DNA of 64,000 bases from Candidatus Aminicenantota bacterium (GCA_003141555.1 PLMN01000033.1:1-64000); one strand, 5' to 3'; shown: positions 1 to 64,000, numbered from the stretch's first letter. The notes: a model not told the origin generated them from the letters alone. A program made the numbers and translations.

Positions 1-127
1 GTCGGCCGGTGTGGAGGCGAGCCGGCATGGACCAGCGACGCGCAGCGGCGCTGGCGGCGAGCCGTAACCCCGAGCCGGTTTCCGCGCCGGGGAAACCGGC
101 GTGCCGACGGCCCTCTCCCCCCGAGCC
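1..127 (+). repeat. Dispersed hairpin repeat, copy A
   Basis: This copy of a roughly 125-bp intergenic repeat is nearly identical to sequence at 23907-24055 (same strand) and 20595-20742 (opposite strand). It contains two hairpins. At 32-54 a CCAGCG arm pairs with CGCTGG through an inner CGC/GCG. At 74-100 a perfect 10-bp stem (GCCGGTTTCC / GGAAACCGGC) closes a 7-nt loop. Between copies the loops vary while the stems are kept. It may begin before the window. No protein product is supported. Confidence 0.85.
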
Positions 128-369
128 TGCGGACCGGGGTTGCCCTGCGTAAGGCTGGCCGCCGACAGGACCCGCGACAGCGTTAAAAACCTCCAGGGAG
201 CGAACCCCCTCCCCCGAGCCCCCCAGAGCCGCTGACCGTTATACCCGAGCCGCGGTTGATTCCAAGCGCCGAAAGGGCGGATAATGGCCGCCATGGGCGG
301 CGACGTCGTCCGGCGCGGACGGACGTTGAAAGCGGGCGGCCGGACAAGCTCGCAGCCCCGGGGAGGAGC
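128..369. other. Gene-free leader before polA
   Basis: The stretch between the repeat and polA is GC-rich and shows no credible coding frame of its own. At about 157-177 it carries a 21-nt unit, CTGGCCG-CGACAGGACCCGC, that recurs at 20574-20594 (inverted) and 20891-20911. A long open frame extends upstream of polA from 256, but its composition (Arg/Gly/Pro rich) is unlike the polymerase family and it has no ribosome binding site. Confidence 0.5.
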
Positions 370-3045
370 ATGAGCGAGAAAAAAGTTTATCTCATCGATG
401 GAAATTCCCTCCTCTACCGGTCCTACTACGCCCTCCGGCAGCTTGCGACGTCGAAGGGGTTCCCGACAAACGCCATCTACGGCTTCCTGACCACGCTCCG
501 GAAGATCATCGACAAGGACAAGCCCGGCTGGCTCGGGATCGTCTTCGACGCGCCGGGCCGCAAGTTCCGTCACGACGTCTACGAGGACTACAAGGCCCAT
601 CGCAAGCCCATGCCCGAGGACCTGGTGGTTCAGGTTCCCAAGCTCAAGGAGGTCATCGAAACCCTCCGCATCCCCGTGTTCGTTCACCCCGGATACGAGG
701 CCGACGACGTTCTCGGGGCCTTGGCCCGGAAGGCGGAGGCCAAGGGCTTCACGACCGTCATCGTCACGACGGACAAAGACCTGCTCCAGCTCGTGGACAA
801 GGTTACATTTGTCTACAACCCGGCCAAGGACGTCCTCCTCGACGAGGACAAGGTCCGCGAGTTCTTCGGCGGCCGCCCCACCCAGGTCGCCGACATCCTC
901 GCTCTCATGGGCGACCCCTCGGACAACGTCCCCGGCGTGCCCGGCATCGGGGAGAAGACGGCCAAATCCCTGATCGAGGAATTCGGCTCGCTCGACCGCC
1001 TGCTCGAAGACCCGGGGAAAATCCGGAACCCCAAAGTCCGGGATAAGCTCGTCCACAACCTGGACAAGCTCGAGATGAGCCGGAAGCTCGTGGCCCTCGA
1101 GACCGGCCTGGACGTGGACTTCGATCCCGACCGGTTCGTCCTGGGCGAGCCCGACCGCGATGCGGCGGCCCGGCTGTTCGAGGAGCTCGAGTTCACCTCG
1201 CTCCTGAATGAATTCCGGAAGGCTCCGGCCGCCGCCGAACGGGCTTACAAGGCGATTTTCGAGGAAGCGGATCTCCGGGCTCTTGTCACCCGGATCCGGA
1301 AGGCGGGGGTAGTGTCGGTCGACACCGAGACGACCGACATCTTTCCCACCCGGGCCCGCCTCGTCGGCATGTCGTTCGCCCTCGAGCCGGGCGAGGCCTT
1401 CTACCTCCCCCTCCGCCACGACTACCTGGGCGCGCCGCCCCAGATCCCGGTCGAACAGGCGCTCGACATCCTGCGCGGCATGCTCGAGGACCCGGACGTC
1501 CGGAAGATCGGCCAGAACATCAAGTACGACGCGATCGTCATGGCCCGCGAGGGGATCGGCCTCCGGGGCATCGACCTCGACACCATGATCCTGTCGTACC
1601 TGGTCGAGCCGAACTGGGGCCAGCACAACCTGGACAAGCTGGCGACGGCTTATCTTCGCCTGCCCGCAATCGCATACAACGAGGTCGTGGGCCGGGGCAA
1701 GGCCGAAATCAAGATGAACCAGGCCCCCATCGACAAGGTGACGCCCTACGCCGCCCAGGACGCGGACTACGCCCTCGAGATCAGCCGCATCCTCTGGCCG
1801 CGCGTGGAAGCCGAGAAGCTCGGCCCGCTCTACCGGAAGATCGAGCAGCCGCTGATCGAGATCCTGGCCGACATGGAGATGATCGGGGTCAAGGTTGATG
1901 GTGACGCCCTCCGAAGCCTCTCCGCCGAGCTCGAAGCGGGCCTCCGGCGCCTTGAGAAGAAGATCTACGAGGCGGCCGGGAAGGAATTCAACATCAATTC
2001 GCCCCAGCAGCTCGGCGACGTCCTGTTCCACAAGCTCCAGCTGCCCGTCTCGCGGAAGACCCGGGCAACCAAGGGTTTTTCGACCGCCGTGGACGTGCTC
2101 GAGGAGCTGGCCCCCCTCCATCCCGTGGTCAACCTCGTCCTCGAGTTCCGGAAGACGACGAAGCTCAAATCCACCTACGCCGACGCCCTGTTCGGGCTGA
2201 TCGATCCCGAGACCGGCCGCATCCACACGTCCTACAACCAGGCCGTGGCTTCCACGGGCCGGCTGTCGAGCTCGGACCCGAACCTTCAGAACATCCCCGC
2301 CCGGGAGGAGACGGGGCGGCGGATCCGCCAGGCGTTCGTCCCGGAAAAAGGCTGCGTTTTCCTCGGGGCGGACTACTCTCAGATCGAGCTCAGGGTCCTG
2401 GCCCATATGTCGGGGGACCCGGCCCTGATCGAGACGTTCTCCGGGGACAGGGACGTCCACGAGGAAACCGCCCGGCGCGTCTTCGGCGAGGACTCGGCCC
2501 TCTTCAAGGACGAGCAGCGGCGGCGGGCCAAGGTCATCAACTTCAGCATCATCTACGGCACGTCGGCCTTTTCCCTGGCCAAGGAGATCCAGACCTCGAA
2601 CGCTGAGGCGCAGGCCTTCATCAACACGTATTATGCCCGGTATCCCAAGATCAAGGAGTTCTTGGACCGGATCGTCGAGGACGCCGCCCGGACGGGGTAT
2701 TCCGAGACGCTCTTCGGCCGCAAGCGCCCCGTCCCGGAGCTCCGCCAGACGGATAAGATCGCCCAGCAGGCGGGCCGCCGGATGGCCCTCAACACGCCCA
2801 TCCAGGGCACCGCGGCCGACCTGATGAAAAAGGCGATGATCGACGTCTGGCGCGAGCTCCGGAAGAAGGACCTGAAGACGCGGATGATCCTCCAGGTCCA
2901 CGACGAGCTCGTCTTCGAGGTCCCCGAGGGAGAACGGAAGGCGGCCGAGAAGCTCGTCCGGGAAAAGATGGAGAACGTCTGCGACTTCAAGGTGCCGCTC
3001 AAAGTCCACCTCGGCTGGGGCAAGACCTGGGCGGACGCAAAGTAG
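370..3045 (+). CDS. polA: DNA polymerase I
   Basis: This is an 891-residue DNA polymerase I for gap filling and Okazaki-fragment processing in the cytoplasm. The N-terminal 5' nuclease domain covers about residues 5-290 (opening VYLIDGNSLLYRSYYA). The 3'-5' proofreading domain (about 310-480) keeps its acidic residues: DTET near 316, NIKYD and the YAAQDAD segment. The polymerase domain carries motif A (ADYSQIELR, Asp near 668), motif B (RRRAKVINFSIIYG, Lys near 721) and motif C (QVHDELVFEV, Asp near 845). Start chosen at 370 because GGAGGAG lies 2-8 bases upstream and the family begins here; the open frame runs further upstream without family similarity. All three activities should be intact. 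Length is normal for the family. Confidence 0.97.
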   Translation: MSEKKVYLIDGNSLLYRSYYALRQLATSKGFPTNAIYGFLTTLRKIIDKDKPGWLGIVFDAPGRKFRHDVYEDYKAHRKPMPEDLVVQVPKLKEVIETLRIPVFVHPGYEADDVLGALARKAEAKGFTTVIVTTDKDLLQLVDKVTFVYNPAKDVLLDEDKVREFFGGRPTQVADILALMGDPSDNVPGVPGIGEKTAKSLIEEFGSLDRLLEDPGKIRNPKVRDKLVHNLDKLEMSRKLVALETGLDVDFDPDRFVLGEPDRDAAARLFEELEFTSLLNEFRKAPAAAERAYKAIFEEADLRALVTRIRKAGVVSVDTETTDIFPTRARLVGMSFALEPGEAFYLPLRHDYLGAPPQIPVEQALDILRGMLEDPDVRKIGQNIKYDAIVMAREGIGLRGIDLDTMILSYLVEPNWGQHNLDKLATAYLRLPAIAYNEVVGRGKAEIKMNQAPIDKVTPYAAQDADYALEISRILWPRVEAEKLGPLYRKIEQPLIEILADMEMIGVKVDGDALRSLSAELEAGLRRLEKKIYEAAGKEFNINSPQQLGDVLFHKLQLPVSRKTRATKGFSTAVDVLEELAPLHPVVNLVLEFRKTTKLKSTYADALFGLIDPETGRIHTSYNQAVASTGRLSSSDPNLQNIPAREETGRRIRQAFVPEKGCVFLGADYSQIELRVLAHMSGDPALIETFSGDRDVHEETARRVFGEDSALFKDEQRRRAKVINFSIIYGTSAFSLAKEIQTSNAEAQAFINTYYARYPKIKEFLDRIVEDAARTGYSETLFGRKRPVPELRQTDKIAQQAGRRMALNTPIQGTAADLMKKAMIDVWRELRKKDLKTRMILQVHDELVFEVPEGERKAAEKLVREKMENVCDFKVPLKVHLGWGKTWADAK

Positions 3046-3053
3046 GGCCAATT

Positions 3054-3153
3054 TGGAGACACAATACCTATTTCCCTATTTGCGATAGAATCGAAAGGTT
3101 ACCTATAATATTGCGTGTCGTCCGGAAATAAGGAAATAGGTATTGTGTCTCCA
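3054..3153. mobile_element. Miniature inverted-repeat element
   Basis: Two 28-nt arms, 3054-3081 and 3126-3153, are reverse complements with one mismatch and flank a 44-nt AT-rich centre. The arms (core GGAGACACAATACC) and centre are much richer in A+T than the surrounding genes, which points to an inserted element rather than a simple terminator. It starts 9 nt after the polA stop and runs into the 5' end of the P-type ATPase reading frame. It encodes no transposase, so it would be non-autonomous. A REP/MITE mobilised by a Y1 transposase is a plausible type, but this is inference. Confidence 0.75.
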
Positions 3154-3207
3154 TTTGAAAAACTCAACGACAAGCTGAAGCCGGCCCGGGCGCGGGCGGG
3201 CAAGGCC

Positions 3208-5859
3208 ATGCCCCTCAAGAACGAGGAGGCCGCCCTCCGGCTCCGGGACATCTGCTCTGCCGCAGAAGGCAAAGCCCTCCTCCAGATGGGAAGCCGGACG
3301 GCAGGCCTCACCTCCGGCGAGGTCGAATCACGCCTCAAGGAACACGGCCGGAACACCCTGGCCCGGCCGAAGCGGCACGGTCTCCTGACCGACATCCTTG
3401 AGCGCCTGGTCAACCCGCTGGTCATCCAACTCCTGATCATCTGCGCGATCTCGTTCGCCATGGGCGACCTGAAGTCCGCGATCGTGGTCGGGGGGATGAT
3501 CCTTCTCAGCGTCCTGCTGTCCTATGTCCAGGAGCGGCGCTCGAGCCGGGCGGCCGAGGAGCTGCAGCGCCTTGTCCGGGCGGCGGCCGTCGTCCTCCGC
3601 GAGGGGAAGGAATGCGAGATCCCGCTGGCCGAGATCGTCCCGGGAGACATCGTCGTCCTGGCCGCGGGCTCGATCATCCCCGCCGACGCCCGGATCCTCC
3701 AAGCGAAGGACCTGTTCATCAGCCAGGCCGCGCTCACGGGCGAATCCATGCCGATCGAAAAAATATCGGCTTCGCCTCCCGCGCAACCGCCCTCGGAGCC
3801 GGTCCCGGAAGCACCCGCTTCGGCCCGGGCCGGGATAGATCCCCTCGAGCTGCCCAACGCCGTGTTCCAAGGAAGCACGGTCGTCAGCGGCGCAGGCCGG
3901 GCGCTGGTGGTCAACACCGGGCTGGACACGTTCCTGGGCGAGATCTCCGTCCACCTCACGGCGCGCAAGGAGGACACGAGCTTCGACCGGGGCATCCGCT
4001 CCTTCGTCTGGCTCATGATGCGCTTCATGGCCGTCATGGTCACGGCCACCTTCTTGATCGTCGGGCTGACCAAGCACGACTGGCTCGCGGCGCTCCTCTT
4101 CGGCCTGGCGGTCGCGGTCGGGCTGACGCCCGAGATGTTGCCGATGATCATCACCGTCTGCCTGTCCAAAGGCGCGATCGCCATGTCCCGCAAGAAAGTG
4201 ATCGTCAAAAAGCTGAAGTCCATCCAGAACTTCGGAGCGATCGACATTCTGTGCACCGACAAGACCGGGACCCTGACCCAAGACCGGGTGATCCTCGAAA
4301 AATACGTCGACGTCACGAACCGCGACAGCGAGGACGTCCTCCGCTACGCCTACCTCAACAGCTACTACCAGACGGGCCTCCGCAACCTCCTCGACAACGC
4401 GGTCCTCGCTCACGAGGAGCTCGACGTCGAAAAGGCCGCCCGCAAGGTGGACGAGATCCCCTTCGATTTCAACCGGAAGCGGATGTCGGTCGTCATCGAC
4501 TACGAGGGCACCCACGTCCTGATCTGCAAGGGCGCCGTGGAGGAGGTCTACGCCGCCTGCGACCGATACCAGATCGACGACGACATCTTCCCCCTGATCG
4601 ACATCATCAAGGCCGACCTGATGGAAGAGTACCGAGACCTCAGCGCCCAGGGTTACCGGGTGATCGCCGTCGCCTATCGGGAGTTCCCGAACGACAAGGA
4701 AGTCTTCTCCGCAGCCGACGAGAGCGGCCTGGTCCTTCTCGGCTATCTGGCCTTCCTCGACCCGCCCAAGGACTCGGCCGCCCGGGCCATCGAGGCTCTT
4801 CATGCCTCCGGCGTCAGGGTCAAGATCCTTACGGGGGACAACGATCTCGTGACCCGCAAGATCTGCCGGGACGTGGGATTGGAGGTCAACCGCCTGGTGA
4901 CCGGCCGGGAGCTGGCCGCCCTGGACGATCCGGACTTCGACCGGACGATCGAGGAGGCGGACGTCTTCGCCCACCTCAGCCCCATGCAGAAGGAGGCGAT
5001 CATCCGCCGCCTAAGGGACCGGGGTCACGTCGTGGGCTTCCTGGGCGACGGCATCAACGACGCCCCGGCCCTCAAGGCCGCCGACGTCGGGATCTCCGTG
5101 GACACGGCCGTGGACGTGGCCAAGGAATCCGCGGACATCATCCTCCTCGAAAAAAGTCTCCTCGTCCTCGAGGACGGCATCCTCGAGGGGCGGAAGGTCT
5201 TCGCCAACATTATCAAATACATCAAGATGGGGGCCAGCTCGAACTTCGGGAACATGTTCAGCGTGGTCGGGGGGAGCTACTTCCTGCCCTTCCTGCCCAT
5301 GGCTCCGATCCAGGTCCTGACGAATAATCTCCTCTACGACATCTCCCAGACCGGGATCCCGACGGACAACGTCGACCCCGAGTTCCTGCGCCGGCCGCGC
5401 CGCTGGGACGTCGGGTTCATCAAGAAATTCATGATCTTCATCGGGCCGATGAGCTCGATCTTCGATTACGCCACGTTCTTCCTGATGCTCTATTTCTTCA
5501 AGTGCGCCCTGTTCGGCAAGCCTGGAATCCCGGCGGCCATGAGCGCCCACTACGAGCAGCTGTTCCACACCGGCTGGTTCGTCGAGTCGCTCCTGACCCA
5601 GACGCTCATCGTCCACATCATCCGGACGAACAAGATTCCCTTCATCCAGAGCCGGGCCAGCGGCGTCATGACCCTGACCACCCTGTCGATCATGGCCGCG
5701 GCCGTCATCCTGCCCTACTCGCCCGTCGCCCCGTTCCTGGGCTTCGTCCCCCTGCCCCCGATCTACTGGGCCTGGATCGCCGGGTTCCTCCTGGCCTACG
5801 CCGTCTTGACCCACGGCGTCAAGCGCTGGTTCAACGCCAAATTCGGAGACGCCTCATGA
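3208..5859 (+). CDS. mgtA: MgtA-type P-type Mg2+ ATPase
   Basis: This P-type ATPase of the magnesium-importing (P3B, MgtA/MgtB) class has 883 residues from the ATG at 3208; E. coli MgtA has about 900. Visible motifs are the actuator loop TGES, the phosphorylation site DKTGTLTQD (Asp near 351), the MgtA-like segment NSYYQTGLRNLLD, and the hinge GDGINDAPALK. Transmembrane segments lie in pairs before and after the actuator and a block of six at the C-terminus. Just after TGES there is a Pro/Ala-rich insert (PVPEAPASARAGI) encoded by a 40-bp repeat also found in the ferredoxin subunit at 20357. The start is uncertain: the frame is open back to a GTG at 3115, but those residues are encoded by the inverted-repeat element. 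The stop overlaps the next start (ATGA). Confidence 0.93.
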   Translation: MPLKNEEAALRLRDICSAAEGKALLQMGSRTAGLTSGEVESRLKEHGRNTLARPKRHGLLTDILERLVNPLVIQLLIICAISFAMGDLKSAIVVGGMILLSVLLSYVQERRSSRAAEELQRLVRAAAVVLREGKECEIPLAEIVPGDIVVLAAGSIIPADARILQAKDLFISQAALTGESMPIEKISASPPAQPPSEPVPEAPASARAGIDPLELPNAVFQGSTVVSGAGRALVVNTGLDTFLGEISVHLTARKEDTSFDRGIRSFVWLMMRFMAVMVTATFLIVGLTKHDWLAALLFGLAVAVGLTPEMLPMIITVCLSKGAIAMSRKKVIVKKLKSIQNFGAIDILCTDKTGTLTQDRVILEKYVDVTNRDSEDVLRYAYLNSYYQTGLRNLLDNAVLAHEELDVEKAARKVDEIPFDFNRKRMSVVIDYEGTHVLICKGAVEEVYAACDRYQIDDDIFPLIDIIKADLMEEYRDLSAQGYRVIAVAYREFPNDKEVFSAADESGLVLLGYLAFLDPPKDSAARAIEALHASGVRVKILTGDNDLVTRKICRDVGLEVNRLVTGRELAALDDPDFDRTIEEADVFAHLSPMQKEAIIRRLRDRGHVVGFLGDGINDAPALKAADVGISVDTAVDVAKESADIILLEKSLLVLEDGILEGRKVFANIIKYIKMGASSNFGNMFSVVGGSYFLPFLPMAPIQVLTNNLLYDISQTGIPTDNVDPEFLRRPRRWDVGFIKKFMIFIGPMSSIFDYATFFLMLYFFKCALFGKPGIPAAMSAHYEQLFHTGWFVESLLTQTLIVHIIRTNKIPFIQSRASGVMTLTTLSIMAAAVILPYSPVAPFLGFVPLPPIYWAWIAGFLLAYAVLTHGVKRWFNAKFGDAS
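3797..3836 (+). repeat. 40-bp in-frame repeat, copy 1 (in mgtA)
   Basis: This 40-bp stretch matches 20357-20396 at 35 of 40 positions and is read in the same frame in both places (PVP-x-APAS-x-RAGI). It lies in the actuator domain of the P-type ATPase, right after the TGES loop. It contains a small hairpin, GAAGC-ACCC-GCTTC. The two host proteins are unrelated, so shared ancestry of the whole genes cannot explain the match. Confidence 0.7.
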
Positions 5860-6647
5860 AAAGCCTGCTGGACGCCCTTCAGGAAGGCCGCCTGGTCGAG
5901 CTGTCGGACACGGACAAGGACAAGGCCCTGGAGTTCCTGGCCCTCCTGATCGAAGCCATCCCCGACATCGGCGGCCGGATGGACATCGTCAAGGACGTCA
6001 AGGAGCGGGAAGCCCAGGCCAACACGGCCATCGGCTATGGGGTCGCGATTCCCCACGTCCGGACCGGCCGTGAGGGCGAGCTGCTCTGCGCGGTGGGCTG
6101 GTCGCCCGCGGGAATCGACTACGGCGCGCCCGACGGGCGGAAGGTCCACCTCCTGATCATGTATTACGTCCCCGATTCGCGGCGGCCGCTCTATTTCAAG
6201 GAGGTCTCGGGCCTGGCCAAAGCCATGAAAAAGACGGGGGACATCGGGGCCTTCACCGGGATCGAGGACATCCAGGCCGTCCGCCACAAGCTCCTGGACT
6301 GGGTCGCCCTGGCGATCGACGAGGCCGTGCCGGACGCCAAAGCCCGGATGATCAAGCTCGAGGCCCGGCAGGCGGCCGCGCCGGCCACGGCCGAAGGCGA
6401 GAAGGCCCGGATCTCCCCGGCCGTCGTCCCCTTCCGCATCCTGGCCGATGAGACCCGGCGGTTCGTGGTCCTATCCCAGGACGCGGCCCTGATCGCCGCG
6501 CTCGAGAAGCCGGGCGAGATCGAGCGGCTCCTCGCCGCCCCGGACGGAGCGGACGTCGGAGGATACAAGACCGCCCTCTTCGCGACCTCCGCCTTCGCCC
6601 TCGGCCGGACGCTCTACGACGGCGTAGCCATCCGGACCCCGTCCTGA
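5856..6647 (+). CDS. PTS EIIA-like (type 2) protein
   Basis: A 263-residue protein whose first 150 residues form a PTS EIIA type-2/EIIA-Ntr-like domain. The phosphorylatable histidine is present in the hallmark GYGVAIPHVRT (His67). The remaining 110 residues are not recognised and may be a second small domain. The start at 5856 overlaps the mgtA stop as ATGA, giving tight translational coupling. No sugar permease, HPr or EI gene lies nearby, so a regulatory role on the coupled P-ATPase or the downstream carrier is more likely than sugar transport; that is inference from position. The open frame extends upstream inside mgtA, but this ATG fits the domain start. Confidence 0.85.
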   Translation: MKSLLDALQEGRLVELSDTDKDKALEFLALLIEAIPDIGGRMDIVKDVKEREAQANTAIGYGVAIPHVRTGREGELLCAVGWSPAGIDYGAPDGRKVHLLIMYYVPDSRRPLYFKEVSGLAKAMKKTGDIGAFTGIEDIQAVRHKLLDWVALAIDEAVPDAKARMIKLEARQAAAPATAEGEKARISPAVVPFRILADETRRFVVLSQDAALIAALEKPGEIERLLAAPDGADVGGYKTALFATSAFALGRTLYDGVAIRTPS

Positions 6648-6730
6648 CGGCGCAAAAATTTCCGCCAGAGCGAACCCCAAGCTCCTCATCTTCTTCCTTG
6701 TGATTATTTCAAATAGACACGACTTTATTC

Positions 6731-6759
6731 TTGTCTGCCCCTAACCTGTATGCTATAAG
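6731..6759 (+). promoter_or_regulatory. Sigma70-like promoter before the NRAMP gene
   Basis: TTGTCT at 6731-6736 and TATAAG at 6754-6759 are separated by 17 bp. Transcription would start near 6766, leaving a leader of about 53 nt before the start at 6819. That leader is too short for an M-box magnesium riboswitch. Confidence 0.55.
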
Positions 6760-6818
6760 CGTGATGATCGATGTCCGGGCGAACGCGGATCGGCCTCAGA
6801 GGGGAACAGGATAAGCGC

Positions 6819-8084
6819 ATGGGCTGGCTCAATCGGATCAAGACCAATCCCAAGATGCGGAGCTTTCTGCTGTTCCTGGCCGTCCTCGGGCCGGGCATCA
6901 TCACCGGCAGCGTCGACAACGACGCCGGCGGCATCACCACGTATTCGGTCGCCGGAGCGAGTTACGGCTACCGGCTTCTCTGGACGCTCATCCCTTCCTT
7001 CGTGCTGCTCGTCGTCGTCCAGGAGATGAACGCCAGGATGGGCATCGTCACGGGCAAGGGCCTGGCCGACCTCATCCGCGAGAACTTCGGGGTCAAGATC
7101 ACGACTTTCATTTTCCTCGGCCTGGTCGCGGCCGACATCGGCAACACGGCCACCGAGTTCGCCGGCGTCGCGGGGAGCCTGCAGATCTTCGGCGTGAGCA
7201 AATACCTGTCCGTGCCCTGCGTCGCGGTGGGCGTCTGGCTACTCGTCACCAAGGGAAACTACCGGACGGCCGAGCGCATCTTCCTCTTCTTCAGCGTCTG
7301 CCTCCTGTCGTATATCATCTCGGCCCTGCTGGCCAGGCCCGACTGGGCGGAGGTGGGCCGGGGCTTCATCAAGCCCGAGATGCACTACGACATCAAGTAT
7401 CTCAGCATGGTCCTGGGCATCATCGGCACGACGGTCGCCCCCTGGATGCAATTCTACATGCAGTCCGCGGTCATCGAAAAGCGGATCAAGGTCGAAGACT
7501 ACCGCTACGAGTTCTGGGACGTCATCGTCGGCTGCACGGCGACCGTCGTCGTCGCCTTCTTCATCATGGTCGCCTGCGCCGCCACCCTGAACAAGAACGG
7601 GCTCGTCATCGGGGAGGCCAAGGACGCGGCCGTGGCCCTCAAGCCTTTCGCCGGCGTCCTCGCCTCCCAGGTGTTCGCCTTCGGCCTGTTCATCGCCTCC
7701 GTCTTCTCCGCGGCCATCCTCCCCCTGGCTACGGCCTTCTACGTCTGCGAGGCCTTCGGCTTCGAGGCCGGCATCAACAAGAAGATTACGGAGGCGCCCC
7801 AGTTCTACGCCCTGTTCGGGTTCATCATGACGGTCGCCGTCCTGATCATCCTGATCCCGGGGGCGCCGCTCATCGCCATCAGCTTGTGGTCGCAGGTGCT
7901 CAACGCGATGCTCCTGCCCGTCGTCCTGATCTCCATGATCCGGATGGTCAACAATCACCGGATCATGGGCGACCGGGTGAACAACAAATTCCAGAACGCG
8001 GTCGGATGGTCGAGCACGGTCGTCCTGATCCTCCTGACGGCCATCCTGATCTTCGACACGGCGGGGAAAGCCTTCGGCCACTAG
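6819..8084 (+). CDS. NRAMP-family divalent metal carrier, atypical (possible Mg2+)
   Basis: This 421-residue integral membrane protein has about 11 hydrophobic segments and belongs to the NRAMP/SLC11 superfamily (GPGIITGSVDNDAGGITTYS in helix 1). The canonical helix-1 DPGN is replaced by DNDAG (residues 33-37). The helix-6 MPH that coordinates transition metals in classical family members is replaced by APW (TTVAPWMQFYMQ). Loss of that methionine is known to relax discrimination against Mg2+ and Ca2+, and a magnesium-transporting NRAMP clade (NRMT) exists. With an MgtA-type ATPase upstream and an MgtE-like sensor directly downstream, magnesium is a reasonable substrate guess. Start at 6819 is chosen for AGGA 8 nt upstream. 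The next gene begins 15 nt after the stop, so both are probably cotranscribed. Confidence 0.87.
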   Translation: MGWLNRIKTNPKMRSFLLFLAVLGPGIITGSVDNDAGGITTYSVAGASYGYRLLWTLIPSFVLLVVVQEMNARMGIVTGKGLADLIRENFGVKITTFIFLGLVAADIGNTATEFAGVAGSLQIFGVSKYLSVPCVAVGVWLLVTKGNYRTAERIFLFFSVCLLSYIISALLARPDWAEVGRGFIKPEMHYDIKYLSMVLGIIGTTVAPWMQFYMQSAVIEKRIKVEDYRYEFWDVIVGCTATVVVAFFIMVACAATLNKNGLVIGEAKDAAVALKPFAGVLASQVFAFGLFIASVFSAAILPLATAFYVCEAFGFEAGINKKITEAPQFYALFGFIMTVAVLIILIPGAPLIAISLWSQVLNAMLLPVVLISMIRMVNNHRIMGDRVNNKFQNAVGWSSTVVLILLTAILIFDTAGKAFGH

Positions 8085-8099
8085 GGAGGAGAGAGGGAA

Positions 8100-9422
8100 A
8101 TGGCCACAACCGCGACGGAGATGCTCGAGAAGCCGGCCCCTCCCTCCGCGGAGAAGGCCCTGGAAGGACCCGGCCTGAAGATGTTCATCTATTTCTCCGC
8201 GCTCCAAGGCCGGCCCGTCCTCGGCGCCGGCGGGCGCCGGATCGGGAAGCTGGCCGACCTCAAGGTCAAGCTCGGAGAAATGTTCCCCAAGATGAGCGCC
8301 CTCGTCATCAAGCGGCGGGGGCGGAAAAAGCTCCTGGAGATCGACTGGGGGCGGATCGAAAGCCTCAACGGGAACAAGATCGTCCTGACGGCCGGGGCCG
8401 AGGACGCGCTGCGACCGCTCGACGTCAACCCCCAGGAGCTCCTCCTCAAGGACGAGCTCCTGGACAAGCAGGTCGTGGACACATTCGGAGCCAAGATCGA
8501 GCGGGTGAACGACATCCATCTGATCGCCTTGAACCGGGACCTCCACCTCGTCCACGTCGACTTCGGCGTGCGGGGGATCGTCCGCCGCCTGGGGTTGCTC
8601 AGGGCCCTCGATTCCTTCACGTCCTTTTTCTTTTCCTACCGCCTTCCCGAAAAGCTGATCTCCTGGAAATACGTCCAGCCGCTGGCCGCGGACCTCCGCC
8701 ACAAGGACCTGAAGCTCAACGTCACGGCCCGCCGGATCACCGAGCTCCATCCGTCCGAGCTGGCCGACATCCTCGAGGAGATGGACCGGGCCAACCGGTC
8801 GCGGCTGTTCCAATCCCTCGGGGTGGAGATGGCCGCCGACACCCTGGAGGAGATGGACGATTCCAAGCTCCAGGCCGCCCTGATCGAGTCCGCGTCCGCG
8901 GAAAAGGCGTCGGACATCCTCGAAGAGATGGCTCCGGACGAGGCCACCGACCTGCTCGCCGATCTGTCCGAGGGCCGGAAACAGAACCTCATGCGGACGA
9001 TGGAGAAGCCGTCGCGCGACGCCGTCGAGGAGCTCTTGAAGTTCCGGGAGGGGACCGCGGGCAGCATCATGACCAAGGACTTCATCGCCCTGTCCAAGGA
9101 AAAGACGATCGGCGACGCGATCGAGGAGTTCAAGAAGACGACCTATCCCCTCGAGTGCGTCTCGTATCTCTACGTGACCGATTCCAAAGGCTTCCTCCTC
9201 GGCGTGTCGACGGTGAGGCACCTGCTGAGCAGCGACCGGGCGACTCCCCTGAAGAAGCTCATGAACACCCACCTCATCAAGATCGGGCCCGAGGAAGGCA
9301 TCGAGGACGTGGCCCGGCTCTTCCGAAAATACAAGTTCATGGCCCTGCCCGTCGTCGACGCCCAGAACATCCTCAAAGGCATCATCACCCTCAAGGACAT
9401 CATGGAAGCGGTGATGGACTGA
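8100..9422 (+). CDS. Soluble PRC-barrel / MgtE-N / CBS-pair protein
   Basis: This 440-residue protein has the cytosolic parts of an MgtE magnesium channel but no membrane domain. Residues about 25-190 look like two PRC-barrel-type units (GRRIGKLADLKVKLGEMFPK and a second near VVDTFGAKIERVNDIHL). Residues about 215-320 are MgtE-N-like superhelical repeats (ELHPSELADILEEMD, then EKASDILEEMAPDEA). About 325-440 is a CBS pair (GSIMTKDFIALSKE; IITLKDIMEAVMD at the end). In MgtE these domains bind Mg2+ and close the pore. Here they could gate or report to the NRAMP-type carrier encoded 15 nt upstream. GGAGGAGAGAGGG precedes the ATG. Confidence 0.88.
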   Translation: MATTATEMLEKPAPPSAEKALEGPGLKMFIYFSALQGRPVLGAGGRRIGKLADLKVKLGEMFPKMSALVIKRRGRKKLLEIDWGRIESLNGNKIVLTAGAEDALRPLDVNPQELLLKDELLDKQVVDTFGAKIERVNDIHLIALNRDLHLVHVDFGVRGIVRRLGLLRALDSFTSFFFSYRLPEKLISWKYVQPLAADLRHKDLKLNVTARRITELHPSELADILEEMDRANRSRLFQSLGVEMAADTLEEMDDSKLQAALIESASAEKASDILEEMAPDEATDLLADLSEGRKQNLMRTMEKPSRDAVEELLKFREGTAGSIMTKDFIALSKEKTIGDAIEEFKKTTYPLECVSYLYVTDSKGFLLGVSTVRHLLSSDRATPLKKLMNTHLIKIGPEEGIEDVARLFRKYKFMALPVVDAQNILKGIITLKDIMEAVMD

Positions 9423-9437
9423 GGATTCCGCGGAAGA

Positions 9438-10562
9438 TTAGAGCTTCTTCGTCCAGACCCGGAACTTTTTATAGACGACGCCGCCCATTTTTTCCATCTC
9501 GCCCCGGACCATGACGTTCGTCTCCATCTCGTGGTGGGTGTCGAGCATCTCCATCCCGGCCGCCGAGGCGGACCGAAGCATGGCCACGCCCATCAAGACG
9601 TCGAGGCCGACGCCGCGGTAGCCTTCCTTGACCGCGCCCAGGAGCAGGTCGAGCTGCTTCGTCTTCTTGGCGGCCCGGAGGACCTTGATGAAGCCGAAGG
9701 GGAACAGCCGGCCCCGCGCCTTCTGAATGCCCCCGGCCATGTCGGGCATGGCGATGATGAACGATACGACCTCGTCGCCCTTCTTCACGATCTTGACGAA
9801 ATGGGGATTGACGACGGGCATGTAGCGTTTGACCAGGTCGTCCATTTCCTTATGGTCGAGGGGCGCGTAGCCGTAGATGTTGCTGGCGACGTAGGTCTCG
9901 TTCATCAGCTCGAACAGGGGATGGATCCAAGGCCTGAGCTCCTTGCGCTTCTTGAACTCAAGGAGGGTGTAGTTCCCCTTGCGCCGGATGCGGTCGTGGA
10001 TCTTGACATAGAACTCCGGCAGCTCCTTGGGCACGGGGATCTTGTAGACGTAGTAGTTGATGTCCTTGGCGTAGCCCATCTCCTCGATGAAGCGAGGCAT
10101 CCACTCGAAATTGTAGTAGGTGGCGATCGTCGCCCGGTTCTCGAAGCCCTCGATGATCCAACCCTCGGGGTCCTGATCCGAGAACCCGTAGGGCCCGATG
10201 ATCCGGGTGGCGCCCTTGGCCCGAGCCCAGTCCTCGACGGCCTTCACCAGGGCCTGGAATACTTCGCGATCCTCGTAGGTCTCGAGATAAGCGAACCGGG
10301 CGATGTCCTCCTTGCGGTAGGCGTTGAACTTGCGGTTGATGATGCCCATGACCCGGCCGACGACCTCGGTCCCCCGGCGGGCGAGGTAAAGGACGACGTC
10401 GCTGAACTCGAAGGCCTTGTTCCGCTTGGGGGTGAAATATTTCTTGTCGTCGTTATAGATCGGGTGAACCCAGTTGGCGTGGCCGGCATGGATCTTCTCG
10501 GGGAGGTAAATGAAGGTCTTCAGATCGGAGGAGCTCTTGACTTCATGGATGTCGATCTTCAT
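9438..10562 (-). CDS. Two-domain GNAT-like acetyltransferase
   Basis: A 374-residue cytoplasmic protein resembling tandem-GNAT proteins of the YghO type. The first half (about 1-170) has an acyltransferase-like core with IIGPYGFSDQDPEGWIIEGF. The second half (about 190-374) ends with a GYRGVGLDVLMGVAMLRSA segment resembling the acetyl-CoA pyrophosphate loop and helix. The substrate cannot be read from the sequence. It is convergent with the sensor gene upstream (15-nt gap) and divergent from the hydrogenase operon. A weak promoter, TTGATT-17-GATAAG, is visible at 10599-10627 on the minus strand. GAAAGGAAG precedes the ATG. Confidence 0.75.
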   Translation of the reverse strand: MKIDIHEVKSSSDLKTFIYLPEKIHAGHANWVHPIYNDDKKYFTPKRNKAFEFSDVVLYLARRGTEVVGRVMGIINRKFNAYRKEDIARFAYLETYEDREVFQALVKAVEDWARAKGATRIIGPYGFSDQDPEGWIIEGFENRATIATYYNFEWMPRFIEEMGYAKDINYYVYKIPVPKELPEFYVKIHDRIRRKGNYTLLEFKKRKELRPWIHPLFELMNETYVASNIYGYAPLDHKEMDDLVKRYMPVVNPHFVKIVKKGDEVVSFIIAMPDMAGGIQKARGRLFPFGFIKVLRAAKKTKQLDLLLGAVKEGYRGVGLDVLMGVAMLRSASAAGMEMLDTHHEMETNVMVRGEMEKMGGVVYKKFRVWTKKL

Positions 10563-10741
10563 TGGGGCTTCCTTTCTTTAGGCCGTTATGAACACTTCCT
10601 TATCCTACAAACCGGCCCAAAAATCAATTGATATCCCCGTCTTGCGGCTTCTTCGGCCCCCCGCCGGGGCCGCCGTCCGGGGCGGGCCAGGGAAACCTGG
10701 AAAAGCCTGTGGAAAACCTGTGGACGGGCGGTGAAAATCTG

Positions 10742-10770
10742 TTGACAAACATTTTCCCTGAACATAGAAT
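10742..10770 (+). promoter_or_regulatory. Near-consensus promoter of the group 4 hydrogenase operon
   Basis: TTGACA at 10742-10747, exactly 17 bp, then TAGAAT at 10765-10770: a perfect -35 and a one-mismatch -10. Upstream A-tracts at 10693, 10701, 10713 and 10734 are spaced roughly in helical phase and could bend the DNA or serve as UP element. Transcription would begin near 10777, leaving a leader of about 180 nt. Confidence 0.75.
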
Positions 10771-10893
10771 GAACCCTAAAAGTCGGGTTCTAATTACTAA
10801 ACCTATGCTTTTAGTAGAGTTGAGAGAGGGAAGGGTCGCTCCGAGCGCTCTCCCGGGCCGCCCGCGCCACGTCCCCCGGCTCCGGACGCGGGG

Positions 10894-10909
10894 CCCGTCA
10901 GCTGACGGG
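10894..10909. promoter_or_regulatory. Perfect 16-bp palindrome in the hydrogenase leader
   Basis: CCCGTCAGCTGACGGG reads identically on both strands and lies about 120 nt downstream of the predicted transcription start and 50 nt before the first start codon. It could be an operator for a dimeric regulator or a leader hairpin. No U-run follows, so it is not an intrinsic terminator. Confidence 0.4.
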
Positions 10910-10958
10910 GCAAACCCAAGCCCTTCCCTGCGCAAATGGGTGCGTCTGAAAGCCTACC

Positions 10959-12389
10959 ATGAACATTGAGACAATAACCCTGCTCACGGTTTTTGTCCCA
11001 ATCGTCGGCTCCTTTACCATCCCGCTCGTCGGGCTGGCGTCCAAGTCCGCGCGGTCGGCCTGGGCCATCGCCCTGGGCGCCGTCACCGCGGCCTTGCCGC
11101 TGCTCCTGATTCCGACGGCTCTCGCGGGCGGAGAGACCATCCTCCGGAAGGCGTTCGTCCTGGGGCTCGACTTTGTCCTGATCATCGACCCGCTGTCGAT
11201 CTTCATGGCCATCGTCTCCTCGTTCGTCGGATTCCTGATCATCATCTATTCGATCGGGTACATCCACCACGAGGAGAACCAGAACGAATACTACCTGCTG
11301 GTGGTCCTCTTCATAGGGTCGATGATGGGGCTGGTGTTCTCGGGAAACCTGATCTTCCTCTACCTGTTCTGGGAGATCATCGCCATCTGCTGCTGGCGAC
11401 TCATCGGCTTCTACCGGCTGAAGGAGCACGTCCGCAAGGCCGACAAGGCCTTCCTGGTCACCTTCTTCGGGGCAGTCGTCATGCTCCTGGGATTCATCCA
11501 GATCTACAGCAAGACGGGCTCCTTCGACCTGACGACGATGCGCGGGGCGGTGATCCCGGGGAGCGCCGTGCTGCTCATTCTCTTCGGCATGTTCAGCAAG
11601 TCGGCGACGGTGCCCCTCCACACCTGGCTGCCTGACGCCGGCGTCGCGCCGACCACGGTCACGGCCCTGCTCCATGCGGCCGTCCTGGTCAAGATCGGCG
11701 TCTACGCCTACGCCCGCATTTTCCTCTACACGTTCCCCCTGCCGGGCGCCTGGCCGAAGGTCATCCCGATCGTGGTCGTCGTCTCGAGCCTGGTCGCGGC
11801 CGCCGCGGCCACGGTCGAGACCGATTTCAAGCGCATCCTGGCCTACTCGACCGTCAGCCAGATCGGCTACATCTTCCTCGGCTTCAGCATGGCCAACGAG
11901 GCGGGCATCACCGGCTCGCTCCTATTCATCCTGATGCACGGCCTGGCCAAGGCCGGGCTCTTCCTCTGCGCGGGGATCGTCATCCACGCCACGCACAAGC
12001 GCGACATCCGGGAGATGGGCGGCCTGATCAAGACCATGCCGATCACGGGCGTCGCCTTCCTCCTCTGCTCCTTCTCGGTCATCGGCATCCCGCCCTTCGG
12101 CGGGTTCTTCTCCAAATTCCTGGTCATCATGGGCACGGTCAAGGCCGGCCAGGTGGGGATCGCGGCCGTGGCCCTCTTCACGGCCCTCCTGACGATGTTC
12201 TACCTCTTGAAGGTCTTCAGCCTGGTCTTCCTGGGTGAAGCCAAGTCCCCCGCCCCCGAAGGGACGAGGTCCATGGTCTCCGTCGTCGGCCTCCTGGCCT
12301 TCCTCTCGCTCGTGGCCGGCATCTTCGTCGCCTACCCGACGAAGATCGTCCAGGCCGCGACGACTCATATCATGTGGTGGCTCAAATGA
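10959..12389 (+). CDS. Antiporter-like membrane subunit 1 of group 4 hydrogenase (NuoL/MrpA family)
   Basis: This 476-residue, about 14-helix subunit of the proton/sodium-translocating arm belongs to the NuoL/M/N and Mrp antiporter family. Key charged residues are kept: the helix-5 glutamate (LFWEIIAICC), the helix-7 lysine (FSKSATVPLHTWLPDA), the DFKRILAYSTVSQIGY segment and the HGLAKAGLFL lysine. It is the first gene of an 11-gene operon. Its stop overlaps the next start (ATGA). Coupling H2 production to ion export is expected from the family, but the ion (H+ or Na+) cannot be told. Confidence 0.9.
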   Translation: MNIETITLLTVFVPIVGSFTIPLVGLASKSARSAWAIALGAVTAALPLLLIPTALAGGETILRKAFVLGLDFVLIIDPLSIFMAIVSSFVGFLIIIYSIGYIHHEENQNEYYLLVVLFIGSMMGLVFSGNLIFLYLFWEIIAICCWRLIGFYRLKEHVRKADKAFLVTFFGAVVMLLGFIQIYSKTGSFDLTTMRGAVIPGSAVLLILFGMFSKSATVPLHTWLPDAGVAPTTVTALLHAAVLVKIGVYAYARIFLYTFPLPGAWPKVIPIVVVVSSLVAAAAATVETDFKRILAYSTVSQIGYIFLGFSMANEAGITGSLLFILMHGLAKAGLFLCAGIVIHATHKRDIREMGGLIKTMPITGVAFLLCSFSVIGIPPFGGFFSKFLVIMGTVKAGQVGIAAVALFTALLTMFYLLKVFSLVFLGEAKSPAPEGTRSMVSVVGLLAFLSLVAGIFVAYPTKIVQAATTHIMWWLK

Positions 12390-14263
12390 CGCCCAACACT
12401 CTTCTCTGGCCCATTCTCCTTCCGGCTATCGTGGCCGTGATCGCGTTCCTCATCCCGACCCGGGTGAAATGGTTCCGGGAAGCGATCTGCCTCGGCGCGT
12501 CGGCCGCCCTGATCTACCTGGCCTTCGCCCTGTTCGCGGTCAAGAACCTCGAGTTCCGGCTGCCGTGGATGGGGCAGGGCATCGGCTTCGAGCTGCGCCT
12601 GTTCCATTTCTCGGCCTTCATCCTCGTCGGCCTGGCCGGGTTCCTGTTCCTGATTACCCTCTACTCGACGGTCAAGATGAGCGGCCATCCCCGGATCCGG
12701 GAATATTACGCCTACGTTTTCCTGACGGCCGCCCTGGCCAACGGGGCCGTCCTGGCCGACAATTTCGTGCCGTTCGTCTTCTTCTGGGAAGGCCTCCTGG
12801 TGACCCTGTACGGCCTGATCACCCTCGGTCGCAAGGAAGCCAACCGGACGGCGGTCAAGGCCTTCATCATCAACGGGCTGTGCGATTTCTGCATGATCCT
12901 GGGCATCGGCATCCTCTGGGCCCAGACGGGCACGCTGACCATCTCCCAGATCTCGGTCAAGCCCGAGGGCCTGGCCGTCGTCGCCTTCCTCATGATGATG
13001 ATCGGAGCCATCGGCAAGGCCGGGGCCATGCCCTTCCACACCTGGATTCCCGACGCGGCGATCGACGCCCCGGTGACCTTCATGGCCTTCATGCCCGCCG
13101 CCTTCGAGAAGCTCCTCGGGATCTACCTCCTGGCCCGGATCACCCTCGACCTGTTCAAGCTCGAGAAGGGCTCGGGCCTGTCGCTCGTCCTGATGATCAT
13201 CGGCGCGGCCACGATCGTGCTCGCGGTCATGATGGCTCTCATCCAGAAGGACTTCAAGCGCCTGCTCTCCTACCACGCCGTGAGCCAGGTCGGGTACATG
13301 ATCCTGGGCATCGGCACGGCCGTCCCGATCGGCATCGTCGGCGGGCTCTTCCACATGATCAACCACGCGATGTACAAATGCGGGCTCTTCCTGAGCGCGG
13401 GCTCGGTCGAGTACCGGACCGGGACGACCGAGCTCAAGAAGCTCGGCGGCCTGGCCAAGGTCATGCCCTTCACCGCGGCCGGCTTCACGGTCTGCGCCCT
13501 GGCGATCTCGGGCGTCTGGCCGCTCAACGGCTTCGTCTCCAAGGAGATGATCTTCCACGGGGCGATCGAGAGCGGCTACGTGATCTTCGCCATCGCCGCC
13601 TGGGTCGGGGCGATCTTCACCTTCGCCTCCTTCCTCAAGGCCGGCCACTCGGTCTTCTTCGGGCCCCGGTCCGAAGAGAGCCCCGCCGCGGTCAAGCCGA
13701 TCAAGGAAAGCCCGGCCCCGATCGTGATCCCCATCCTGATCCTGGCCCTGCTCTGCATCACCTTCGGCGTGGCGAACAAGCTCCCCCTGACGACGTTCAT
13801 CCAGCCGATCCTCGAGGGCCACGTTGAAGCCGGCGAGTCGATCGATTTCACCCCCCACGCCTTGAGCCTTTTCACCCCGATCGCCGGCATCTCGATCCTC
13901 TGCCTGCTCCTGGCCTTCGGCCTCCACGCCTTCGGCTGGAAGAAGGGCGGGAAGAAGGCCTACCTGGCCTCCGAGCCCGTCCACAAATTCCCGGTTCTGC
14001 ACACGATCTACGATTGGGCCGAGAACCGGGTGTTCGACCTGTACGAGCAGGGGGTGATCGTCCTCAACGGCCTGGCCATGGTCCTGTTCAAGGGCATCGA
14101 CCGGCCGATCGACTTCGTCTACGAGAAAATCATCACCAAGACGGGCGAGGCCTTCGCCGGCGTCCTGAGCAAGGCCCACACCGGACACTACGCCAACTAC
14201 CTGGCCTGGTGCCTGGGCGGGCTCGTGGCGATCGCCGCCCTGATCAACGCCCTGCTGAAATGA
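12386..14263 (+). CDS. Antiporter-like membrane subunit 2 of group 4 hydrogenase (NuoL-like, long)
   Basis: A 625-residue antiporter-like subunit, longer than its two partners. It retains the helix-5 glutamate (VFFWEGLLVTLYG), the helix-7 lysine (IGKAGAMPFHTWIPDA), DFKRLLSYHAVSQVGY and HAMYKCGLFL. The extra C-terminal 130 residues include an amphipathic stretch (WAENRVFDLYEQGV...) and a last transmembrane helix. This resembles the lateral-helix extension of NuoL and of long hydrogenase antiporter subunits. ATG at 12386 overlaps the preceding stop; the frame is open four codons further upstream, but the overlap decides the start. Confidence 0.9.
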   Translation: MTPNTLLWPILLPAIVAVIAFLIPTRVKWFREAICLGASAALIYLAFALFAVKNLEFRLPWMGQGIGFELRLFHFSAFILVGLAGFLFLITLYSTVKMSGHPRIREYYAYVFLTAALANGAVLADNFVPFVFFWEGLLVTLYGLITLGRKEANRTAVKAFIINGLCDFCMILGIGILWAQTGTLTISQISVKPEGLAVVAFLMMMIGAIGKAGAMPFHTWIPDAAIDAPVTFMAFMPAAFEKLLGIYLLARITLDLFKLEKGSGLSLVLMIIGAATIVLAVMMALIQKDFKRLLSYHAVSQVGYMILGIGTAVPIGIVGGLFHMINHAMYKCGLFLSAGSVEYRTGTTELKKLGGLAKVMPFTAAGFTVCALAISGVWPLNGFVSKEMIFHGAIESGYVIFAIAAWVGAIFTFASFLKAGHSVFFGPRSEESPAAVKPIKESPAPIVIPILILALLCITFGVANKLPLTTFIQPILEGHVEAGESIDFTPHALSLFTPIAGISILCLLLAFGLHAFGWKKGGKKAYLASEPVHKFPVLHTIYDWAENRVFDLYEQGVIVLNGLAMVLFKGIDRPIDFVYEKIITKTGEAFAGVLSKAHTGHYANYLAWCLGGLVAIAALINALLK

Positions 14264-14288
14264 TGGAAACAGACGCGAGGAGGACCTC

Positions 14289-15779
14289 TTGATATTCCTG
14301 TTTATCGGATTGCCTCTCGTGGTCGCCGCCTTCATGCCCCTCATCGGGAAGGTGTCCAAGAAGGTGGCGCCGGATGTGCTGGCCAATGCCGTCTTCCTCT
14401 TCCTGCTCGTCCTGGCCGTCACCTCGGGCCGCCAGCTGATCGGGCAGGGCCCCGTGCTCCAGAGCCTGTCGTGGCTGGGCGAGCCGCTCGCGATCCAGAT
14501 CGCGGTGGATGGCTTCAGCCTCTTCATGCTCATGGCCATCTCGCTGGTGACGTTCTGCATCGGCCTGTACTCGATCAACTACATGACCCACTACGGGTCC
14601 AAGGCCAACTTCTACGCCCTCCTGCTCATGATGGTCGCGGGGATGAACGGGCTCGTCCTCGTCACGGACCTCTTCCAGTTGTACATCTTCCTCGAGGTGG
14701 CCGCCGTGGCCTCGTACGCCCTGGTCGCGTTCGGCCTGGAGCACGACGAGCTCGAGGCCGCGTTCAAGTACCTGATGCTCTCGGTCGTCGCCTCGGCCGC
14801 CATCCTTATCGCCATCGGCCTGCTCTTCGGCCTGACGGGCAGCCTCGGCTTCGCCGCCGTGGGCGATGCGCTCCGCGGGCTCGACGCCAAGCTGGCCGTC
14901 GGGTTCTGCGCCGCCCTGTTCATCATGGGCTTCGGCTTGAAGGCCGCCCTCGTTCCTTTCCACGCCTGGCTCCCGGACGCCCACCCCTCGGCCCCGGCCC
15001 CGATCTCGGCCGTGCTGTCGGGCCTCCTCATCAAGGTTTCGGGCGTGTACGCCCTGGCCCGCATTTTCTACAACGTCTTCGGCCTCGAGGCCGGCGGGGC
15101 GCTGTCCCAGGCCCTGATGATCCTGGGCGCGATCTCGATCGTGGTCGCGGCCTTCCTGGCCATCCGCCAGTCGGACATGAAGCGGATGCTGGCCTACTCA
15201 TCGATCAGCCAGGTCGGCTACGTCGTCCTGGGGATCGGCATCGGCACCCCGCTCGGCGTCGCCGGCGGGCTCCTCCACCTGTTTAATCACGCCCTGGCCA
15301 AGGGCCTCCTGTTCCTCAACTCGGGAGCGATCCAGCAGTCCACGGGGACGCGCAACCTCGACGAGATGGGCGGCCTGGCCAAGCGCATGCCCGTGACCGC
15401 GGCGACGAGCCTGGTCGGTTCGCTCTCGATCGCCGGCGTCCCACCCCTCGGCGGCTTCTGGAGCAAGCTGCTCATCATCATGGCCCTGGTCCAGGCCGGG
15501 CACGGCGTCCTGGCGGTCGTGGCCGTCCTGGCCTCCGTCGTGACGCTTTGGTATTACCTGATCATGCAGCGCAAGGCCTTCTTCGGCAAGCTCAACGAGA
15601 AATGGGCGGCCGTCAAGGAGGCGCCCTTCTGGATGAGCGCCGCGACCGTCCTCCTGGCCCTGCTCGTCATCGGGTCGGGGATCTTCTTTGCGGCCATCAT
15701 CAAGAGCTGGATCCAGCCCGCCTCGGAGTCGCTGGCCAAGGGCCTGCAAACCGCTCTCCACGGCCTCGGGGGATTCTGA
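14289..15779 (+). CDS. Antiporter-like membrane subunit 3 of group 4 hydrogenase (MrpD/NuoN-like)
   Basis: This 496-residue third antiporter-like subunit is closest in look to MrpD/NuoN. The helix-5 glutamate (LYIFLEVAAVASYALV), helix-7 lysine (FGLKAALVPFHAWLPDAHP), DMKRMLAYSSISQVGY and HALAKGLLFL are present. The gene starts with TTG at 14289, supported by GAGGAGG 6-12 nt upstream. Three separate antiporter-like modules in one hydrogenase operon suggest several ion-translocating units, as in complex I. Confidence 0.9.
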   Translation: MIFLFIGLPLVVAAFMPLIGKVSKKVAPDVLANAVFLFLLVLAVTSGRQLIGQGPVLQSLSWLGEPLAIQIAVDGFSLFMLMAISLVTFCIGLYSINYMTHYGSKANFYALLLMMVAGMNGLVLVTDLFQLYIFLEVAAVASYALVAFGLEHDELEAAFKYLMLSVVASAAILIAIGLLFGLTGSLGFAAVGDALRGLDAKLAVGFCAALFIMGFGLKAALVPFHAWLPDAHPSAPAPISAVLSGLLIKVSGVYALARIFYNVFGLEAGGALSQALMILGAISIVVAAFLAIRQSDMKRMLAYSSISQVGYVVLGIGIGTPLGVAGGLLHLFNHALAKGLLFLNSGAIQQSTGTRNLDEMGGLAKRMPVTAATSLVGSLSIAGVPPLGGFWSKLLIIMALVQAGHGVLAVVAVLASVVTLWYYLIMQRKAFFGKLNEKWAAVKEAPFWMSAATVLLALLVIGSGIFFAAIIKSWIQPASESLAKGLQTALHGLGGF

Positions 15780-15781
15780 CC

Positions 15782-16264
15782 ATGACCGGACACATCGCAC
15801 TGCTCTGTGGCATCGTTCTCTTCAGCATCCTGGCCGTCCTGGCCAAGGACCTGATCAAGGCCGCCATCAGCCTGGCCGTGGCCAGCCTGCTCCTGGGCAT
15901 CCTCTTCTTCCTCATGGGCGCCCCGTACGCCGGCGTCTTCGAGATCTCGGTCGTGGCCGGCCTGATCACGGTCCTGTTCATGCTGACCATCGCCCTGACC
16001 AAGACCGGGGGCGATGTCCGCGAGTCCAAGGCCGTCAGGATCGCCTTCCCCGTGTTTTTCATCGCCTTCATCGTGATCGACATCCTGGTCATGGCCAGCC
16101 TGCTCCCCAAGATCCACGTCCTGGCCGGCGGGACCGAGACCGGGACCTTCGGCGACGTCCTGTGGAAGCAGCGGACGTTCGACCTCGTCGGCCAGCTGGC
16201 CGTCATCCTGGCCGGCGTCTTCGCCGTCCTGGCGCTCTTCCGAAAGAGGGACAAAGATGAGTGA
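15782..16264 (+). CDS. NuoJ-like membrane subunit
   Basis: A 160-residue, five-helix protein matching the NuoJ (complex I subunit 6) pattern, with the mobile-helix-like stretch FEISVVAGLITVLFMLTIAL in the third segment. It connects the ion-pumping arm to the catalytic part in complex I relatives. The start at 15782 lies 2 nt after the preceding stop, and the stop overlaps the next gene by 8 nt. A longer open frame upstream lies inside the antiporter gene and is rejected. Confidence 0.85.
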   Translation: MTGHIALLCGIVLFSILAVLAKDLIKAAISLAVASLLLGILFFLMGAPYAGVFEISVVAGLITVLFMLTIALTKTGGDVRESKAVRIAFPVFFIAFIVIDILVMASLLPKIHVLAGGTETGTFGDVLWKQRTFDLVGQLAVILAGVFAVLALFRKRDKDE

Positions 16265-16565
16265 AACCTGGTTGATCTATCTCGGCTTCGCGGCCGCCCT
16301 GCTGGCCGTCGGCCTCTACACCCTGCTCACGATGCGCAACGTCATCAAGCTCTTCATCGGCTTCGAGGTCGTGAGCAAGGGCGTCAGCCTGGTCCTGCTG
16401 TCCACGGGCTTCGCCCGGACCCACATCCTCCTGGCCCAGAGCCTGGTCATCACCTTCATCGTGGTCGAAGTCAGCCTCGTGGCGACGGCCCTGGCCCTGA
16501 TCATCAACATCTACCGGCAGACGAACAGCCTGGACGTCCGCGGGCTGACGAAGCTCAAGGGGTGA
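16257..16565 (+). CDS. NuoK/MrpC-like membrane subunit
   Basis: This 102-residue, three-helix protein belongs to the NuoK/MrpC/MnhC family. A membrane-embedded glutamate lies in the second helix (KLFIGFEVVSKG) and another in the third (ITFIVVEVSLVATALAL), as in NuoK, where the pair relays protons. It overlaps the NuoJ-like gene by 8 nt and is 3 nt from the next gene. Confidence 0.88.
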   Translation: MSETWLIYLGFAAALLAVGLYTLLTMRNVIKLFIGFEVVSKGVSLVLLSTGFARTHILLAQSLVITFIVVEVSLVATALALIINIYRQTNSLDVRGLTKLKG

Positions 16566-16568
16566 CCC

Positions 16569-16901
16569 ATGACCGCCTTCCATTTCCTCCTTTCCCTGCC
16601 CGTGGCCTTCGTCCTGTTCCTGGCGATCGCCGGCCTGGTCTACCTCCTGGGCAAGCGCATGGCCCCCAAGCTCAACCGGGCCGGCGGCAAGCTCACGACC
16701 TACGCCTGCGGCGAGGACATCCCCGGCGTCAAGATCCAGTTCGGCTACCGCCTCTTCTTCTTCATCGCCCTGTTCTTCACGATCATGCACGTCGCGACCC
16801 TCATGATCGCCACCGTCCCGGGGGGCAAGATCGCCTGGTTCGCCGTCCTCTACCTGGCCGTGATCTTCCTGTCCATCATGGCCCTCGTGACAAGGAGCTG
16901 A
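16569..16901 (+). CDS. NuoA-like membrane subunit
   Basis: A 110-residue, three-helix protein. The loop after helix 1 carries YACGEDIPG, matching the conserved cysteine loop of NuoA/ND3, followed by FGYRLFFFIALFFTIMHVAT. NuoA-like subunits are found in complex I and in part of the group 4 hydrogenases. The gap to the next gene is 1 nt. Confidence 0.75.
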   Translation: MTAFHFLLSLPVAFVLFLAIAGLVYLLGKRMAPKLNRAGGKLTTYACGEDIPGVKIQFGYRLFFFIALFFTIMHVATLMIATVPGGKIAWFAVLYLAVIFLSIMALVTRS

Positions 16902-16902
16902 C

Positions 16903-17322
16903 ATGTTGAATCGTCTCGTCCGCTGGGCCCGGAAGAAATCTCCGTGGATCCTGCATTTGAACTCGGGCGCCTGCAACGCCTGCGACATCGAGGTCGTGGC
17001 CGCGCTCACGCCCCGCTTCGACGTGGAGCGGCTCGGAGTCCTGCTCAAGGCCACGCCCCGCCACGCCGACGTCATCGTCGCCACGGGCCCGGTGACCCGG
17101 CAGATCAAGGACCGGATCATCCGGATCTACGAGCAGACCCCCGACCCGAAGTTCGTCGTGGCCGTCGGCGCCTGCGCCATGTCCGGGTGCGTTTACCGCG
17201 GCGCATACAACAGCCTGGGCGGCCTGGACCAGGTCATCCCCGTGACGGCCTATGTCCCCGGTTGTCCCGCCCGCCCCGACGCGATCCTGGACGGCATCGT
17301 CAAGCTCCTCGGGACGCTGTAG
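16903..17322 (+). CDS. Group 4 [NiFe] hydrogenase small subunit (NuoB-like)
   Basis: This 139-residue soluble subunit binds the proximal [4Fe-4S] cluster next to the nickel site. Ligand cysteines are visible as SGACNACDIE (CxxC), VGACAMSGC and VPGCPARPD. The spacing is that of group 4 hydrogenase small subunits rather than the tandem-Cys of NuoB. The N-terminus is amphipathic and basic, fitting a membrane-facing position. The following gene starts 12 nt later after GGAGG. Confidence 0.92.
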   Translation: MLNRLVRWARKKSPWILHLNSGACNACDIEVVAALTPRFDVERLGVLLKATPRHADVIVATGPVTRQIKDRIIRIYEQTPDPKFVVAVGACAMSGCVYRGAYNSLGGLDQVIPVTAYVPGCPARPDAILDGIVKLLGTL

Positions 17323-17334
17323 GAGGCGAGGACC

Positions 17335-17811
17335 ATGACCGACCTCGAAAGACTGGACAGCCTGAAGGTCGCCCTCGGAGGCGATATCCTCGAAATCACC
17401 AACCCGGCCCGCCGCCGGATCTTCCTCACCGTCGACCGGGCGAAGATCGCCTCGGTCCTGACGGCCCTACGCGACCGCCTCGGCATCACGTACGTTTCCA
17501 CGATCAGCGGCCTGGACGCGGGCGACGCCTTCGAGATCCTCTACCACCTGGCCGAGGCCGCCCACGGCAACGTGAACGTCCGGATCAAGATCCCCAAGGC
17601 CGACCCCCACGTGGCCAGCGTCACGCCCGTCCTGCCCGGCGCGATCTTTTACGAGCGCGAGCTCCAGGACATGTTCGGCCTCGTCATCGACGGCCTCCCC
17701 GATCCGCGGCCCCTCATCACGTCCGACGACTGGCCGGCCGGCAACTACCCGCTGCGCAAGGACTGGAAGTTCGAGCGGCCCGCGGAGATCATCCCCGGAG
17801 GGAAAAAATGA
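17335..17811 (+). CDS. NuoC-like 30-kDa subunit
   Basis: This 158-residue protein of the complex I 30-kDa (NuoC) family includes FYERELQDMFGLVIDGLPDP, the family signature region. It packs against the large subunit and has no cofactor. GGAGG lies 9 nt upstream of the ATG. The stop overlaps the large-subunit start as ATGA. Confidence 0.92.
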   Translation: MTDLERLDSLKVALGGDILEITNPARRRIFLTVDRAKIASVLTALRDRLGITYVSTISGLDAGDAFEILYHLAEAAHGNVNVRIKIPKADPHVASVTPVLPGAIFYERELQDMFGLVIDGLPDPRPLITSDDWPAGNYPLRKDWKFERPAEIIPGGKK

Positions 17812-19010
17812 AGTTCAACATCCCCATCGGGCCCCAGCATCCGGCCCTCAAGGAACCGATCAGCCTCCGGATGACGGTCGAAGGCGAGGTCATCCGCGAC
17901 GCCGACCTCCGGCTCGGCTACAACCACCGCGGCATGGAGAAGCTCGCCGAAGAAAAGAACTGGACCCAGAATATCTACTTGGTCGAGCGGATCTGCGGGA
18001 TCTGCTCCCACTCCCACGCGACCTGCTACGTCCAGGGCGTCGAGAAGCTGATGGAGATCGAGCCGCCCAAGCGGGGCCTGTACATCCGCTACCTCGTCTC
18101 GGAGCTCGAGCGCGTCCACAGCCACCTCCTCTGGCTGGGCGTCGCCGGCCACGAGGCGGGCTTCGACTCGTTCTTCATGTACACCTGGCGCGATCGCGAG
18201 GTCGTCATGGACCTCCTGGAGATGATCTCCGGCAACCGGGTCCACTACGCCATGAACACCCTGGGCGGGGTCCGGCGCGACCTCGACGAGATCCAGATCA
18301 AGAAGATCCTCGACGGCCTCGTCGTCCTCCGGCAGCGGACCGAATACTACTTCAAGATCGGCGCTTCCGAGCCGACGTTCGTCGGCCGGCTGGCCGGCGT
18401 CGGCTACCTCTCCAAGGAGAAGGCCATCGCCCTGTGCGCCTGCGGCCCGACGGCCCGCGCTTCGGGCATCACGGCCGACGTCCGGAAGGATGACCCGCAG
18501 GCCGTCTACGATGAGGTCCCGTTCGACGTCTGCACGGCCGACTCGTGCGACGTCCTCGGCCGGACCGTCGTCCGGATCAAGGAGCTCATGGAGTCCTACA
18601 AGATCTGCGAGTTCCTGCTCCGCAATCTGCCGGCCGGCGACATCGCGGTCAAGGCCCCCAAGAAGGCCAAGCCGAACGAGGTCGTCAGCCGCTACGAGGC
18701 GCCCCGCGGCGAGAACATCCACTACATCAGGAGCAACGGCACGGAGCGGCCCGAGCGGCTCAAGGTCCGGGCCCCGACGCTGGCCAACTATCCGGCGACG
18801 ATTGAAATGCTCAAGAACGGCTTCATCGCCGACATCCCCCTGATCTTCGCCGCCATCGACCCCTGCATCTGCTGCGCCGAGCGGACGGTCGAGCTCGTGA
18901 ACGCCCGGTCGGGCGAGGAGACGGTCGTCCGGTTCGGCGATCTCCGGAAGCTCGCCGGCGAGCGGTTCGCGAAATCCCCCGTGAAAAGGAATGCGGTATG
19001 GCCGTTCTGA
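17808..19010 (+). CDS. Group 4 [NiFe] hydrogenase large (catalytic) subunit
   Basis: A 400-residue NuoD-like subunit that keeps both nickel-binding cysteine pairs: ERICGICSHSHA near residue 60 and DPCICCAERT near 350. This makes it a true H2-evolving or H2-oxidising enzyme rather than a cysteine-free complex I or Ehr relative. About 45 residues follow the C-terminal pair; group 4 enzymes are cut by a maturation protease a few residues after this motif, so an Arg site in CAERT is plausible. No dedicated protease lies in this operon; the one at 25123 or another elsewhere might serve. The ATG at 17808 overlaps the NuoC-like stop, and the 3' end overlaps the NuoH-like gene by 13 nt. Confidence 0.94.
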   Translation: MKFNIPIGPQHPALKEPISLRMTVEGEVIRDADLRLGYNHRGMEKLAEEKNWTQNIYLVERICGICSHSHATCYVQGVEKLMEIEPPKRGLYIRYLVSELERVHSHLLWLGVAGHEAGFDSFFMYTWRDREVVMDLLEMISGNRVHYAMNTLGGVRRDLDEIQIKKILDGLVVLRQRTEYYFKIGASEPTFVGRLAGVGYLSKEKAIALCACGPTARASGITADVRKDDPQAVYDEVPFDVCTADSCDVLGRTVVRIKELMESYKICEFLLRNLPAGDIAVKAPKKAKPNEVVSRYEAPRGENIHYIRSNGTERPERLKVRAPTLANYPATIEMLKNGFIADIPLIFAAIDPCICCAERTVELVNARSGEETVVRFGDLRKLAGERFAKSPVKRNAVWPF

Positions 19011-19969
19011 AAACGATCCTCTACCTCCTCGTCTATCCCGGTCTCCTCTTCCTCTTCGTCTACGGCACGTTCTGCGAGTGGTTCGACCGGAAGGTCTATG
19101 CCCGCCTCCAGAACCGGATGGGCCCGACCCATACCGGCCGCTGGGGCCTCCTCCAGCCCGTGGCCGACTTCTTCAAGCTCATGGCCAAGGAAGACATCGT
19201 CCCCGACGCGGCCGACAAGCCGCTCTTCACCCTCCTGCCGATCGTCGGCCTGGCCGTCGTGGCCACGGCCGGCCTGCTGATGCCCCTCTGGAACCCGTTT
19301 CCCGAGGCGGCCGGCCTGATCTCGTTTCAGGGCGATATCATCGTCCTCCTGTACCTCCTCAGCCTGCCGACCCTGATCGCCTTCCTCGCCGGCTGGTCGT
19401 CGACCAACATCTTCTCCCAGATCGGCGGGACGCGCGTCCTGACCATGCTCTTCGGCTACGAGGTGCCCCTCTTCATGGCCGTCCTCAGCCCGGCGATCCT
19501 GGCCAACTCCTGGCGGATCGCCGAGATCGGGGCGTTCTACCGAGCCCGGCCGCTGCTCCTCCTGCCCAACGTCATCGGCTTCGTCGTCGCCCTGATCTGC
19601 GTCCAGGCCAAGCTCGAGCGGACGCCGTTCGACATCCCCCATGCCGAGACCGAGATCGTGGGCGGGACGTTCACCGAGTACTCGGGCAAGAAGCTGGCCT
19701 TCTTCCGGCTGATGACCGACATCGAGCTCGTCGTCTCGAGCGGCCTCATCGCCGCGATCTTCCTCGGCGGCTTCGGCGGAAGCCCGATCCTGGCCTTCCT
19801 CCAGTTCGTGGTCAAGACCCTGGCCGTGATCTTCCTCCTGTCGCTCATCCGGGCGCTGACCTCCCGGATCCGCGTCGACCAGGTCGTCGCCTTCGCCTGG
19901 AAGACCATGGCTCCCCTGGCCGTCCTCCAGCTTCTGATCGTCATCATCATCAAGGGGCTACTGAAATGA
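18998..19969 (+). CDS. NuoH-like membrane anchor subunit
   Basis: This 323-residue, eight-helix subunit of the NuoH/HycD family anchors the catalytic module. Conserved loop features are ERTPFDIPHAETEIVGG and EYSGKKLAFF, along with an N-terminal FDRKVYARLQNRMGP. In complex I relatives the acidic loop residues link redox chemistry to ion movement. It overlaps the large subunit by 13 nt and the ferredoxin gene by 4 nt (ATGA). Confidence 0.93.
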   Translation: MAVLKTILYLLVYPGLLFLFVYGTFCEWFDRKVYARLQNRMGPTHTGRWGLLQPVADFFKLMAKEDIVPDAADKPLFTLLPIVGLAVVATAGLLMPLWNPFPEAAGLISFQGDIIVLLYLLSLPTLIAFLAGWSSTNIFSQIGGTRVLTMLFGYEVPLFMAVLSPAILANSWRIAEIGAFYRARPLLLLPNVIGFVVALICVQAKLERTPFDIPHAETEIVGGTFTEYSGKKLAFFRLMTDIELVVSSGLIAAIFLGGFGGSPILAFLQFVVKTLAVIFLLSLIRALTSRIRVDQVVAFAWKTMAPLAVLQLLIVIIIKGLLK

Positions 19970-20409
19970 AAGTCGCGGTATTCCTCCCGGAACTCCTCCG
20001 CCATCTCTTCAAGAAGCCGGCCACGGTGGACTACCCGTTCAAGAAGCTTACGGTCCCCGAGGGCTTCCGCGGGACGCCCTTCCTCCACCCGGACCTCTGC
20101 ATCGCCTGCCGCGCCTGCGAGCGCGACTGCCCGGCCGAGGCGATCGTGATCACCCAGGAGAGCGACGTCGAGAAGAAGTTCAAGATGGTCATCCATAACG
20201 ATCGGTGCATCCATTGCGCCCAGTGCGTGGACTCCTGCCCGACCAACCCGGTCAAGGCGATGGACATGGACCATCTCTACGAGCTCGCCTGCTTCGATCG
20301 CCATACCCTCAAGACGGAATGGGTCTTCACCCGGGCGACGCCCAAACGCGAGCCCAAGCCGGTCCCGGCAGCGCCCGCTTCGGACCGCGCTGGGATTCCG
20401 GCCAAGTAG
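19966..20409 (+). CDS. Ferredoxin-type 2x[4Fe-4S] subunit (NuoI/HyfH-like)
   Basis: A 147-residue peripheral subunit with two [4Fe-4S] motifs: CIACRACERDCP (residues about 45-56) and CIHCAQCVDSCP (about 84-95). It passes electrons between reduced ferredoxin and the small subunit. There is no NADH module in the operon, so ferredoxin is the expected partner. The C-terminal 25 residues are Pro/Ala-rich (KPVPAAPASDRAGIPAK) and are encoded by the 40-bp repeat that also interrupts the P-type ATPase. The gene ends the operon 15 nt before a strong terminator. Confidence 0.92.
   Translation: MKVAVFLPELLRHLFKKPATVDYPFKKLTVPEGFRGTPFLHPDLCIACRACERDCPAEAIVITQESDVEKKFKMVIHNDRCIHCAQCVDSCPTNPVKAMDMDHLYELACFDRHTLKTEWVFTRATPKREPKPVPAAPASDRAGIPAK
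20357..20396 (+). repeat. 40-bp in-frame repeat, copy 2 (in ferredoxin subunit)
   Basis: This stretch matches 3797-3836 at 35 of 40 positions, in the same reading frame. It encodes most of the C-terminal tail of the ferredoxin subunit, where an extension is structurally harmless. See copy 1. Confidence 0.7.
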
Positions 20410-20424
20410 AGAATCTCCCGACGG

Positions 20425-20456
20425 GGGCGCGGACTCCGGTTCGCGCCCTTTTTTTT
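20425..20456 (+). terminator. Intrinsic terminator of the group 4 hydrogenase operon
   Basis: A 7-bp GC stem (GGGCGCG / CGCGCCC) with a 10-nt loop is followed by eight T residues. It begins 16 nt after the ferredoxin-subunit stop. Confidence 0.9.
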
Positions 20457-20929
20457 GCCTCGCGGCGGCTCGGGGGAGAAGTTACGCTCTCTACGCTCTT
20501 CGGGCGTCGGATGGCGGGATCGAAAACACGCGGCGGCTTCCCAGCGCGAGCCGCCGCTCCGGCTTCGGAAGAGCGGGTCCTGTCGCCGGCCAGTCGGCTC
20601 GGGGGGAGAGGGCCGTCGGCACGCCGGTTTCCCCGGCGAGGAAACCGGCTCGGGGTTACGGCTCGCCGCCAGCGCCGCTTCGCGTCGCTGGTCCATGCCG
20701 GCTCGCCTCCACACCGGCCGCCTTGCCCTCTCCCCCCTCGCCTCCCGAACGACGATACCAGACCAGCATGAAGGATGGGAATGAGTGAGGTACTCGCCCC
20801 TGCCTGCTGAGCGGGTGGCGCCGGCCGGGGCGCCCCGGCGGCCGAAGCGAATGGGACCCTCGTCAGGGTGATGAGCGAGGCCGCTGGGGCTGGTCGGCGA
20901 CAGGACCCGCTCTCCCCGAGCCCGTACGT
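20457..20929. other. Repeat-rich gene-free region between convergent operons
   Basis: No gene is supported. The region contains a 9-bp hairpin (GCGGCGGCT / AGCCGCCGC, about 20540-20568), the inverted copy of the 125-bp dispersed repeat, and two copies of a 21-nt unit (20574-20594 inverted, 20891-20911 direct) that also flanks repeat copy A. It separates the convergent group 4 hydrogenase operon and glutamate dehydrogenase gene. Confidence 0.6.
20595..20742 (-). repeat. Dispersed hairpin repeat, copy B (inverted)
   Basis: Read on the minus strand, this is the same repeat as 1-127 and 23907-24055. The 10-bp GCCGGTTTCC / GGAAACCGGC stem is unchanged while its loop differs from copy A. The GGCGAGGGGGGAGAGGGCA lead-in is shared with copy C, so the full unit is about 148 bp. 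Confidence 0.85.
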
Positions 20930-23797
20930 TCAGACTTCCCTGAGGAACTCGTAGAAGTGGATCTCGTTCGCGTCGAGGCCGTACTTGTAGATGTAATGGC
21001 CGGCGATCCGGGAGGCGAACAGGGCCTTGACGTAGGCCTCGGGGACGCGCTTGAGGATCCGGTCCACGCCCACTTTCTCGACGAGGCTCGGAGGGCAGCC
21101 CTTGGCGATGACCTTGCGGACGAGCGCCTTGTTCTCGAAGAGGCCGGAGGCCGCCACGGCGTCCTTGATCTGGTTGATCTTCTCGGAGACCATGTCGGTC
21201 AGGACCGCCCGGGGGATGCCCTTGGCCTTGTTTTCCTTCCAGATGACCTCGAACTCCTTGTCGGCGTTCTCCTTGATGAAGTCGACGATCTCGGAGATGT
21301 AAGCCTGCCGGAAGGGGGTGAGGGCCCCGTCGCGGACGCACATCAGCTCGTCGAACTCGGCGTCGGTCAGGGCCAGGCCGGCCAGGACTTCGAGCGAGGA
21401 GGACGTGACCCCGCCCTTGTTGGCCGAGGCGTCCTTGTAGAGGATGACGCCTTTTTCCTCGAGCCGGAGCCGGGCCTGCTGGGTGATGAAGAGGTTGGCC
21501 CCCTCGACGATCACCTTGAAGCGGGGCTCGCCGGCCTCGTTGAGGTAATTCGTCCAGTTGGCGATCGTGATCGAGGCCGGCCGCCCGCCGCAGGGAACGA
21601 AAATGTCGGCCTTGAAGAGCGGGTGGAGGTGGAACGTGTTCCGGAACTCGAGCCCGCTCTCGACCTTCTCCCCGTGGGGCAGAACGACATCGCGGTCCTT
21701 GACGTTGACGAAGAAACCGCCGGCCGACAGGGCCGCCTTGGGGAAGTTTTCGACCATCTTGCGGGCTCGGGCGAGCTTCTTGAGCTCCTTCCGGTCGAGT
21801 CCTTCGGGGTCATAGGCGACGCCGGAGCCGTCGACGATGGCCAGGATGCGGTCCTTGGAGAGCAGGATCTCATTCGAGCCGAGATCGCCGTCCGGCCCGC
21901 CGGTCATGACCTTGGTGATCGCCTCTTCTTTGAGGCCGAGCTTGTCGAGGGCGCCGACGACGTAGCGGTGGGTGGAGTTCGTCGTCATCCCGTAGAGGTC
22001 GTGGGGGATGCCGCCCATGGCCACGGGCTTGCCGGTCGAGAACGACTTCCAGAAGGCGTAGCCGCGCTGCTTCGCCCGGAGGGCCGCCCATTCCATGAGG
22101 TCGGCCGTGCCCTCGTCGGGACCGAGGAAGAGGATGACTCGCTGGCCGGAGTAGTCGACGACGGCCTCGTTGGGCAGGATGAGGTCGAGCAGGCCGTCGA
22201 CGTACTTCTTGAAGCAGTCGCGGGCCTTGTCCATGTAGCCCCAGTTGAGGAGGATCGTGCCCTTCGAGCCGCCCTCGGGGATGTCCTTGTTCTTGCGCTG
22301 CTGGGTCCAGGCCAGGTTGTAGTTCTCGTCGAAGATGAGGTCGGAGTTGTTGAGGTAGGTCTGGAAGTTCGGCGACTTGACGATCCGGACGCCACCCCGG
22401 GCGATGTCCCTGAACCGGACGTGGAAGCCCCGGAACTCGGCGCCGACGATCTGGAAGATGGCGAACGGCGTCTCCGGGTAGTCGACCTTGTTCAGGAACC
22501 CGGGATCGTACATGTAGGCCAGGGACGTCTTCTCCTTGATGTAAAAGTTCGTCCGGAGGGTCGTGCCGATGAACAGGGCGACGGTCAGGAAGATGTTCCG
22601 GTCGATGTCGGTCGGGATGTTGCGGAGGATGTCCTTCTTGAAGGCGGCCAGGTCGGCTTCGGCCAGGCGGGCTTTCACCAGGGGGTCGAACTTCCGCTCG
22701 AAGAGGGCATAGGCCTTCTTGATGAACAGGAAGTTGTCGCACAGCGCGTCCCAGACGCGCGATTCCTGGTAAGTGTCCTTGGCCAGCTTGGTCTTCATGG
22801 CCCGGAGGATGCCGAGCATCTCGGGCGAGTCCTTGAGAGCGGCCGAGAGCTTGACGTACTCCTCGTTGAAGCCGCTCAGGAACTGGTGGGTGAAGCTCCA
22901 GGCCGACACGCCGAAGACCGTCTCCTTGGCCCCGAGCCTCCCCGCCCGGAAGAGGTCGAAGAGCGGGCTTTCGGGGATGGCGTAGACGAGGCCGATGTCC
23001 TCGATGACCTCCGCGGCGAGGCTCGGGTCGGCGATATTTTCCAGGTAGATGACGTACATCGTCTTGCCGTTGGCGAACTGCTCGATATACTTGCGGTTGG
23101 AGACGAGGGCGTGGGAGTTGAGGACGTCCGAGATGTTGGAGAAGAAGCGGAGGTCGGAGCCGCGGTTGATGACGATCATGATCCGCAGCTCGCCCGTCTT
23201 CTTGTCGTGGGCGATGTCGATCTTCGGGCTCTCCCAGCCTTCGTGCTCCCGGAGAAGCTTCTGGTAGCGGCCGAGCGCATCCTCGGGGATCGAGGCCAGG
23301 AACTGCGGGTCGGAGACGGCCCGGATGTCCGTCGTCCCGGCCTTCTCCTCGTCGAACCGGGGCTTGAGGACGATGTACATCCGGAGGTACTCGAGGCCCG
23401 CGGCCTTGCGCGAGGTCCGGTAGGACTGGAGACGGAAATGGGGATAGCGCTCCTCGATGCGCCGCTCGATGCCCAGGGCCCGCTCGTGGTTGTCGTCGAC
23501 GAGATAGATGGCCTCGTCCTCGAGCTCGGTGGAGAAGTCGATCTTGACGATCTTCTCCTGCTTGGCCGAGGCCATGATCTCGGCGGCCATCAGGGCCTCG
23601 ATGTGCTTGGCGATCGTCTCGACCGGCGTGGTCTTGAAGTAATAGGCGTTCATGGCCATGCCGGCGCAGAACCAGCTCAACTCCTCCCGGACCGCCGTCT
23701 GGGTAAAGCGCCCGTGGGCGAGGATGAGCTCCTCGACCTTGCGGATCTGGGCTTCGTTCAGCACCGCCTTGCAGGCGATTTCCTGTAGCGTTTTCAT
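20930..23797 (-). CDS. Large NAD-specific glutamate dehydrogenase (115-kDa class)
   Basis: A 955-residue cytoplasmic enzyme for NAD-dependent oxidative deamination of glutamate to 2-oxoglutarate. It matches the large GDH class typified by fungal Gdh2. The catalytic and nucleotide-binding parts lie in the C-terminal half: FRDIARGGVRIVKSPN, EGGSKGTILLNW, MTGGPDGDLGSNEILLSKD and the VEGANLFITQQARL segment. The N-terminal 400 residues are the long regulatory/ACT-like extension of the class. Preceded by GAGGAG and an extended -10 promoter. It supplies NADH that the hox enzyme encoded just upstream on the same strand could discharge as H2. Confidence 0.93.
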   Translation of the reverse strand: MKTLQEIACKAVLNEAQIRKVEELILAHGRFTQTAVREELSWFCAGMAMNAYYFKTTPVETIAKHIEALMAAEIMASAKQEKIVKIDFSTELEDEAIYLVDDNHERALGIERRIEERYPHFRLQSYRTSRKAAGLEYLRMYIVLKPRFDEEKAGTTDIRAVSDPQFLASIPEDALGRYQKLLREHEGWESPKIDIAHDKKTGELRIMIVINRGSDLRFFSNISDVLNSHALVSNRKYIEQFANGKTMYVIYLENIADPSLAAEVIEDIGLVYAIPESPLFDLFRAGRLGAKETVFGVSAWSFTHQFLSGFNEEYVKLSAALKDSPEMLGILRAMKTKLAKDTYQESRVWDALCDNFLFIKKAYALFERKFDPLVKARLAEADLAAFKKDILRNIPTDIDRNIFLTVALFIGTTLRTNFYIKEKTSLAYMYDPGFLNKVDYPETPFAIFQIVGAEFRGFHVRFRDIARGGVRIVKSPNFQTYLNNSDLIFDENYNLAWTQQRKNKDIPEGGSKGTILLNWGYMDKARDCFKKYVDGLLDLILPNEAVVDYSGQRVILFLGPDEGTADLMEWAALRAKQRGYAFWKSFSTGKPVAMGGIPHDLYGMTTNSTHRYVVGALDKLGLKEEAITKVMTGGPDGDLGSNEILLSKDRILAIVDGSGVAYDPEGLDRKELKKLARARKMVENFPKAALSAGGFFVNVKDRDVVLPHGEKVESGLEFRNTFHLHPLFKADIFVPCGGRPASITIANWTNYLNEAGEPRFKVIVEGANLFITQQARLRLEEKGVILYKDASANKGGVTSSSLEVLAGLALTDAEFDELMCVRDGALTPFRQAYISEIVDFIKENADKEFEVIWKENKAKGIPRAVLTDMVSEKINQIKDAVAASGLFENKALVRKVIAKGCPPSLVEKVGVDRILKRVPEAYVKALFASRIAGHYIYKYGLDANEIHFYEFLREV

Positions 23798-23847
23798 CGT
23801 GGACTCCTCGGGGGATTCGACGATCCCGTTTCTCTTTTAGGGCTAAT

Positions 23848-23876
23848 ATTATAGCAAAAGATCGGGGAGCGTTGAA
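23848..23876 (-). promoter_or_regulatory. Extended -10 promoter of the glutamate dehydrogenase gene
   Basis: On the minus strand TGCTATAAT gives a perfect -10 with the TGn extension; a weak -35, TTCAAC, lies 17 bp upstream. The leader would be about 45 nt. Confidence 0.6.
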
Positions 23877-23906
23877 CCGGCGTGCAGGATGAGTCACGGG
23901 GTAGGG

Positions 23907-24055
23907 GGCGAGGGGGGAGAGGGCACGTCGGCCGGTGTGGAGGCGAGCCGGCATGGGCCAGCGACGCGAAGCGGCGCTGGCGGCGAGCCGTAACCCCGAG
24001 CCGGTTTCCGCGCCGGGGAAACCGGCGTGCCGACGGCCCCCTGCCCCCTCGCCCT
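23907..24055 (+). repeat. Dispersed hairpin repeat, copy C
   Basis: Same orientation as copy A and nearly identical over the core from about 23927 to 24038, with the same two hairpins. The short hairpin has GAA where copy A has GCA in the loop, so stems are kept and loops drift. It lies between the GDH promoter and the 3' end of hypA. Confidence 0.85.
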
Positions 24056-24064
24056 AGACGCAGA

Positions 24065-24418
24065 TCAGGCGTCGTCCGATTCGAGCTCGATCCTCTCCAG
24101 GATCATCTCCGTCCCCTGGAGAATTTCAAGGTCGGGCGAGGCGCACGCGGCGCAGAGGAAGACGTAGCTCTCCACGCCCCGCTCCGCCCCGCAGGCCCGG
24201 CAGCGGACCCTCAAGGGGACGACCTCGACCGTGAGCTTCGCCGCCTCGGCGATCGTCCCCTTCTTGTACATGTCGAAGGCCGATTCCAGGAGCTCGGGAA
24301 CGACGCCCGAGAGCCGGCCGATCCTGAGCGTCACGCCCGTGATGCGGGCGGCGCGGTTCTCCCGGGCCTGCGCGCTGAGCGTCTCGAACAGGCCGGCGAC
24401 GATCGAAAGCTCATGCAT
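24065..24418 (-). CDS. hypA: Hydrogenase nickel metallochaperone HypA
   Basis: This 117-residue protein inserts nickel into hydrogenase large subunits with HypB. The N-terminal MHELSI provides the nickel-binding His2. The structural zinc site is formed by CRACG and CAACAS (two CxxC motifs, residues about 73-94). It overlaps hypB by 8 nt and is the last gene of the hox-hyp operon. HypC, D, E and F are not in the window. Confidence 0.95.
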   Translation of the reverse strand: MHELSIVAGLFETLSAQARENRAARITGVTLRIGRLSGVVPELLESAFDMYKKGTIAEAAKLTVEVVPLRVRCRACGAERGVESYVFLCAACASPDLEILQGTEMILERIELESDDA

Positions 24419-25082
24419 GGCGGGCGGTGAGGTCCCGGCGGGCGCGCCACAGGAAGGCGATGAGCTCGTCGAGGCCCTGTCCGGTGACCGCCGACGTGAC
24501 GAAGATCTGGAGGCGGGGGTTGAGCTCGAGGGCCTCGGCTTTCACCTTCTCGAGGTCGAAGGGCAGGTAGGGCAGGAGATCGACTTTGGTCAGGACCAGA
24601 ACGTCCGAGGTGGTGAACGCCTTGGGGTATTTCTTGGGCTTGTCGTCGCCCTCGGGGGTCGAAAGGAGGACGAAGCGCAATCTCTCGCCCAGCTCGTAGC
24701 TCGCCGGGCAGACCAGGTTGCCCACGTTTTCGATGAACAGGAACTCGGACTCGGGCGGAACCTGGGGCAGGACGCGGGCGATCATCTTGGCCTCGAGGTG
24801 GCAGGCGCCGCCCGTGGTGATCTGCCAGGCGGGCACGCCCCGGGCCCGGATGCGCTCCGCGTCGCGCTCGGTCTCAATGTCGCCCTCGATGACGGCCATC
24901 TTCGCCGTGTCGCGGAGCCGGACGGCGATCTGCTCGAGCAGGGAGGTCTTGCCCGCGCCGGGCGAGCTGAGGAGGTTCACGGCGAGGATGCCGCGGCGCT
25001 CGAGCTCCGTCCGGATGTCGGAGGCGATCTTTTTGTTCGTGCCGAGCAGGTCGGCGAGGACGATGACGTCTTTGGTGGCCAT
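24411..25082 (-). CDS. hypB: Hydrogenase nickel incorporation GTPase HypB
   Basis: A 223-residue SIMIBI-class GTPase that powers nickel delivery. The P-loop is SSPGAGKTSLLE (about residue 39), with VIEGDIETERDA, the metal/switch region TTGGACHLEAKM, NVGNLVCP, and the base-recognition TKVD. There is no N-terminal poly-His stretch and no CXXCGC motif, so it has the core GTPase only. Overlap with hypA and a 40-nt gap to the upstream protease fit one operon; a TATAAT at 25111-25116 might add an internal promoter but has no good -35. Confidence 0.95.
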   Translation of the reverse strand: MATKDVIVLADLLGTNKKIASDIRTELERRGILAVNLLSSPGAGKTSLLEQIAVRLRDTAKMAVIEGDIETERDAERIRARGVPAWQITTGGACHLEAKMIARVLPQVPPESEFLFIENVGNLVCPASYELGERLRFVLLSTPEGDDKPKKYPKAFTTSDVLVLTKVDLLPYLPFDLEKVKAEALELNPRLQIFVTSAVTGQGLDELIAFLWRARRDLTARHA

Positions 25083-25122
25083 GGTCGGTCCTTTCTTCGA
25101 AATCCGGGATATTATACTCGAA

Positions 25123-25557
25123 CTAGGCTCGCTCTTTTAGAAACCGCCGCAGGACTTTCGTTGCCCGGGCCAGGTTGGCCCGGGCCCGCTCCGACAGGCC
25201 TTCGCCCATCTCCCAGTCGTAGCCGCGGACGGCGAGCAGGTAGGCGCGCGGCGCCCGGCCGAAGAGCTCGTGGCAGAGGGCCAGGACCGAGGCGGGGGAC
25301 ATCTCGTGGCTGGTGAAGGCGATCCCGGCCGCCGGGCCGATCTCGACGAGGGCCGGCTCGTCGCCGCCCTCGGCCGTCGCGTCGGCGAACACGACGGCGC
25401 CGCAGTCCTTGAGGGTGTATGCGTCCTCGATGTTCAGCTGGTAGCGGAATTCGAGGCCGGCCGCCGGCTCCTCATCCCGGAGCTCGGAGAGCAAGGCCGG
25501 CCCCAGACCGTCGTCGCGGCGGCCCGGGTTGCCGATGCCGAAGACGAGGACGCTCAG
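25123..25557 (-). CDS. hoxW: [NiFe] hydrogenase maturation endopeptidase (HoxW/HycI family)
   Basis: This 144-residue protease of the HyaD/HoxW/HycI family trims the C-terminus of the large subunit after nickel insertion. The hallmark opening VLVFGIGNPGRRDDGLGP supplies the first nickel-probing acidic residue; VFADAT and TSHEMSP hold the second Asp and the His. No ATG, GTG or TTG precedes the conserved start. A CTG at 25557 overlaps the hoxH stop as CTGA, exactly where an ATGA overlap would be expected, and AAGGA lies just upstream. I therefore place the start at this CTG. Directly following hoxH, it most likely matures HoxH. Confidence 0.85.
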   Translation of the reverse strand: MSVLVFGIGNPGRRDDGLGPALLSELRDEEPAAGLEFRYQLNIEDAYTLKDCGAVVFADATAEGGDEPALVEIGPAAGIAFTSHEMSPASVLALCHELFGRAPRAYLLAVRGYDWEMGEGLSERARANLARATKVLRRFLKERA

Positions 25558-27002
25558 CGTTCCTTCTTGTCGATGAGCCCGCCCCGGGCGTCGACGAGCT
25601 CGACGGACAGGGGCATCCGGCCCAGGGCGTGCGTGGCGCAGCTCAGGCAGGGGTCGTAGGCCCGGATGGCGATCTCCACCCGGTTCAACATGCCCTCGGT
25701 GATTTCCTTCCGGCCTTCGAGGACGTTCATCGCCACCCAGTTCACGGCCCGGTTCATGGGTTCGTTGTTGTGGGTCGTCGAGACGATGAGGTTGGCCATC
25801 TCGATCTGGTCGTCGGCGTTGATCCGGTAGTGGTGGAAGAGCGTCCCGCGCGGCGCTTCGACCAGGCCGACGCCCTCGTACGCCTTCCGGCCCTTCCTCA
25901 CTAGGTCCGTCCCTTGCAGGTCCTTGTCGTTCAGGAGGTCCCGCACGACCTCGCCCGCGTGGAGGAGCTCGATGAGCCGGGCCCAGTGGGTGTGGAGGGA
26001 CATGGCGTTGGGCTTGCCGGCCGTGTAGGCCTTGTAGATCTCGAATTCCTTCTGGGCGAGAGGCGTCGGGATGAAATCGCAGGTGTTCAGCCGGGCGAGC
26101 GGCCCGACGCGGTACCAGCCGTCGGCCTTGCCCAGGGAGCGCAGGTAGGGGAACTTCATGTAGCTCCACGACCGGACGTCCTCGCCGATGTGCTCCAGGT
26201 AGTCCTGGTAATCCGCGTCGTCCAGGACCTTCTTCCCGTCGGCGTCGACCGCCCGCAGCGCGCCGTGGTAGAAATCGAGGGCCCCGTCCTTGCGGATGAG
26301 GCTCAGGTGGTTCGAGGGGAAGGCGGCGAAGCCGTCGACGAGGGCCGTGTTCTTCTTGTGGAAATCCTTGAAGAAATCGACCGCGAACTGGGCCCAGGCG
26401 ACCATCGTGTCCGCGTTCAGCGGATCGGGCGCCTTGAGGAACGCGTCTCGCTCCTCGGGGCTCAGGTTCTTGTTGATGCCCCCCGGGATGGCCCCGGTGC
26501 CGTGGATCTTCTTGCCGGCCGTGGCCTTGATGATCTCCTGCCCGAACTTCCTCATCAAGACGCCCTTGACGGCCAGGTCCCTGTGCTTGAGCGCGACGCC
26601 GATGATGTTCCGGATCGCGGGGTCGGCGTCCGCGCCGAAGAGGAGGTCGGGCGAGGCCAGGTGGAAGAAATGGAGGGCGTGCGATTGAAAAATCTGGCCG
26701 TAGTGCATCAGGCGGCGCATCTTCTCCGCGGTCGGCGTCAGATCGGCCGGCCCCACGCCGGCGATGACGTCCATGGCCTTGGCCGCGGCCAGGTGGTGGC
26801 TGACCGGGCAGATGCCGCACAGCCGTTGGACGAGGACGGGCACCTCCCAGTAGGGGTGGCCCTGGATGAACTTCTCGAAGCCCCGGAACTCGACGATATG
26901 GAACCGCGTCTGGGTGACCTTGCCCGCGTCGTCGAGGTGGATGGTGACCTTGCCGTGGCCTTCGACTCTCGTGACCGGTTCGATGGTGATCTTTCTTGCC
27001 AT
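25554..27002 (-). CDS. hoxH: Bidirectional [NiFe] hydrogenase large subunit HoxH
   Basis: A 482-residue catalytic subunit of a group 3 (3d-like) NAD-linked hydrogenase. The nickel ligands are in RLCGICPVSHH (about residue 62) and YDPCLSCATHALGRMPL (about 455). The C-terminal motif is followed by 24 residues that the maturation protease would remove after His. The N-terminal RVEGHGKVTIHL is typical. It lies in the order hoxF-hoxU-hoxY-hoxH, followed by the protease. It is soluble, with no membrane segment. Confidence 0.96.
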   Translation of the reverse strand: MARKITIEPVTRVEGHGKVTIHLDDAGKVTQTRFHIVEFRGFEKFIQGHPYWEVPVLVQRLCGICPVSHHLAAAKAMDVIAGVGPADLTPTAEKMRRLMHYGQIFQSHALHFFHLASPDLLFGADADPAIRNIIGVALKHRDLAVKGVLMRKFGQEIIKATAGKKIHGTGAIPGGINKNLSPEERDAFLKAPDPLNADTMVAWAQFAVDFFKDFHKKNTALVDGFAAFPSNHLSLIRKDGALDFYHGALRAVDADGKKVLDDADYQDYLEHIGEDVRSWSYMKFPYLRSLGKADGWYRVGPLARLNTCDFIPTPLAQKEFEIYKAYTAGKPNAMSLHTHWARLIELLHAGEVVRDLLNDKDLQGTDLVRKGRKAYEGVGLVEAPRGTLFHHYRINADDQIEMANLIVSTTHNNEPMNRAVNWVAMNVLEGRKEITEGMLNRVEIAIRAYDPCLSCATHALGRMPLSVELVDARGGLIDKKER

Positions 27003-27014
27003 GGCGGTCCTTTC

Positions 27015-27560
27015 TTAATCGAATTTGACGAGGTCGTACGTCAGCTCGAGGGGCTTGCCCTCGATGAGGGCCGTGAGCGCCTTCCAGATGAGCTCGGCCG
27101 ACGGCGGGCAGCCGGGGAGGAAGGCGTCGATCTTGACGATCTCGTGGAGGGGGTAGACCCGGTCCAGGATGATCGGCAGCTCGGGGTCGTTGGGGATGAT
27201 TCCGCCGGCCGGGTCGACCGTCGGCCCGTTGAGGTAGGCCTCCGCGAAGCAGTCCTTCACCGGGATGCCGTTCCGCAAGGCGGGCAGGCCGCCCATGATG
27301 GCGCATTCGCCGACGGAAATCAGGATTTTACAGTGCTTTCGGAAGTCCCGGAGGTTCTCGACGTTCTCGCTGTTGCAGCACCCGCCTTCGATCAGGCCGA
27401 TGTCGCAGGTCTTGGAGAACGTCTTGATGTCGTCGATCGGGGACTTGTTAAACTCGACGAGGTCGATGAGGGTCAGAATCCGCTCGTCGATGTCGAGGAT
27501 CGACATGTGGCAGCCAAAGCAGCCGGCCAGCGAGGCGGTCGCGACGATGGGCTTGCTCAT
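27015..27560 (-). CDS. hoxY: Bidirectional [NiFe] hydrogenase small subunit HoxY
   Basis: A 181-residue small subunit carrying a single [4Fe-4S] cluster. Ligands are LAGCFGCHMS (CxxC), SVGECAIMGG and LPGCPPSAE. It lacks the twin-arginine leader of membrane uptake hydrogenases, so it acts in the cytoplasm with HoxH. It starts 10 nt after hoxU. Confidence 0.95.
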   Translation of the reverse strand: MSKPIVATASLAGCFGCHMSILDIDERILTLIDLVEFNKSPIDDIKTFSKTCDIGLIEGGCCNSENVENLRDFRKHCKILISVGECAIMGGLPALRNGIPVKDCFAEAYLNGPTVDPAGGIIPNDPELPIILDRVYPLHEIVKIDAFLPGCPPSAELIWKALTALIEGKPLELTYDLVKFD

Positions 27561-27570
27561 GGCTCTCTCC

Positions 27571-28272
27571 TCACGTCCGCGGCGTCTCGACGTCGCTGCC
27601 GATCGGCGCCTTGTCGTACGTCCGCCGCCCGATGGGGACGGCGAAGCCGATCTCCTTCTTGAGGATCGCGCCCACCGGGCAGTGATCCATGGCCTTCTTC
27701 GCCTGGTCGTCCGTGAGCCCCGCGGCGAGCGTCAGGTCCGCGCCGATCTTCTTGCGCTTGGACCGGTAAAGCGGGCCGAAGACGCTCTTCCCGTCCTTCG
27801 TCTTGACCATGGCCACGCAGCGGTGGCACTTGATGCAGCGGTTGTGGTCGACCAGGAGCTTCGGCCCGGTCGGGTCGATCGTCCGCAGCGGGAACTGGTA
27901 GGGGAAGCGGGGGACGAGCATCTGATAGCGGTAGGCCAGCGCCTGGAGCTCGCAATTGCCGCTCTTCTCGCAGGTCGGGCACATGTGGTTGCCGCCGACG
28001 AAGAGCATCTCGATCATGGCCCTGCGCATGTCCTCCAGGTCCGGCGCCGTGTTTTCGACCGTTATCCCTTCCGACAGGGGCTGGGTGCAGGCGGCCATGT
28101 AGCGGCCGCCGACGCGCACGGTGCAGATGCGGCAGCTGCCGGTGGGCTTGAGGCCCTCGTAGCGGCAGAGCGACGGAATGTAGACGCCGTTGTCGCGGGC
28201 GGCCTCGAGGATGGTCTGGCCGGGCTTCCCGAAGCACTCCCGGCCGTCGACCGAGAACTTGATCTTACTCAT
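27571..28272 (-). CDS. hoxU: Diaphorase iron-sulfur subunit HoxU (NuoG-like)
   Basis: A 233-residue electron-transfer subunit. The N-terminal [2Fe-2S] ferredoxin fold uses SLCRYEG, GSCRIC and AACTQP. A His-Cys3 [4Fe-4S] site is seen as NHMCPTCEKSGNC, and another [4Fe-4S] as CIKCHRC plus the Cys in DHCPVGA. It links the FMN site of HoxF to HoxY. Start at 28272 (MSKIKFSVDG) overlaps the hoxF 3' end by 8 nt; the longer frame upstream is Arg/Pro-rich and is rejected. Confidence 0.95.
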   Translation of the reverse strand: MSKIKFSVDGRECFGKPGQTILEAARDNGVYIPSLCRYEGLKPTGSCRICTVRVGGRYMAACTQPLSEGITVENTAPDLEDMRRAMIEMLFVGGNHMCPTCEKSGNCELQALAYRYQMLVPRFPYQFPLRTIDPTGPKLLVDHNRCIKCHRCVAMVKTKDGKSVFGPLYRSKRKKIGADLTLAAGLTDDQAKKAMDHCPVGAILKKEIGFAVPIGRRTYDKAPIGSDVETPRT

Positions 28273-30076
28273 GGCGGGCCTCCGCGAGCGTCTGGCCGGT
28301 GACGGCCGCGGCGTCCCGGACCGCGGCCTCGAGGTCGAACGTCGAGACGTAGTCCCGGGTCGCATCGACCCGGGCCTCGTATTTCTCCCGGAAATTCAGG
28401 AGGGTCGTGAGGATGGGGTTGGGGGAGGTCTGGCCGAGCCCGCAGCGGCTCATGGCCTTGATGGTCTTGCCCCAGGCCTCGATCTCCTTCAGGTCCTGGC
28501 GCGTCCCCTTGCCGGACGTGATCTTTTCGAACTTCTGTCGGAGCAGGGTATTGCCCACCCGGCAGGCCGTGCACCAGCCGCAGGACTCTTCGATGAAGAA
28601 GTCCATGAAGTTGCGGACGACATCGAACAGGTCGCGCTGCGGCCCGATGACGATGATCGACCCGCCCGTGGGCAGGTCTTCGAAGCCGATCCTGCGTTCG
28701 AACTGGCCCCGGGCGACGCACGTCCCGGAGGGGCCGCCGACCTGGACGGCCTGGGCGTCCCGGCCGCCGGCCATCTCCAGGAGCCGGTTGATGGTCAGCC
28801 CGAACTCCACCTCGTACACGCCGGGCTTCCGGCAGTCGCCCGAGACGCTCAGGAGTTTTGTCCCGGCCGACTTCGGGGTGCCCAGGGTCTTGAACCATCC
28901 CGCGCCGCGTTCCAGGATCCGGGCCGCCGCGCACAGTGTTTCGACGTTGTTCACCGTGGTCGGCAGGCCGAGGTAGCCGTTCTGGACGGGGAAGGGAGGC
29001 CTGGGGCGCGGTGCGCCCCGCTTGCCCTCGGCCGATTCCAGGAGGGCCGATTCCTCGCCGCAGACGTAGGCCCCGGCGCCCAGCTTGATCGTGATGTCGA
29101 AGGCGAATCCCTTTTTCCCGGCGATGGCCTTGCCCAGGAGCTTCTGGGCCCGGAGATCGGCCAGGACCTTTTCGAGGCGGGGTTTGAGGTAGGCGTACTC
29201 GGCCCGGAGGTAGAGGATGCCCTCCCGGGCCCCGATGGCGTACCCGGCGATGGTCATCCCTTCGAACAGGAGGTGGGGGAGCTCGGTCAGGATCACCCGG
29301 TCCTTGAAGGTCCCGGGCTCTCCCTCGTCGGCGTTGGCGACGACGTAGCGGGGCGGACAGGCCTCCCGCCCGCAGAATTCCCACTTGAGCCCGGTCGGGA
29401 ACCCGGCCCCGCCGCGGCCGAGGAGGTTCGACCGCTTGATCTCGGCGACGACGTCCTCAGGGGTCCAGGTGACGGCCTTGCGGACGGCCGCGCCGGACTT
29501 GAAGGGGGCGAGGATGACCGGGCCCGGCTTCCGGATGTTGTTGTCCACCATGGCCCGGACGAGGCGCGACTGGTTGGCGCCGTCGCCGGTTTTCTTGACG
29601 AGCTTGCCCGTTTCCTTGCCGGCCTTCATCCCGGCGACGAGCTCCCTGACCCGGGCCGGGGTCAGCCGGGTGAAGACCACCCCGTTGATCAGGGCTGAGG
29701 GCTCCTGGTCGTTCATGCCGATGCAGGACGTTTCATGGAGCCCGATCAGCCCGTCGGCCGTCGTCTCGCCGAAGCGGCAGCCCGCCGCCTTTTCGAACGC
29801 CCGGGCGACCTCGGCGCGCCCCTTCATCTCCGCCACGACGTTCTTGTTCAGATAAACGGCGTAGGTTCCGGCCGGCCGGGCGGTGAAGAAGTGATAGAAG
29901 GTCGCCACGCCCTCCACGTCGACCCGGGACAGGCCGAGGCGGGCGGCGATTTTAGCGACGGCTTCGGGGGGGATGGAGCCGAGCGCGGCTTGGACGTCAC
30001 GGAGGATCTCGATCAATCCGGAGGGGTCTTTGCCGTGCCGGGCGAGGAGGGAGTCCAGAGGGGCTTTCGTGCTCAT
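28265..30076 (-). CDS. hoxF: Diaphorase flavoprotein HoxF (NuoE-NuoF fusion)
   Basis: A 603-residue NADH-binding subunit formed by a NuoE-like domain (about 1-160) fused to a NuoF-like domain (about 190-570). The NuoF part has the NADH/FMN sites LLGRGGAGFPTGLKW, NADEGEPGTFKDR and GAGAYVCGEESALLES, and the [4Fe-4S] ligands ESCGWCTACR plus a later Cys in MSRCGLGQ. In the NuoE-like part only one of the four usual [2Fe-2S] cysteines is clear (TSCIGMND; the CxGxC partner is Asn, and the first pair is YLNKNVV), so that cluster is probably missing. It is the first gene of the operon, 69 nt downstream of a good promoter's expected start. Confidence 0.94.
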   Translation of the reverse strand: MSTKAPLDSLLARHGKDPSGLIEILRDVQAALGSIPPEAVAKIAARLGLSRVDVEGVATFYHFFTARPAGTYAVYLNKNVVAEMKGRAEVARAFEKAAGCRFGETTADGLIGLHETSCIGMNDQEPSALINGVVFTRLTPARVRELVAGMKAGKETGKLVKKTGDGANQSRLVRAMVDNNIRKPGPVILAPFKSGAAVRKAVTWTPEDVVAEIKRSNLLGRGGAGFPTGLKWEFCGREACPPRYVVANADEGEPGTFKDRVILTELPHLLFEGMTIAGYAIGAREGILYLRAEYAYLKPRLEKVLADLRAQKLLGKAIAGKKGFAFDITIKLGAGAYVCGEESALLESAEGKRGAPRPRPPFPVQNGYLGLPTTVNNVETLCAAARILERGAGWFKTLGTPKSAGTKLLSVSGDCRKPGVYEVEFGLTINRLLEMAGGRDAQAVQVGGPSGTCVARGQFERRIGFEDLPTGGSIIVIGPQRDLFDVVRNFMDFFIEESCGWCTACRVGNTLLRQKFEKITSGKGTRQDLKEIEAWGKTIKAMSRCGLGQTSPNPILTTLLNFREKYEARVDATRDYVSTFDLEAAVRDAAAVTGQTLAEARHE

Positions 30077-30151
30077 GTATGTACCTCATCCGAATTATGA
30101 AATTACCAATATGGCAAATACGAAAAACGGGCGATTGACAATTCGCCTGAA

Positions 30152-30180
30152 TTTATAGCACAACCCCCTTCGGATGACAA
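30152..30180 (-). promoter_or_regulatory. Promoter of the hox-hyp operon
   Basis: On the minus strand TTGTCA (30180-30175) and TATAAA (30157-30152) are separated by exactly 17 bp. The expected start near 30145 leaves about 70 nt before hoxF. The surrounding 30077-30313 interval is AT-rich and otherwise empty. Confidence 0.75.
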
Positions 30181-30255
30181 TTGTGCCGGCGCGAATCCTC
30201 GGGGTGCAGCCGGCGCGACGAGGGTCGCCGGCCCCCTTGCCTCTTGCTTTTTTGC

Positions 30256-30283
30256 TTGCAAAAAAAGTAGAATCTGAAATAAT
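30256..30283 (+). promoter_or_regulatory. Possible promoter of the lipoprotein gene
   Basis: TTGCAA at 30256-30261 and AATAAT at 30278-30283 with a 16-bp spacer. It is followed by AAGGAGG at about 30302-30308 and the ATG at 30314. Divergent from the hox promoter 75 bp away. Confidence 0.4.
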
Positions 30284-30313
30284 GAGAGGTGATATATTCT
30301 GGAAGGAGGAACA

Positions 30314-31003
30314 ATGAGGAGAAAAAGCCTTGTCATTTTAGGGTTGGTCTTTGCGCTGGCCGCCCTGCAGAGCTGCAGCTCCAAGCCCGAACAGTCGCTG
30401 CTGACGAGCTATTTCCATGCGGTCAGCCTGAACGACGTCTCCACGATGTCCAGCATGGCCGTCGATCCGCTCAAGATCGAAGCCGAAAGCTGGGCCATCA
30501 CCAAGGTCAGCGAGGAAAAGATCGAACCTTCCGGCCTGGCCGAGTTGGGCAAGAAGGAAGCGGACTTGAAGAAGCAGTACGAGGCGAGCTCGGGCCCGGC
30601 CCTCGACGCCAAGGATTCCCTCGACTCGGCCAAGGACGAGTTCAACTCCGCCCGGACGGCCGCCGCCAAGGGCGCCGCCAAGGCGAAGGTCGACGCCGCC
30701 CAGAAGAAGTTTGAGGAGGCCTACCAGGCCAATCGCGGCCTCCTGAACCAGTACAACGAAACCAAGACCGCCGCGGCCAAGGAAGAGGAAATCACCACCT
30801 TCTCCCTCGGCGCGGGCCAGCTGCCCAACGTCCGCGACCTGAAGGGCGATGTCCACAGCAAGGACCTCGAGGTCCAGGTGAAGGGCAAGGACGGCGCAGC
30901 GAAAAACTACAGGATCACGATCAAGATGTACGACCTCAAGGACGAGGCGGCGAACATCGCCCGCCACGGCCGGTGGGTCATCACCAAGTTCGAACAGCTG
31001 TAA
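30314..31003 (+). CDS. Lipoprotein with coiled-coil region, unknown function
   Basis: A 229-residue exported lipoprotein. The first 21 residues form a signal peptide ending in a lipobox (ALQSC), so the protein should be lipid-anchored. Residues about 75-165 are charged and Ala/Lys/Glu-rich (KKEADLKKQYEASSG, AAKGAAKAKVDAAQKK) and likely form a helical coil. The C-terminal 60 residues look like a small beta domain. I do not recognise a family. A strong ribosome binding site and its own terminator indicate a single-gene transcript. Confidence 0.8.
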   Translation: MRRKSLVILGLVFALAALQSCSSKPEQSLLTSYFHAVSLNDVSTMSSMAVDPLKIEAESWAITKVSEEKIEPSGLAELGKKEADLKKQYEASSGPALDAKDSLDSAKDEFNSARTAAAKGAAKAKVDAAQKKFEEAYQANRGLLNQYNETKTAAAKEEEITTFSLGAGQLPNVRDLKGDVHSKDLEVQVKGKDGAAKNYRITIKMYDLKDEAANIARHGRWVITKFEQL

Positions 31004-31036
31004 GCCGCGGCGCTCCTGCGCGCCCGGCGGTGATTC

Positions 31037-31116
31037 GCGGGGCCAGAACCCGACTGTCCGTTCCGGAGGCTTGAGGCCGGGAGCGGAGAGAGGCGGTCTG
31101 GCCCCGCTTCTTTTTT
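31037..31116 (+). terminator. Long-stem terminator after the lipoprotein gene
   Basis: An 11-bp perfect stem (GCGGGGCCAGA at 31037-31047, TCTGGCCCCGC at 31097-31107) encloses about 49 nt and is followed by TTCTTTTTT. The loop is long, but stem and T-run are good. Confidence 0.65.
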
Positions 31117-31163
31117 ATGGGGAGCCGGCCGCCCCCGGCCCGGCGGGAACGGCGGATCCGAGG

Positions 31164-32150
<987 letters not shown>

Positions 32151-32172
32151 GTTCGACCTCCCGGAAGAAGCG

Positions 32173-33246
32173 CTACTTGCCGACGACGAGGATCGCGAAC
32201 GAATCCGGGACCATCGTCCCGCGGCCGCCGCGCTGGCCCGCGGGCGGCTTGGCCGGAGGCTGCGCCTGCTGCTGGGGTTGCGGCTGCGCCGGCGGCGGAG
32301 TGTATTCCGCGGCGATGAGAAGAATATGATTCGTCGCGGCGTCCAGGGTCAGGGTTTTCGCGGACCGCTGAGTTTGCACATTCTGGAGGACGGCGAAGCT
32401 CGTCGGGCTGTTTTCCTTGACGACCGTCAGCGTGCCGTCGCCCTGCGAGCTGAAGGCTTCCATCGTCGCCGGATTGAAGACGGCGCCGTCGACCCCGGTG
32501 CCGATCGGCAGGGCGTCGATGATTCGGCCGTCATTGGCGTCCAGGACGACCATCGTCGCGGGCTGATGGCAGGCCGCGAAGAGGATGTGGTTCTTCACGT
32601 CGAAGGCCAGGCCGGCCGGCCCGCCGCCCTTGCCGTTGAGCCCGTAGTGGGCGGTGACCGCCAAGGTCTTTGCGTCGACGACCGCGACGTTGTCCTTGTC
32701 TTCGAGGTCGACGTACAAATGACCCTGGCCGTCCGTGACTGCCTGTTCCGGCGCCCCGCCCAGGTCGATCGTGCCGACGACGGAGCCGTCCTTGCCGTCG
32801 ATCACCGTCGCGTTGGGGGCGCTATGGCTGAAGACATAGACCCGCTCGTTGAAGGGATCGAACAGGATGCCGTCCGGGTTCCCTTGAACATCGATGGTCT
32901 TGATCGTCGCCAGGGTCTTCGTATCCCACATCACGACGGGCTTGCTGCTGCAAAAGCCGTGACCGGACGCCGGATCGACAGCCACCCCGCGCGCGCTGGC
33001 CTTGGAAATCTCGCCGACGGACTCGAGCGTGTCGAGATTGAAAACGGTCACCCGGGGAGTGGTCCCGGTCCGGGGGATGTAGAGACGCCGTCCGACGGCA
33101 TCCGCGTAAACATAGTCGAATCCCCCCGCCCCGCCGACCTTGGCGGTCTTGATGACCTTGTAGGGCTGTCCGGCCGGAGACTGCTGCGCTCCGCCGATCG
33201 AAATGAGCATCGCGATCATTGCGGTGCAAATCCAGAGTCGCCTCAT
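32173..33246 (-). CDS. Secreted YncE-like beta-propeller protein 1
   Basis: A 357-residue exported protein. The signal peptide [20 protein letters not shown] is followed by YncE/YVTN-type propeller repeats of about 42 residues (for example [51 protein letters not shown]). The C-terminus carries a Pro/Gln-rich insert ([15 protein letters not shown]) before the last blade. The function is unknown; such propellers often bind ligands or partners. A paralogue lies at 46631-47683. Start at 33246 is chosen for AAGGAGA and the signal peptide; upstream codons are rejected. Confidence 0.87.
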
Positions 33247-33280
33247 GTCGTTTCTCCTTTTCTGATAATGACTTGGGGAT

Positions 33281-33309
33281 ATTATATTTCTTTTTATGGG
33301 GGCCGGCAA
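33281..33309 (-). promoter_or_regulatory. Promoter of the YncE-like/AKR operon
   Basis: On the minus strand TTGCCG (33309-33304), 17 bp, then a perfect TATAAT (33286-33281). The leader would be about 30 nt. Confidence 0.7.
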
Positions 33310-33369
33310 ATCGCCGAGCCGGGTGACGGAATCAGGGCCCGCTGCGGCGACAAGCCTGATGCCGGCCGC

Positions 33370-33398
33370 TTGAAACTCCCGCGGGAAAAGGCTATACT
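33370..33398 (+). promoter_or_regulatory. Promoter for the tRNA-Lys/tRNA-Glu pair
   Basis: TTGAAA at 33370-33375, 17 bp, TATACT at 33393-33398. The transcript would start near 33405, about 105 nt before tRNA-Lys. Confidence 0.6.
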
Positions 33399-33510
33399 CA
33401 GACCGCTCGAAAGCCCTGGAAGCGAGGGCTGAAAAAGCGGGATTTGATCAGTATTCCCGATCGCCGAGGAAATAATTACTGATTACAAACGAGATAAGCG
33501 GCTGAACCGT

Positions 33511-33582
33511 GGGCCGTTAGCTCAGTGGTAGAGCACCGGCCTTTTAAGCCGGGTGTCGCTGGTTCGAGCCCAGCACGGCTCA
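33511..33582 (+). tRNA. tRNA-Lys (TTT)
   Basis: A complete cloverleaf: acceptor GGGCCGT pairs with ACGGCTC (one G-U), the D-arm begins AGCTCAGTGG, the anticodon stem CCGGC/GCCGG encloses loop CTTTTAA with anticodon TTT, and the T-arm includes GGTTCGAGCC. CCA is not encoded. A run of eight T residues follows at once. Confidence 0.95.
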
Positions 33583-33594
33583 TTTTTTTTATGC

Positions 33595-33667
33595 GCCCCT
33601 GTCGTCTAGAGGCCTAGGACACCGCCCTTTCAAGGCAGCAACACGGGTTCGAATCCCGTCGGGGGCG
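33595..33667 (+). tRNA. tRNA-Glu (TTC)
   Basis: A complete cloverleaf: acceptor GCCCCTG pairs with CGGGGGC (one U-G), the typical Glu D-arm GTCTAGAGGCCTAGGAC, anticodon loop CTTTCAA with anticodon TTC, and T-arm CGGGTTCGAATCCCG. CCA is not encoded. It lies 12 nt after tRNA-Lys, so the two are cotranscribed. Confidence 0.95.
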
Positions 33668-33672
33668 CTCTT

Positions 33673-33963
33673 TCAACCTTTTTCCGACCCGCCGGTCATC
33701 CCACCCCCTCCGGCGTCGGGCGCGTCCGCCTCCCTCTCCTCTGCGAGCGCCGGGGCGGGCGCATCTTCCGCGGCGCTCTTTTCCCGCTTCCGTTTCCAGA
33801 TCCTGAACACCACCAACGCGGGGAACTGGTAGACGATGATGATGAGGGGGGAGAGGATGAACCAGTAAACGGTCATATCCCGGACGAAGAGCAGGATGAA
33901 GGCGACGACTCCGCCCAGCGAAAGGAGCAAGGCGAGGACGAGCCAGAGGAACAGGAAATTCAC
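33673..33963 (-). CDS. Small two-helix membrane protein, unknown
   Basis: A 96-residue protein with two hydrophobic helices (NFLFLWLVLALLLSLGG... and VYWFILSPLIIIVYQFPALV), then a basic RIWKRKREK and an acidic, Ala/Pro-rich tail of about 35 residues. The GTG start at 33963 overlaps the TGA of the remnant upstream (GTGA), which suggests it was once or is still translated as part of that operon. No family is recognised. Confidence 0.55.
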   Translation of the reverse strand: MNFLFLWLVLALLLSLGGVVAFILLFVRDMTVYWFILSPLIIIVYQFPALVVFRIWKRKREKSAAEDAPAPALAEEREADAPDAGGGGMTGGSEKG

Positions 33964-34389
33964 TTTTTCAGAGGATAGCGGAGGTTCGATTTTTGAAGGA
34001 CCTCCCGGTTGATGACGAAGCGGGGGAGCCGTCCGTCCAGGAAGGCCCGGACGTCCTCCATGATCATGTGCCGGATGTCCCAACCTCCCTCTTCGCTATA
34101 CCAGGCGATGTGCGGGCTGAGGATGACGTTGTTCATCCGGCGCAGCTCGATTTTGGGACTGGGGGGTTCGTCCTCGAAGACATCCAGGGCCGCGCCGGCG
34201 ATGACGCCCTTTTTCAGGGCGGCCACGAGGTCGAGGGTCCGGATGATGGGGCCCCGGGCCGGTGCCGCCCCACAGGCCGCTTGATAAAACCTCATCCAAA
34301 AGCTCCCGCTCGCGCCGGCCGACCTGGGGCCAGCGCGGCCAAGCCCCGCTGACAGCGGATTTTCCGCCGAAGATGGCTAGTTCGCTCAC
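33960..34389 (-). pseudogene. Chimeric remnant: DegT-type aminotransferase N-terminus joined to 2-hydroxyacid dehydrogenase C-terminus
   Basis: Reading from 34389 on the minus strand, the first 45 codons match the N-terminus of DegT/DnrJ/EryC1/StrS aminotransferases (LAIFGGKSAVSGAWPRWPQVG, LSSGLWGG). Near 34258 the reading changes frame. The rest, to 33960, matches the C-terminal part of D-2-hydroxyacid dehydrogenases (GPIIRTLDLVAALKKGVIAG, AALDVFEDEPP, NVILSPHIA). Both genes are missing most of their length, including the PLP lysine region of one and the NAD-binding core of the other. A single internal deletion joining two neighbouring genes explains this. A short product from an internal ATG (34295) is possible but unlikely to be active. 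Confidence 0.8.
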
Positions 34390-34454
34390 GCTTCACTCCT
34401 TGTCCGAGTCTTTTTTTATTATACACCTCCTCCGCCGCTTTTCTCGCGGTCTCC

Positions 34455-34483
34455 TTGACAGGATCGGCGGCCGACGATAACAT
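34455..34483 (+). promoter_or_regulatory. Promoter of the UroD-like/GH106 operon
   Basis: A perfect TTGACA at 34455-34460, 17 bp, TAACAT at 34478-34483. Transcription would begin near 34490, 30 nt before the ATG at 34520. The rest of 34390-34519 is empty. Confidence 0.65.
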
Positions 34484-34519
34484 CATCCCCAAAACGGGCC
34501 GCGAGGAGTTTCCATCTTC

Positions 34520-35527
34520 ATGACACCCATGAATCACGTCGAAAGGTTCCGGGCCGTGATGAATTTCCAGCCCGTGGATCGCCTGCCCCTCTGGGAATGG
34601 GCGATGTGGTGGGACAAGACGATCGAGCGCTGGCACGGCGAGGGCTTGCCGCGGGAGATGACCTTCGACCGGGTCTTCGATATCGCCCGCTGGTTCGGTC
34701 TGGACCCCTACCAGCAGTTCTGGTTCAGCACGACCCAGGCGACCATCGAAGCTACCCAGCATCACGTCGAGGGTGTCGTGGCCGGCATGGACGACTACCG
34801 CCGGATCAAGCCGCGACTCTTTCCGGACCATTCCCGGGCGATCGAGTCCATGCGCCCCTGGGGGGACCGACAAAAGCGGGGCGAGGCCGTGGTTTGGGCC
34901 ACGCTGGAGGGGTTTTTCTGGTTCCCGCGGACGCTGATGGACATCGAGAAGCTCAGCTATGCCTTCTACGACGAGCCCGAGCTCGTCCACGCGATCAACG
35001 GCGACCTCCTGGAATTCAATCTCGATCTGGTGCGCCGCATGGCCGCCGTCTGCCCGCCGACGTTCATGACCCTGGCCGAGGACATGAGCTACAACCTGGG
35101 GCCGATGATCTCCCAGGCGGTCTTCGAGGAGTTTTGCGCGCCTTACTACCGGCGCCTGATGGAGGCCCTGGACGAATACGGGATCATCCTGATCGTGGAC
35201 ACCGACGGAGACGTGACCCGGCTCGTCCCCTGGCTCGAGGCGGTGGGGGTGGCCGGCGTCCTGCCGCTCGAGCGGCAAGCCGGCGTCGACGGGCTGGCCC
35301 TACGGCGCCAGTTTCCCCGCCTCCGGATGGTCGGCCATTTCGACAAGATGGTCATGAACCGGGGCGAGGCGGCCATCCGGGCCGAATTCGAACGGATCCG
35401 GCCGCTCGCGAAAACCGGAGGGTTCATCCCCAGCGTCGACCACCAGACGCCCCCGGGCGTTTCCCTGGAGCAGTATCGCTCCTATCTTCGACTGTATGCC
35501 GATTTCGTAAAGATCGGGGAGGCTTGA
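34520..35527 (+). CDS. Uroporphyrinogen decarboxylase-like protein
   Basis: A 335-residue TIM-barrel protein of the UroD/MtaA/CmuA superfamily (MNHVERFRAVMNFQPVDRLPLWEW at the start). The C-terminal region has VDTDGDVTRLVPWLEAVG and VLPLE, which sit where methyltransferase members have a His-Cys zinc site. Those zinc ligands are not visible, so a corrinoid methyltransferase role is doubtful. It is not a heme-pathway UroD by context. The neighbour GH106 gene starts 1 nt after the stop, so the two are cotranscribed; many such UroD-like genes lie in carbohydrate clusters. The start could also be the ATG three codons later. Confidence 0.82.
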   Translation: MTPMNHVERFRAVMNFQPVDRLPLWEWAMWWDKTIERWHGEGLPREMTFDRVFDIARWFGLDPYQQFWFSTTQATIEATQHHVEGVVAGMDDYRRIKPRLFPDHSRAIESMRPWGDRQKRGEAVVWATLEGFFWFPRTLMDIEKLSYAFYDEPELVHAINGDLLEFNLDLVRRMAAVCPPTFMTLAEDMSYNLGPMISQAVFEEFCAPYYRRLMEALDEYGIILIVDTDGDVTRLVPWLEAVGVAGVLPLERQAGVDGLALRRQFPRLRMVGHFDKMVMNRGEAAIRAEFERIRPLAKTGGFIPSVDHQTPPGVSLEQYRSYLRLYADFVKIGEA

Positions 35528-35528
35528 A

Positions 35529-38500
35529 ATGAAAAGAAACGGAATCCGCTTTTGGATCCTGGGACTCGTCCTGGCCGCCGCCGCTTGCGGCCCGCGGCAG
35601 GCGTCCAAGCTGGAACAGGACTTCCTCCGGCCGCCCGCCTCGGCCCGGCCCTGGGTGTACTGGTTCTGGCTCGACGGCAACATCACCAAGCCGGGGATCA
35701 CCGCCGACCTGGAGGCCATGAAGACGGCCGGCATCGGCGGCGTGCTGATCATGGAAGTGGACCAGGGCGCCCCCAAGGGTCCGGCCCGCTTTGCCTCCCC
35801 CGCCTGGCGCGAGCTGTTCAAGTTCGTCGTCACCGAGGCCGCCCGGTTGGGCCTCGAGGTGAACATGAACAACGACGCCGGCTGGTGCGGCAGCGGCGGG
35901 CCGTGGATCACGCCCGCCCTGGCCCAGAAGAAAATGGTCTGGACGGAAACGGCCGTGGCCGGCGGGAAAAAGTTCGAGGGTCTGCTCCGTACGCCGCAGG
36001 CCGTCGCCGCCTGGTATCGCGATATCGCCGTCCTGGCCTTTCCCACCCCGGCCGGGGACGAGGTAAAGATGGCCGGGTCGGCGCCCCGGATTTCGGCCGC
36101 CCGCGCCGGAAGCGGGTTCGCCGCGGCGGCCCTCATGGACGGAAACCCCGCGACGAAAGTCGCGCTTCCGCCCCCCCAAAAGGACAAGCCCCAATTCCTC
36201 CAGCTCGATTTTGCCAGGCCTTTCCTGGCCCGCACGCTCTCCCTGTTTTTCGCCGGGCCGGACACGGCCCACGGCGCCCTGCAGGCCTCGGACGATGGTC
36301 GGACGTTCCGGACGATCCGCGAGTTCGATGCCGCGCCGCCCTCGCTCGTCCTGAATTTCGACGACGTCTCGGCCCGGTCGTACCGGGTGCTGTTCACAAA
36401 GAGCGAACCCGCGGCGGCGCAGCTGGCCGTCGCGGATATCGACCTCTCGCCGAAGTTCCGCATCGAAAACATCCTGGGCAAAGCGGCGTTCGTCCCGGTC
36501 CACGAGGTCCTGCCTGCCCAGAAAGCGCCGGCGGCCGCCGGGATGGCGATTCCCCGCGATCGGGTCATAGACCTCACCGCCCGCATGGACAAGGACGGCC
36601 GGCTCTCCTGGGACGCTCCGGAAGGATCCTGGACCGTTCTCCGCATCGGCTACACGCCGACCGGCAAGGACAACCATCCCGCTCCGCTCGAAGGCCGGGG
36701 CCTCGAATGCGACAAGCTCAACGTCCAGGGCGCCGATGCGATGTTCGCCGGCCTGATGGCCAAGCTGGCGGCCGACTCCAAGCCGCTCGTGGGGCAAGCC
36801 CTGGTTTCGACCCACATCGACAGCTGGGAGATCGGCTCCCAGAATTGGACCGAAGGATTCCGCGAGGAATTCCAAAAGAGGCGCGGCTACGACCTGCTGA
36901 ACTTCCTGCCGGTGATGACGGGCCGGATGGTGGACGGACTGGAGATCTCCGAGCGCTTCCTCTGGGACCTGAGGCAGACGGTCTCGGAGCTGGTGATCCA
37001 GAACTACGCCGGCCGGCTCAAGACCCTGGCCCATCAAAACGGCCTGCGCCTTTCAATCGAGGCCTATGACGCCCCCTGCGACGACATGACCTATGCCGGA
37101 GTGGCCGATGAGCCCATGGGCGAATTCTGGTCCTGGACGCGTCTCTCCGGCTCCTATTGGGATACCGAAATGACCTCAGCCGCCCATGTCTACGGGCAAA
37201 AGATCGTCGGCGCGGAGGCTTTCACCGCAACGGACGCCGAGAAATGGCAGGGCCATCCGGCCAACATTAAGGAGATGGGTGACTGGGCTTTCTGCGAAGG
37301 GATCAACCGGTTCGTCGTCCACCGCTACGCCTTGCAGCCGTGGGCCAACGCCGCGCCGGGCATGTCCATGGGGCCGTGGGGCCTCCATTACGAGCGGACC
37401 CAGACCTGGTGGGGCATGATCCCCGCCTGGCACGAATATCTGGCCCGCTGCCAGTCGCTCCTGCAACAGGGGCTCTTCGTGGCCGACATCTGCTGCCTGG
37501 AGCCGGAAGGGCTTCCCTTCCGGTTCATTCCCCCGGCCAGCGTGAGGGCGGATCAATTCGACCGCGGGCCCTACAATTTCGACGGCTGCACGCCGGAGGT
37601 TGTTCTGACCCGCATGTCGGTCAAGGACGGGAGGCTTGTCCTGCCCGACGGCATGAGCTACCGGGTGCTGGTCCTGCCGGAGAACGGGACGATGACGCCG
37701 GCCCTGCTGGCCCGGATCAAGGCGCTCGTGGAGGCGGGGGCGACGGTGATCGGCCCGAGGCCGGCCAAGTCGCCCAGCCTGAGCGGTTACCCGGCCTGCG
37801 ACGCCGAGGTCCAAAAGCTGGCCGCCGAGATTTGGGGCGACATCGACGGCCGGACCGTCACCGAGCATCGCCTCGGCCGGGGGCTGGTCGTATCGGGCCG
37901 GACCCCGGCCCAGGTCCTCGAAAAAATGGGGCTGGGCCCGGATTTCCGTTTCGAAGGCGATCCCGGGGTGAAGCCCCGCTACATCCATCGGACCATCGGC
38001 GATACCGAGGTGTATTTCACGGCCAACAAGACCGACCGGGCCGGCGACGTCGTCTGCTCCTTCCGCCTGACCGGCCGGCGGCCCGAGCTCTGGTACCCGG
38101 ACAGCGGGCGGATCGTCCCGACCGCGGCGTATGACGAGTCCGGCGGCTATGTGCGCGTGCCGATTCATTTCGACCCCGTCGGCTCGGTGTTCGTCGTGTT
38201 CAGGCCCGATCGGGCCGCGGAGCCGGGGCGGGTGACGTTCGTCCACCGAAACGACCAGCCGGTCCCGGCCGTGGAGATCACGCGAGCCGGGAGCGGAAGC
38301 CTGGCCGCGGTGATCGATCAGCCGGGCAGCTATGAGATCCGGACCGCGGATGGGAAGGGCCGGGTGCTCGGCGTCAAAGACGTCCCTGAGCCGCTGGAAA
38401 TCGCCGGCCCCTGGGACGTGAGCTTCGCCCCGAACCTGGGAGCGCCGGAGCGGACGACCTTCGACAAGCTGATCTCCTGGACGGAGAGCGGCGAGCCCGG

Positions 38501-38960
38501 CGTGAAATATTTCTCCGGCGCCGCGACTTATCGCAAGACGATCTCCGTCCCGGCGGGCCTCGTCGGACCCGGCCGCCGCTTCGTCCTCGATCTCGGCCGG
38601 GTGGCCGTCATGGCCGAGGTCACGCTCAACGGCCGGGACCTCGGCGTCCTTTGGAAGGCCCCCTTTCGCGTGGACGCGACCCCGGCCCTCCGGGCCGGCG
38701 ACAACGCGCTCGAGGTGAAGGTCGCCAACCTCTGGATCAACCGGCAAATCGGCGATGAGATGCTGCCCGAGGACAGCGAGCGCAATCCGGACGGCACCCT
38801 TAAAGCCTGGCCGCAATGGCTCTTGGACGGCAAGCCCAGCCCCACCGGCCGGATCTCCTTCACCAGCTGGCGGCTGTGGAAGAAATCCGATCCGCTGGTG
38901 GAATCGGGATTGCTGGGTCCGGTCGTCGTCCGGCCGGCGGTCGAAGTTCGTTTTAAATGA
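35529..38960 (+). CDS. GH106-type alpha-L-rhamnosidase, lipoprotein
   Basis: A 1143-residue exported glycoside hydrolase. The signal peptide ends in a lipobox (LAAAACG), so it is probably surface- or periplasm-anchored. The N-terminal catalytic barrel shows the GH106 look (RPWVYWFWLDGNITKPGI, TADLEAMKTAGIGGVLIMEV, STHIDSWEIGSQNWTEGF). A discoidin-like insert (about 190-310) and a C-terminal beta-sandwich with RRFVLDLGRVAVMAEVTLNG follow. Removal of terminal alpha-L-rhamnose from plant or algal polymers is the family activity. The opposite-strand neighbour is a GH78-type enzyme with the same sugar specificity. Confidence 0.9.
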   Translation: MKRNGIRFWILGLVLAAAACGPRQASKLEQDFLRPPASARPWVYWFWLDGNITKPGITADLEAMKTAGIGGVLIMEVDQGAPKGPARFASPAWRELFKFVVTEAARLGLEVNMNNDAGWCGSGGPWITPALAQKKMVWTETAVAGGKKFEGLLRTPQAVAAWYRDIAVLAFPTPAGDEVKMAGSAPRISAARAGSGFAAAALMDGNPATKVALPPPQKDKPQFLQLDFARPFLARTLSLFFAGPDTAHGALQASDDGRTFRTIREFDAAPPSLVLNFDDVSARSYRVLFTKSEPAAAQLAVADIDLSPKFRIENILGKAAFVPVHEVLPAQKAPAAAGMAIPRDRVIDLTARMDKDGRLSWDAPEGSWTVLRIGYTPTGKDNHPAPLEGRGLECDKLNVQGADAMFAGLMAKLAADSKPLVGQALVSTHIDSWEIGSQNWTEGFREEFQKRRGYDLLNFLPVMTGRMVDGLEISERFLWDLRQTVSELVIQNYAGRLKTLAHQNGLRLSIEAYDAPCDDMTYAGVADEPMGEFWSWTRLSGSYWDTEMTSAAHVYGQKIVGAEAFTATDAEKWQGHPANIKEMGDWAFCEGINRFVVHRYALQPWANAAPGMSMGPWGLHYERTQTWWGMIPAWHEYLARCQSLLQQGLFVADICCLEPEGLPFRFIPPASVRADQFDRGPYNFDGCTPEVVLTRMSVKDGRLVLPDGMSYRVLVLPENGTMTPALLARIKALVEAGATVIGPRPAKSPSLSGYPACDAEVQKLAAEIWGDIDGRTVTEHRLGRGLVVSGRTPAQVLEKMGLGPDFRFEGDPGVKPRYIHRTIGDTEVYFTANKTDRAGDVVCSFRLTGRRPELWYPDSGRIVPTAAYDESGGYVRVPIHFDPVGSVFVVFRPDRAAEPGRVTFVHRNDQPVPAVEITRAGSGSLAAVIDQPGSYEIRTADGKGRVLGVKDVPEPLEIAGPWDVSFAPNLGAPERTTFDKLISWTESGEPGVKYFSGAATYRKTISVPAGLVGPGRRFVLDLGRVAVMAEVTLNGRDLGVLWKAPFRVDATPALRAGDNALEVKVANLWINRQIGDEMLPEDSERNPDGTLKAWPQWLLDGKPSPTGRISFTSWRLWKKSDPLVESGLLGPVVVRPAVEVRFK

Positions 38961-38982
38961 AGAGGCCCGGTGGGACGCCGGA

Positions 38983-41409
38983 TCAGCTCACGACCTTGAT
39001 GCCGGGCGGGACGTTGTAAGAGATCTGGAGCTTCCCGACCGTCTTTTTCCACGCGACGTGGATTTCTCCGAGGGGCGTGGGAACCGTGCCCTCGGCCCAC
39101 TCGAGGTTCCCGGCCTGGGGAACGATCCGGATCTCCCGCCAGCCCGGGGCGGCGGGCTGAATTCCCAGGACATACGCGGGCAGCTGGGCCGTCGGCCCGG
39201 CTCCCCAGCCGTGGCAAAAGCTGGTGTTGGCGTCCAGGGAGAAGTGTTCAGCGAACGTCCCGCCTGCGCCGAGGGGAATCCAGTTGTCTTTCAGGTAAGC
39301 CAGCGCTTCGCCGGCCAAGCCCGTCTCGAACAGGGCCTGGACCATTAGAAATCCTGAGCCGGGAGTGCCGATGGGCACGATCCCGCCGGTCATCGGCTTG
39401 AACCCCGGCTTCAGACGGTAATCTCCGCTCGTCCGGGGAAGGAGCTTGGCCGGATCCAGAATCCGCCGCAGGAGCGCTCGCGCCGGCTCGCCCTTGACCG
39501 CGCCGGACCAGACGGCCATGACATTGGCCAGCTGGCTACGAACCGGGCTGGGCTGGCCGTCGTAGACGGAGTCGATGAAGAGGCCTTCCTTCTCCCGCCA
39601 GAATGCCTTCCGATAGGCTTTTTCGATCTCCTCGGACCGCTTTTCCAAGTTCGAAGCGACGTCCGCTTTCCCCAATAACCTGGCCAGGACGGCCATTTTC
39701 TTATGCATCCTCAAGTAGATGGCATTATTGCAGGAGGATACGCCTCCGATGTCCATGGCCGACCAATCCAGATACGTCCCCCAGCCCGGCCATTTCTCGT
39801 TGACCAGCCCTTCGGGCGTCAGGAATTGGGAGATGATCTCGAATTGCTTCATCACGGTCGGGAACAGGGCTTCGGCGGCCGCCCGGTCGCCGCTGTGAAG
39901 ATAATAGTCGCAGACCGAATTCACGTACCCCATGGTGTAGCTGACCAGCATGGGGTCGTAATCGCAGGGAGCGAAACCCTTGATGGCGCCGTTCAACACC
40001 CCGGTCGTACTCGTGTTTTGGGCCAGGAGGAAGAGTCCCTTCCGCCACAGATCGGTGATGCCGTAGCCGTAGACGCTGCAGGGGGCCTCCACGGCCAGAT
40101 CCATCCACATCACCCTTTCCCGCGACGGACAGTCGACGTAGGTGTCGAGCATGCACAGGCGCGTTGTCAGAAGGCCGACTCGATAGAGCTTCTCCAGGGC
40201 CTCGTCGGACGAGCGAAAGGTGCCGGCGGCGGGAACCGGGTAAGTCCGCTCCTCAACCCGCGCCCCGCTGAGAGTCAGGCCGCCCAGGCCGGCCGCGGCG
40301 TCGATGAGCAGGTAGCGGAATCCGCGGGCGCCGAAGACATCGATCTCCGGCTGGTTATCCTTTAAATAATAGCGGTCGGCGAAATGGACATACGTCCGGC
40401 GTGGATTCGGCAGGCCGTCGCGGTCGAGAGTCTCGTCGTAGCCGATGTCGATCTTCTGGCCGGCCCGGGCCGCCGAAAGGGAGAGCCGGAGGTGTCCCGT
40501 CACTTCCCGTCCGAAATCGACGATGACGAACTCGTGCTCTTTCCCGGCGGCCAGCCGGACCGGCCATTGGAGCCGTTCGGCCGGGGCTTTCACCCGCCGG
40601 CGGGCGGCCATCTCCACGGCCACGGTGATGTCCTCTTCGGTCTCGTTCAGAGGCCCGGCCTGGTAGCTCCCGCGCGAAACGAGGGCGCGGGCTTCAACCA
40701 GCGCGGAAGCGAGGCGCGGGATATCGCGCGGGATGAGACGGACCCAAGGCGCGCAGCCGGCGGGCCCGATGACCTCGGCCGACGGCCATTCGCGGTCGTC
40801 GAAGCCGGGGGTCTCCCAGCCGTCGGGGACCTGACGGGTGTCGCAGACCTCATAGAAGCCGAAATGGGACATCATGACCGGCAGGAACTGGCGGTAGGCC
40901 AGGGCCGGCGTCGTTTTCCAGGTCGCATCGCTGATGATCTTTTCGCCGGAGGCGGCCGTCACTTCGACGAACAACCCCGGCCGCGAGCGCATGGAGGTCG
41001 CGCAGACCTGGCCGACGTGGTGGACGAGGACGGCCAGAACATGGCGCCCAGGACCGGCCGGGATTTTGATCGTGTCGTAGGTCTTGTAGGAGATCTCCGA
41101 AGGAGCGGTGCCGCGGTCGAGCGCTCGCCCGTCCAGGAAGAGTTGATAGACGTTATCCGCGGCGATGTCGATGATGAGCGGGCCGGGCGCCTCGAACGTC
41201 TTGCGGAAATACGCGTAGCTGTTGCGTCCTTCGTATCCGGCGCTCGCCGGGACCCATATCCAGTTGGCCCGGAAATCGGTCCGGGGAGGCCGCGGGCTGA
41301 GCCGGTTGTCGAGCTGATCGCCCGGCCGGGAAAAGGCCCCGGCTGCGCCGGCGGCTAAGAATATAAGGAGAAGAACAATCGTCTTTCGCCATCCGCCATT
41401 CTTGAGCAT
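38983..41409 (-). CDS. GH78-type alpha-L-rhamnosidase, secreted
   Basis: An 808-residue exported enzyme with signal peptide KTIVLLLIFLAAGAAGAFS. It has N-terminal beta domains (WIWVPASAGYEGRNSYAYFRK, rhamnosidase-N-like), a linker sandwich (VDFGREVTGHLRLSLSAA), and the (alpha/alpha)6 catalytic barrel from about residue 410 (TYVDCPSRERVMWMDLAVEA). The general-acid glutamate region DCPSRER is kept, but the usual following W-x-GD is replaced by WMDLAVEA, a divergence to check. The C-terminal domain ends with GEIHVAWKKT. AAGGAGA precedes the ATG. It is convergent with the GH106 gene (22-nt gap). Confidence 0.88.
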   Translation of the reverse strand: MLKNGGWRKTIVLLLIFLAAGAAGAFSRPGDQLDNRLSPRPPRTDFRANWIWVPASAGYEGRNSYAYFRKTFEAPGPLIIDIAADNVYQLFLDGRALDRGTAPSEISYKTYDTIKIPAGPGRHVLAVLVHHVGQVCATSMRSRPGLFVEVTAASGEKIISDATWKTTPALAYRQFLPVMMSHFGFYEVCDTRQVPDGWETPGFDDREWPSAEVIGPAGCAPWVRLIPRDIPRLASALVEARALVSRGSYQAGPLNETEEDITVAVEMAARRRVKAPAERLQWPVRLAAGKEHEFVIVDFGREVTGHLRLSLSAARAGQKIDIGYDETLDRDGLPNPRRTYVHFADRYYLKDNQPEIDVFGARGFRYLLIDAAAGLGGLTLSGARVEERTYPVPAAGTFRSSDEALEKLYRVGLLTTRLCMLDTYVDCPSRERVMWMDLAVEAPCSVYGYGITDLWRKGLFLLAQNTSTTGVLNGAIKGFAPCDYDPMLVSYTMGYVNSVCDYYLHSGDRAAAEALFPTVMKQFEIISQFLTPEGLVNEKWPGWGTYLDWSAMDIGGVSSCNNAIYLRMHKKMAVLARLLGKADVASNLEKRSEEIEKAYRKAFWREKEGLFIDSVYDGQPSPVRSQLANVMAVWSGAVKGEPARALLRRILDPAKLLPRTSGDYRLKPGFKPMTGGIVPIGTPGSGFLMVQALFETGLAGEALAYLKDNWIPLGAGGTFAEHFSLDANTSFCHGWGAGPTAQLPAYVLGIQPAAPGWREIRIVPQAGNLEWAEGTVPTPLGEIHVAWKKTVGKLQISYNVPPGIKVVS

Positions 41410-41438
41410 TCGCCGTCTCCTTTGGTGCCTAGGGCCTC

Positions 41439-41467
41439 ATTTTAGGTTGAACAAAGGCAATTGACAA
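41439..41467 (-). promoter_or_regulatory. Promoter of the GH78-type gene
   Basis: On the minus strand TTGTCA (41467-41462), 17 bp, TAAAAT (41444-41439). The leader would be about 25 nt. Confidence 0.65.
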
Positions 41468-41525
41468 CAAGAGCCTTCCCTTCCGGGGCTCGACGCGGCG
41501 GCTTCCTTCGACTATCATTCATTCC

Positions 41526-43907
41526 ATGAGACGCAGACGATCGTGTTCCTGGAGCCTGTTGGGCCGCCGGGCTTTGCTTTCGATCGCGGCGGTCGTCTGC
41601 TTCGGCCTCCTGATCGCGGCATCCCGCGGAGAAACGCTCGATGAAATCTTCGCCCGCAAGATCGCTTATACGACGGCCAGCCCGTTCTACAAGGAGCTCC
41701 ACACGCCCCATCTCCGAAACTTCCCGCCCCAGCCCCAGCGTGTGGGGCCGGACGAATTTCCAATCGACGGGAGCTGGTCCATCCGCGTTGAAGGAACGAT
41801 CGAACCCCCCGGCCCCTTCGCCGTCGAGGAGCTGCGGAGCTTCTTCAAGGACGCCGGTGGAATCGGCCTCGCGGAAGGCGGAACCGAAAAGGCAATCGTC
41901 CTCCGCATCGCCGGACGAGCCGCGAGCCGGATCGAGGCCGAAAGCTACGTCCTCGAGGCGCGCCCGGGCCGCGTCGAAATCACCAGCCCTTCCTGGCGCG
42001 GCGTCCTCTACGGAGTCTATTTCCTCGAGCAGGTTCTGCTCGAACGCGGCGCTCCGGTCCTTTCCCCCCGCCATGACGAGCGCCGGCCCGTTTACGACGT
42101 GCGCATGTTCGGCGACGTCTATGGAACGTTCACCGTCAGCGGACTGCGAATTGCCCGCCCGGTCAACCGGGACACGTTCTCGGCCCTCAGCCGCTTCGGG
42201 GCCAACGCCACGTTTACGTTCGTCCAGCTGGGCGATTACCTGGATGGATCGGTCTATCCCGAGCTGGCTAACCCCGACCGGGAGAAGAACCTGACCGAGC
42301 TGGCCCGCCTGGCCGAGCTGGCTAAATCGGCAGGGCTCGACCTCTATTTGGATGCCTACAATCCCAAGCTGCCCGAAGACCACCCGGTCTTTCGGGCCCA
42401 CCCGAACGCCCGGGGCGCCCATCAATTCGGCGACAAGATCCGCAGCCTCTGCTCTTCGGACCCGGAGACGCTGAAGTTCATCGCCGATTCCTGGGCGGAC
42501 GTCTTCCGCCGCGTGCCCGCGCTCGGGGGGATGGTGGCCATCATCGGGGGCGAGGGCTTCTACCACTGCTACATGCGGGCCGGGAAGGACGGACCGGACT
42601 GCCCGCGCTGCCGGGAACGGGAGCCGGAAGACGTCGTGGCCGGCTTGACCAACGCCGTGTTCCGGGCCATCCGGAAGGTCAAGCCGGACGCGGAGCTCCT
42701 AGCCTGGCCCTACTCGGCCTTCATCTGGTCCAGGGATCCTTTCCAGCTCGGCCTGATCGGGAAGCTCGATCCCGGAATCCAGATCGTCCCCGAAATCGAC
42801 AAGGATTATCTCTATCAGAAAGACGGCTACACCAAGAACATCTGGGACTACTCGATCGACTTCCTCGGGCCCAGCGACCGCTACAGGGCGATGTCGGAGG
42901 CCGCGCGGCGGCGCGGGCTCAAGGTCTGCTGCAAAACCGAAACCGCCGTTTCGATGGAGATGAACGGCGTTCCTTTCCTTCCGGCCTTGAAGCGCTGGGG
43001 CGATCGCGCCTCCGTCATTCGGGCGGAAAAGCCGGATTCGATCTTCTACGCCTACGACATCGCCGGCTTTGCCCGCTCCCGGCCGGAGGAGCTGGCCGGA
43101 CTGCTGAGCTGGTCGCCCGCCGGGACCCCGGAGGCGGAGATCCGGGCGATGGCCCGCCGCGACTTCGGCCCGGCGGCCGCGGACGGGGTCGTCGAGGCCT
43201 GGGCGGATTTCAGCGAAGCGCTCGGGCACACGTCCTATCTGACCCACGGCTATTACATGGGGCCGAGCTTCATCGCCCCCGGCCAGCCCCTGATGCTGAA
43301 AGAAGATCAAATGCCCCGCGAATTGTCCGGCCGGTTCTTTTACCTGGCCGAGACCGACTTGTCCGAGGGGACCTCCGAGGCGTTGCGGCTCCGGCCGATT
43401 TACGCCGCGGACGTCAAGGCATCGCCGGCCGAAACCGCGGACATGGAAAAAGCGGCCATGCTTTGGGACGGGGGAGTGGCCAAGCTCTCCTCGGCCCTGA
43501 GCGTCGTCCAGGCACCGTATCGGAGCGAGCTCGGCCGCGAGCTCGACATGGCGGCCTATTTAGGGACGGCCTTCCGGGCCGTCGTCGACTCCGACAGGTT
43601 CTTCGGCCTCCGGCGGCGCTTTGAAGAGCTCCTCAAGGCGTCCCCGAAAACGGAAGCCTCCCGCCGCGAGGCCCCGGCCGTCCTCGACGAGATGGAGCGG
43701 ATCGCCGCGTCGGACCTGGCCAACGCCAGGCGGGGATTGGCGATCGCCAAGCGGGACCCGCGGCTCGACCTGGCGGTCCGGCTCGATCTTGATTATCCGT
43801 CTCTCACTTCGATCATCGAGGCGAAAATCCGATATGCCGAAACCGCCGTCCGGCGGCAATTCGCGGAGGCGCGGGCGGAGGCGCAGGGATCCTCCCGCGG
43901 AAAATAA
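41526..43907 (+). CDS. Secreted glycoside-hydrolase-like protein
   Basis: A 793-residue exported protein. The N-terminus has a signal-anchor (LLSIAAVVCFGLLIAASRG). Residues about 75-190 look like the beta-hexosaminidase N-terminal domain shared by GH20/GH67-type enzymes (AVEELRSFFKDAGG, ITSPSWRGVLYGVYFLEQVL). A TIM-barrel-like region follows (NATFTFVQLGDYLDG, DLYLDAYNPKLPEDHP, MVAIIGGEGFYHCYM) with acidic candidates. The C-terminal 200 residues are helical. I cannot assign the substrate. No ribosome binding site is visible before the ATG. The peptidase gene follows 12 nt downstream. Confidence 0.78.
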   Translation: MRRRRSCSWSLLGRRALLSIAAVVCFGLLIAASRGETLDEIFARKIAYTTASPFYKELHTPHLRNFPPQPQRVGPDEFPIDGSWSIRVEGTIEPPGPFAVEELRSFFKDAGGIGLAEGGTEKAIVLRIAGRAASRIEAESYVLEARPGRVEITSPSWRGVLYGVYFLEQVLLERGAPVLSPRHDERRPVYDVRMFGDVYGTFTVSGLRIARPVNRDTFSALSRFGANATFTFVQLGDYLDGSVYPELANPDREKNLTELARLAELAKSAGLDLYLDAYNPKLPEDHPVFRAHPNARGAHQFGDKIRSLCSSDPETLKFIADSWADVFRRVPALGGMVAIIGGEGFYHCYMRAGKDGPDCPRCREREPEDVVAGLTNAVFRAIRKVKPDAELLAWPYSAFIWSRDPFQLGLIGKLDPGIQIVPEIDKDYLYQKDGYTKNIWDYSIDFLGPSDRYRAMSEAARRRGLKVCCKTETAVSMEMNGVPFLPALKRWGDRASVIRAEKPDSIFYAYDIAGFARSRPEELAGLLSWSPAGTPEAEIRAMARRDFGPAAADGVVEAWADFSEALGHTSYLTHGYYMGPSFIAPGQPLMLKEDQMPRELSGRFFYLAETDLSEGTSEALRLRPIYAADVKASPAETADMEKAAMLWDGGVAKLSSALSVVQAPYRSELGRELDMAAYLGTAFRAVVDSDRFFGLRRRFEELLKASPKTEASRREAPAVLDEMERIAASDLANARRGLAIAKRDPRLDLAVRLDLDYPSLTSIIEAKIRYAETAVRRQFAEARAEAQGSSRGK

Positions 43908-43919
43908 AGGAGGTGTTTC

Positions 43920-45140
43920 ATGAAAAAACTCGGATTCTTTGTCATGGCCTGTCTTCTCCTCCCGGGGATTGTCCTCTGTCAGGAGAAAAATCGGGACAAG
44001 GGAATATTCGTCGAGCCGAAGAACCCCTACTGGGACGAGATCATGAAAGCCGTGGGGGAGTTCGGCAAGACGAAGCCGGTGCCCCCGACGGCGTTCGTGG
44101 TCGATCTCAGCGGCTTCGAAGCGCCCAAGGGTCTGGAGGGATTCAACCCGGTCTGGCACAATCCCCCGACATCGCAAGGCAATACGAACACCTGCTGGTG
44201 TTTTTCGACCGTCTCCATGTTCGAATCGGAAGTCTACAGGCTCTACGGGAAAAAGGTCCGCCTCTCGGAAGCCTACACGGTCTACGGCGAGTATATCGAG
44301 CGGGCTAAGAGGTTCATTCGCGAGCGCGGCGATTCCGCCGTCGCCGAAGGCTCCGAAGCCAACGCGGTCACCCGGGACTGGAAGCTGTATGGCTGCCTTC
44401 CGTGGGAGGCCTACAGTGGATTGAAGCCCGGCCAGAAATTTCATGACCACTCGAAGCTGATCGAGGAGGTTTCGTCCTACCTCAATCATCTCAAGGGCGC
44501 CGACGCCTGGAACGAGGACGAAGCGGTCAAGACGGTCAAGGCCATCCTGAATCACTATTTGGGCGTGCCGCCGGAGAAATTCACCGTCGACGGACGAGAA
44601 TATACGCCCCAAAGCTACCTCCGGGATTACCTGAAGATCAATCCCGACGACTATGTCGACGTCCTGTCCTACAAGCAAAAGCCTTTCGGCCAGCAAGTCG
44701 AATACGAGGTGCCGGACAATTGGTGGCACGGCCGGGACTACTATAATGTGCCCCTGGAGACTTACCTGAAGATCCTGAAAAGCGCCCTGGGCCGCGGCTA
44801 TTCGCTGAGCCTGGGGGGGGACGTCTCCGAGCCGGGGAAGAACGCCGAGAAGAAAGTCTTCATGATTCCGACCTTCGACATCCCTTCCGAGTACATCGAC
44901 GACAACGCCCGGCAATTCCGGTTCAGCAACGGCACGACGACCGACGACCACGGCGTTCATCTCATCGGCTGCAAGGACGTGAACGGCAAGACCTGGTATC
45001 TCATCAAGGATTCAGGGTCGAGCTCGTTCGCCCGCGATCCCAAGGGATATTATTTCCTGACGGAAGACTACATCAAATTGAAGATGATGGATTTCATGGT
45101 TCATAAGGACGCCCTCAAAGGGTTTGTCGAGGTGAACTAG
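43920..45140 (+). CDS. Secreted C1-like cysteine peptidase (bleomycin hydrolase fold)
   Basis: A 406-residue exported protein with signal peptide MKKLGFFVMACLLLPGIVLC. The papain-type oxyanion Gln and nucleophile are in SQGNTNTCWCFSTVSMFESE (Gln86, Cys92, normal spacing). The catalytic His lies in TTDDHGVHLIGC. The usual Asn-Ser-Trp is replaced by Asp-Ser-Gly in YLIKDSGSSS, so the orienting residue is Asp. Large inserts between Cys and His resemble the C1B aminopeptidase/bleomycin hydrolase group. AAGGAGGTG gives a strong ribosome binding site. Degradation of exported peptides is likely; specificity is unknown. Confidence 0.85.
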   Translation: MKKLGFFVMACLLLPGIVLCQEKNRDKGIFVEPKNPYWDEIMKAVGEFGKTKPVPPTAFVVDLSGFEAPKGLEGFNPVWHNPPTSQGNTNTCWCFSTVSMFESEVYRLYGKKVRLSEAYTVYGEYIERAKRFIRERGDSAVAEGSEANAVTRDWKLYGCLPWEAYSGLKPGQKFHDHSKLIEEVSSYLNHLKGADAWNEDEAVKTVKAILNHYLGVPPEKFTVDGREYTPQSYLRDYLKINPDDYVDVLSYKQKPFGQQVEYEVPDNWWHGRDYYNVPLETYLKILKSALGRGYSLSLGGDVSEPGKNAEKKVFMIPTFDIPSEYIDDNARQFRFSNGTTTDDHGVHLIGCKDVNGKTWYLIKDSGSSSFARDPKGYYFLTEDYIKLKMMDFMVHKDALKGFVEVN

Positions 45141-45355
45141 ATAACCCTCATTATGTCTGGACCATTTTTAAGGGATTCAAAACTCAATTTCAGAGATCTC
45201 GATGATAAAATGGCTACCGCAGCCCAAAAGCGATAAGCTCGCTCATGGAATCGTTTTTCTTTCGGATCTGGACCAATTGGTGATCAGCCTGAATTGCGAC
45301 TTGCTCAAGCCCGGCAAGCCGCGTTGGGCACCGCCCGCCGCGCGGAGGTTCTGAC

Positions 45356-46333
45356 ATGGAAGCCGCATTAAAAAGAGTCCGGGGCCGAGTCCTCGCCGCC
45401 TGCGCCGTCGCCGGCATCATCGGGATCTTCCTTTCGGCATCCGCGCCGAGCTCGCCTTCGACTCGATCCGATGCGGGAAAAACCATCCTCGTCCTGAGCG
45501 ATACCCAAGCCCCGCTGTTCTTGGAAAGGCTGATTCTTCCTTGGAACCGCAACGAGGAAGCCCGCCAAAAGATCCTGGGGCTCGTTCTGAGTGAGCCCAA
45601 TCCGGCGGCCGTCTTTCATCTCGGAGACGCCGTCGCCCGGGGCTCCGTGGAAAAGGATTGGAAGCCGATCGACGATTTTCTCGCCCAGCTGAGGGCCCGG
45701 GGCGTCCCCGTTTACGGGGTCATAGGCAACCACGAATACATTTCATCATCCAGGGAGGGAGCGGCCCGCTTCAAGAAGCGTTTCCCGGAATTTCCGCTGT
45801 CTTGGTATTCCGTCCGCATTGTTCCGTTGGCCTTCATCGTCCTCAATTCCAATTTCGGGGAACTCACCAGAAAGGAGCGCGTCGAACAGCAAAAGTTTTA
45901 CGCAGAGCAATTGGCGGCCTTGGAGAACGACCTGGAGGTAAAGGGCATCGTCGTCTGTGCCCATCACCCCCCCTATACGAACAACAAAATCATAAGCCGT
46001 TCCTTCGAAGGCGAACGGGAATTCGTTCCGCTTTTTCTCAAATCACGGAAGGCGAAGCTTTTTCTCAGCGGACACAGTCATGCCGCCGAGCACTTCATCC
46101 GGGAAGGAAAGCACTTTCTTGTGCTGGGCGGCGGCGGCGGCTTGCTCCACCCGCTCTACATCGGCTCGAACGCGCGATACGAGGACCACTTCCCCCTGCG
46201 GACCGAGCGCCGCTGGTTCCATTATCTCCGCCTCCAAATGAACGAGGGAGGCTGGGAGGTGACGTTTCGAATGCTGCGGCAGGACCTGGCGAGCTGGGTT
46301 GACATCTACTCGTTTGGCGCCGCCTGGGATTGA
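45356..46333 (+). CDS. Exported metallophosphoesterase
   Basis: A 325-residue protein of the calcineurin-like phosphoesterase superfamily, with an N-terminal membrane/signal segment (VLAACAVAGIIGIFLSASA). Metal-binding blocks are VLSDTQ (usually DxH; His is Gln here), HLGDAV, VIGNHEY, VCAHHPP and FLSGHSHAAEH. The Gln for His change at the first block may alter one metal site. The substrate is unknown. CGGAGG precedes the ATG. The 215-nt gap upstream (45141-45355) shows no gene or repeat. Confidence 0.85.
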   Translation: MEAALKRVRGRVLAACAVAGIIGIFLSASAPSSPSTRSDAGKTILVLSDTQAPLFLERLILPWNRNEEARQKILGLVLSEPNPAAVFHLGDAVARGSVEKDWKPIDDFLAQLRARGVPVYGVIGNHEYISSSREGAARFKKRFPEFPLSWYSVRIVPLAFIVLNSNFGELTRKERVEQQKFYAEQLAALENDLEVKGIVVCAHHPPYTNNKIISRSFEGEREFVPLFLKSRKAKLFLSGHSHAAEHFIREGKHFLVLGGGGGLLHPLYIGSNARYEDHFPLRTERRWFHYLRLQMNEGGWEVTFRMLRQDLASWVDIYSFGAAWD

Positions 46334-46505
46334 CCGGCAGCCTTCCCCCCGGTCCAGCACGGAACGAGATCTTCAACCCGGCGGCCTGATCGACGCAAGG
46401 AGGAATGGATTGCTTCGCTTCTATGCTCCTCGGGGGCAAGTGATGAGCGCGTTCGAGAGAAAATCGGCGCTTTGTGTAAACGAGAATTTTCGGCCCCACA
46501 TGGCC

Positions 46506-46535
46506 TTGCCAAAAAAGGAACGGTTGGAGTATAGT
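46506..46535 (+). promoter_or_regulatory. Possible promoter of the second YncE-like gene
   Basis: TTGCCA at 46506-46511 and TATAGT at 46530-46535 with an 18-bp spacer, in a locally AT-rich patch. The leader would be about 90 nt. The rest of 46334-46630 is empty. Confidence 0.45.
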
Positions 46536-46630
46536 TTTAAAATCAAAAATAGGCTTCGCCGACGGGCATCGAAGCGGAGCACGGGGCGCATGTTCGTCCC
46601 CGCAACTCACCGATGGAAGGGAGGTCTTTC

Positions 46631-47683
46631 ATGAACGTTTCGAGTTCGCGCCGTTTTGCGATCTACATGTCTTTTCTATTGCTTGGCACATCGGCCCTTA
46701 CGGCTCAGCCGAAGATCAATTATCACCTGATTAAGAAGGTCCCTCTCAGCGCCGCACCGGGTGGCAAGGAATATTTTGACTATCTTACGATGGACCCTGC
46801 GGCGCGCCGTCTTTACCTATCGCACGGCACGGAGTTCAAGGTGCTCGATGCCGATAGCTATGCCGTGGTGGGCACGATCTCCGGCTTGGAACGGAGTCAT
46901 GGGATCGCCTTGGTCAAGGATCTTGGCAAGGGATTCATCACGGATGGCAGCCTGGGCAAAGTATTCATGGTCGACCTCGCGACTTTAAAAATGACGGGCG
47001 AAATCAAAGCCGAACCCGATGCGGACGCTATCGTCTACGATCCGGCGTCAAAGCGCATATTTTCGTTCAACGGAAACGCCAAGAACACGACGGTGATCGA
47101 TCCCGTCAATGGGACCGTGGTCAAGACAATCCCCTTGGGCGGCGGTCCCGAAAACGCCGTCGCCGACGGCAAGGGAATCGTTTACAACAACAATGAAGAG
47201 ACGAACGAGGTGGTGGTGATTGACTCCCAAACGCTCGGGATCAAAGCCCGGTGGCCGGTCGCCCCGGCCGGAGGCCCCACGGCCATAGCGATGGACATCG
47301 CGCACCGGCGGCTGTTCTCCGCGGGCCGCAACCCTCAGTTCCTCGTGATCATGAATGCCGACAGCGGCAAGGTCATCCAATCATTCCCGATCAGCGGCGG
47401 GGCGGACGCCACCGTCTTTGAGCCGGAAACGGGGCTTATCTTCACCTCGACCCGAGAGGGGATGATCCATATCTTCCATGAAGACTCGCCCGATAAGTAT
47501 AGTGAGGTCCAGACGGTCAAGACCGAAGTCGGGGCCAAAACGATGGCGCTCGATCCCAAGACCCATAACCTCTTCCTGACCACCTCGGATTTTAATCCGC
47601 CTCCGGCTCCCACGCCGGATCGGCCACGTTCGAATCCGGTAGCGGTGCCGGGGACGTTCCGCCTGCTGGTTTACGGACGATAA
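46631..47683 (+). CDS. Secreted YncE-like beta-propeller protein 2
   Basis: A 350-residue exported paralogue of the protein at 32173-33246. The signal peptide (MSFLLLGTSALTAQ) is followed by propeller blades with the same motifs (YFDYLTMDPAARRLYLSHGT, TVIDPVNGTVVKTIPLGG, VVIDSQTLGIKARWPVA). It shares the blade-closing ending FRLLVYGR, matching FAILVVGK in the first copy. GGGAGG precedes the ATG. The next gene starts 13 nt later, suggesting cotranscription and a possible joint role with that secreted protein. Confidence 0.88.
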   Translation: MNVSSSRRFAIYMSFLLLGTSALTAQPKINYHLIKKVPLSAAPGGKEYFDYLTMDPAARRLYLSHGTEFKVLDADSYAVVGTISGLERSHGIALVKDLGKGFITDGSLGKVFMVDLATLKMTGEIKAEPDADAIVYDPASKRIFSFNGNAKNTTVIDPVNGTVVKTIPLGGGPENAVADGKGIVYNNNEETNEVVVIDSQTLGIKARWPVAPAGGPTAIAMDIAHRRLFSAGRNPQFLVIMNADSGKVIQSFPISGGADATVFEPETGLIFTSTREGMIHIFHEDSPDKYSEVQTVKTEVGAKTMALDPKTHNLFLTTSDFNPPPAPTPDRPRSNPVAVPGTFRLLVYGR

Positions 47684-47696
47684 TTGGACCGAGCCA

Positions 47697-48650
47697 ATGA
47701 AGGCGAGAGTTCGAGATCGCAAAAGCTCAAGGTCGACTCTGTGCGCCTTGGCCGTGCTTCTCATCATCCCAGTTGTTGCCGCACTTCCGGCGCGAGATAA
47801 AGGTTCCTCGTCTTCAAAGCCGGCCCGCTGGCCTTCTCCCGTGAGCGACGTCCTCGGCGATTATGACTCGGAACTTCGTCTGGCCAATGGACGCGTAAAC
47901 ATCGGCATGCTGGCCACGCGGCTGAAGGACTTGGGCGTCACGAGTTACTACTGGCTGCTCTGGCACGCTTCGACCGACTGGGAGGACCTCAAGCTCTTCC
48001 TGCCCAAGGCGGCCGAAGCCGGGATTGCGGTCACGGTTTATCTGGTCCCTCCTTCGGAAAGCCCTCCTCACGCAGATTGGTACTCGGAGCCTTTCCGACT
48101 CGACTATAAGCGATGGGGGGAGGAAATCGCCCGTTTGTCGCTCGAACACCCAAACCTCACGAGTTGGATCATCGACGATTTCTACGCCAATCATGAGCTC
48201 TTAACGCCCGTCTATGTCGGCGATATGCAGGCGCGGGCGAAGAAGGTAAATCCCGGTCTGGTTTTCATGCCCTTGATGTACTACAGCGAAATCAACGCTC
48301 AATTTGCCGAGGATTACCGCGGGGTCATCGACGGCGTTGTAGTCGCCTACCCGCATGACCGCGAGGAAATAAGCAGGGCGCGGACCCCGCTCAACGGGCG
48401 GGATTCTTCAGACGGCGGGCGCTTTCACATTCCGTTCATCGTCATGACCGCCGGCGTCGAGGGCGAGTTCCGCCTCCGCTACGGAGACCCGGCGACACCC
48501 GAGCGGATCGCCGATTGGCTCCAGATGTGCCTCAACGCTTGGCGTGACGGTATCTGCGACGGCGTAGTGACGTATTGCCTCGATAAAAGCCCGGAGAGCA
48601 AGTCCTTTCCTTTGGCAAAAGGATTGTTCAAGGAATTCGAACGCTTTTAG
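47697..48650 (+). CDS. Secreted TIM-barrel-like protein, possible glycosidase
   Basis: A 317-residue exported protein with signal segment ALAVLLIIPVVAALPA. Alternating strands and acidic ends suggest a TIM barrel: TSYYWLLWHASTDWEDLKLF, GIAVTVYLVPPSE, LTSWIIDDFYANHELL, GVVVAYPHDREE. The Asp pair in SWIIDDFY could be catalytic. I do not recognise a family with confidence. The position directly after the YncE-like gene suggests coexpression. Confidence 0.7.
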   Translation: MKARVRDRKSSRSTLCALAVLLIIPVVAALPARDKGSSSSKPARWPSPVSDVLGDYDSELRLANGRVNIGMLATRLKDLGVTSYYWLLWHASTDWEDLKLFLPKAAEAGIAVTVYLVPPSESPPHADWYSEPFRLDYKRWGEEIARLSLEHPNLTSWIIDDFYANHELLTPVYVGDMQARAKKVNPGLVFMPLMYYSEINAQFAEDYRGVIDGVVVAYPHDREEISRARTPLNGRDSSDGGRFHIPFIVMTAGVEGEFRLRYGDPATPERIADWLQMCLNAWRDGICDGVVTYCLDKSPESKSFPLAKGLFKEFERF

Positions 48651-49028
48651 TTTTCAAGCAAAACGGCAGGGCCGTGTCAATGGATGTTCGCAACTTCGGA
48701 GCCGTCGTTTGCCTCTTTAGCTAGCTGCTTGAGCCACCAGCTCATGAAGCCCATTGGGCCGGCATAAGTTTTTATCCTTCTTTATATCATTTCATCTCGA
48801 TAAAAAATTCGTGCCCATTTTGTGCCTAAAAATTCATCAGGAATAGCCAAAAGCATCAAAAAATATCAAACTCTATCAAAATGGAAAACAGCGGAAAATC
48901 CTTTACAGGCAATCCATTTCTATTATGTTCAGGGCTTTCTGTTTTTGCCCATGATATGACACTCGGTAGAAGTCGCGAGTTTAAGCCCTGTATCGCCCAC
49001 CGCCCAAATCTTTTTATAATTCGTTCAC
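48651..49028. other. AT-rich scarred region
   Basis: No complete gene is supported. The stretch is much richer in A+T than its surroundings. Two GTGCC units spaced 11 bp apart (about 48810-48830) precede an A-rich segment. A tRNA-3'-end-like sequence (TCGCGAGTTTAAGCC, then TATCGCCCACC) lies at 48969-49001, followed by a T-run. These are features of decayed integration sites, but no integrase gene is present. Confidence 0.4.
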
Positions 49029-49874
49029 TCAGCGTCGTCGCCATTCGCCCCACCCCGTATTTCCATTGACATCCCGACCCGCGCTACGGGCCGCCGAGTC
49101 GCTCTTGAACGTGATTTCGTTTTCGCCGTCGTGGATTCGATCGACCGATCTGGAAGTGATCCGGTATGAATAAGCCAGGGTATCCGTACGCACCCAACGG
49201 ATATTGAATCCAACATATGTCGCCGTAGCACGGCCGCCTTCGCAAGTGATGTTGCCCTCAACGGAGGTTACGGTGCCATATGAATCCTGACGAAAGGTTA
49301 TGATCGTCCCATTGCAATTGCCACCATCAGAACAATCGTATTGAATCCAGGCGCCAGCGATCTTTCTGGTTTCGTGCACGGCAGGAACGCCGCCGGCCGG
49401 GAAAACCGCCGGCGATCCGGCAAGACCCCCCGCGGCCGTATTAATGACGAAAAAGGCGGTCTCTGAATACCAATTATCGATATTAATCTGCACTTCGGTC
49501 TGTTTTAGGCTCGCGTACTGGACATTGGTAAAGTTCCCCAAACTAATCCCCCTGATATCACCCTCATAGTCGGCGACGTACCGCTGGCCTCCGGTCGGTG
49601 TGTATGGGCCATAGCGCTTCCATGCGGCGTTCAGAAACGGCGTACCCGGTTTCTTGATCGCGGCCCAGATAACATAGGAGCCTGTAGGCAAGATCTCCCC
49701 TTTCGAGAATGCATGTGGCGCCAACTCGATCAAGTTGCTCGGCACGCCGCCCGCATCGAGGGGCGCGAAAGTCGGCCTGGACTGCGCCTGCAGCTCGGGG
49801 GTATCCCAAACGAGACAAAGGACAAAGATCAGAACCGCCACGCTCCATCCTATGGCATTACGACGTCCGATCAT
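49029..49874 (-). CDS. Secreted protein of unknown function
   Basis: A 281-residue exported protein with signal segment AIGWSVAVLIFVLCLVW. The mature part is beta-rich with aromatic residues (GSYVIWAAIKKPG, YVADYEGDIRGISLGNF, GAWIQYDCSDGGNC, GTIITFRQDSYGTV). The four cysteines could form two disulfides. No family is recognised. Start at 49874 is chosen for AAAAGGAG and the signal peptide. Base composition is lower in G+C than the neighbouring glycosidase genes, fitting an acquired stretch. Confidence 0.65.
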   Translation of the reverse strand: MIGRRNAIGWSVAVLIFVLCLVWDTPELQAQSRPTFAPLDAGGVPSNLIELAPHAFSKGEILPTGSYVIWAAIKKPGTPFLNAAWKRYGPYTPTGGQRYVADYEGDIRGISLGNFTNVQYASLKQTEVQINIDNWYSETAFFVINTAAGGLAGSPAVFPAGGVPAVHETRKIAGAWIQYDCSDGGNCNGTIITFRQDSYGTVTSVEGNITCEGGRATATYVGFNIRWVRTDTLAYSYRITSRSVDRIHDGENEITFKSDSAARSAGRDVNGNTGWGEWRRR

Positions 49875-50291
49875 GGCTAGGCTCCTTTTGAGGGATAGGG
49901 ATATGCTTTGCCGCGCCCGGAGACATTCTTTCCTGGAAAGCACGGAACCGATACTCCCCCATAATGGGGGGAGAATAACCCCGGCCACGGAATGAAGTCA
50001 AGAACTCGTTGTTCATCCGGACGACGAACCAGATCAAATCGGCGGTTGCTACAGCTCAGCGCCGAACGCGGAAGATGAAGGGTTGCAGTTCTCGGACGGC
50101 GACGCTGATAATGGTCTTCAAGCTTACGATGCAAGGCCGCCCAAGACGAGAACGGCGGTCCAATCTGAGTAGACAGACCTCTCCCCGTGTAACGCCGGCG
50201 TAACAGATTTTGCTGAAACTCGCCTAACTTCGACTAACGGTGCAAAAAAGAAAACGAAGAGAAAATACCATTCCATATGAGGGAAGAACAG

Positions 50292-50377
50292 CCCCAAAGC
50301 GCTACCAAGAAATTTTCCTATCGTTATTTACCCCCTGCCCCCCTTATGAAAAGGGGGGAATCGTCAGCGCTTTGGGG
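50292..50377. repeat. Nested inverted repeat
   Basis: Outer arms of 12 bp are perfect reverse complements (CCCCAAAGCGCT at 50292-50303, AGCGCTTTGGGG at 50366-50377). Inside them lies a second perfect 8-bp stem (CCCCCCTT / AAGGGGGG, 50338-50358). It lies 10 nt from the tRNA-Asp-like fragment. It could be a small mobile element or a strong transcription-blocking structure. Confidence 0.7.
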
Positions 50378-50386
50378 AGAGGTATG

Positions 50387-50435
50387 GCGGGGGCCGACGA
50401 GGCTCGAACTCGCGATCTCCGGCGTGACAGGCCGG
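50387..50435 (-). pseudogene. tRNA-Asp (GTC) 3'-half fragment
   Basis: On the minus strand a perfect anticodon arm (CCGGC-CTGTCAC-GCCGG, anticodon GTC) is followed by a T-arm (GCGAGTTCGAGCCTCGT) and CGGCCCCCGCCA, with one extra C before CCA. The bases upstream do not supply an acceptor 5' strand or D-arm. The fragment is therefore not a working tRNA gene. Confidence 0.7.
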
Positions 50436-50541
50436 GAGGCGGCCACGGACAAACTTGGAGCGGATGCATTGGAGGAGTTCTCGGAAGAGCGGGACAACCG
50501 CGATTACGATTACGAGTTCAGCTTGAAGCCGCCGGGCCCGC

Positions 50542-51369
50542 TTATTTCTTGACGATCTCGACTCGGCGGTTTTTGGCCCGGCCGTCTTCGCTGCGGTTGT
50601 CGGCGATCGGTTTCTCCTGGCCCCAGCCGACAGCCGCGAGCCGGGAGACTTCCAGGCCGCCCTTAACCACGGCGTCCATCACGGCCTTGGCCCGCTGCTC
50701 GGAGAGCGCCTTGTTTGACGCCGGCGTCCCGACGTTGTCGGTGTGGCCCTCGATGCTGATCTTGAGATCGGAGTGGCCTTTTAACAACGCCACGATCTGG
50801 TCGACCGTACCCGCGGATTCGGGCTTGATTTCGGCTTTGCCGGTGTCGAAATTGATGTAGAGGGCCATGAAGCCGTCCTTGCTCAGGGCGTTGTACATCG
50901 CGTCGGCCGTCACTTCCTGGACCATCTCGCCGACCTCGAGAACGATGAGCTCGTATTGGAAGCCGTCGTTAAAGACCTGCACCTTGAGCCAGACTTCCTT
51001 ACCGTTTCGGACCACCTTGGCGGTCAGGTTCCAATCCTCGTCGTAGAGGATCGTCCCGCCCAGGCTCTTGGCGGCGTTGCTATAATTTCGGCGGATTTGC
51101 AGGACGCTGGGAGTCGGGACACCGTCCTGGAGCCTGTAAACGAGCTTCGTCTTCTGGCCTTCCACGGTCTTGGTCTCGCCGTTTTGGACGTTGAACTCCA
51201 CGGCGTCGAAATTGTTTTCGCATTCGCTGATGTAAAAGTTCTTCATCCGGGAGAACATCGGATGGTCTTTGCAGTTCTCGGCGTCCTTCTCCTGGGCGAG
51301 GATGGCGGGCGCCGCAGCCAGGACGAGCCCGAGGACCGAGATCATGACGATCAGTTTGGGGAATCTCAT
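50542..51369 (-). CDS. OmpA-domain envelope protein
   Basis: A 275-residue exported protein. The signal peptide LIVMISVLGLVLAAAPAILA is followed by an unfamiliar N-terminal domain (about 25-165, two cysteines). A C-terminal OmpA/MotB-type peptidoglycan-binding domain follows: INFDTGKAEIKPES, ISIEGHTDNVG, LSEQRAKAVMDAVV, GWGQEKPIADN and the final KNRRVEIVKK. It probably tethers the envelope to peptidoglycan. CAGGAGGCATCA precedes the ATG. A TATAAT lies at 51427-51422 on the minus strand, without a clear -35. Confidence 0.92.
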   Translation of the reverse strand: MRFPKLIVMISVLGLVLAAAPAILAQEKDAENCKDHPMFSRMKNFYISECENNFDAVEFNVQNGETKTVEGQKTKLVYRLQDGVPTPSVLQIRRNYSNAAKSLGGTILYDEDWNLTAKVVRNGKEVWLKVQVFNDGFQYELIVLEVGEMVQEVTADAMYNALSKDGFMALYINFDTGKAEIKPESAGTVDQIVALLKGHSDLKISIEGHTDNVGTPASNKALSEQRAKAVMDAVVKGGLEVSRLAAVGWGQEKPIADNRSEDGRAKNRRVEIVKK

Positions 51370-51559
51370 TGATGCCTCCTGTTGAGAAAGAGACCGTTTC
51401 CGTCGGATCTCTCTCGCCCGTATTATAGCCGAGGGGCCGGGTGGTAGCCCCACTTAGTGTACCATCTGGGAAGCGTAAGTTCTAGGCTCGGAGCCTCACC
51501 CCAAAAACCGGTCCGGCTAAAAATGGAGTTTTTTGGCTTTTGAACCTTTTTAAAAAAAC

Positions 51560-51614
51560 TGGTGGGCGGTGCAGGATTTGAACCTGCGGCCACCGGCGTG
51601 TGTGTCCGATGCTC
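51560..51614 (-). pseudogene. tRNA-Val-like (CAC) 3'-half fragment with encoded CCA
   Basis: On the minus strand GAGCATCGGA leads into an anticodon-like loop CACACAC, GCCGG, then a perfect T-arm (GCAGGTTCAAATCCTGC) and ACCGCCCACCA. The matching acceptor 5' strand (GGGCGGT) and the D-arm are missing upstream, and the loop lacks the usual T33. It is a broken tRNA, most like tRNA-Val. Confidence 0.65.
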
Positions 51615-51656
51615 ATGCCGGCATCCAGGCCGCCGTCGAGGAGTGGAAATAGAGTC

Positions 51657-52553
51657 CTAGACTGTATCGGTCTCGGCCTCCGCAGGGGCTGCGGCTTTTT
51701 CCCTTTTAAACACCGAACGGAACATCATACCCGAGGTATAGAGAATGACGGCGACCACGACCCATTTCAGAACGGTCAGGGGCAGCGACTTGACGATCAA
51801 TCCGGCGATAATGACGGCGATAATCCCGAGCGAGGTCAAGCCAAAGGACGCCTTCGGGTCGTAGGCCGACGCCCTGATGAATCTCAGCCCGGCCATAGGC
51901 ATGAGGAGGGCGGCAGAACCCATCATGATCGGAAACGCGGCCCGGGGATTCATGCCCAAGGCGTAGACCAGGGCCATGCAGGGCGCGTAGATTCCGATGC
52001 CGATCGTCATGAGGGAACCCAAGACAAAGCTGACGGCGACGGCGATGATCAATTTGACTCCCGTCAGGGCCAGAGCGTCGCCGCCCGTCGGATAGAGATT
52101 CAGGAGCCCCATCAACATCGCCAGGGCGACGATAAGCAGAGCTCCTCCGAGGCCGAGGCGAATCTTTTTGACCGGCCACTTCGAGACGATTCCCGCGCCA
52201 ATGACGGCTCCCAGAGTCGAGGCCGCCATCATGGATACCAGCGTGAGAGGAGCCACCTCGACGACGGTGATGAAGATCAGCGCCTCGGTGATGGTCGGAA
52301 GACTGTGGCCGACGTTGAGGGTTCCCGGGATGAGCTTGTCTTCGACGTATTTCGTGAACTTGAAAAACGCCGTGGTCGGGGCGAAGCTCCCGATGCCGAG
52401 CGTGTCAAAGAAATTCGTGACGAAACCGATCCCGATCAAGTGCAGCCAGGGCGCCCGCGAGAACTGCCCGCGGCGGCGGTAGACGTCCTTAAAGAAATAG
52501 ATCGCGAAGATCAACGCGGTGACGCTGATGACACTAATCAAAAAATATTTCAT
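51657..52553 (-). CDS. TSUP (TauE/SafE) family membrane transporter
   Basis: A 298-residue protein with eight or so hydrophobic helices. The two repeats of the TSUP fold are visible (GIGFVTNFFDTLGIGSFAPTT and GSLMTIGIGIYAPCMALVYAL). Family members move sulfite, sulfonates or other anions. The C-terminal tail is Ala/Glu-rich. It starts 18 nt after the Ntn-hydrolase gene, so the two are likely cotranscribed; the substrate may be a product or inhibitor linked to that enzyme. Confidence 0.85.
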   Translation of the reverse strand: MKYFLISVISVTALIFAIYFFKDVYRRRGQFSRAPWLHLIGIGFVTNFFDTLGIGSFAPTTAFFKFTKYVEDKLIPGTLNVGHSLPTITEALIFITVVEVAPLTLVSMMAASTLGAVIGAGIVSKWPVKKIRLGLGGALLIVALAMLMGLLNLYPTGGDALALTGVKLIIAVAVSFVLGSLMTIGIGIYAPCMALVYALGMNPRAAFPIMMGSAALLMPMAGLRFIRASAYDPKASFGLTSLGIIAVIIAGLIVKSLPLTVLKWVVVAVILYTSGMMFRSVFKREKAAAPAEAETDTV

Positions 52554-52571
52554 GGTTCGCCTTTAAGAGAG

Positions 52572-53798
52572 TCACTTCGAAGCCGGGTTCTTCCGGAGAG
52601 TGTTGAGCGTCTCGCGGATGTCCCCGTTTTCGGGATTGAGCTTGAGAGAGGTTTCGTAACACCTGATCGCGTCCTCCCGCCTGCCGGTTTTCATGTAGAG
52701 ATCGCCGAGGTTTTTCTGAATGGGCGCGGAATTCGGGTAGTCCCGGGCGTAGGCCGCGTAGATCTCGAGGGCCTCGTTCAGCTTCCCCTTGATCTGCATC
52801 ATCAGGACGAGCTTGCTCACCTGACTGCTCAGTTGGGAGTCGCCGTTTTCCGGCGCGTAGGAACTGCGGATCTGGACGAGCTTCTCAATGGCTGCCTTGG
52901 TCCCTTGTTTGTCGAATATGTCTTCCAGGATCCGGGCGGGCATCTGTTCGAGCGTCTCCTCGAACCTGATCTGGGCGTTCGTCTTGCGCGGGAAGAGGGC
53001 CGCCATCTTAAAAAAATGCTTGCCCTTTTTCAGCTCCTCGGCGACATTGAATCTGGCGACCTCTTCGAAGTTGTGATAATTGTAGAGATAGAAGTCGCCG
53101 TTCGTCAGGTCGCAAATGTTGGCGTAAGCCGTCGGAATCTCTCCTTCGGCATGGACCGCAGCCAGGATGGAGCGGAAGTAATCGACCGACAGCTCCTTCA
53201 TATTCTGGAGCATCTCGGTGGCGATTTTGTACCGCGGACAGGGATAGCTTCGGGCACCGAACTCGGGGTTCGCCAGGCTGAAGTTCGTCGAGACCTGGAA
53301 CTCGCCTTGCTTGCGGATCACGAAAAGCTCGCCGTTCTTGTCGGGGCCCATGACGACCGAAGCCCCGGTCTTATCGACGAACTGCGCCTGGAAGCAGTTC
53401 CAGCCCGCCAAGTTGTGCGTCGTAAACAGGGAGATGACCTCTTCGACCGTCCCGCATGTTTCCATGGCGACGATGAACATCCACTGGTCCTTTCCGAACC
53501 CCGGCTTATCGGGATGAGCGTTCATCTTCGGATAATTGAGGGCGTTGAAATCCAGGAAGAGTCCCTGATCGTTCATGGCCCCCTGGACGCCGTACCTCTC
53601 GAACCCGACATAGGCGACCCCGTGCTTTCCTTTCTCCCCGGGCATGAAATAGATAAAGGAATCGGTCGCCGGCAGGTCCTCGGTGTTTCCGACCAGGACG
53701 AGACCTTTTCTGGCCGCGTTAAAGATCGTGCACGTCAAGCCGGTTTGGACAGCGACGATCGTCAAGATGAACACAACCGCAATGATTCTTTTTTTCAC
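52572..53798 (-). CDS. Exported Ntn hydrolase (C45/choloylglycine-like) with TPRs
   Basis: A 408-residue exported protein. Signal peptide cleavage before Cys23 (TGL-CTIFNA; sequence LTCTIFNA) would expose an N-terminal nucleophile cysteine, the hallmark of Ntn hydrolases of the C45/choloylglycine group. Supporting residues are LVGNTEDLP, QGAMNDQGLFLDFNAL and the FQVSTNFSLANPE segment. The last 100 residues form TPR repeats (NEALEIYAAYARDYPNSAPI, REDAIRCYETSLKLNPE). It probably hydrolyses amides outside the cytoplasm. GTG start at 53798 with GGAGG 5 nt upstream; an ATG nearby is out of frame. Confidence 0.85.
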   Translation of the reverse strand: MKKRIIAVVFILTIVAVQTGLTCTIFNAARKGLVLVGNTEDLPATDSFIYFMPGEKGKHGVAYVGFERYGVQGAMNDQGLFLDFNALNYPKMNAHPDKPGFGKDQWMFIVAMETCGTVEEVISLFTTHNLAGWNCFQAQFVDKTGASVVMGPDKNGELFVIRKQGEFQVSTNFSLANPEFGARSYPCPRYKIATEMLQNMKELSVDYFRSILAAVHAEGEIPTAYANICDLTNGDFYLYNYHNFEEVARFNVAEELKKGKHFFKMAALFPRKTNAQIRFEETLEQMPARILEDIFDKQGTKAAIEKLVQIRSSYAPENGDSQLSSQVSKLVLMMQIKGKLNEALEIYAAYARDYPNSAPIQKNLGDLYMKTGRREDAIRCYETSLKLNPENGDIRETLNTLRKNPASK

Positions 53799-53941
53799 TC
53801 ATGCCTCCAAAATTAATTATGTATCACATCCGGACAAGGAAAACTATGTTCTGCGGGCCACTGTCGCGGGTCACTTTGAATGGCGGAGGAGGCGCTCCGA
53901 AGCCCCCACGCACGCGAATTAATCCCCACCTGGGCCTCGTT

Positions 53942-53969
53942 TTGCATTCGGACCATGAAATCGTATAAT
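53942..53969 (+). promoter_or_regulatory. Promoter of the Gfo/Idh/MocA gene
   Basis: TTGCAT at 53942-53947, 16 bp, perfect TATAAT at 53964-53969. The leader is about 58 nt and ends with AAAGGAG before the ATG at 54035. Confidence 0.65.
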
Positions 53970-54034
53970 AGATTCCCGTCCGAAATTTTCCCGCCGGCCG
54001 ACGGGCTCAAGGCCGGTCTCAAAGGAGCTATACG

Positions 54035-55117
54035 ATGAAGAAATGCCGCGTTGGTCTTGTTGGGCTGGGACACGTCGCTCAGGTCTGCCATCTCCCGGGG
54101 TACGCGGGGGCCAAAAACATCGAGGTCGTTGCCGGGGCGGAGGTCCGAGAAGACATCCTCAAAAAAGTCGCCGGCGAATGGGGGTTCAAGGGATATACGG
54201 AGTATGAAAAGATGCTTCGCGAGGAACATCTGGATATCGTCTGCATAACGACGGGCCCGAGGTTCACGCCCGGACTGACGGCCAAGGCCGCGGAGCACGG
54301 CGTCCACGTTCTCGTTGAGAAGCCGATGGCTCTGACCCTCGCCGAGGCGAGGTCTATGATCGACACGTGCCGGGCCCGGGGGGTCAAGCTTTTCTACGGG
54401 GAGACGTATCGCTTCCTGCCCGTCTGCCGGACAGCCCGGGAAATGATCGCCCAGGGACGACTGGGAGACTTGTTTCTTCTGCTGGAGACGGTCCTCGGCG
54501 GAGAGGGCCGCGACCGGTTTCAATCGTATCAGATTTATAACCCCGGCGATCCCGGAGCGACCTTCATGGGCCTGATGGATCATGGGATCCATCTCGTCGA
54601 TCTCTTCCGGTGGATGACGGGGAGCGAAGTGGATTGGGTTTTCGGCCGCGGAATGAGGGCCGGCCAACAACCCTGCACTGAGTTTTTGACCATGCAGTCT
54701 GATCGGGAAGCCATCGGGCAGCTCCTCTATAACGAAGTGTCCTTTCCTTCCGACCTCCCCCAAGAGGGAATTTTCAGCTGGGGGGCTTACTCGGCGCAGG
54801 GCAAATCGAGCTGGGAATCCCATCCGGCCAACTTCCGTATCCACGGCTCCAAGGGCGCCCTCCGGCTCTTTCCTTACCCGAACAGGCTCTTCTTTATCCA
54901 CGGCGGCGGCGTCGAGGAGATCCGGGTGCCCGACATTCCTCACCCCCGGCACTTTGGGCTCCAAATCGATTCCTTCGCCGCGAGCGTCCTGAACGATACG
55001 GAACCGGAAATTACGGGCGAGGACGGACTCCGCGCCCTGGAGGTGATCCTGGCCGCCTACGACAGCTACGAGACGAAAAAAATTATCCCCCTTCGGGAGA
55101 GCCGACTTCCCCATTGA
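54035..55117 (+). CDS. Gfo/Idh/MocA-family oxidoreductase
   Basis: A 360-residue NAD(P)-dependent sugar or cyclitol dehydrogenase. The N-terminal Rossmann motif is VGLVGLGHVAQVCHLPG, with the conserved VLVEKPMALT (the EKP lysine). The C-terminal half supplies the substrate site (GATFMGLMDHGIHLVDLFRW, with catalytic-type Asp and His). The substrate cannot be read. It is convergent with the LarA-family gene, 1 nt between the stops. Confidence 0.92.
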   Translation: MKKCRVGLVGLGHVAQVCHLPGYAGAKNIEVVAGAEVREDILKKVAGEWGFKGYTEYEKMLREEHLDIVCITTGPRFTPGLTAKAAEHGVHVLVEKPMALTLAEARSMIDTCRARGVKLFYGETYRFLPVCRTAREMIAQGRLGDLFLLLETVLGGEGRDRFQSYQIYNPGDPGATFMGLMDHGIHLVDLFRWMTGSEVDWVFGRGMRAGQQPCTEFLTMQSDREAIGQLLYNEVSFPSDLPQEGIFSWGAYSAQGKSSWESHPANFRIHGSKGALRLFPYPNRLFFIHGGGVEEIRVPDIPHPRHFGLQIDSFAASVLNDTEPEITGEDGLRALEVILAAYDSYETKKIIPLRESRLPH

Positions 55118-55118
55118 C

Positions 55119-56357
55119 TTAGGGCTTGAATTGGACGAGCCGTCCGTTGAGGACGGCGACGATTTTCGCGTCTCCGTCGGCCGCGATCTTTTCATCGAGG
55201 TACCTCTGGAGATCGTGGATCTTGATAAATCCCAGGCTCTCCGTCTCGCGCGGGGCGAAGCTCGAGTAGAGCGAAACTCTGACCTTCGTCAGCATCTTGG
55301 AGATGGCGACGGCCTTGTGGCCGCCGAGGATGAAGTTCTCCCGGATCCGGGCGTAGAGCTTCGGATAGTCTCTCGCATCCACCATCCAGTCCTCGAACGT
55401 CTTCTCGCCGCACTTCTCCGGGCAGCTGGCCACGAGAATGACCTCTCCTCCCTCCTTGACGATGCTCTTCACGTTGTCGAGGGCCTTTTGAGCCTGATAA
55501 AGGTTGACGTCCTTCGGATGCCCTCCGGGAGACGTCACGACGATATCCGCTTTCTCGGCGATCTCTTTCTTATGGATTCGTTCGTAGACGTCGACGCCGT
55601 GCTCGAAGGCGTCGCGGGTCCGACCGGAAAACGCGGCCACGATCCGCTTGTCGTCATCCGTAATGACATCGAACACGAAGGCGATATGGGCCATGGCTCC
55701 GGCCTCTTCGATGTCCATGCGGACGGGATTATCCTCGTACCGGCCCGCGACGGCGCGGTCATCGAGCATCATCCGGTGGTTAGCCTGGATGCTCCGACGC
55801 GAGCAGACCCCCGGCAGGACGGCCTTCGCCCCCCCGCTGTACCCCGCGAAGTAATGATACTCGAGGTTTCCCGTGGCGATGAGAAGATCGGCGTTCAGAG
55901 CCTCTTCGAAGACCTCTACCGGGGTCCCCGCTGTCGTGGTTCCGATGAGCCGGCATTTCTGGTCGTCGAGGTCGACGAGCCGGCGAACTCGGCGGCAGAC
56001 GTCGTCGCCCACGAGCCTTCGTTTTTCCTCTTCCGTGTGTTTCCGATGAATTCCCAGACCAAAAATGACCTTGAGATCGACGATGCCCCCCTCCTCGAGC
56101 GAGTCGACGAGGTAAGGAAGGAATTTATAGGAAGGGCAGGGGCGCGTATAATCGCTGACGAGAAGGACCGCGCTTTTTTTCCCTTGGGCCAGCTCCGCGA
56201 GTCCGGGCGAATGGATCGGGTGCGAGAGGGCATCGAGGATGATGTCCTTTTCGTCTCGTGACGAACCGACCCCCGAATCCTCGATGACGTGAAGGAGGTT
56301 TTTGTCCGGGATCCGAAGCGTTACCTCTCCGTCTCCGTAGGGGATGTCGAGTTTCAC
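55119..56357 (-). CDS. larA: LarA-family (nickel-pincer lactate racemase-like) protein
   Basis: A 412-residue enzyme of the LarA family. The family residues are visible: FGLGIHRKHTEEE (His near 105), NLEYHYFAGYSGGAKAVLPG (His and the Lys that carries the pincer cofactor) and SIQANHRM (third His). LarA relatives racemise or epimerise alpha-hydroxy acids with a nickel-pincer nucleotide. Cofactor genes larB, larC and larE are not in the window. It lies third in an operon after archaeal-type GAPDH and PGK, so a link to three-carbon acids is plausible but unproven. Confidence 0.88.
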   Translation of the reverse strand: MKLDIPYGDGEVTLRIPDKNLLHVIEDSGVGSSRDEKDIILDALSHPIHSPGLAELAQGKKSAVLLVSDYTRPCPSYKFLPYLVDSLEEGGIVDLKVIFGLGIHRKHTEEEKRRLVGDDVCRRVRRLVDLDDQKCRLIGTTTAGTPVEVFEEALNADLLIATGNLEYHYFAGYSGGAKAVLPGVCSRRSIQANHRMMLDDRAVAGRYEDNPVRMDIEEAGAMAHIAFVFDVITDDDKRIVAAFSGRTRDAFEHGVDVYERIHKKEIAEKADIVVTSPGGHPKDVNLYQAQKALDNVKSIVKEGGEVILVASCPEKCGEKTFEDWMVDARDYPKLYARIRENFILGGHKAVAISKMLTKVRVSLYSSFAPRETESLGFIKIHDLQRYLDEKIAADGDAKIVAVLNGRLVQFKP

Positions 56358-56413
56358 GTCTCTCTCCTTGCCCAGGGATGAAGTTTCCGGGCGGATGCTT
56401 CTTTCGGTGCGGG

Positions 56414-57658
56414 TCAGAACCTCCCGGCCGATTTTTTGAGGGCCCTGACGACGGGCAGCTCCTCGCCGGACAGAAATCTAACCATGGCCCCCCCCCCGGT
56501 ACAGATGTAGGAAAACCCGTCGGCGACCTTATATTTATTCACGGCCAGGATGCTGTCCCCGCCGCCGATGACCGAGAAATTCTTCGCCGCCGCAACGTGC
56601 TCCCAGAGCTCCTTGGTGCCCCGTTCGGTCAGGGGGTCCTCGAAGATGCCCGAGGGTCCGTTGATGAAGACCGTCCTCGCCGCCGAGATTCTCTCTTTAT
56701 AAAGCCGGACGGTTTTCGCGCCGATGTCGGCAATCAAGTGATCCGTGGGCAGATCGCTGGCGTCGATTTCGACGCGCCCCCCGTCGACATAAGCATAATC
56801 CAGGGGAAGGACGATCTTGTCGGCATAGTCCTCGAGGATAGCCCGGGCCATTTCGATATAGGGCTGGAGTTTTTTTTTGAAGATAAGGATCTTCGACAGC
56901 GCACCGATATCCTTGTCCTGAGCCAATAAAAAGACTTCGGCGACGAGACCCGTACTCAGGATCTGATCGGCAACCTTACTCTTGAGGACGGTCGGCATCA
57001 TGAGAAACGCATCCTCGATCTTGGCGCCCCCCAGCAGAAAAACGCAGGGCTTATCCGGATCAGTCATTATTTTCGAAAGAACCGCGTACTCTTTTTCGAA
57101 GAGCCTTCCCATGGCGGAGGGCAGCAGCTCCTCGAACCCGACGAGCGTGGGCTGGTCGCGATGAGCCGCGGCGAAGGCGTCACAGACGTAATAGTCGGCC
57201 AGGGGAGCGAGCTTTCGGACGACGATCGTTTTGGCCTGGTCCTCGGGCGACAGATTGAGCTTCGTCTCAAAAAGAGTCATTTCCTCGGCGATGTACCGGA
57301 CATTGTCCAGGAGGAGGATCTCGCCTTCGTGGAGGGTCCGGATCGCCTCCCTCGCCGCCGGGCCACAGACGTCATCCAGGAACCCGACCTTCTTCCCCAG
57401 CATGTCCGAGAGCACCGCGGCATGCGGCTCCGTTGAGACGAAATTCTGATACTCGAGATCACCACCCTGATGCGACATCAGAACCAGCCGGGCTCCCTTC
57501 TCCGAAAGTTCCCGGATCGTCGGTACGGCCGCCGAAATTCGGCTCGTATCCCGCAGGACCTTTTTCTCCCGGTCGTAAGGGGAATTCAAGTCGAGCCGGC
57601 ACAGAACGGTCCTGGCCTTGAAATCAAAATCATCGAGAGTGTGGATTCCATACTTCAT
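56414..57658 (-). CDS. pgk: Phosphoglycerate kinase, archaeal-like
   Basis: A 414-residue kinase that converts 1,3-bisphosphoglycerate and ADP to 3-phosphoglycerate and ATP. N-terminal substrate residues are in LCRLDLNSPYDREKKV and LVLMSHQGGDLEYQNFVS. The nucleotide site is in VFLLGGAKIEDAF and FSVIGGGDSILAV, with FINGPSGIFEDP. The sequence looks more like archaeal PGK than the usual bacterial type (short DxNxP variant, SHQGG in place of SHLGRP). It is 52 nt downstream of an archaeal-type GAPDH, its pathway partner. Confidence 0.88.
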   Translation of the reverse strand: MKYGIHTLDDFDFKARTVLCRLDLNSPYDREKKVLRDTSRISAAVPTIRELSEKGARLVLMSHQGGDLEYQNFVSTEPHAAVLSDMLGKKVGFLDDVCGPAAREAIRTLHEGEILLLDNVRYIAEEMTLFETKLNLSPEDQAKTIVVRKLAPLADYYVCDAFAAAHRDQPTLVGFEELLPSAMGRLFEKEYAVLSKIMTDPDKPCVFLLGGAKIEDAFLMMPTVLKSKVADQILSTGLVAEVFLLAQDKDIGALSKILIFKKKLQPYIEMARAILEDYADKIVLPLDYAYVDGGRVEIDASDLPTDHLIADIGAKTVRLYKERISAARTVFINGPSGIFEDPLTERGTKELWEHVAAAKNFSVIGGGDSILAVNKYKVADGFSYICTGGGAMVRFLSGEELPVVRALKKSAGRF

Positions 57659-57710
57659 TTTTCCCCCTATCGCGGGCGGCTCTCCGGAATGGACCGCCGA
57701 ACCGTCCCTT

Positions 57711-58733
57711 CTATTTCATGCCCAGATATTTATTCGTCAGCGCGACGGCCTCCCTTCCGTCCGTTTGGAGAGACAGGGCCGCCCGGATGCCGTCGATCGT
57801 CTCAGGAGTGACCACGGCCTCCTGGGGGACGTTGATCGTGAAGAAAAGATTGTCTCCACTGAGAACGACGGTTTCTTTGAAGACCGCGATTTCGTACATG
57901 TCCGCGCGCTTGTTGCCCTTATCCCGAGCGTAGCGGAAGAGCGCGGCGTTGGAATTGAACCCCTTGGCGATTTCGACGACCTTGATTCTCGGATGGCTCT
58001 CAAACTGCCGGAGCGCCTCGTCGACCGTAATTTTCTTTTTGGGGGTGGCCAGGATGCTGATGATGTGGCCGTGCGTGGTCGGAACGTGGACGAGAAGCCC
58101 CGTAGCCTCGACGTGAGGCATGATCAGCATCAGGTCTTTCGCTTGATGATTGGGAACCTTCTCGACCAGGGCGACGTCGACGAGGCCCCGGTGGGAGTCT
58201 CCCGGATCGGCCACCCGGCGGATGATGGTGATGACGACGCGCTCGACGCCCACGGCCTTATCCAGACAATCGACGGCCCGGACGAAGCCGGTGGTGTTGC
58301 AGGAGGTGAGCTTCAGATAGTCTTTCCCCAAACCTTTCTCGTAGTTCGCATACCCGTGGAAGAAGACGTCGGCCACTTCGTTCTTCTCACCGCCCTGGAA
58401 TATGGCTTTGATTTTTTTGGCCTTATAGATCTCTTTGTTCTTCGCCCCGATTCCGCCCGGAGTCGCGTCGAGAATAATGTCAACCTGGGACAGCAGGTCG
58501 TCGAGGTTGCCGGCGACGGGGATTTTCTCCGCCTCGAAGGCGGGCCGGTTCTGATCCTGGAAGACATAGAGCGGGTACGGCGCTCCGCTGTCGAACAGGG
58601 CGCGGATGGAGAGGGTCGGAGCGATGTCGACGATTCCGACGAGCTCCATATCCTCCTGGCGGACCACGCCGTCCGCGAGCCTTTGACCGATCACGCCATA
58701 GCCCACCACTCCGACTCTGGCCTTATTTTTCAT
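57711..58733 (-). CDS. Type II (archaeal-type) glyceraldehyde-3-phosphate dehydrogenase
   Basis: A 340-residue phosphorylating GAPDH of the archaeal class. The Rossmann motif is VGVVGYGVIGQRLADGV, and the catalytic cysteine lies in LTSCNTTGFVRAV. Class-specific segments are VDIILDATPGGIGAKN and HVPTTHGHIISI. Bacteria normally carry the unrelated-looking class I enzyme, so this pair with PGK suggests transfer from archaea or a deep lineage trait. Start at 58733 is chosen for AAAGGAG; upstream codons are rejected. Confidence 0.92.
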   Translation of the reverse strand: MKNKARVGVVGYGVIGQRLADGVVRQEDMELVGIVDIAPTLSIRALFDSGAPYPLYVFQDQNRPAFEAEKIPVAGNLDDLLSQVDIILDATPGGIGAKNKEIYKAKKIKAIFQGGEKNEVADVFFHGYANYEKGLGKDYLKLTSCNTTGFVRAVDCLDKAVGVERVVITIIRRVADPGDSHRGLVDVALVEKVPNHQAKDLMLIMPHVEATGLLVHVPTTHGHIISILATPKKKITVDEALRQFESHPRIKVVEIAKGFNSNAALFRYARDKGNKRADMYEIAVFKETVVLSGDNLFFTINVPQEAVVTPETIDGIRAALSLQTDGREAVALTNKYLGMK

Positions 58734-58812
58734 GTGCACTCCTTTCGGGGCTTGGGACCATGGCCCGGTCCCGCCCACTCGGTTCGCCGGAGAGACCCCG
58801 GCCTAAATTTAC

Positions 58813-58834
58813 AAAAATATTCATCAATATTTTT
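58813..58834. promoter_or_regulatory. Inverted repeat in the GAPDH leader
   Basis: Nine-bp arms AAAAATATT and AATATTTTT with a 4-nt centre (CATC) lie about 30-50 nt downstream of the predicted transcription start. It is AT-only and could be an operator for a dimeric regulator or a leader hairpin. Confidence 0.45.
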
Positions 58835-58868
58835 TAAAAATCTAGGTATCAACTGCTGCACTCCAGCA

Positions 58869-58897
58869 TAAATAACAAAAATTATCTCTCTTGTCAA
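58869..58897 (-). promoter_or_regulatory. Promoter of the GAPDH-PGK-LarA operon
   Basis: On the minus strand a perfect TTGACA (58897-58892), 17 bp, TATTTA (58874-58869), in an AT-rich patch unlike the flanks. The leader to the ATG at 58733 is about 130 nt. Confidence 0.65.
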
Positions 58898-58968
58898 TGC
58901 CGAAAGGCCGAGGCCTCCCCCTGCCTTAACCGGATCGACAAGACGGAGGGGAGAGGGGGAAGACATCA

Positions 58969-61128
58969 TCAGGGCTCCCGCCGGCGCTGATCCATGGCGC
59001 TTTCGAGTTGCCGGTGTCCTTGGGCATGATTCGGATCGATTTGCAGCACTCGCTGATATTCAGCGATCGCTTCGTCAAACTTCCCCTGCAATTGAAAGGC
59101 ATAGCCGAGATTATAATGAGCCTCGGCGTGATTTGGTTCGAGTTTAATGGCCTCCCGGAAATGGGTCATGGCCCCGTCAAAGTCTCCCGTTTTTCCCAGG
59201 GCGATGCCAAGGCTGCAGTGAGCGTCCGCATAATCGGGCTTGATCCGCAGCGCTTCATCGAGCTCTTCGATCGCTTCCCTGATTTTGTCCTGCTGGAGAA
59301 GAATCTTGCCTAAGTCGTTGTAAATCTCGACCCAATCCGGCCTTTGCCGGAGGGCCTTTTGAAGGTGGACGATCGCCGGGTCGTATTTTTCTTGCGCGGC
59401 CAGGGCTAGACCCATATTGAGATGGGCGTAAGGATCGGAGGGGACAAGCTCAAGGGCCGCCTTCCACTGTTCGAGGGCCTGATCCATTTTGCCCTGGGAT
59501 TGAAGCGCGGTCCCGAGGTTGTTTCGTATTTCCACGGAACGGGGTTCTGTCTGGAGCGCTTGATAATAATGTTCGACGGCCTTGGCGGTCTCGCCCTCCG
59601 ACCTGAGGATATTGGCGAGGTTATAATGCGCCTCGGCGTAATCTCCCCTCAAGTCAATCGCTTGAGAATAAGCCGCCTTCGCTTCCTCGACTTTTTTCCA
59701 GGCGTCATACGTGCTTCCCAGTTCGTAATACAATTCGGCTTTGTAGTCGAGCCGCTCCTCGGAGAAAATCCCGGGGGCGCTGCTGATCAGGCCGACACTC
59801 ATGATCACCGCCCCCGCCGCCGCCAGCCTTTTCCATTGTCGCTTCCGCAGCATCCGCCACACGGAACCCGCTCCAGCCGCGCCCAAAACACTCATGACCG
59901 GAATGATGGGCACCCGGTACCGGCTCGTCACAAACACCAGAATCAGGGATGCTGGAAACAACACAAGGGCGAGAAGGAGAGGCACGGGGATCGCTCGCCG
60001 ACAAAAAATCAGGCCCAAAAACGCCAAGGGCAACAGCACACCATACGGAAATCCAAATCGGCCGATCTTCCAGACCAACGCATCAAGCAGGCGCGACCAT
60101 TTCTTGAAAATATAGATGTCGGTGTTCCTGGGGACTTCGCGCGAACTGAAAAATTGGGCGGTCTTGTGGACGATCCCTTTCAGAAAGCCCAGGGGTTCAC
60201 TCAATATGTATTTTTCCGTTTCTTTGAAAAAAAATCGCTCCATCCCCCGGTCATCCAGAATGCCCTGCTTGACAGGAGCGGATGTGAGCTCCCGCCAGGC
60301 TAGCCCGGGACGGATCGTGATCGTCTTGTCATAATTCGAATTGTTGCCGATAAAAAAATTGATCCCTCCCGAATACGGCAAAATCGTAGCCCTGCCCGTC
60401 ACCCGATGACTCCAGATCCCCAAGGGCACCGCGATCACCAAAAACCCAAAAGCCAGGCCGGCCACTCTCGAAATCAGGGTTGCGGCTCCGGCGGATCTAT
60501 GAGCCCAGACAAGAATTAGCCAGAGGCAGGCGGCTCCCCAAACAAACAGAAATTCCGGCCTGGTGATGATACTGAGCGCTCCGGCCAAGCCCAGAACAAT
60601 GCCGTGCCAGACTGTCGGCTTTTCTTTAATCCGGATAAGCAAGAGGATGATCGCGACCATCCAAAATGCCGCCCAACCGGCGGCCAAAAGCTCCGTCTCA
60701 TAAAAGATCAGGGGCAGATAGACGGCCGTCATCAGGCCGGCCACGACGCCGGCCCCTCGTCCAAAAACCCTCTGACCCAAACGATACGTGAGCACCGATG
60801 TCATGGCGCCCAAGGCGGCCTGAATGATCTTTGCCCAGAGGATGGAACCATGGCTCAACCCGTACACGAATGAGAGAAACAGGGGGTAGAAGACGGGCTG
60901 CCAGAAAAACTCGCTCGTCATCGGCTGGCCTCCGGCCAGCTGCCGAGCCAGGCCGTCGTAGGTTCGCGAATCGACGATCGGCGTGATAAATGTCGGGTTG
61001 GCCCGGCTCTCAACCAAATAGATTCCTCTCACAAGCAGGGCGAGTAAAAACACCCCCAATCCAATCCAGCGTGCCGATGATGGACCGTCTCTCTTTAGGG
61101 TTTTTCCCTGATGCTGTTTTCTCGGCAT
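58969..61128 (-). CDS. GT-C glycosyltransferase fused to TPR domain
   Basis: A 719-residue membrane protein. Residues 1-480 contain about 11 hydrophobic helices in the pattern of ArnT/PMT-type (GT39/GT83) lipid-linked sugar transferases. The first loop holds an acidic pair position (TFITPIVDSRTYDGLARQ), and a late loop reads FVTSRYRVPIIPV. Residues about 490-719 are seven TPR repeats with clear consensus (AEAHYNLANILRSEGET, AHLNMGLALAAQEKYDPAI, AEAHYNLGYAFQLQGKFDEA). The TPRs would face the periplasm and could recruit acceptor proteins. The start at 61128 has no good ribosome binding site. It may glycosylate envelope components. Confidence 0.85.
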   Translation of the reverse strand: MPRKQHQGKTLKRDGPSSARWIGLGVFLLALLVRGIYLVESRANPTFITPIVDSRTYDGLARQLAGGQPMTSEFFWQPVFYPLFLSFVYGLSHGSILWAKIIQAALGAMTSVLTYRLGQRVFGRGAGVVAGLMTAVYLPLIFYETELLAAGWAAFWMVAIILLLIRIKEKPTVWHGIVLGLAGALSIITRPEFLFVWGAACLWLILVWAHRSAGAATLISRVAGLAFGFLVIAVPLGIWSHRVTGRATILPYSGGINFFIGNNSNYDKTITIRPGLAWRELTSAPVKQGILDDRGMERFFFKETEKYILSEPLGFLKGIVHKTAQFFSSREVPRNTDIYIFKKWSRLLDALVWKIGRFGFPYGVLLPLAFLGLIFCRRAIPVPLLLALVLFPASLILVFVTSRYRVPIIPVMSVLGAAGAGSVWRMLRKRQWKRLAAAGAVIMSVGLISSAPGIFSEERLDYKAELYYELGSTYDAWKKVEEAKAAYSQAIDLRGDYAEAHYNLANILRSEGETAKAVEHYYQALQTEPRSVEIRNNLGTALQSQGKMDQALEQWKAALELVPSDPYAHLNMGLALAAQEKYDPAIVHLQKALRQRPDWVEIYNDLGKILLQQDKIREAIEELDEALRIKPDYADAHCSLGIALGKTGDFDGAMTHFREAIKLEPNHAEAHYNLGYAFQLQGKFDEAIAEYQRVLQIDPNHAQGHRQLESAMDQRRREP

Positions 61129-61187
61129 GTGATTCTTTGAGAGGGAAAACCATCCGCAGCCGAGGACTCCCGCCCTCTTAACACGGC

Positions 61188-61221
61188 CCGGGGAAGAAGG
61201 ACATCGGCCCTTCTTCCCCGG
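61188..61221 (-). terminator. Hairpin downstream of the TonB-receptor gene
   Basis: A 13-bp perfect stem (CCGGGGAAGAAGG / CCTTCTTCCCCGG) with an 8-nt loop lies 30 nt after the receptor stop. No U-run follows in the minus direction, so it may be a stabilising hairpin or a Rho-assisted stop. Confidence 0.5.
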
Positions 61222-61250
61222 CCTTCCGTCTATCGCGAATCAGACGAGAA

Positions 61251-64000
61251 TCAGAAGTGGTACCTCATCGTGAACAGAAATGACCGGACGCCCTCCGCGG
61301 TGTTGATCTGACCGTACGTGGTGTACTGACTGAACGTCCCGTCGGCATAAATATAGCCGCCGCGATCCTGATTCACGGTGAGTCGATTGAATCCGAGAAT
61401 GTTGAAGGCGTCGACATAGAACCCTAGGACTCCGAATCCGAACTTGAATTCCTTCTCGAGTCGGAGGTTCAGGATGTCGCTTGCGGGGTTTCTGATCGTT
61501 CCGGGCGCCTCGGCGTTGACCGTTATCGAGGCAGCTTTCGGAGCTACGCCGTCGACCGTGCTCGGGAAATAGACCGTCAAGGTTCGATTCGTCGGGGTGC
61601 CGTCCATGTGGACAAAGTAGCCACTCAAGTTGATCCTGTACGGAAGGACGATCGTGCCCATGAGCTTGACGATCAGGGGCCGGTCATAAGTCGTGCTTCC
61701 CCAAAGGTTGACGAGGTTGTTCGGGTTGGTCAAGAGGCCCGTCTGGGCTTTCCAAGAGCCCCACCCTCCGCCGATATTTCCGTAGCTCTTGGAATAGGTC
61801 ACGGAAGCCGAGAGCTGCCAGTTGTCGGACATCCTCTTGAAGGCCGTCCACTCGACGCCCCAGTATTCCCCTTTAAGCATCGAGATGTTCGTCCTATAAT
61901 TCTGGATGTTGGGGGCATTGGCCTTTTGCGCGTAGACAGTGATGGGCTTATCGTCCCCCGTCCCCAGCTTCGCGTCGGGACCGGGGTCGGTAACGGTATA
62001 GGGAAGCCATGTCGAGCCGCCTATGGGGTTATTCGTGTCCTCCTGCTCGGGGATATTCTTGTGCATCCGGTAGATGAATGTCAGACCGGAATTGAAGTCT
62101 TTGAAGAGTTCTCTCTGGATCCCCATGGTAAATTCATCGACGTAGGGAGAGCTCAGATTCGGATCCAGGAACTTCATGAGCTGGGCCGGATCCGTATTGA
62201 GCGATGCCGGGCGCTGAACGACCATGTAAGTATCGACGGCCGGGAGGTCGAATTTTCCGTTGTGATTGTTGTCAAACCAGATGGCGTAGATCGCGTTCTG
62301 CCACGGATCAAAGGCATGCGATCCAGTTGCCATGTCAGCGACATAATCGTCCTGATATCGGGCATAGTTGCCTTTCAAGGACGTCTTCCCGTCGCCCGTA
62401 AGGTCCAGGCTGAACCCGACTCTTGGCTGGATCCTGCCCCAGACGATTTCATTGTTGATGGCCGGAGCGGTCGTATCGGTCGTGGGGAAGAGATCGGGCG
62501 CCAGGGCTTGGGCCAACCCGTTGCCGTACGTATCGAACCACCCTTTTCGTATCTCCTCCGGTCGGCTTCCGGCGGACCGATCGTACCTCACGCCGAGATT
62601 GAGGGAGAGCCTCTTCCCGATGGTGATGATATCCTCGAAGAAAGCCCCGTATCTTTGGGCCGTGTCCAGCTGGGAATTTGAATCGATATTAGGCCCCAAA
62701 TTCTCTATGGCAACCACGCCCATATAAGGGGACGTATCGTTGTAGTACCAGGGCGTGTTTTTATACCAATAGGTATAGTAAGGCACTTGGCTGAAATACG
62801 ACGTCCGGGTCTTCCACCACGAATAGGTCGCTCCGACCTTGATCTGGTGATTGGCTCCGAGAAAGTTATCCAGGAACCGCGTCACGGTCAGGTCGACGTC
62901 GACCTTGTCCCGGGCGTAATCCTCATTCCAGGGGATGAGCCCCCATTCGGTTCCGTAGTAGCGGTCAACCGCGTCGGCTTCGAGCGGCCACCGGCCCTCC
63001 TCATACATATCCCGATTGTGCTGCGGGACGCTGACGTAGCCGACCCGGAGGTCGGCAAAGGTGTCCTGGTCGATGACGTAGTTCAGCACGTTGCTCAGGG
63101 TCTTCGGGAGGAATGAGGTCACATGGCCGTACGTCCAGGCTCGGTGGGGTGAGAACCACCAGGAATAGGGATCTTCCGTGTACTGGTACCAATCGAACAT
63201 CACCATGTACTTGATCTTGTCGGAGATCTGCGCGGTTAGCTTGCCGAACGCGTCATACGTATCCCGTTTGTAAGTGAAGGGACCGAAGGAGTTCCCGTCC
63301 CCGGCGGTGAAGGGGACGAAATTCGTCCCTCTCTCGAAATCCTTATAGCGGGCATTCGCGAAGAACCAGAGCCTGTCCTTGATGATCGGTCCGCCCAAGA
63401 CCGCGGATAGGTCATAGTTGTAGGTGTCAAAAATCGGATTTCCCAATTTTAGGGCGGTTAGCTGAGTGTTCGGAATGGTGCTGCTGAAGAGACTTTTCCC
63501 CGTACCAACGGCGGTAAAACCTCCGCTGAAGGCATTTCCGCCGGACTTGGTTACGACGTTGATGAAGCCGGCGCTCGCCTTACCCACGTCGGCGCCGTTG
63601 CCGCTCAGGACGAACTCGACCTCTTCGACGGCGTCAAAGGAGATCTCCGCGCCCTTGTAGCCGCGCAGAGGGTCGGTAATATCGACGCCATCGAGCATAT
63701 ACCGAGTCTCGACTAGGGAGGCCCCGTGGACGGAGACCATCGAGGATACGTCTCCGATCACGCTGGGAGCCGTTTGGACGAGGTCATAAATCGTCCTGGC
63801 GACCGGGAGATTCTGCAAGAGCTGGGTGGTGATGGTGGTCGACTCCTTGGATGACTTCATGTCGACCGTCGGAGGCGCCGCCGTGATGGTCAACTCGACC
63901 TGCTCCATCGCGGGCTTCAGTTCGAAATTCACGACAAAAGCAACTCCGACGCTAACGACGACTCCGGGCCTCTCCACTCCCTGAAATCCGGCCATCTTGA
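61251..64000 (-). CDS. TonB-dependent receptor, Oar-like (5' end outside window)
   Basis: At least 914 residues of an outer-membrane TonB-dependent receptor; the frame is still open at the window edge, so the N-terminus is missing. The visible start is the end of a carboxypeptidase-regulatory-like domain (FELKPAMEQVELTITAAPP). The plug follows (LLQNLPVARTIYDLVQTAPSV, MLDGVDITDP, VEEVEFVLSGNGADVGKASA, GFINVVTKSGGN), then a long beta barrel rich in aromatic-alternating strands. It ends in the outer-membrane insertion signature FTMRYHF. This Oar-like receptor type is common in Acidobacteriota-type bacteria and imports oligomers; the substrate is unknown. Confidence 0.93.
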   Translation of the reverse strand, partial: KMAGFQGVERPGVVVSVGVAFVVNFELKPAMEQVELTITAAPPTVDMKSSKESTTITTQLLQNLPVARTIYDLVQTAPSVIGDVSSMVSVHGASLVETRYMLDGVDITDPLRGYKGAEISFDAVEEVEFVLSGNGADVGKASAGFINVVTKSGGNAFSGGFTAVGTGKSLFSSTIPNTQLTALKLGNPIFDTYNYDLSAVLGGPIIKDRLWFFANARYKDFERGTNFVPFTAGDGNSFGPFTYKRDTYDAFGKLTAQISDKIKYMVMFDWYQYTEDPYSWWFSPHRAWTYGHVTSFLPKTLSNVLNYVIDQDTFADLRVGYVSVPQHNRDMYEEGRWPLEADAVDRYYGTEWGLIPWNEDYARDKVDVDLTVTRFLDNFLGANHQIKVGATYSWWKTRTSYFSQVPYYTYWYKNTPWYYNDTSPYMGVVAIENLGPNIDSNSQLDTAQRYGAFFEDIITIGKRLSLNLGVRYDRSAGSRPEEIRKGWFDTYGNGLAQALAPDLFPTTDTTAPAINNEIVWGRIQPRVGFSLDLTGDGKTSLKGNYARYQDDYVADMATGSHAFDPWQNAIYAIWFDNNHNGKFDLPAVDTYMVVQRPASLNTDPAQLMKFLDPNLSSPYVDEFTMGIQRELFKDFNSGLTFIYRMHKNIPEQEDTNNPIGGSTWLPYTVTDPGPDAKLGTGDDKPITVYAQKANAPNIQNYRTNISMLKGEYWGVEWTAFKRMSDNWQLSASVTYSKSYGNIGGGWGSWKAQTGLLTNPNNLVNLWGSTTYDRPLIVKLMGTIVLPYRINLSGYFVHMDGTPTNRTLTVYFPSTVDGVAPKAASITVNAEAPGTIRNPASDILNLRLEKEFKFGFGVLGFYVDAFNILGFNRLTVNQDRGGYIYADGTFSQYTTYGQINTAEGVRSFLFTMRYHF

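Follow-up and report, generated by a model that had tools for sequence, protein, structure and literature searches.

Several described systems bear on the locus reported here. In myo-inositol catabolism of the Bacillus subtilis type, IolG, IolE, IolD and IolB act first and are followed by a kinase/aldolase branch, IolC/IolJ; a Thermotoga-type route proceeds through IolM, IolN and IolO instead. Of 15 inositol-using microbes examined by Price et al., none had IolJ and only seven had DUF2090 (PMC9007349). The nearest characterized counterparts of the proteins described below are the archaeal pair of type II GAPDH and PGK (Pyrococcus, 2czc and 2cun) and the LarAH6 malate racemases typified by Mar2 (PMC7583248). 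Two further pathways are related in their chemistry, namely the sulfoglycolytic transketolase pathway (PMC11659671) and an engineered malyl-phosphate pathway to 2,4-dihydroxybutyrate (PMC12104201).

Here we describe a trio of genes for GAPDH, PGK and LarA homologues from a Candidatus Aminicenantota bacterium. The window, that is, the whole stretch of 64,000 nucleotides that was analysed, is part of a 104-kb contig in a 3.79-Mb draft genome. We consider it fairly probable that the trio constitutes a lower glycolysis re-tooled to act on carboxylate mimics of sugar phosphates, with malate and ATP as products.

The trio and its residue signatures

A sequence-only reading of this DNA had picked out a GAPDH-PGK-LarA set, and profile searches agree with it: the three genes follow one another on the minus strand in that order, with gaps of 52 and 56 nucleotides (Table 1). 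The next gene upstream of GAPDH (58969-61128, same strand) encodes a membrane protein with TPR repeats, leaving a leader of 235 nucleotides in which the same reading had placed a shared promoter with a -35 consensus and an AT-only inverted repeat. The repeat is real, its perfect arms (58813-58821 and 58826-58834) being equalled in 0 of 1,000 dinucleotide shuffles; an Rfam RNA search of the region returned no match. The promoter held up in part. TTGACA is exact at 58897-58892 (the same hexamer arose in 38 of 1,000 shuffles of the leader), but on inspection the -10 element is poor, and a consensus scan of the leader found no full promoter. A clean TTGACA...TATAAT is present in the leader of one relative (L029).

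Table 1. Features of the trio locus, in coordinates of the window
Feature	Position	Strand	Basis and remarks
GAPDH homologue (type II)	57711-58733	minus	NF003251, TIGR01546; ATG at 58733, longer GTG ORF to 58778
PGK homologue, archaeal type	56414-57658	minus	Pfam PGK, 375 bits
LarA homologue near LarAH6 malate racemases	55119-56357	minus	NF052593, 462 bits vs cut-off 500; best PDB match Mar2
-35 box TTGACA, presumed operon promoter	58892-58897	minus	sequence and shuffles
AT-only inverted repeat in leader	58813-58834		9-bp arms, 4-nt loop; shuffles
Gfo/Idh oxidoreductase	54035-55117	plus	tail to tail with LarA; tie to module unsure

By profile the GAPDH homologue is a type II GAPDH, passing both curated cut-offs (NF003251, 391 bits against 185; TIGR01546, 307 bits against 232.9). 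Alignment of the window protein with 80 relatives reveals Asp36 in 80 of the 81 sequences at a position where archaeal enzymes have Lys. In Rossmann folds an Asp at such a position favours NAD+, and Asp36 accordingly favours NAD+ rather than NADPH as the predicted cofactor. The archaeal His-His pair is His-Gln in all 81 sequences, one of the ways in which the active-site neighbourhood differs from that of archaeal enzymes. We propose that this protein is a phosphorylating, NAD+-dependent D-malate-semialdehyde dehydrogenase.

The PGK homologue belongs to the PGK fold family (375 bits, cut-off 27), and its best solved relative is 2cun from Pyrococcus horikoshii. In PGK, Arg65, Arg122 and Arg170 bind the 3-phosphate of 3-phosphoglycerate (PMC7729029). 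The basic residue at yeast position 65 is missing from all 77 clade sequences, the window protein having Gly66 and its 76 relatives Asp, Gly, Ser or Asn; in this residue the window protein departs from 3-phosphoglycerate kinases. Arg122, Arg170, His62, Asp23, Asn25 and Arg38 are kept in 76 of 76 relatives. Canonical PGKs from the same genomes are basic at position 65 in 20 of 20 cases (Arg in 16, Lys in 4), and 45 of 50 genomes with a trio-type PGK also encode a full canonical PGK, with fragments in two more. Loss of one of the three phosphate-binding Arg residues fits a singly charged carboxylate in the substrate, and the proposed function of the homologue is that of a malyl-phosphate kinase.

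The third protein matches Lar_N with 212 bits, and its best solved relative is the malate racemase Mar2 (6d6z). Against the LarAH6 malate racemase equivalog (NF052593) it falls below the cut-off of 500, yet it scores well above the 304 bits that it obtains with the lactate model; the LarAs tested from IolD-containing operons of relatives pass the same cut-off with 585-601 bits. The catalytic and cofactor residues D72, R75, H108, H174, K184, H200 and K298 are kept in the window protein and 42 relatives. A substrate-pocket comparison had been suggested as a check. The window protein has the Q-K and GHK residues by which malate racemases have been characterised; a loop that reads Tyr-Lys in Mar2 reads Tyr-Phe in 40 of 42 relatives, and the window protein likewise has Phe for Lys. 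The earlier suggestion that the LarA step goes beyond lactate racemisation is in keeping with this signature. The three-carbon hydroxy acid that it named, glycerate or lactate, is not: the protein has the malate-racemase signature, and the genes around the trio in relatives suggest an acid of four carbons, malate or perhaps tartrate; on these grounds the lactate/glycerate racemase reading was dropped.

Distribution, gene context and host genome

Relatives of the GAPDH occur in 411 stretches among 84,980 species. The counts of trio loci given here refer to the best 80 of these 411 stretches (63-86% identical), which come from Bacillota, Actinomycetota, Chloroflexota, Spirochaetota, Atribacterota and others. 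In the GAPDH tree the best 80 form one clade, separated from the archaeal enzymes by a long branch. The label 'archaeal-type' given to the pair by the sequence-only reading is therefore apt for the families, type II GAPDH and archaeal-type PGK, but not beyond them, as the GAPDH belongs to a bacterial clade of its own and the PGKs of the clade have a changed substrate site.

The window GAPDH groups with an Aminicenantes MAG (L026) and then with three Actinomycetota (L027-L029). For PGK and LarA the nearest relatives are the same wherever the locus carries the gene (no LarA match was seen in L027), and pairwise distances are correlated across the trio genes (r of 0.56, 0.50 and 0.38; 0 of 999 permutations each). 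Given these shared nearest relatives and correlated distances, the trio behaves as a unit. A trio-type GAPDH was found in none of 11 other genomes of the family, where there were two weak matches (E about 1e-5), and among 395 other genomes of the phylum nine have only a distinct type II GAPDH, 35-37% identical. The trio belongs to a bacterial clade that spans many phyla. These observations agree with the earlier idea of acquisition as a unit, and we conclude that the trio was probably acquired. Composition says nothing on recent transfer, because the GC content of the trio (0.58-0.60) is like that of its neighbours.

Gene neighbourhoods of the best 80 of 411 stretches are informative. PGK is present in 79 of the 80 loci and starts at most 250 nucleotides downstream of GAPDH in 76; LarA is present in 43 and lies directly downstream of PGK in 25. 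A split transketolase accompanies them in 27 loci and malic enzyme in 16; 33 loci have one or more inositol genes, those found with relatives of the trio being iolG, iolE, iolD and iolB. IolD occurs in 19 loci; transketolase shares the locus with it in 13 genomes, and nine loci combine IolD, IolE, transketolase and LarA. In Clostridium magnum (L074) a single run comprises a transporter, malic enzyme, GAPDH, PGK, TkN, TkC, IolB, IolD, IolE, IolG and LarA, and Carboxydocella (L065) has this gene set minus malic enzyme; IolC and IolJ are absent from both runs. In operons of this type IolD (982 bits), IolE (430 bits) and IolG (483 bits) score above their curated cut-offs, and IolB is a member of the KduI/IolB family that scores below its own. 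A second type of locus, represented by L033 and similar loci, has instead IolN (518 bits) plus IolM- and IolO-like genes, and it is these IolN/IolO-type genes, not the IolD type, that are found with the nearest Actinomycetota relatives of the window. In loci of the Christensenellaceae type, GAPDH and PGK occur with neither transketolase nor inositol genes. Among 20 canonical pgk loci of the same genomes, inspected as a control, 0 had LarA, transketolase or an inositol gene within ~6 kb.

Two further checks proposed with the sequence-only reading concerned the host genome, and both turned up the genes sought. Class I GAPDH and bacterial PGK adjoin one another and TpiA elsewhere in the genome (C30); with this operon at hand the cell need not rely on the trio for glycolysis, and a housekeeping archaeal-type glycolysis was dropped as an explanation. 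The nickel-pincer genes larB (295.6 bits, C22), larC (425.6 bits, C24) and larE (339.5 bits, C30) are all above cut-off and unlinked, so that the window LarA, the only Lar_N match in the genome, can be supplied with cofactor. The genome has no match to IolD, and IolN was not found in 104,000 of the 104,357 bases of the trio's contig, nor in the other stretches read. On that contig no transketolase or inositol gene was found except the Gfo/Idh gene, a 53% identical homologue of which lies near the trio in L026. A full-length transketolase is encoded in the genome, as is a malic enzyme that shares 50% identity with one from the module, both in seemingly housekeeping surroundings. The window also contains a TauE/SafE permease gene at 51657-52553. 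A sulfolactate/sulfite link by way of this permease was considered and dropped, as no other sulfonate gene was seen beside the trio.

A proposed route from inositol to malate

We infer the reactions of the pathway from genes, residues and stereochemistry. In the relatives, IolG, IolE, IolD and IolB would make 2-deoxy-5-keto-D-gluconate from inositol. Written from its ketone end, this compound is CH2OH-CO-CHOH-CHOH-CH2-COO-; it is D-threo like xylulose-5-phosphate, and its carboxylate occupies the place of the phosphate. The split transketolase would move the two-carbon end to an acceptor and release D-malate semialdehyde, OHC-CHOH-CH2-COO-, which has the shape and handedness of D-glyceraldehyde-3-phosphate. 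With NAD+ and phosphate, the GAPDH homologue would convert this aldehyde to D-malyl-1-phosphate, from which the PGK homologue would form ATP from ADP, leaving D-malate, a mimic of 3-phospho-D-glycerate. LarA would then turn D-malate into L-malate, and malic enzyme would turn L-malate into pyruvate. Malic enzymes in general use L-malate, so such a route would need a malate racemase, and a relative of that enzyme is found. The transketolase/GAPDH/PGK/LarA branch would thereby replace the IolC/IolJ branch. That bacteria of many phyla possess a transketolase/GAPDH/PGK/malate racemase/malic enzyme module of this kind, taking inositol to malate and ATP by way of malyl phosphate, has in our estimate slightly better than an even chance. 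As IolD is missing from the window genome, the IolD route is proposed as the source of the aldehyde in the relatives only; in the window genome itself, an IolN-type route like that of the nearest Actinomycetota, or some other sugar acid, may supply the aldehyde.

An IolN-type source would also suit a different substrate. The same machinery could act on tartrate semialdehyde (2,3-dihydroxy), with transketolase using a ketose-uronate from an IolM/IolN/IolO-type route, tartrate as the product and LarA epimerising it. This rival is a serious one: malate racemases act on tartrate too (PMC11770544), and the aldehyde may arise through the IolN-type route, whose IolN, IolM-like and IolO-like genes are those of the nearest Actinomycetota relatives; the lack of IolD in the window genome points the same way. 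We nonetheless hold it to be unlikely. By stereochemical reasoning, 5-keto-L-gluconate and D-tagaturonate are wrongly configured at the carbon presented to a D-specific GAPDH and would be poor transketolase donors, and L027, a locus of that very type, also has malic enzyme.

More doubtful still is the idea, which follows the sequence-only reading, that the GAPDH and PGK homologues serve as common isoenzymes of glycolysis or gluconeogenesis, accompanied by a LarA acting on lactate or glycerate. Their profiles do say type II GAPDH and PGK, two of the three phosphate-binding residues of PGK (Arg122 and Arg170) are kept, and some lactate-group LarAHs act on glycerate (PMC11770544). However, residue 65 is basic in 0 of 77 sequences, canonical enzymes are encoded alongside, the LarA signature and scores favour malate, and the context is one of inositol genes and transketolase. 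A module run in reverse, reducing D-malate to malate semialdehyde in order to build a sugar acid or cyclitol, is very improbable: the reactions of GAPDH and PGK can generally run both ways, and a search around the window trio found no genes for inositol degradation, but the sugar transporters and ring-opening enzymes in the relatives' loci are catabolic, and the predicted preference for NAD+ over NADPH conferred by Asp36 speaks against reduction.

Implications and comparison with known systems

If the route to malate through malyl phosphate is correct, many genes that carry the annotation 'type II GAPDH' or 'phosphoglycerate kinase' in bacteria are misnamed and encode malate-semialdehyde dehydrogenases and malyl-phosphate kinases. 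It would constitute a natural malyl-phosphate pathway, provide another end to inositol degradation that needs neither IolC nor IolJ, and supply an exit that is missing in inositol users devoid of the known aldolases; it would also explain why relatives of malate racemases stand beside glycolysis-like genes. Our search of the open-access literature found no transketolase route of inositol, no natural malyl phosphate and no malate semialdehyde from inositol, though prior publication is possible; malyl phosphate was met there only as part of an engineered pathway.

The operons of the relatives share the first four enzymes of B. subtilis-type inositol catabolism but have homologues of transketolase, GAPDH, PGK and LarA in place of IolC/IolJ, and the window genome differs further in lacking IolD. 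The Thermotoga-type route is represented in L027, L033, L043 and L058, whose modules have IolN and IolM/IolO-like genes alongside; there it is coupled to the split transketolase and the GAPDH and PGK homologues. With the archaeal GAPDH-PGK pair the trio enzymes have in common the fold family, the catalytic SCNTT motif and the gene families; they differ in forming a separate bacterial clade on a long branch, in a PGK without basic residue 65, in a GAPDH with Asp36 for Lys, and in occurring together with canonical glycolytic enzymes. With LarAH6/Mar2 the window LarA shares the catalytic and cofactor residues and the Q-K and GHK residues, and its operon relatives pass the LarAH6 cut-off, whereas the window protein itself remains at 462 bits against 500 and has the Tyr-Phe loop.

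The engineered pathway to 2,4-dihydroxybutyrate shares three intermediates with the proposed one, namely malate, malyl phosphate and malate semialdehyde, but it is synthetic and runs from malate outward, and its phosphate reportedly sits on the carboxyl far from the hydroxyl. Finally, the sulfoglycolytic transketolase pathway also recruits transketolase for a non-phosphate mimic of a sugar phosphate, a sulfonate there and a carboxylate here. To our knowledge, a GAPDH/PGK-type ATP step is not part of that pathway, which nevertheless offers a precedent for the logic proposed for the present module.

Genes flanking the trio

Near the trio of GAPDH, PGK and LarA homologues, the window encodes a secreted-looking protein that may travel with these genes, since its homologue sits two genes past the trio in the nearest related locus, from an Aminicenantes MAG (L026). 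Other than a TauE/SafE-type permease, no sulfonate genes were seen beside the trio.

Window features near the trio
Position	Feature
51657-52553	Permease of the TauE/SafE type, close to the operon
52572-53798	Protein that looks secreted, combining TPR repeats with a part resembling acyltransferases (C45)

Related enzymes in other settings

Nine genomes of the same phylum carry a different type II GAPDH (35-37% identical; L016-L025), which forms a separate long branch of its own. The Christensenellaceae-type loci (L055-L061 in part, L069, L078, L086, L087 and L089) have no transketolase, inositol genes or LarA near the GAPDH-PGK pair, yet their PGKs likewise lack the basic residue 65 (yeast numbering) that binds the 3-phosphate in canonical PGK.

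Genes for 2-oxoacid or acetoin dehydrogenase E1/E2/E3 adjoin the pair or trio in L034 (Moorella stamsii), L079 (Clostridium magnum), L070, L081 and L085, a further context outside the proposed malate/inositol explanation.

Loci with inositol-type genes

In L027, L033, L043, L044 and L058, IolN-, IolM- or IolO-type genes, as in the Thermotoga-type inositol route, adjoin split transketolase and/or the GAPDH-PGK pair. This suggests that the route also comes in a second form, of tartrate type, for which the stereochemistry is not an obvious fit.
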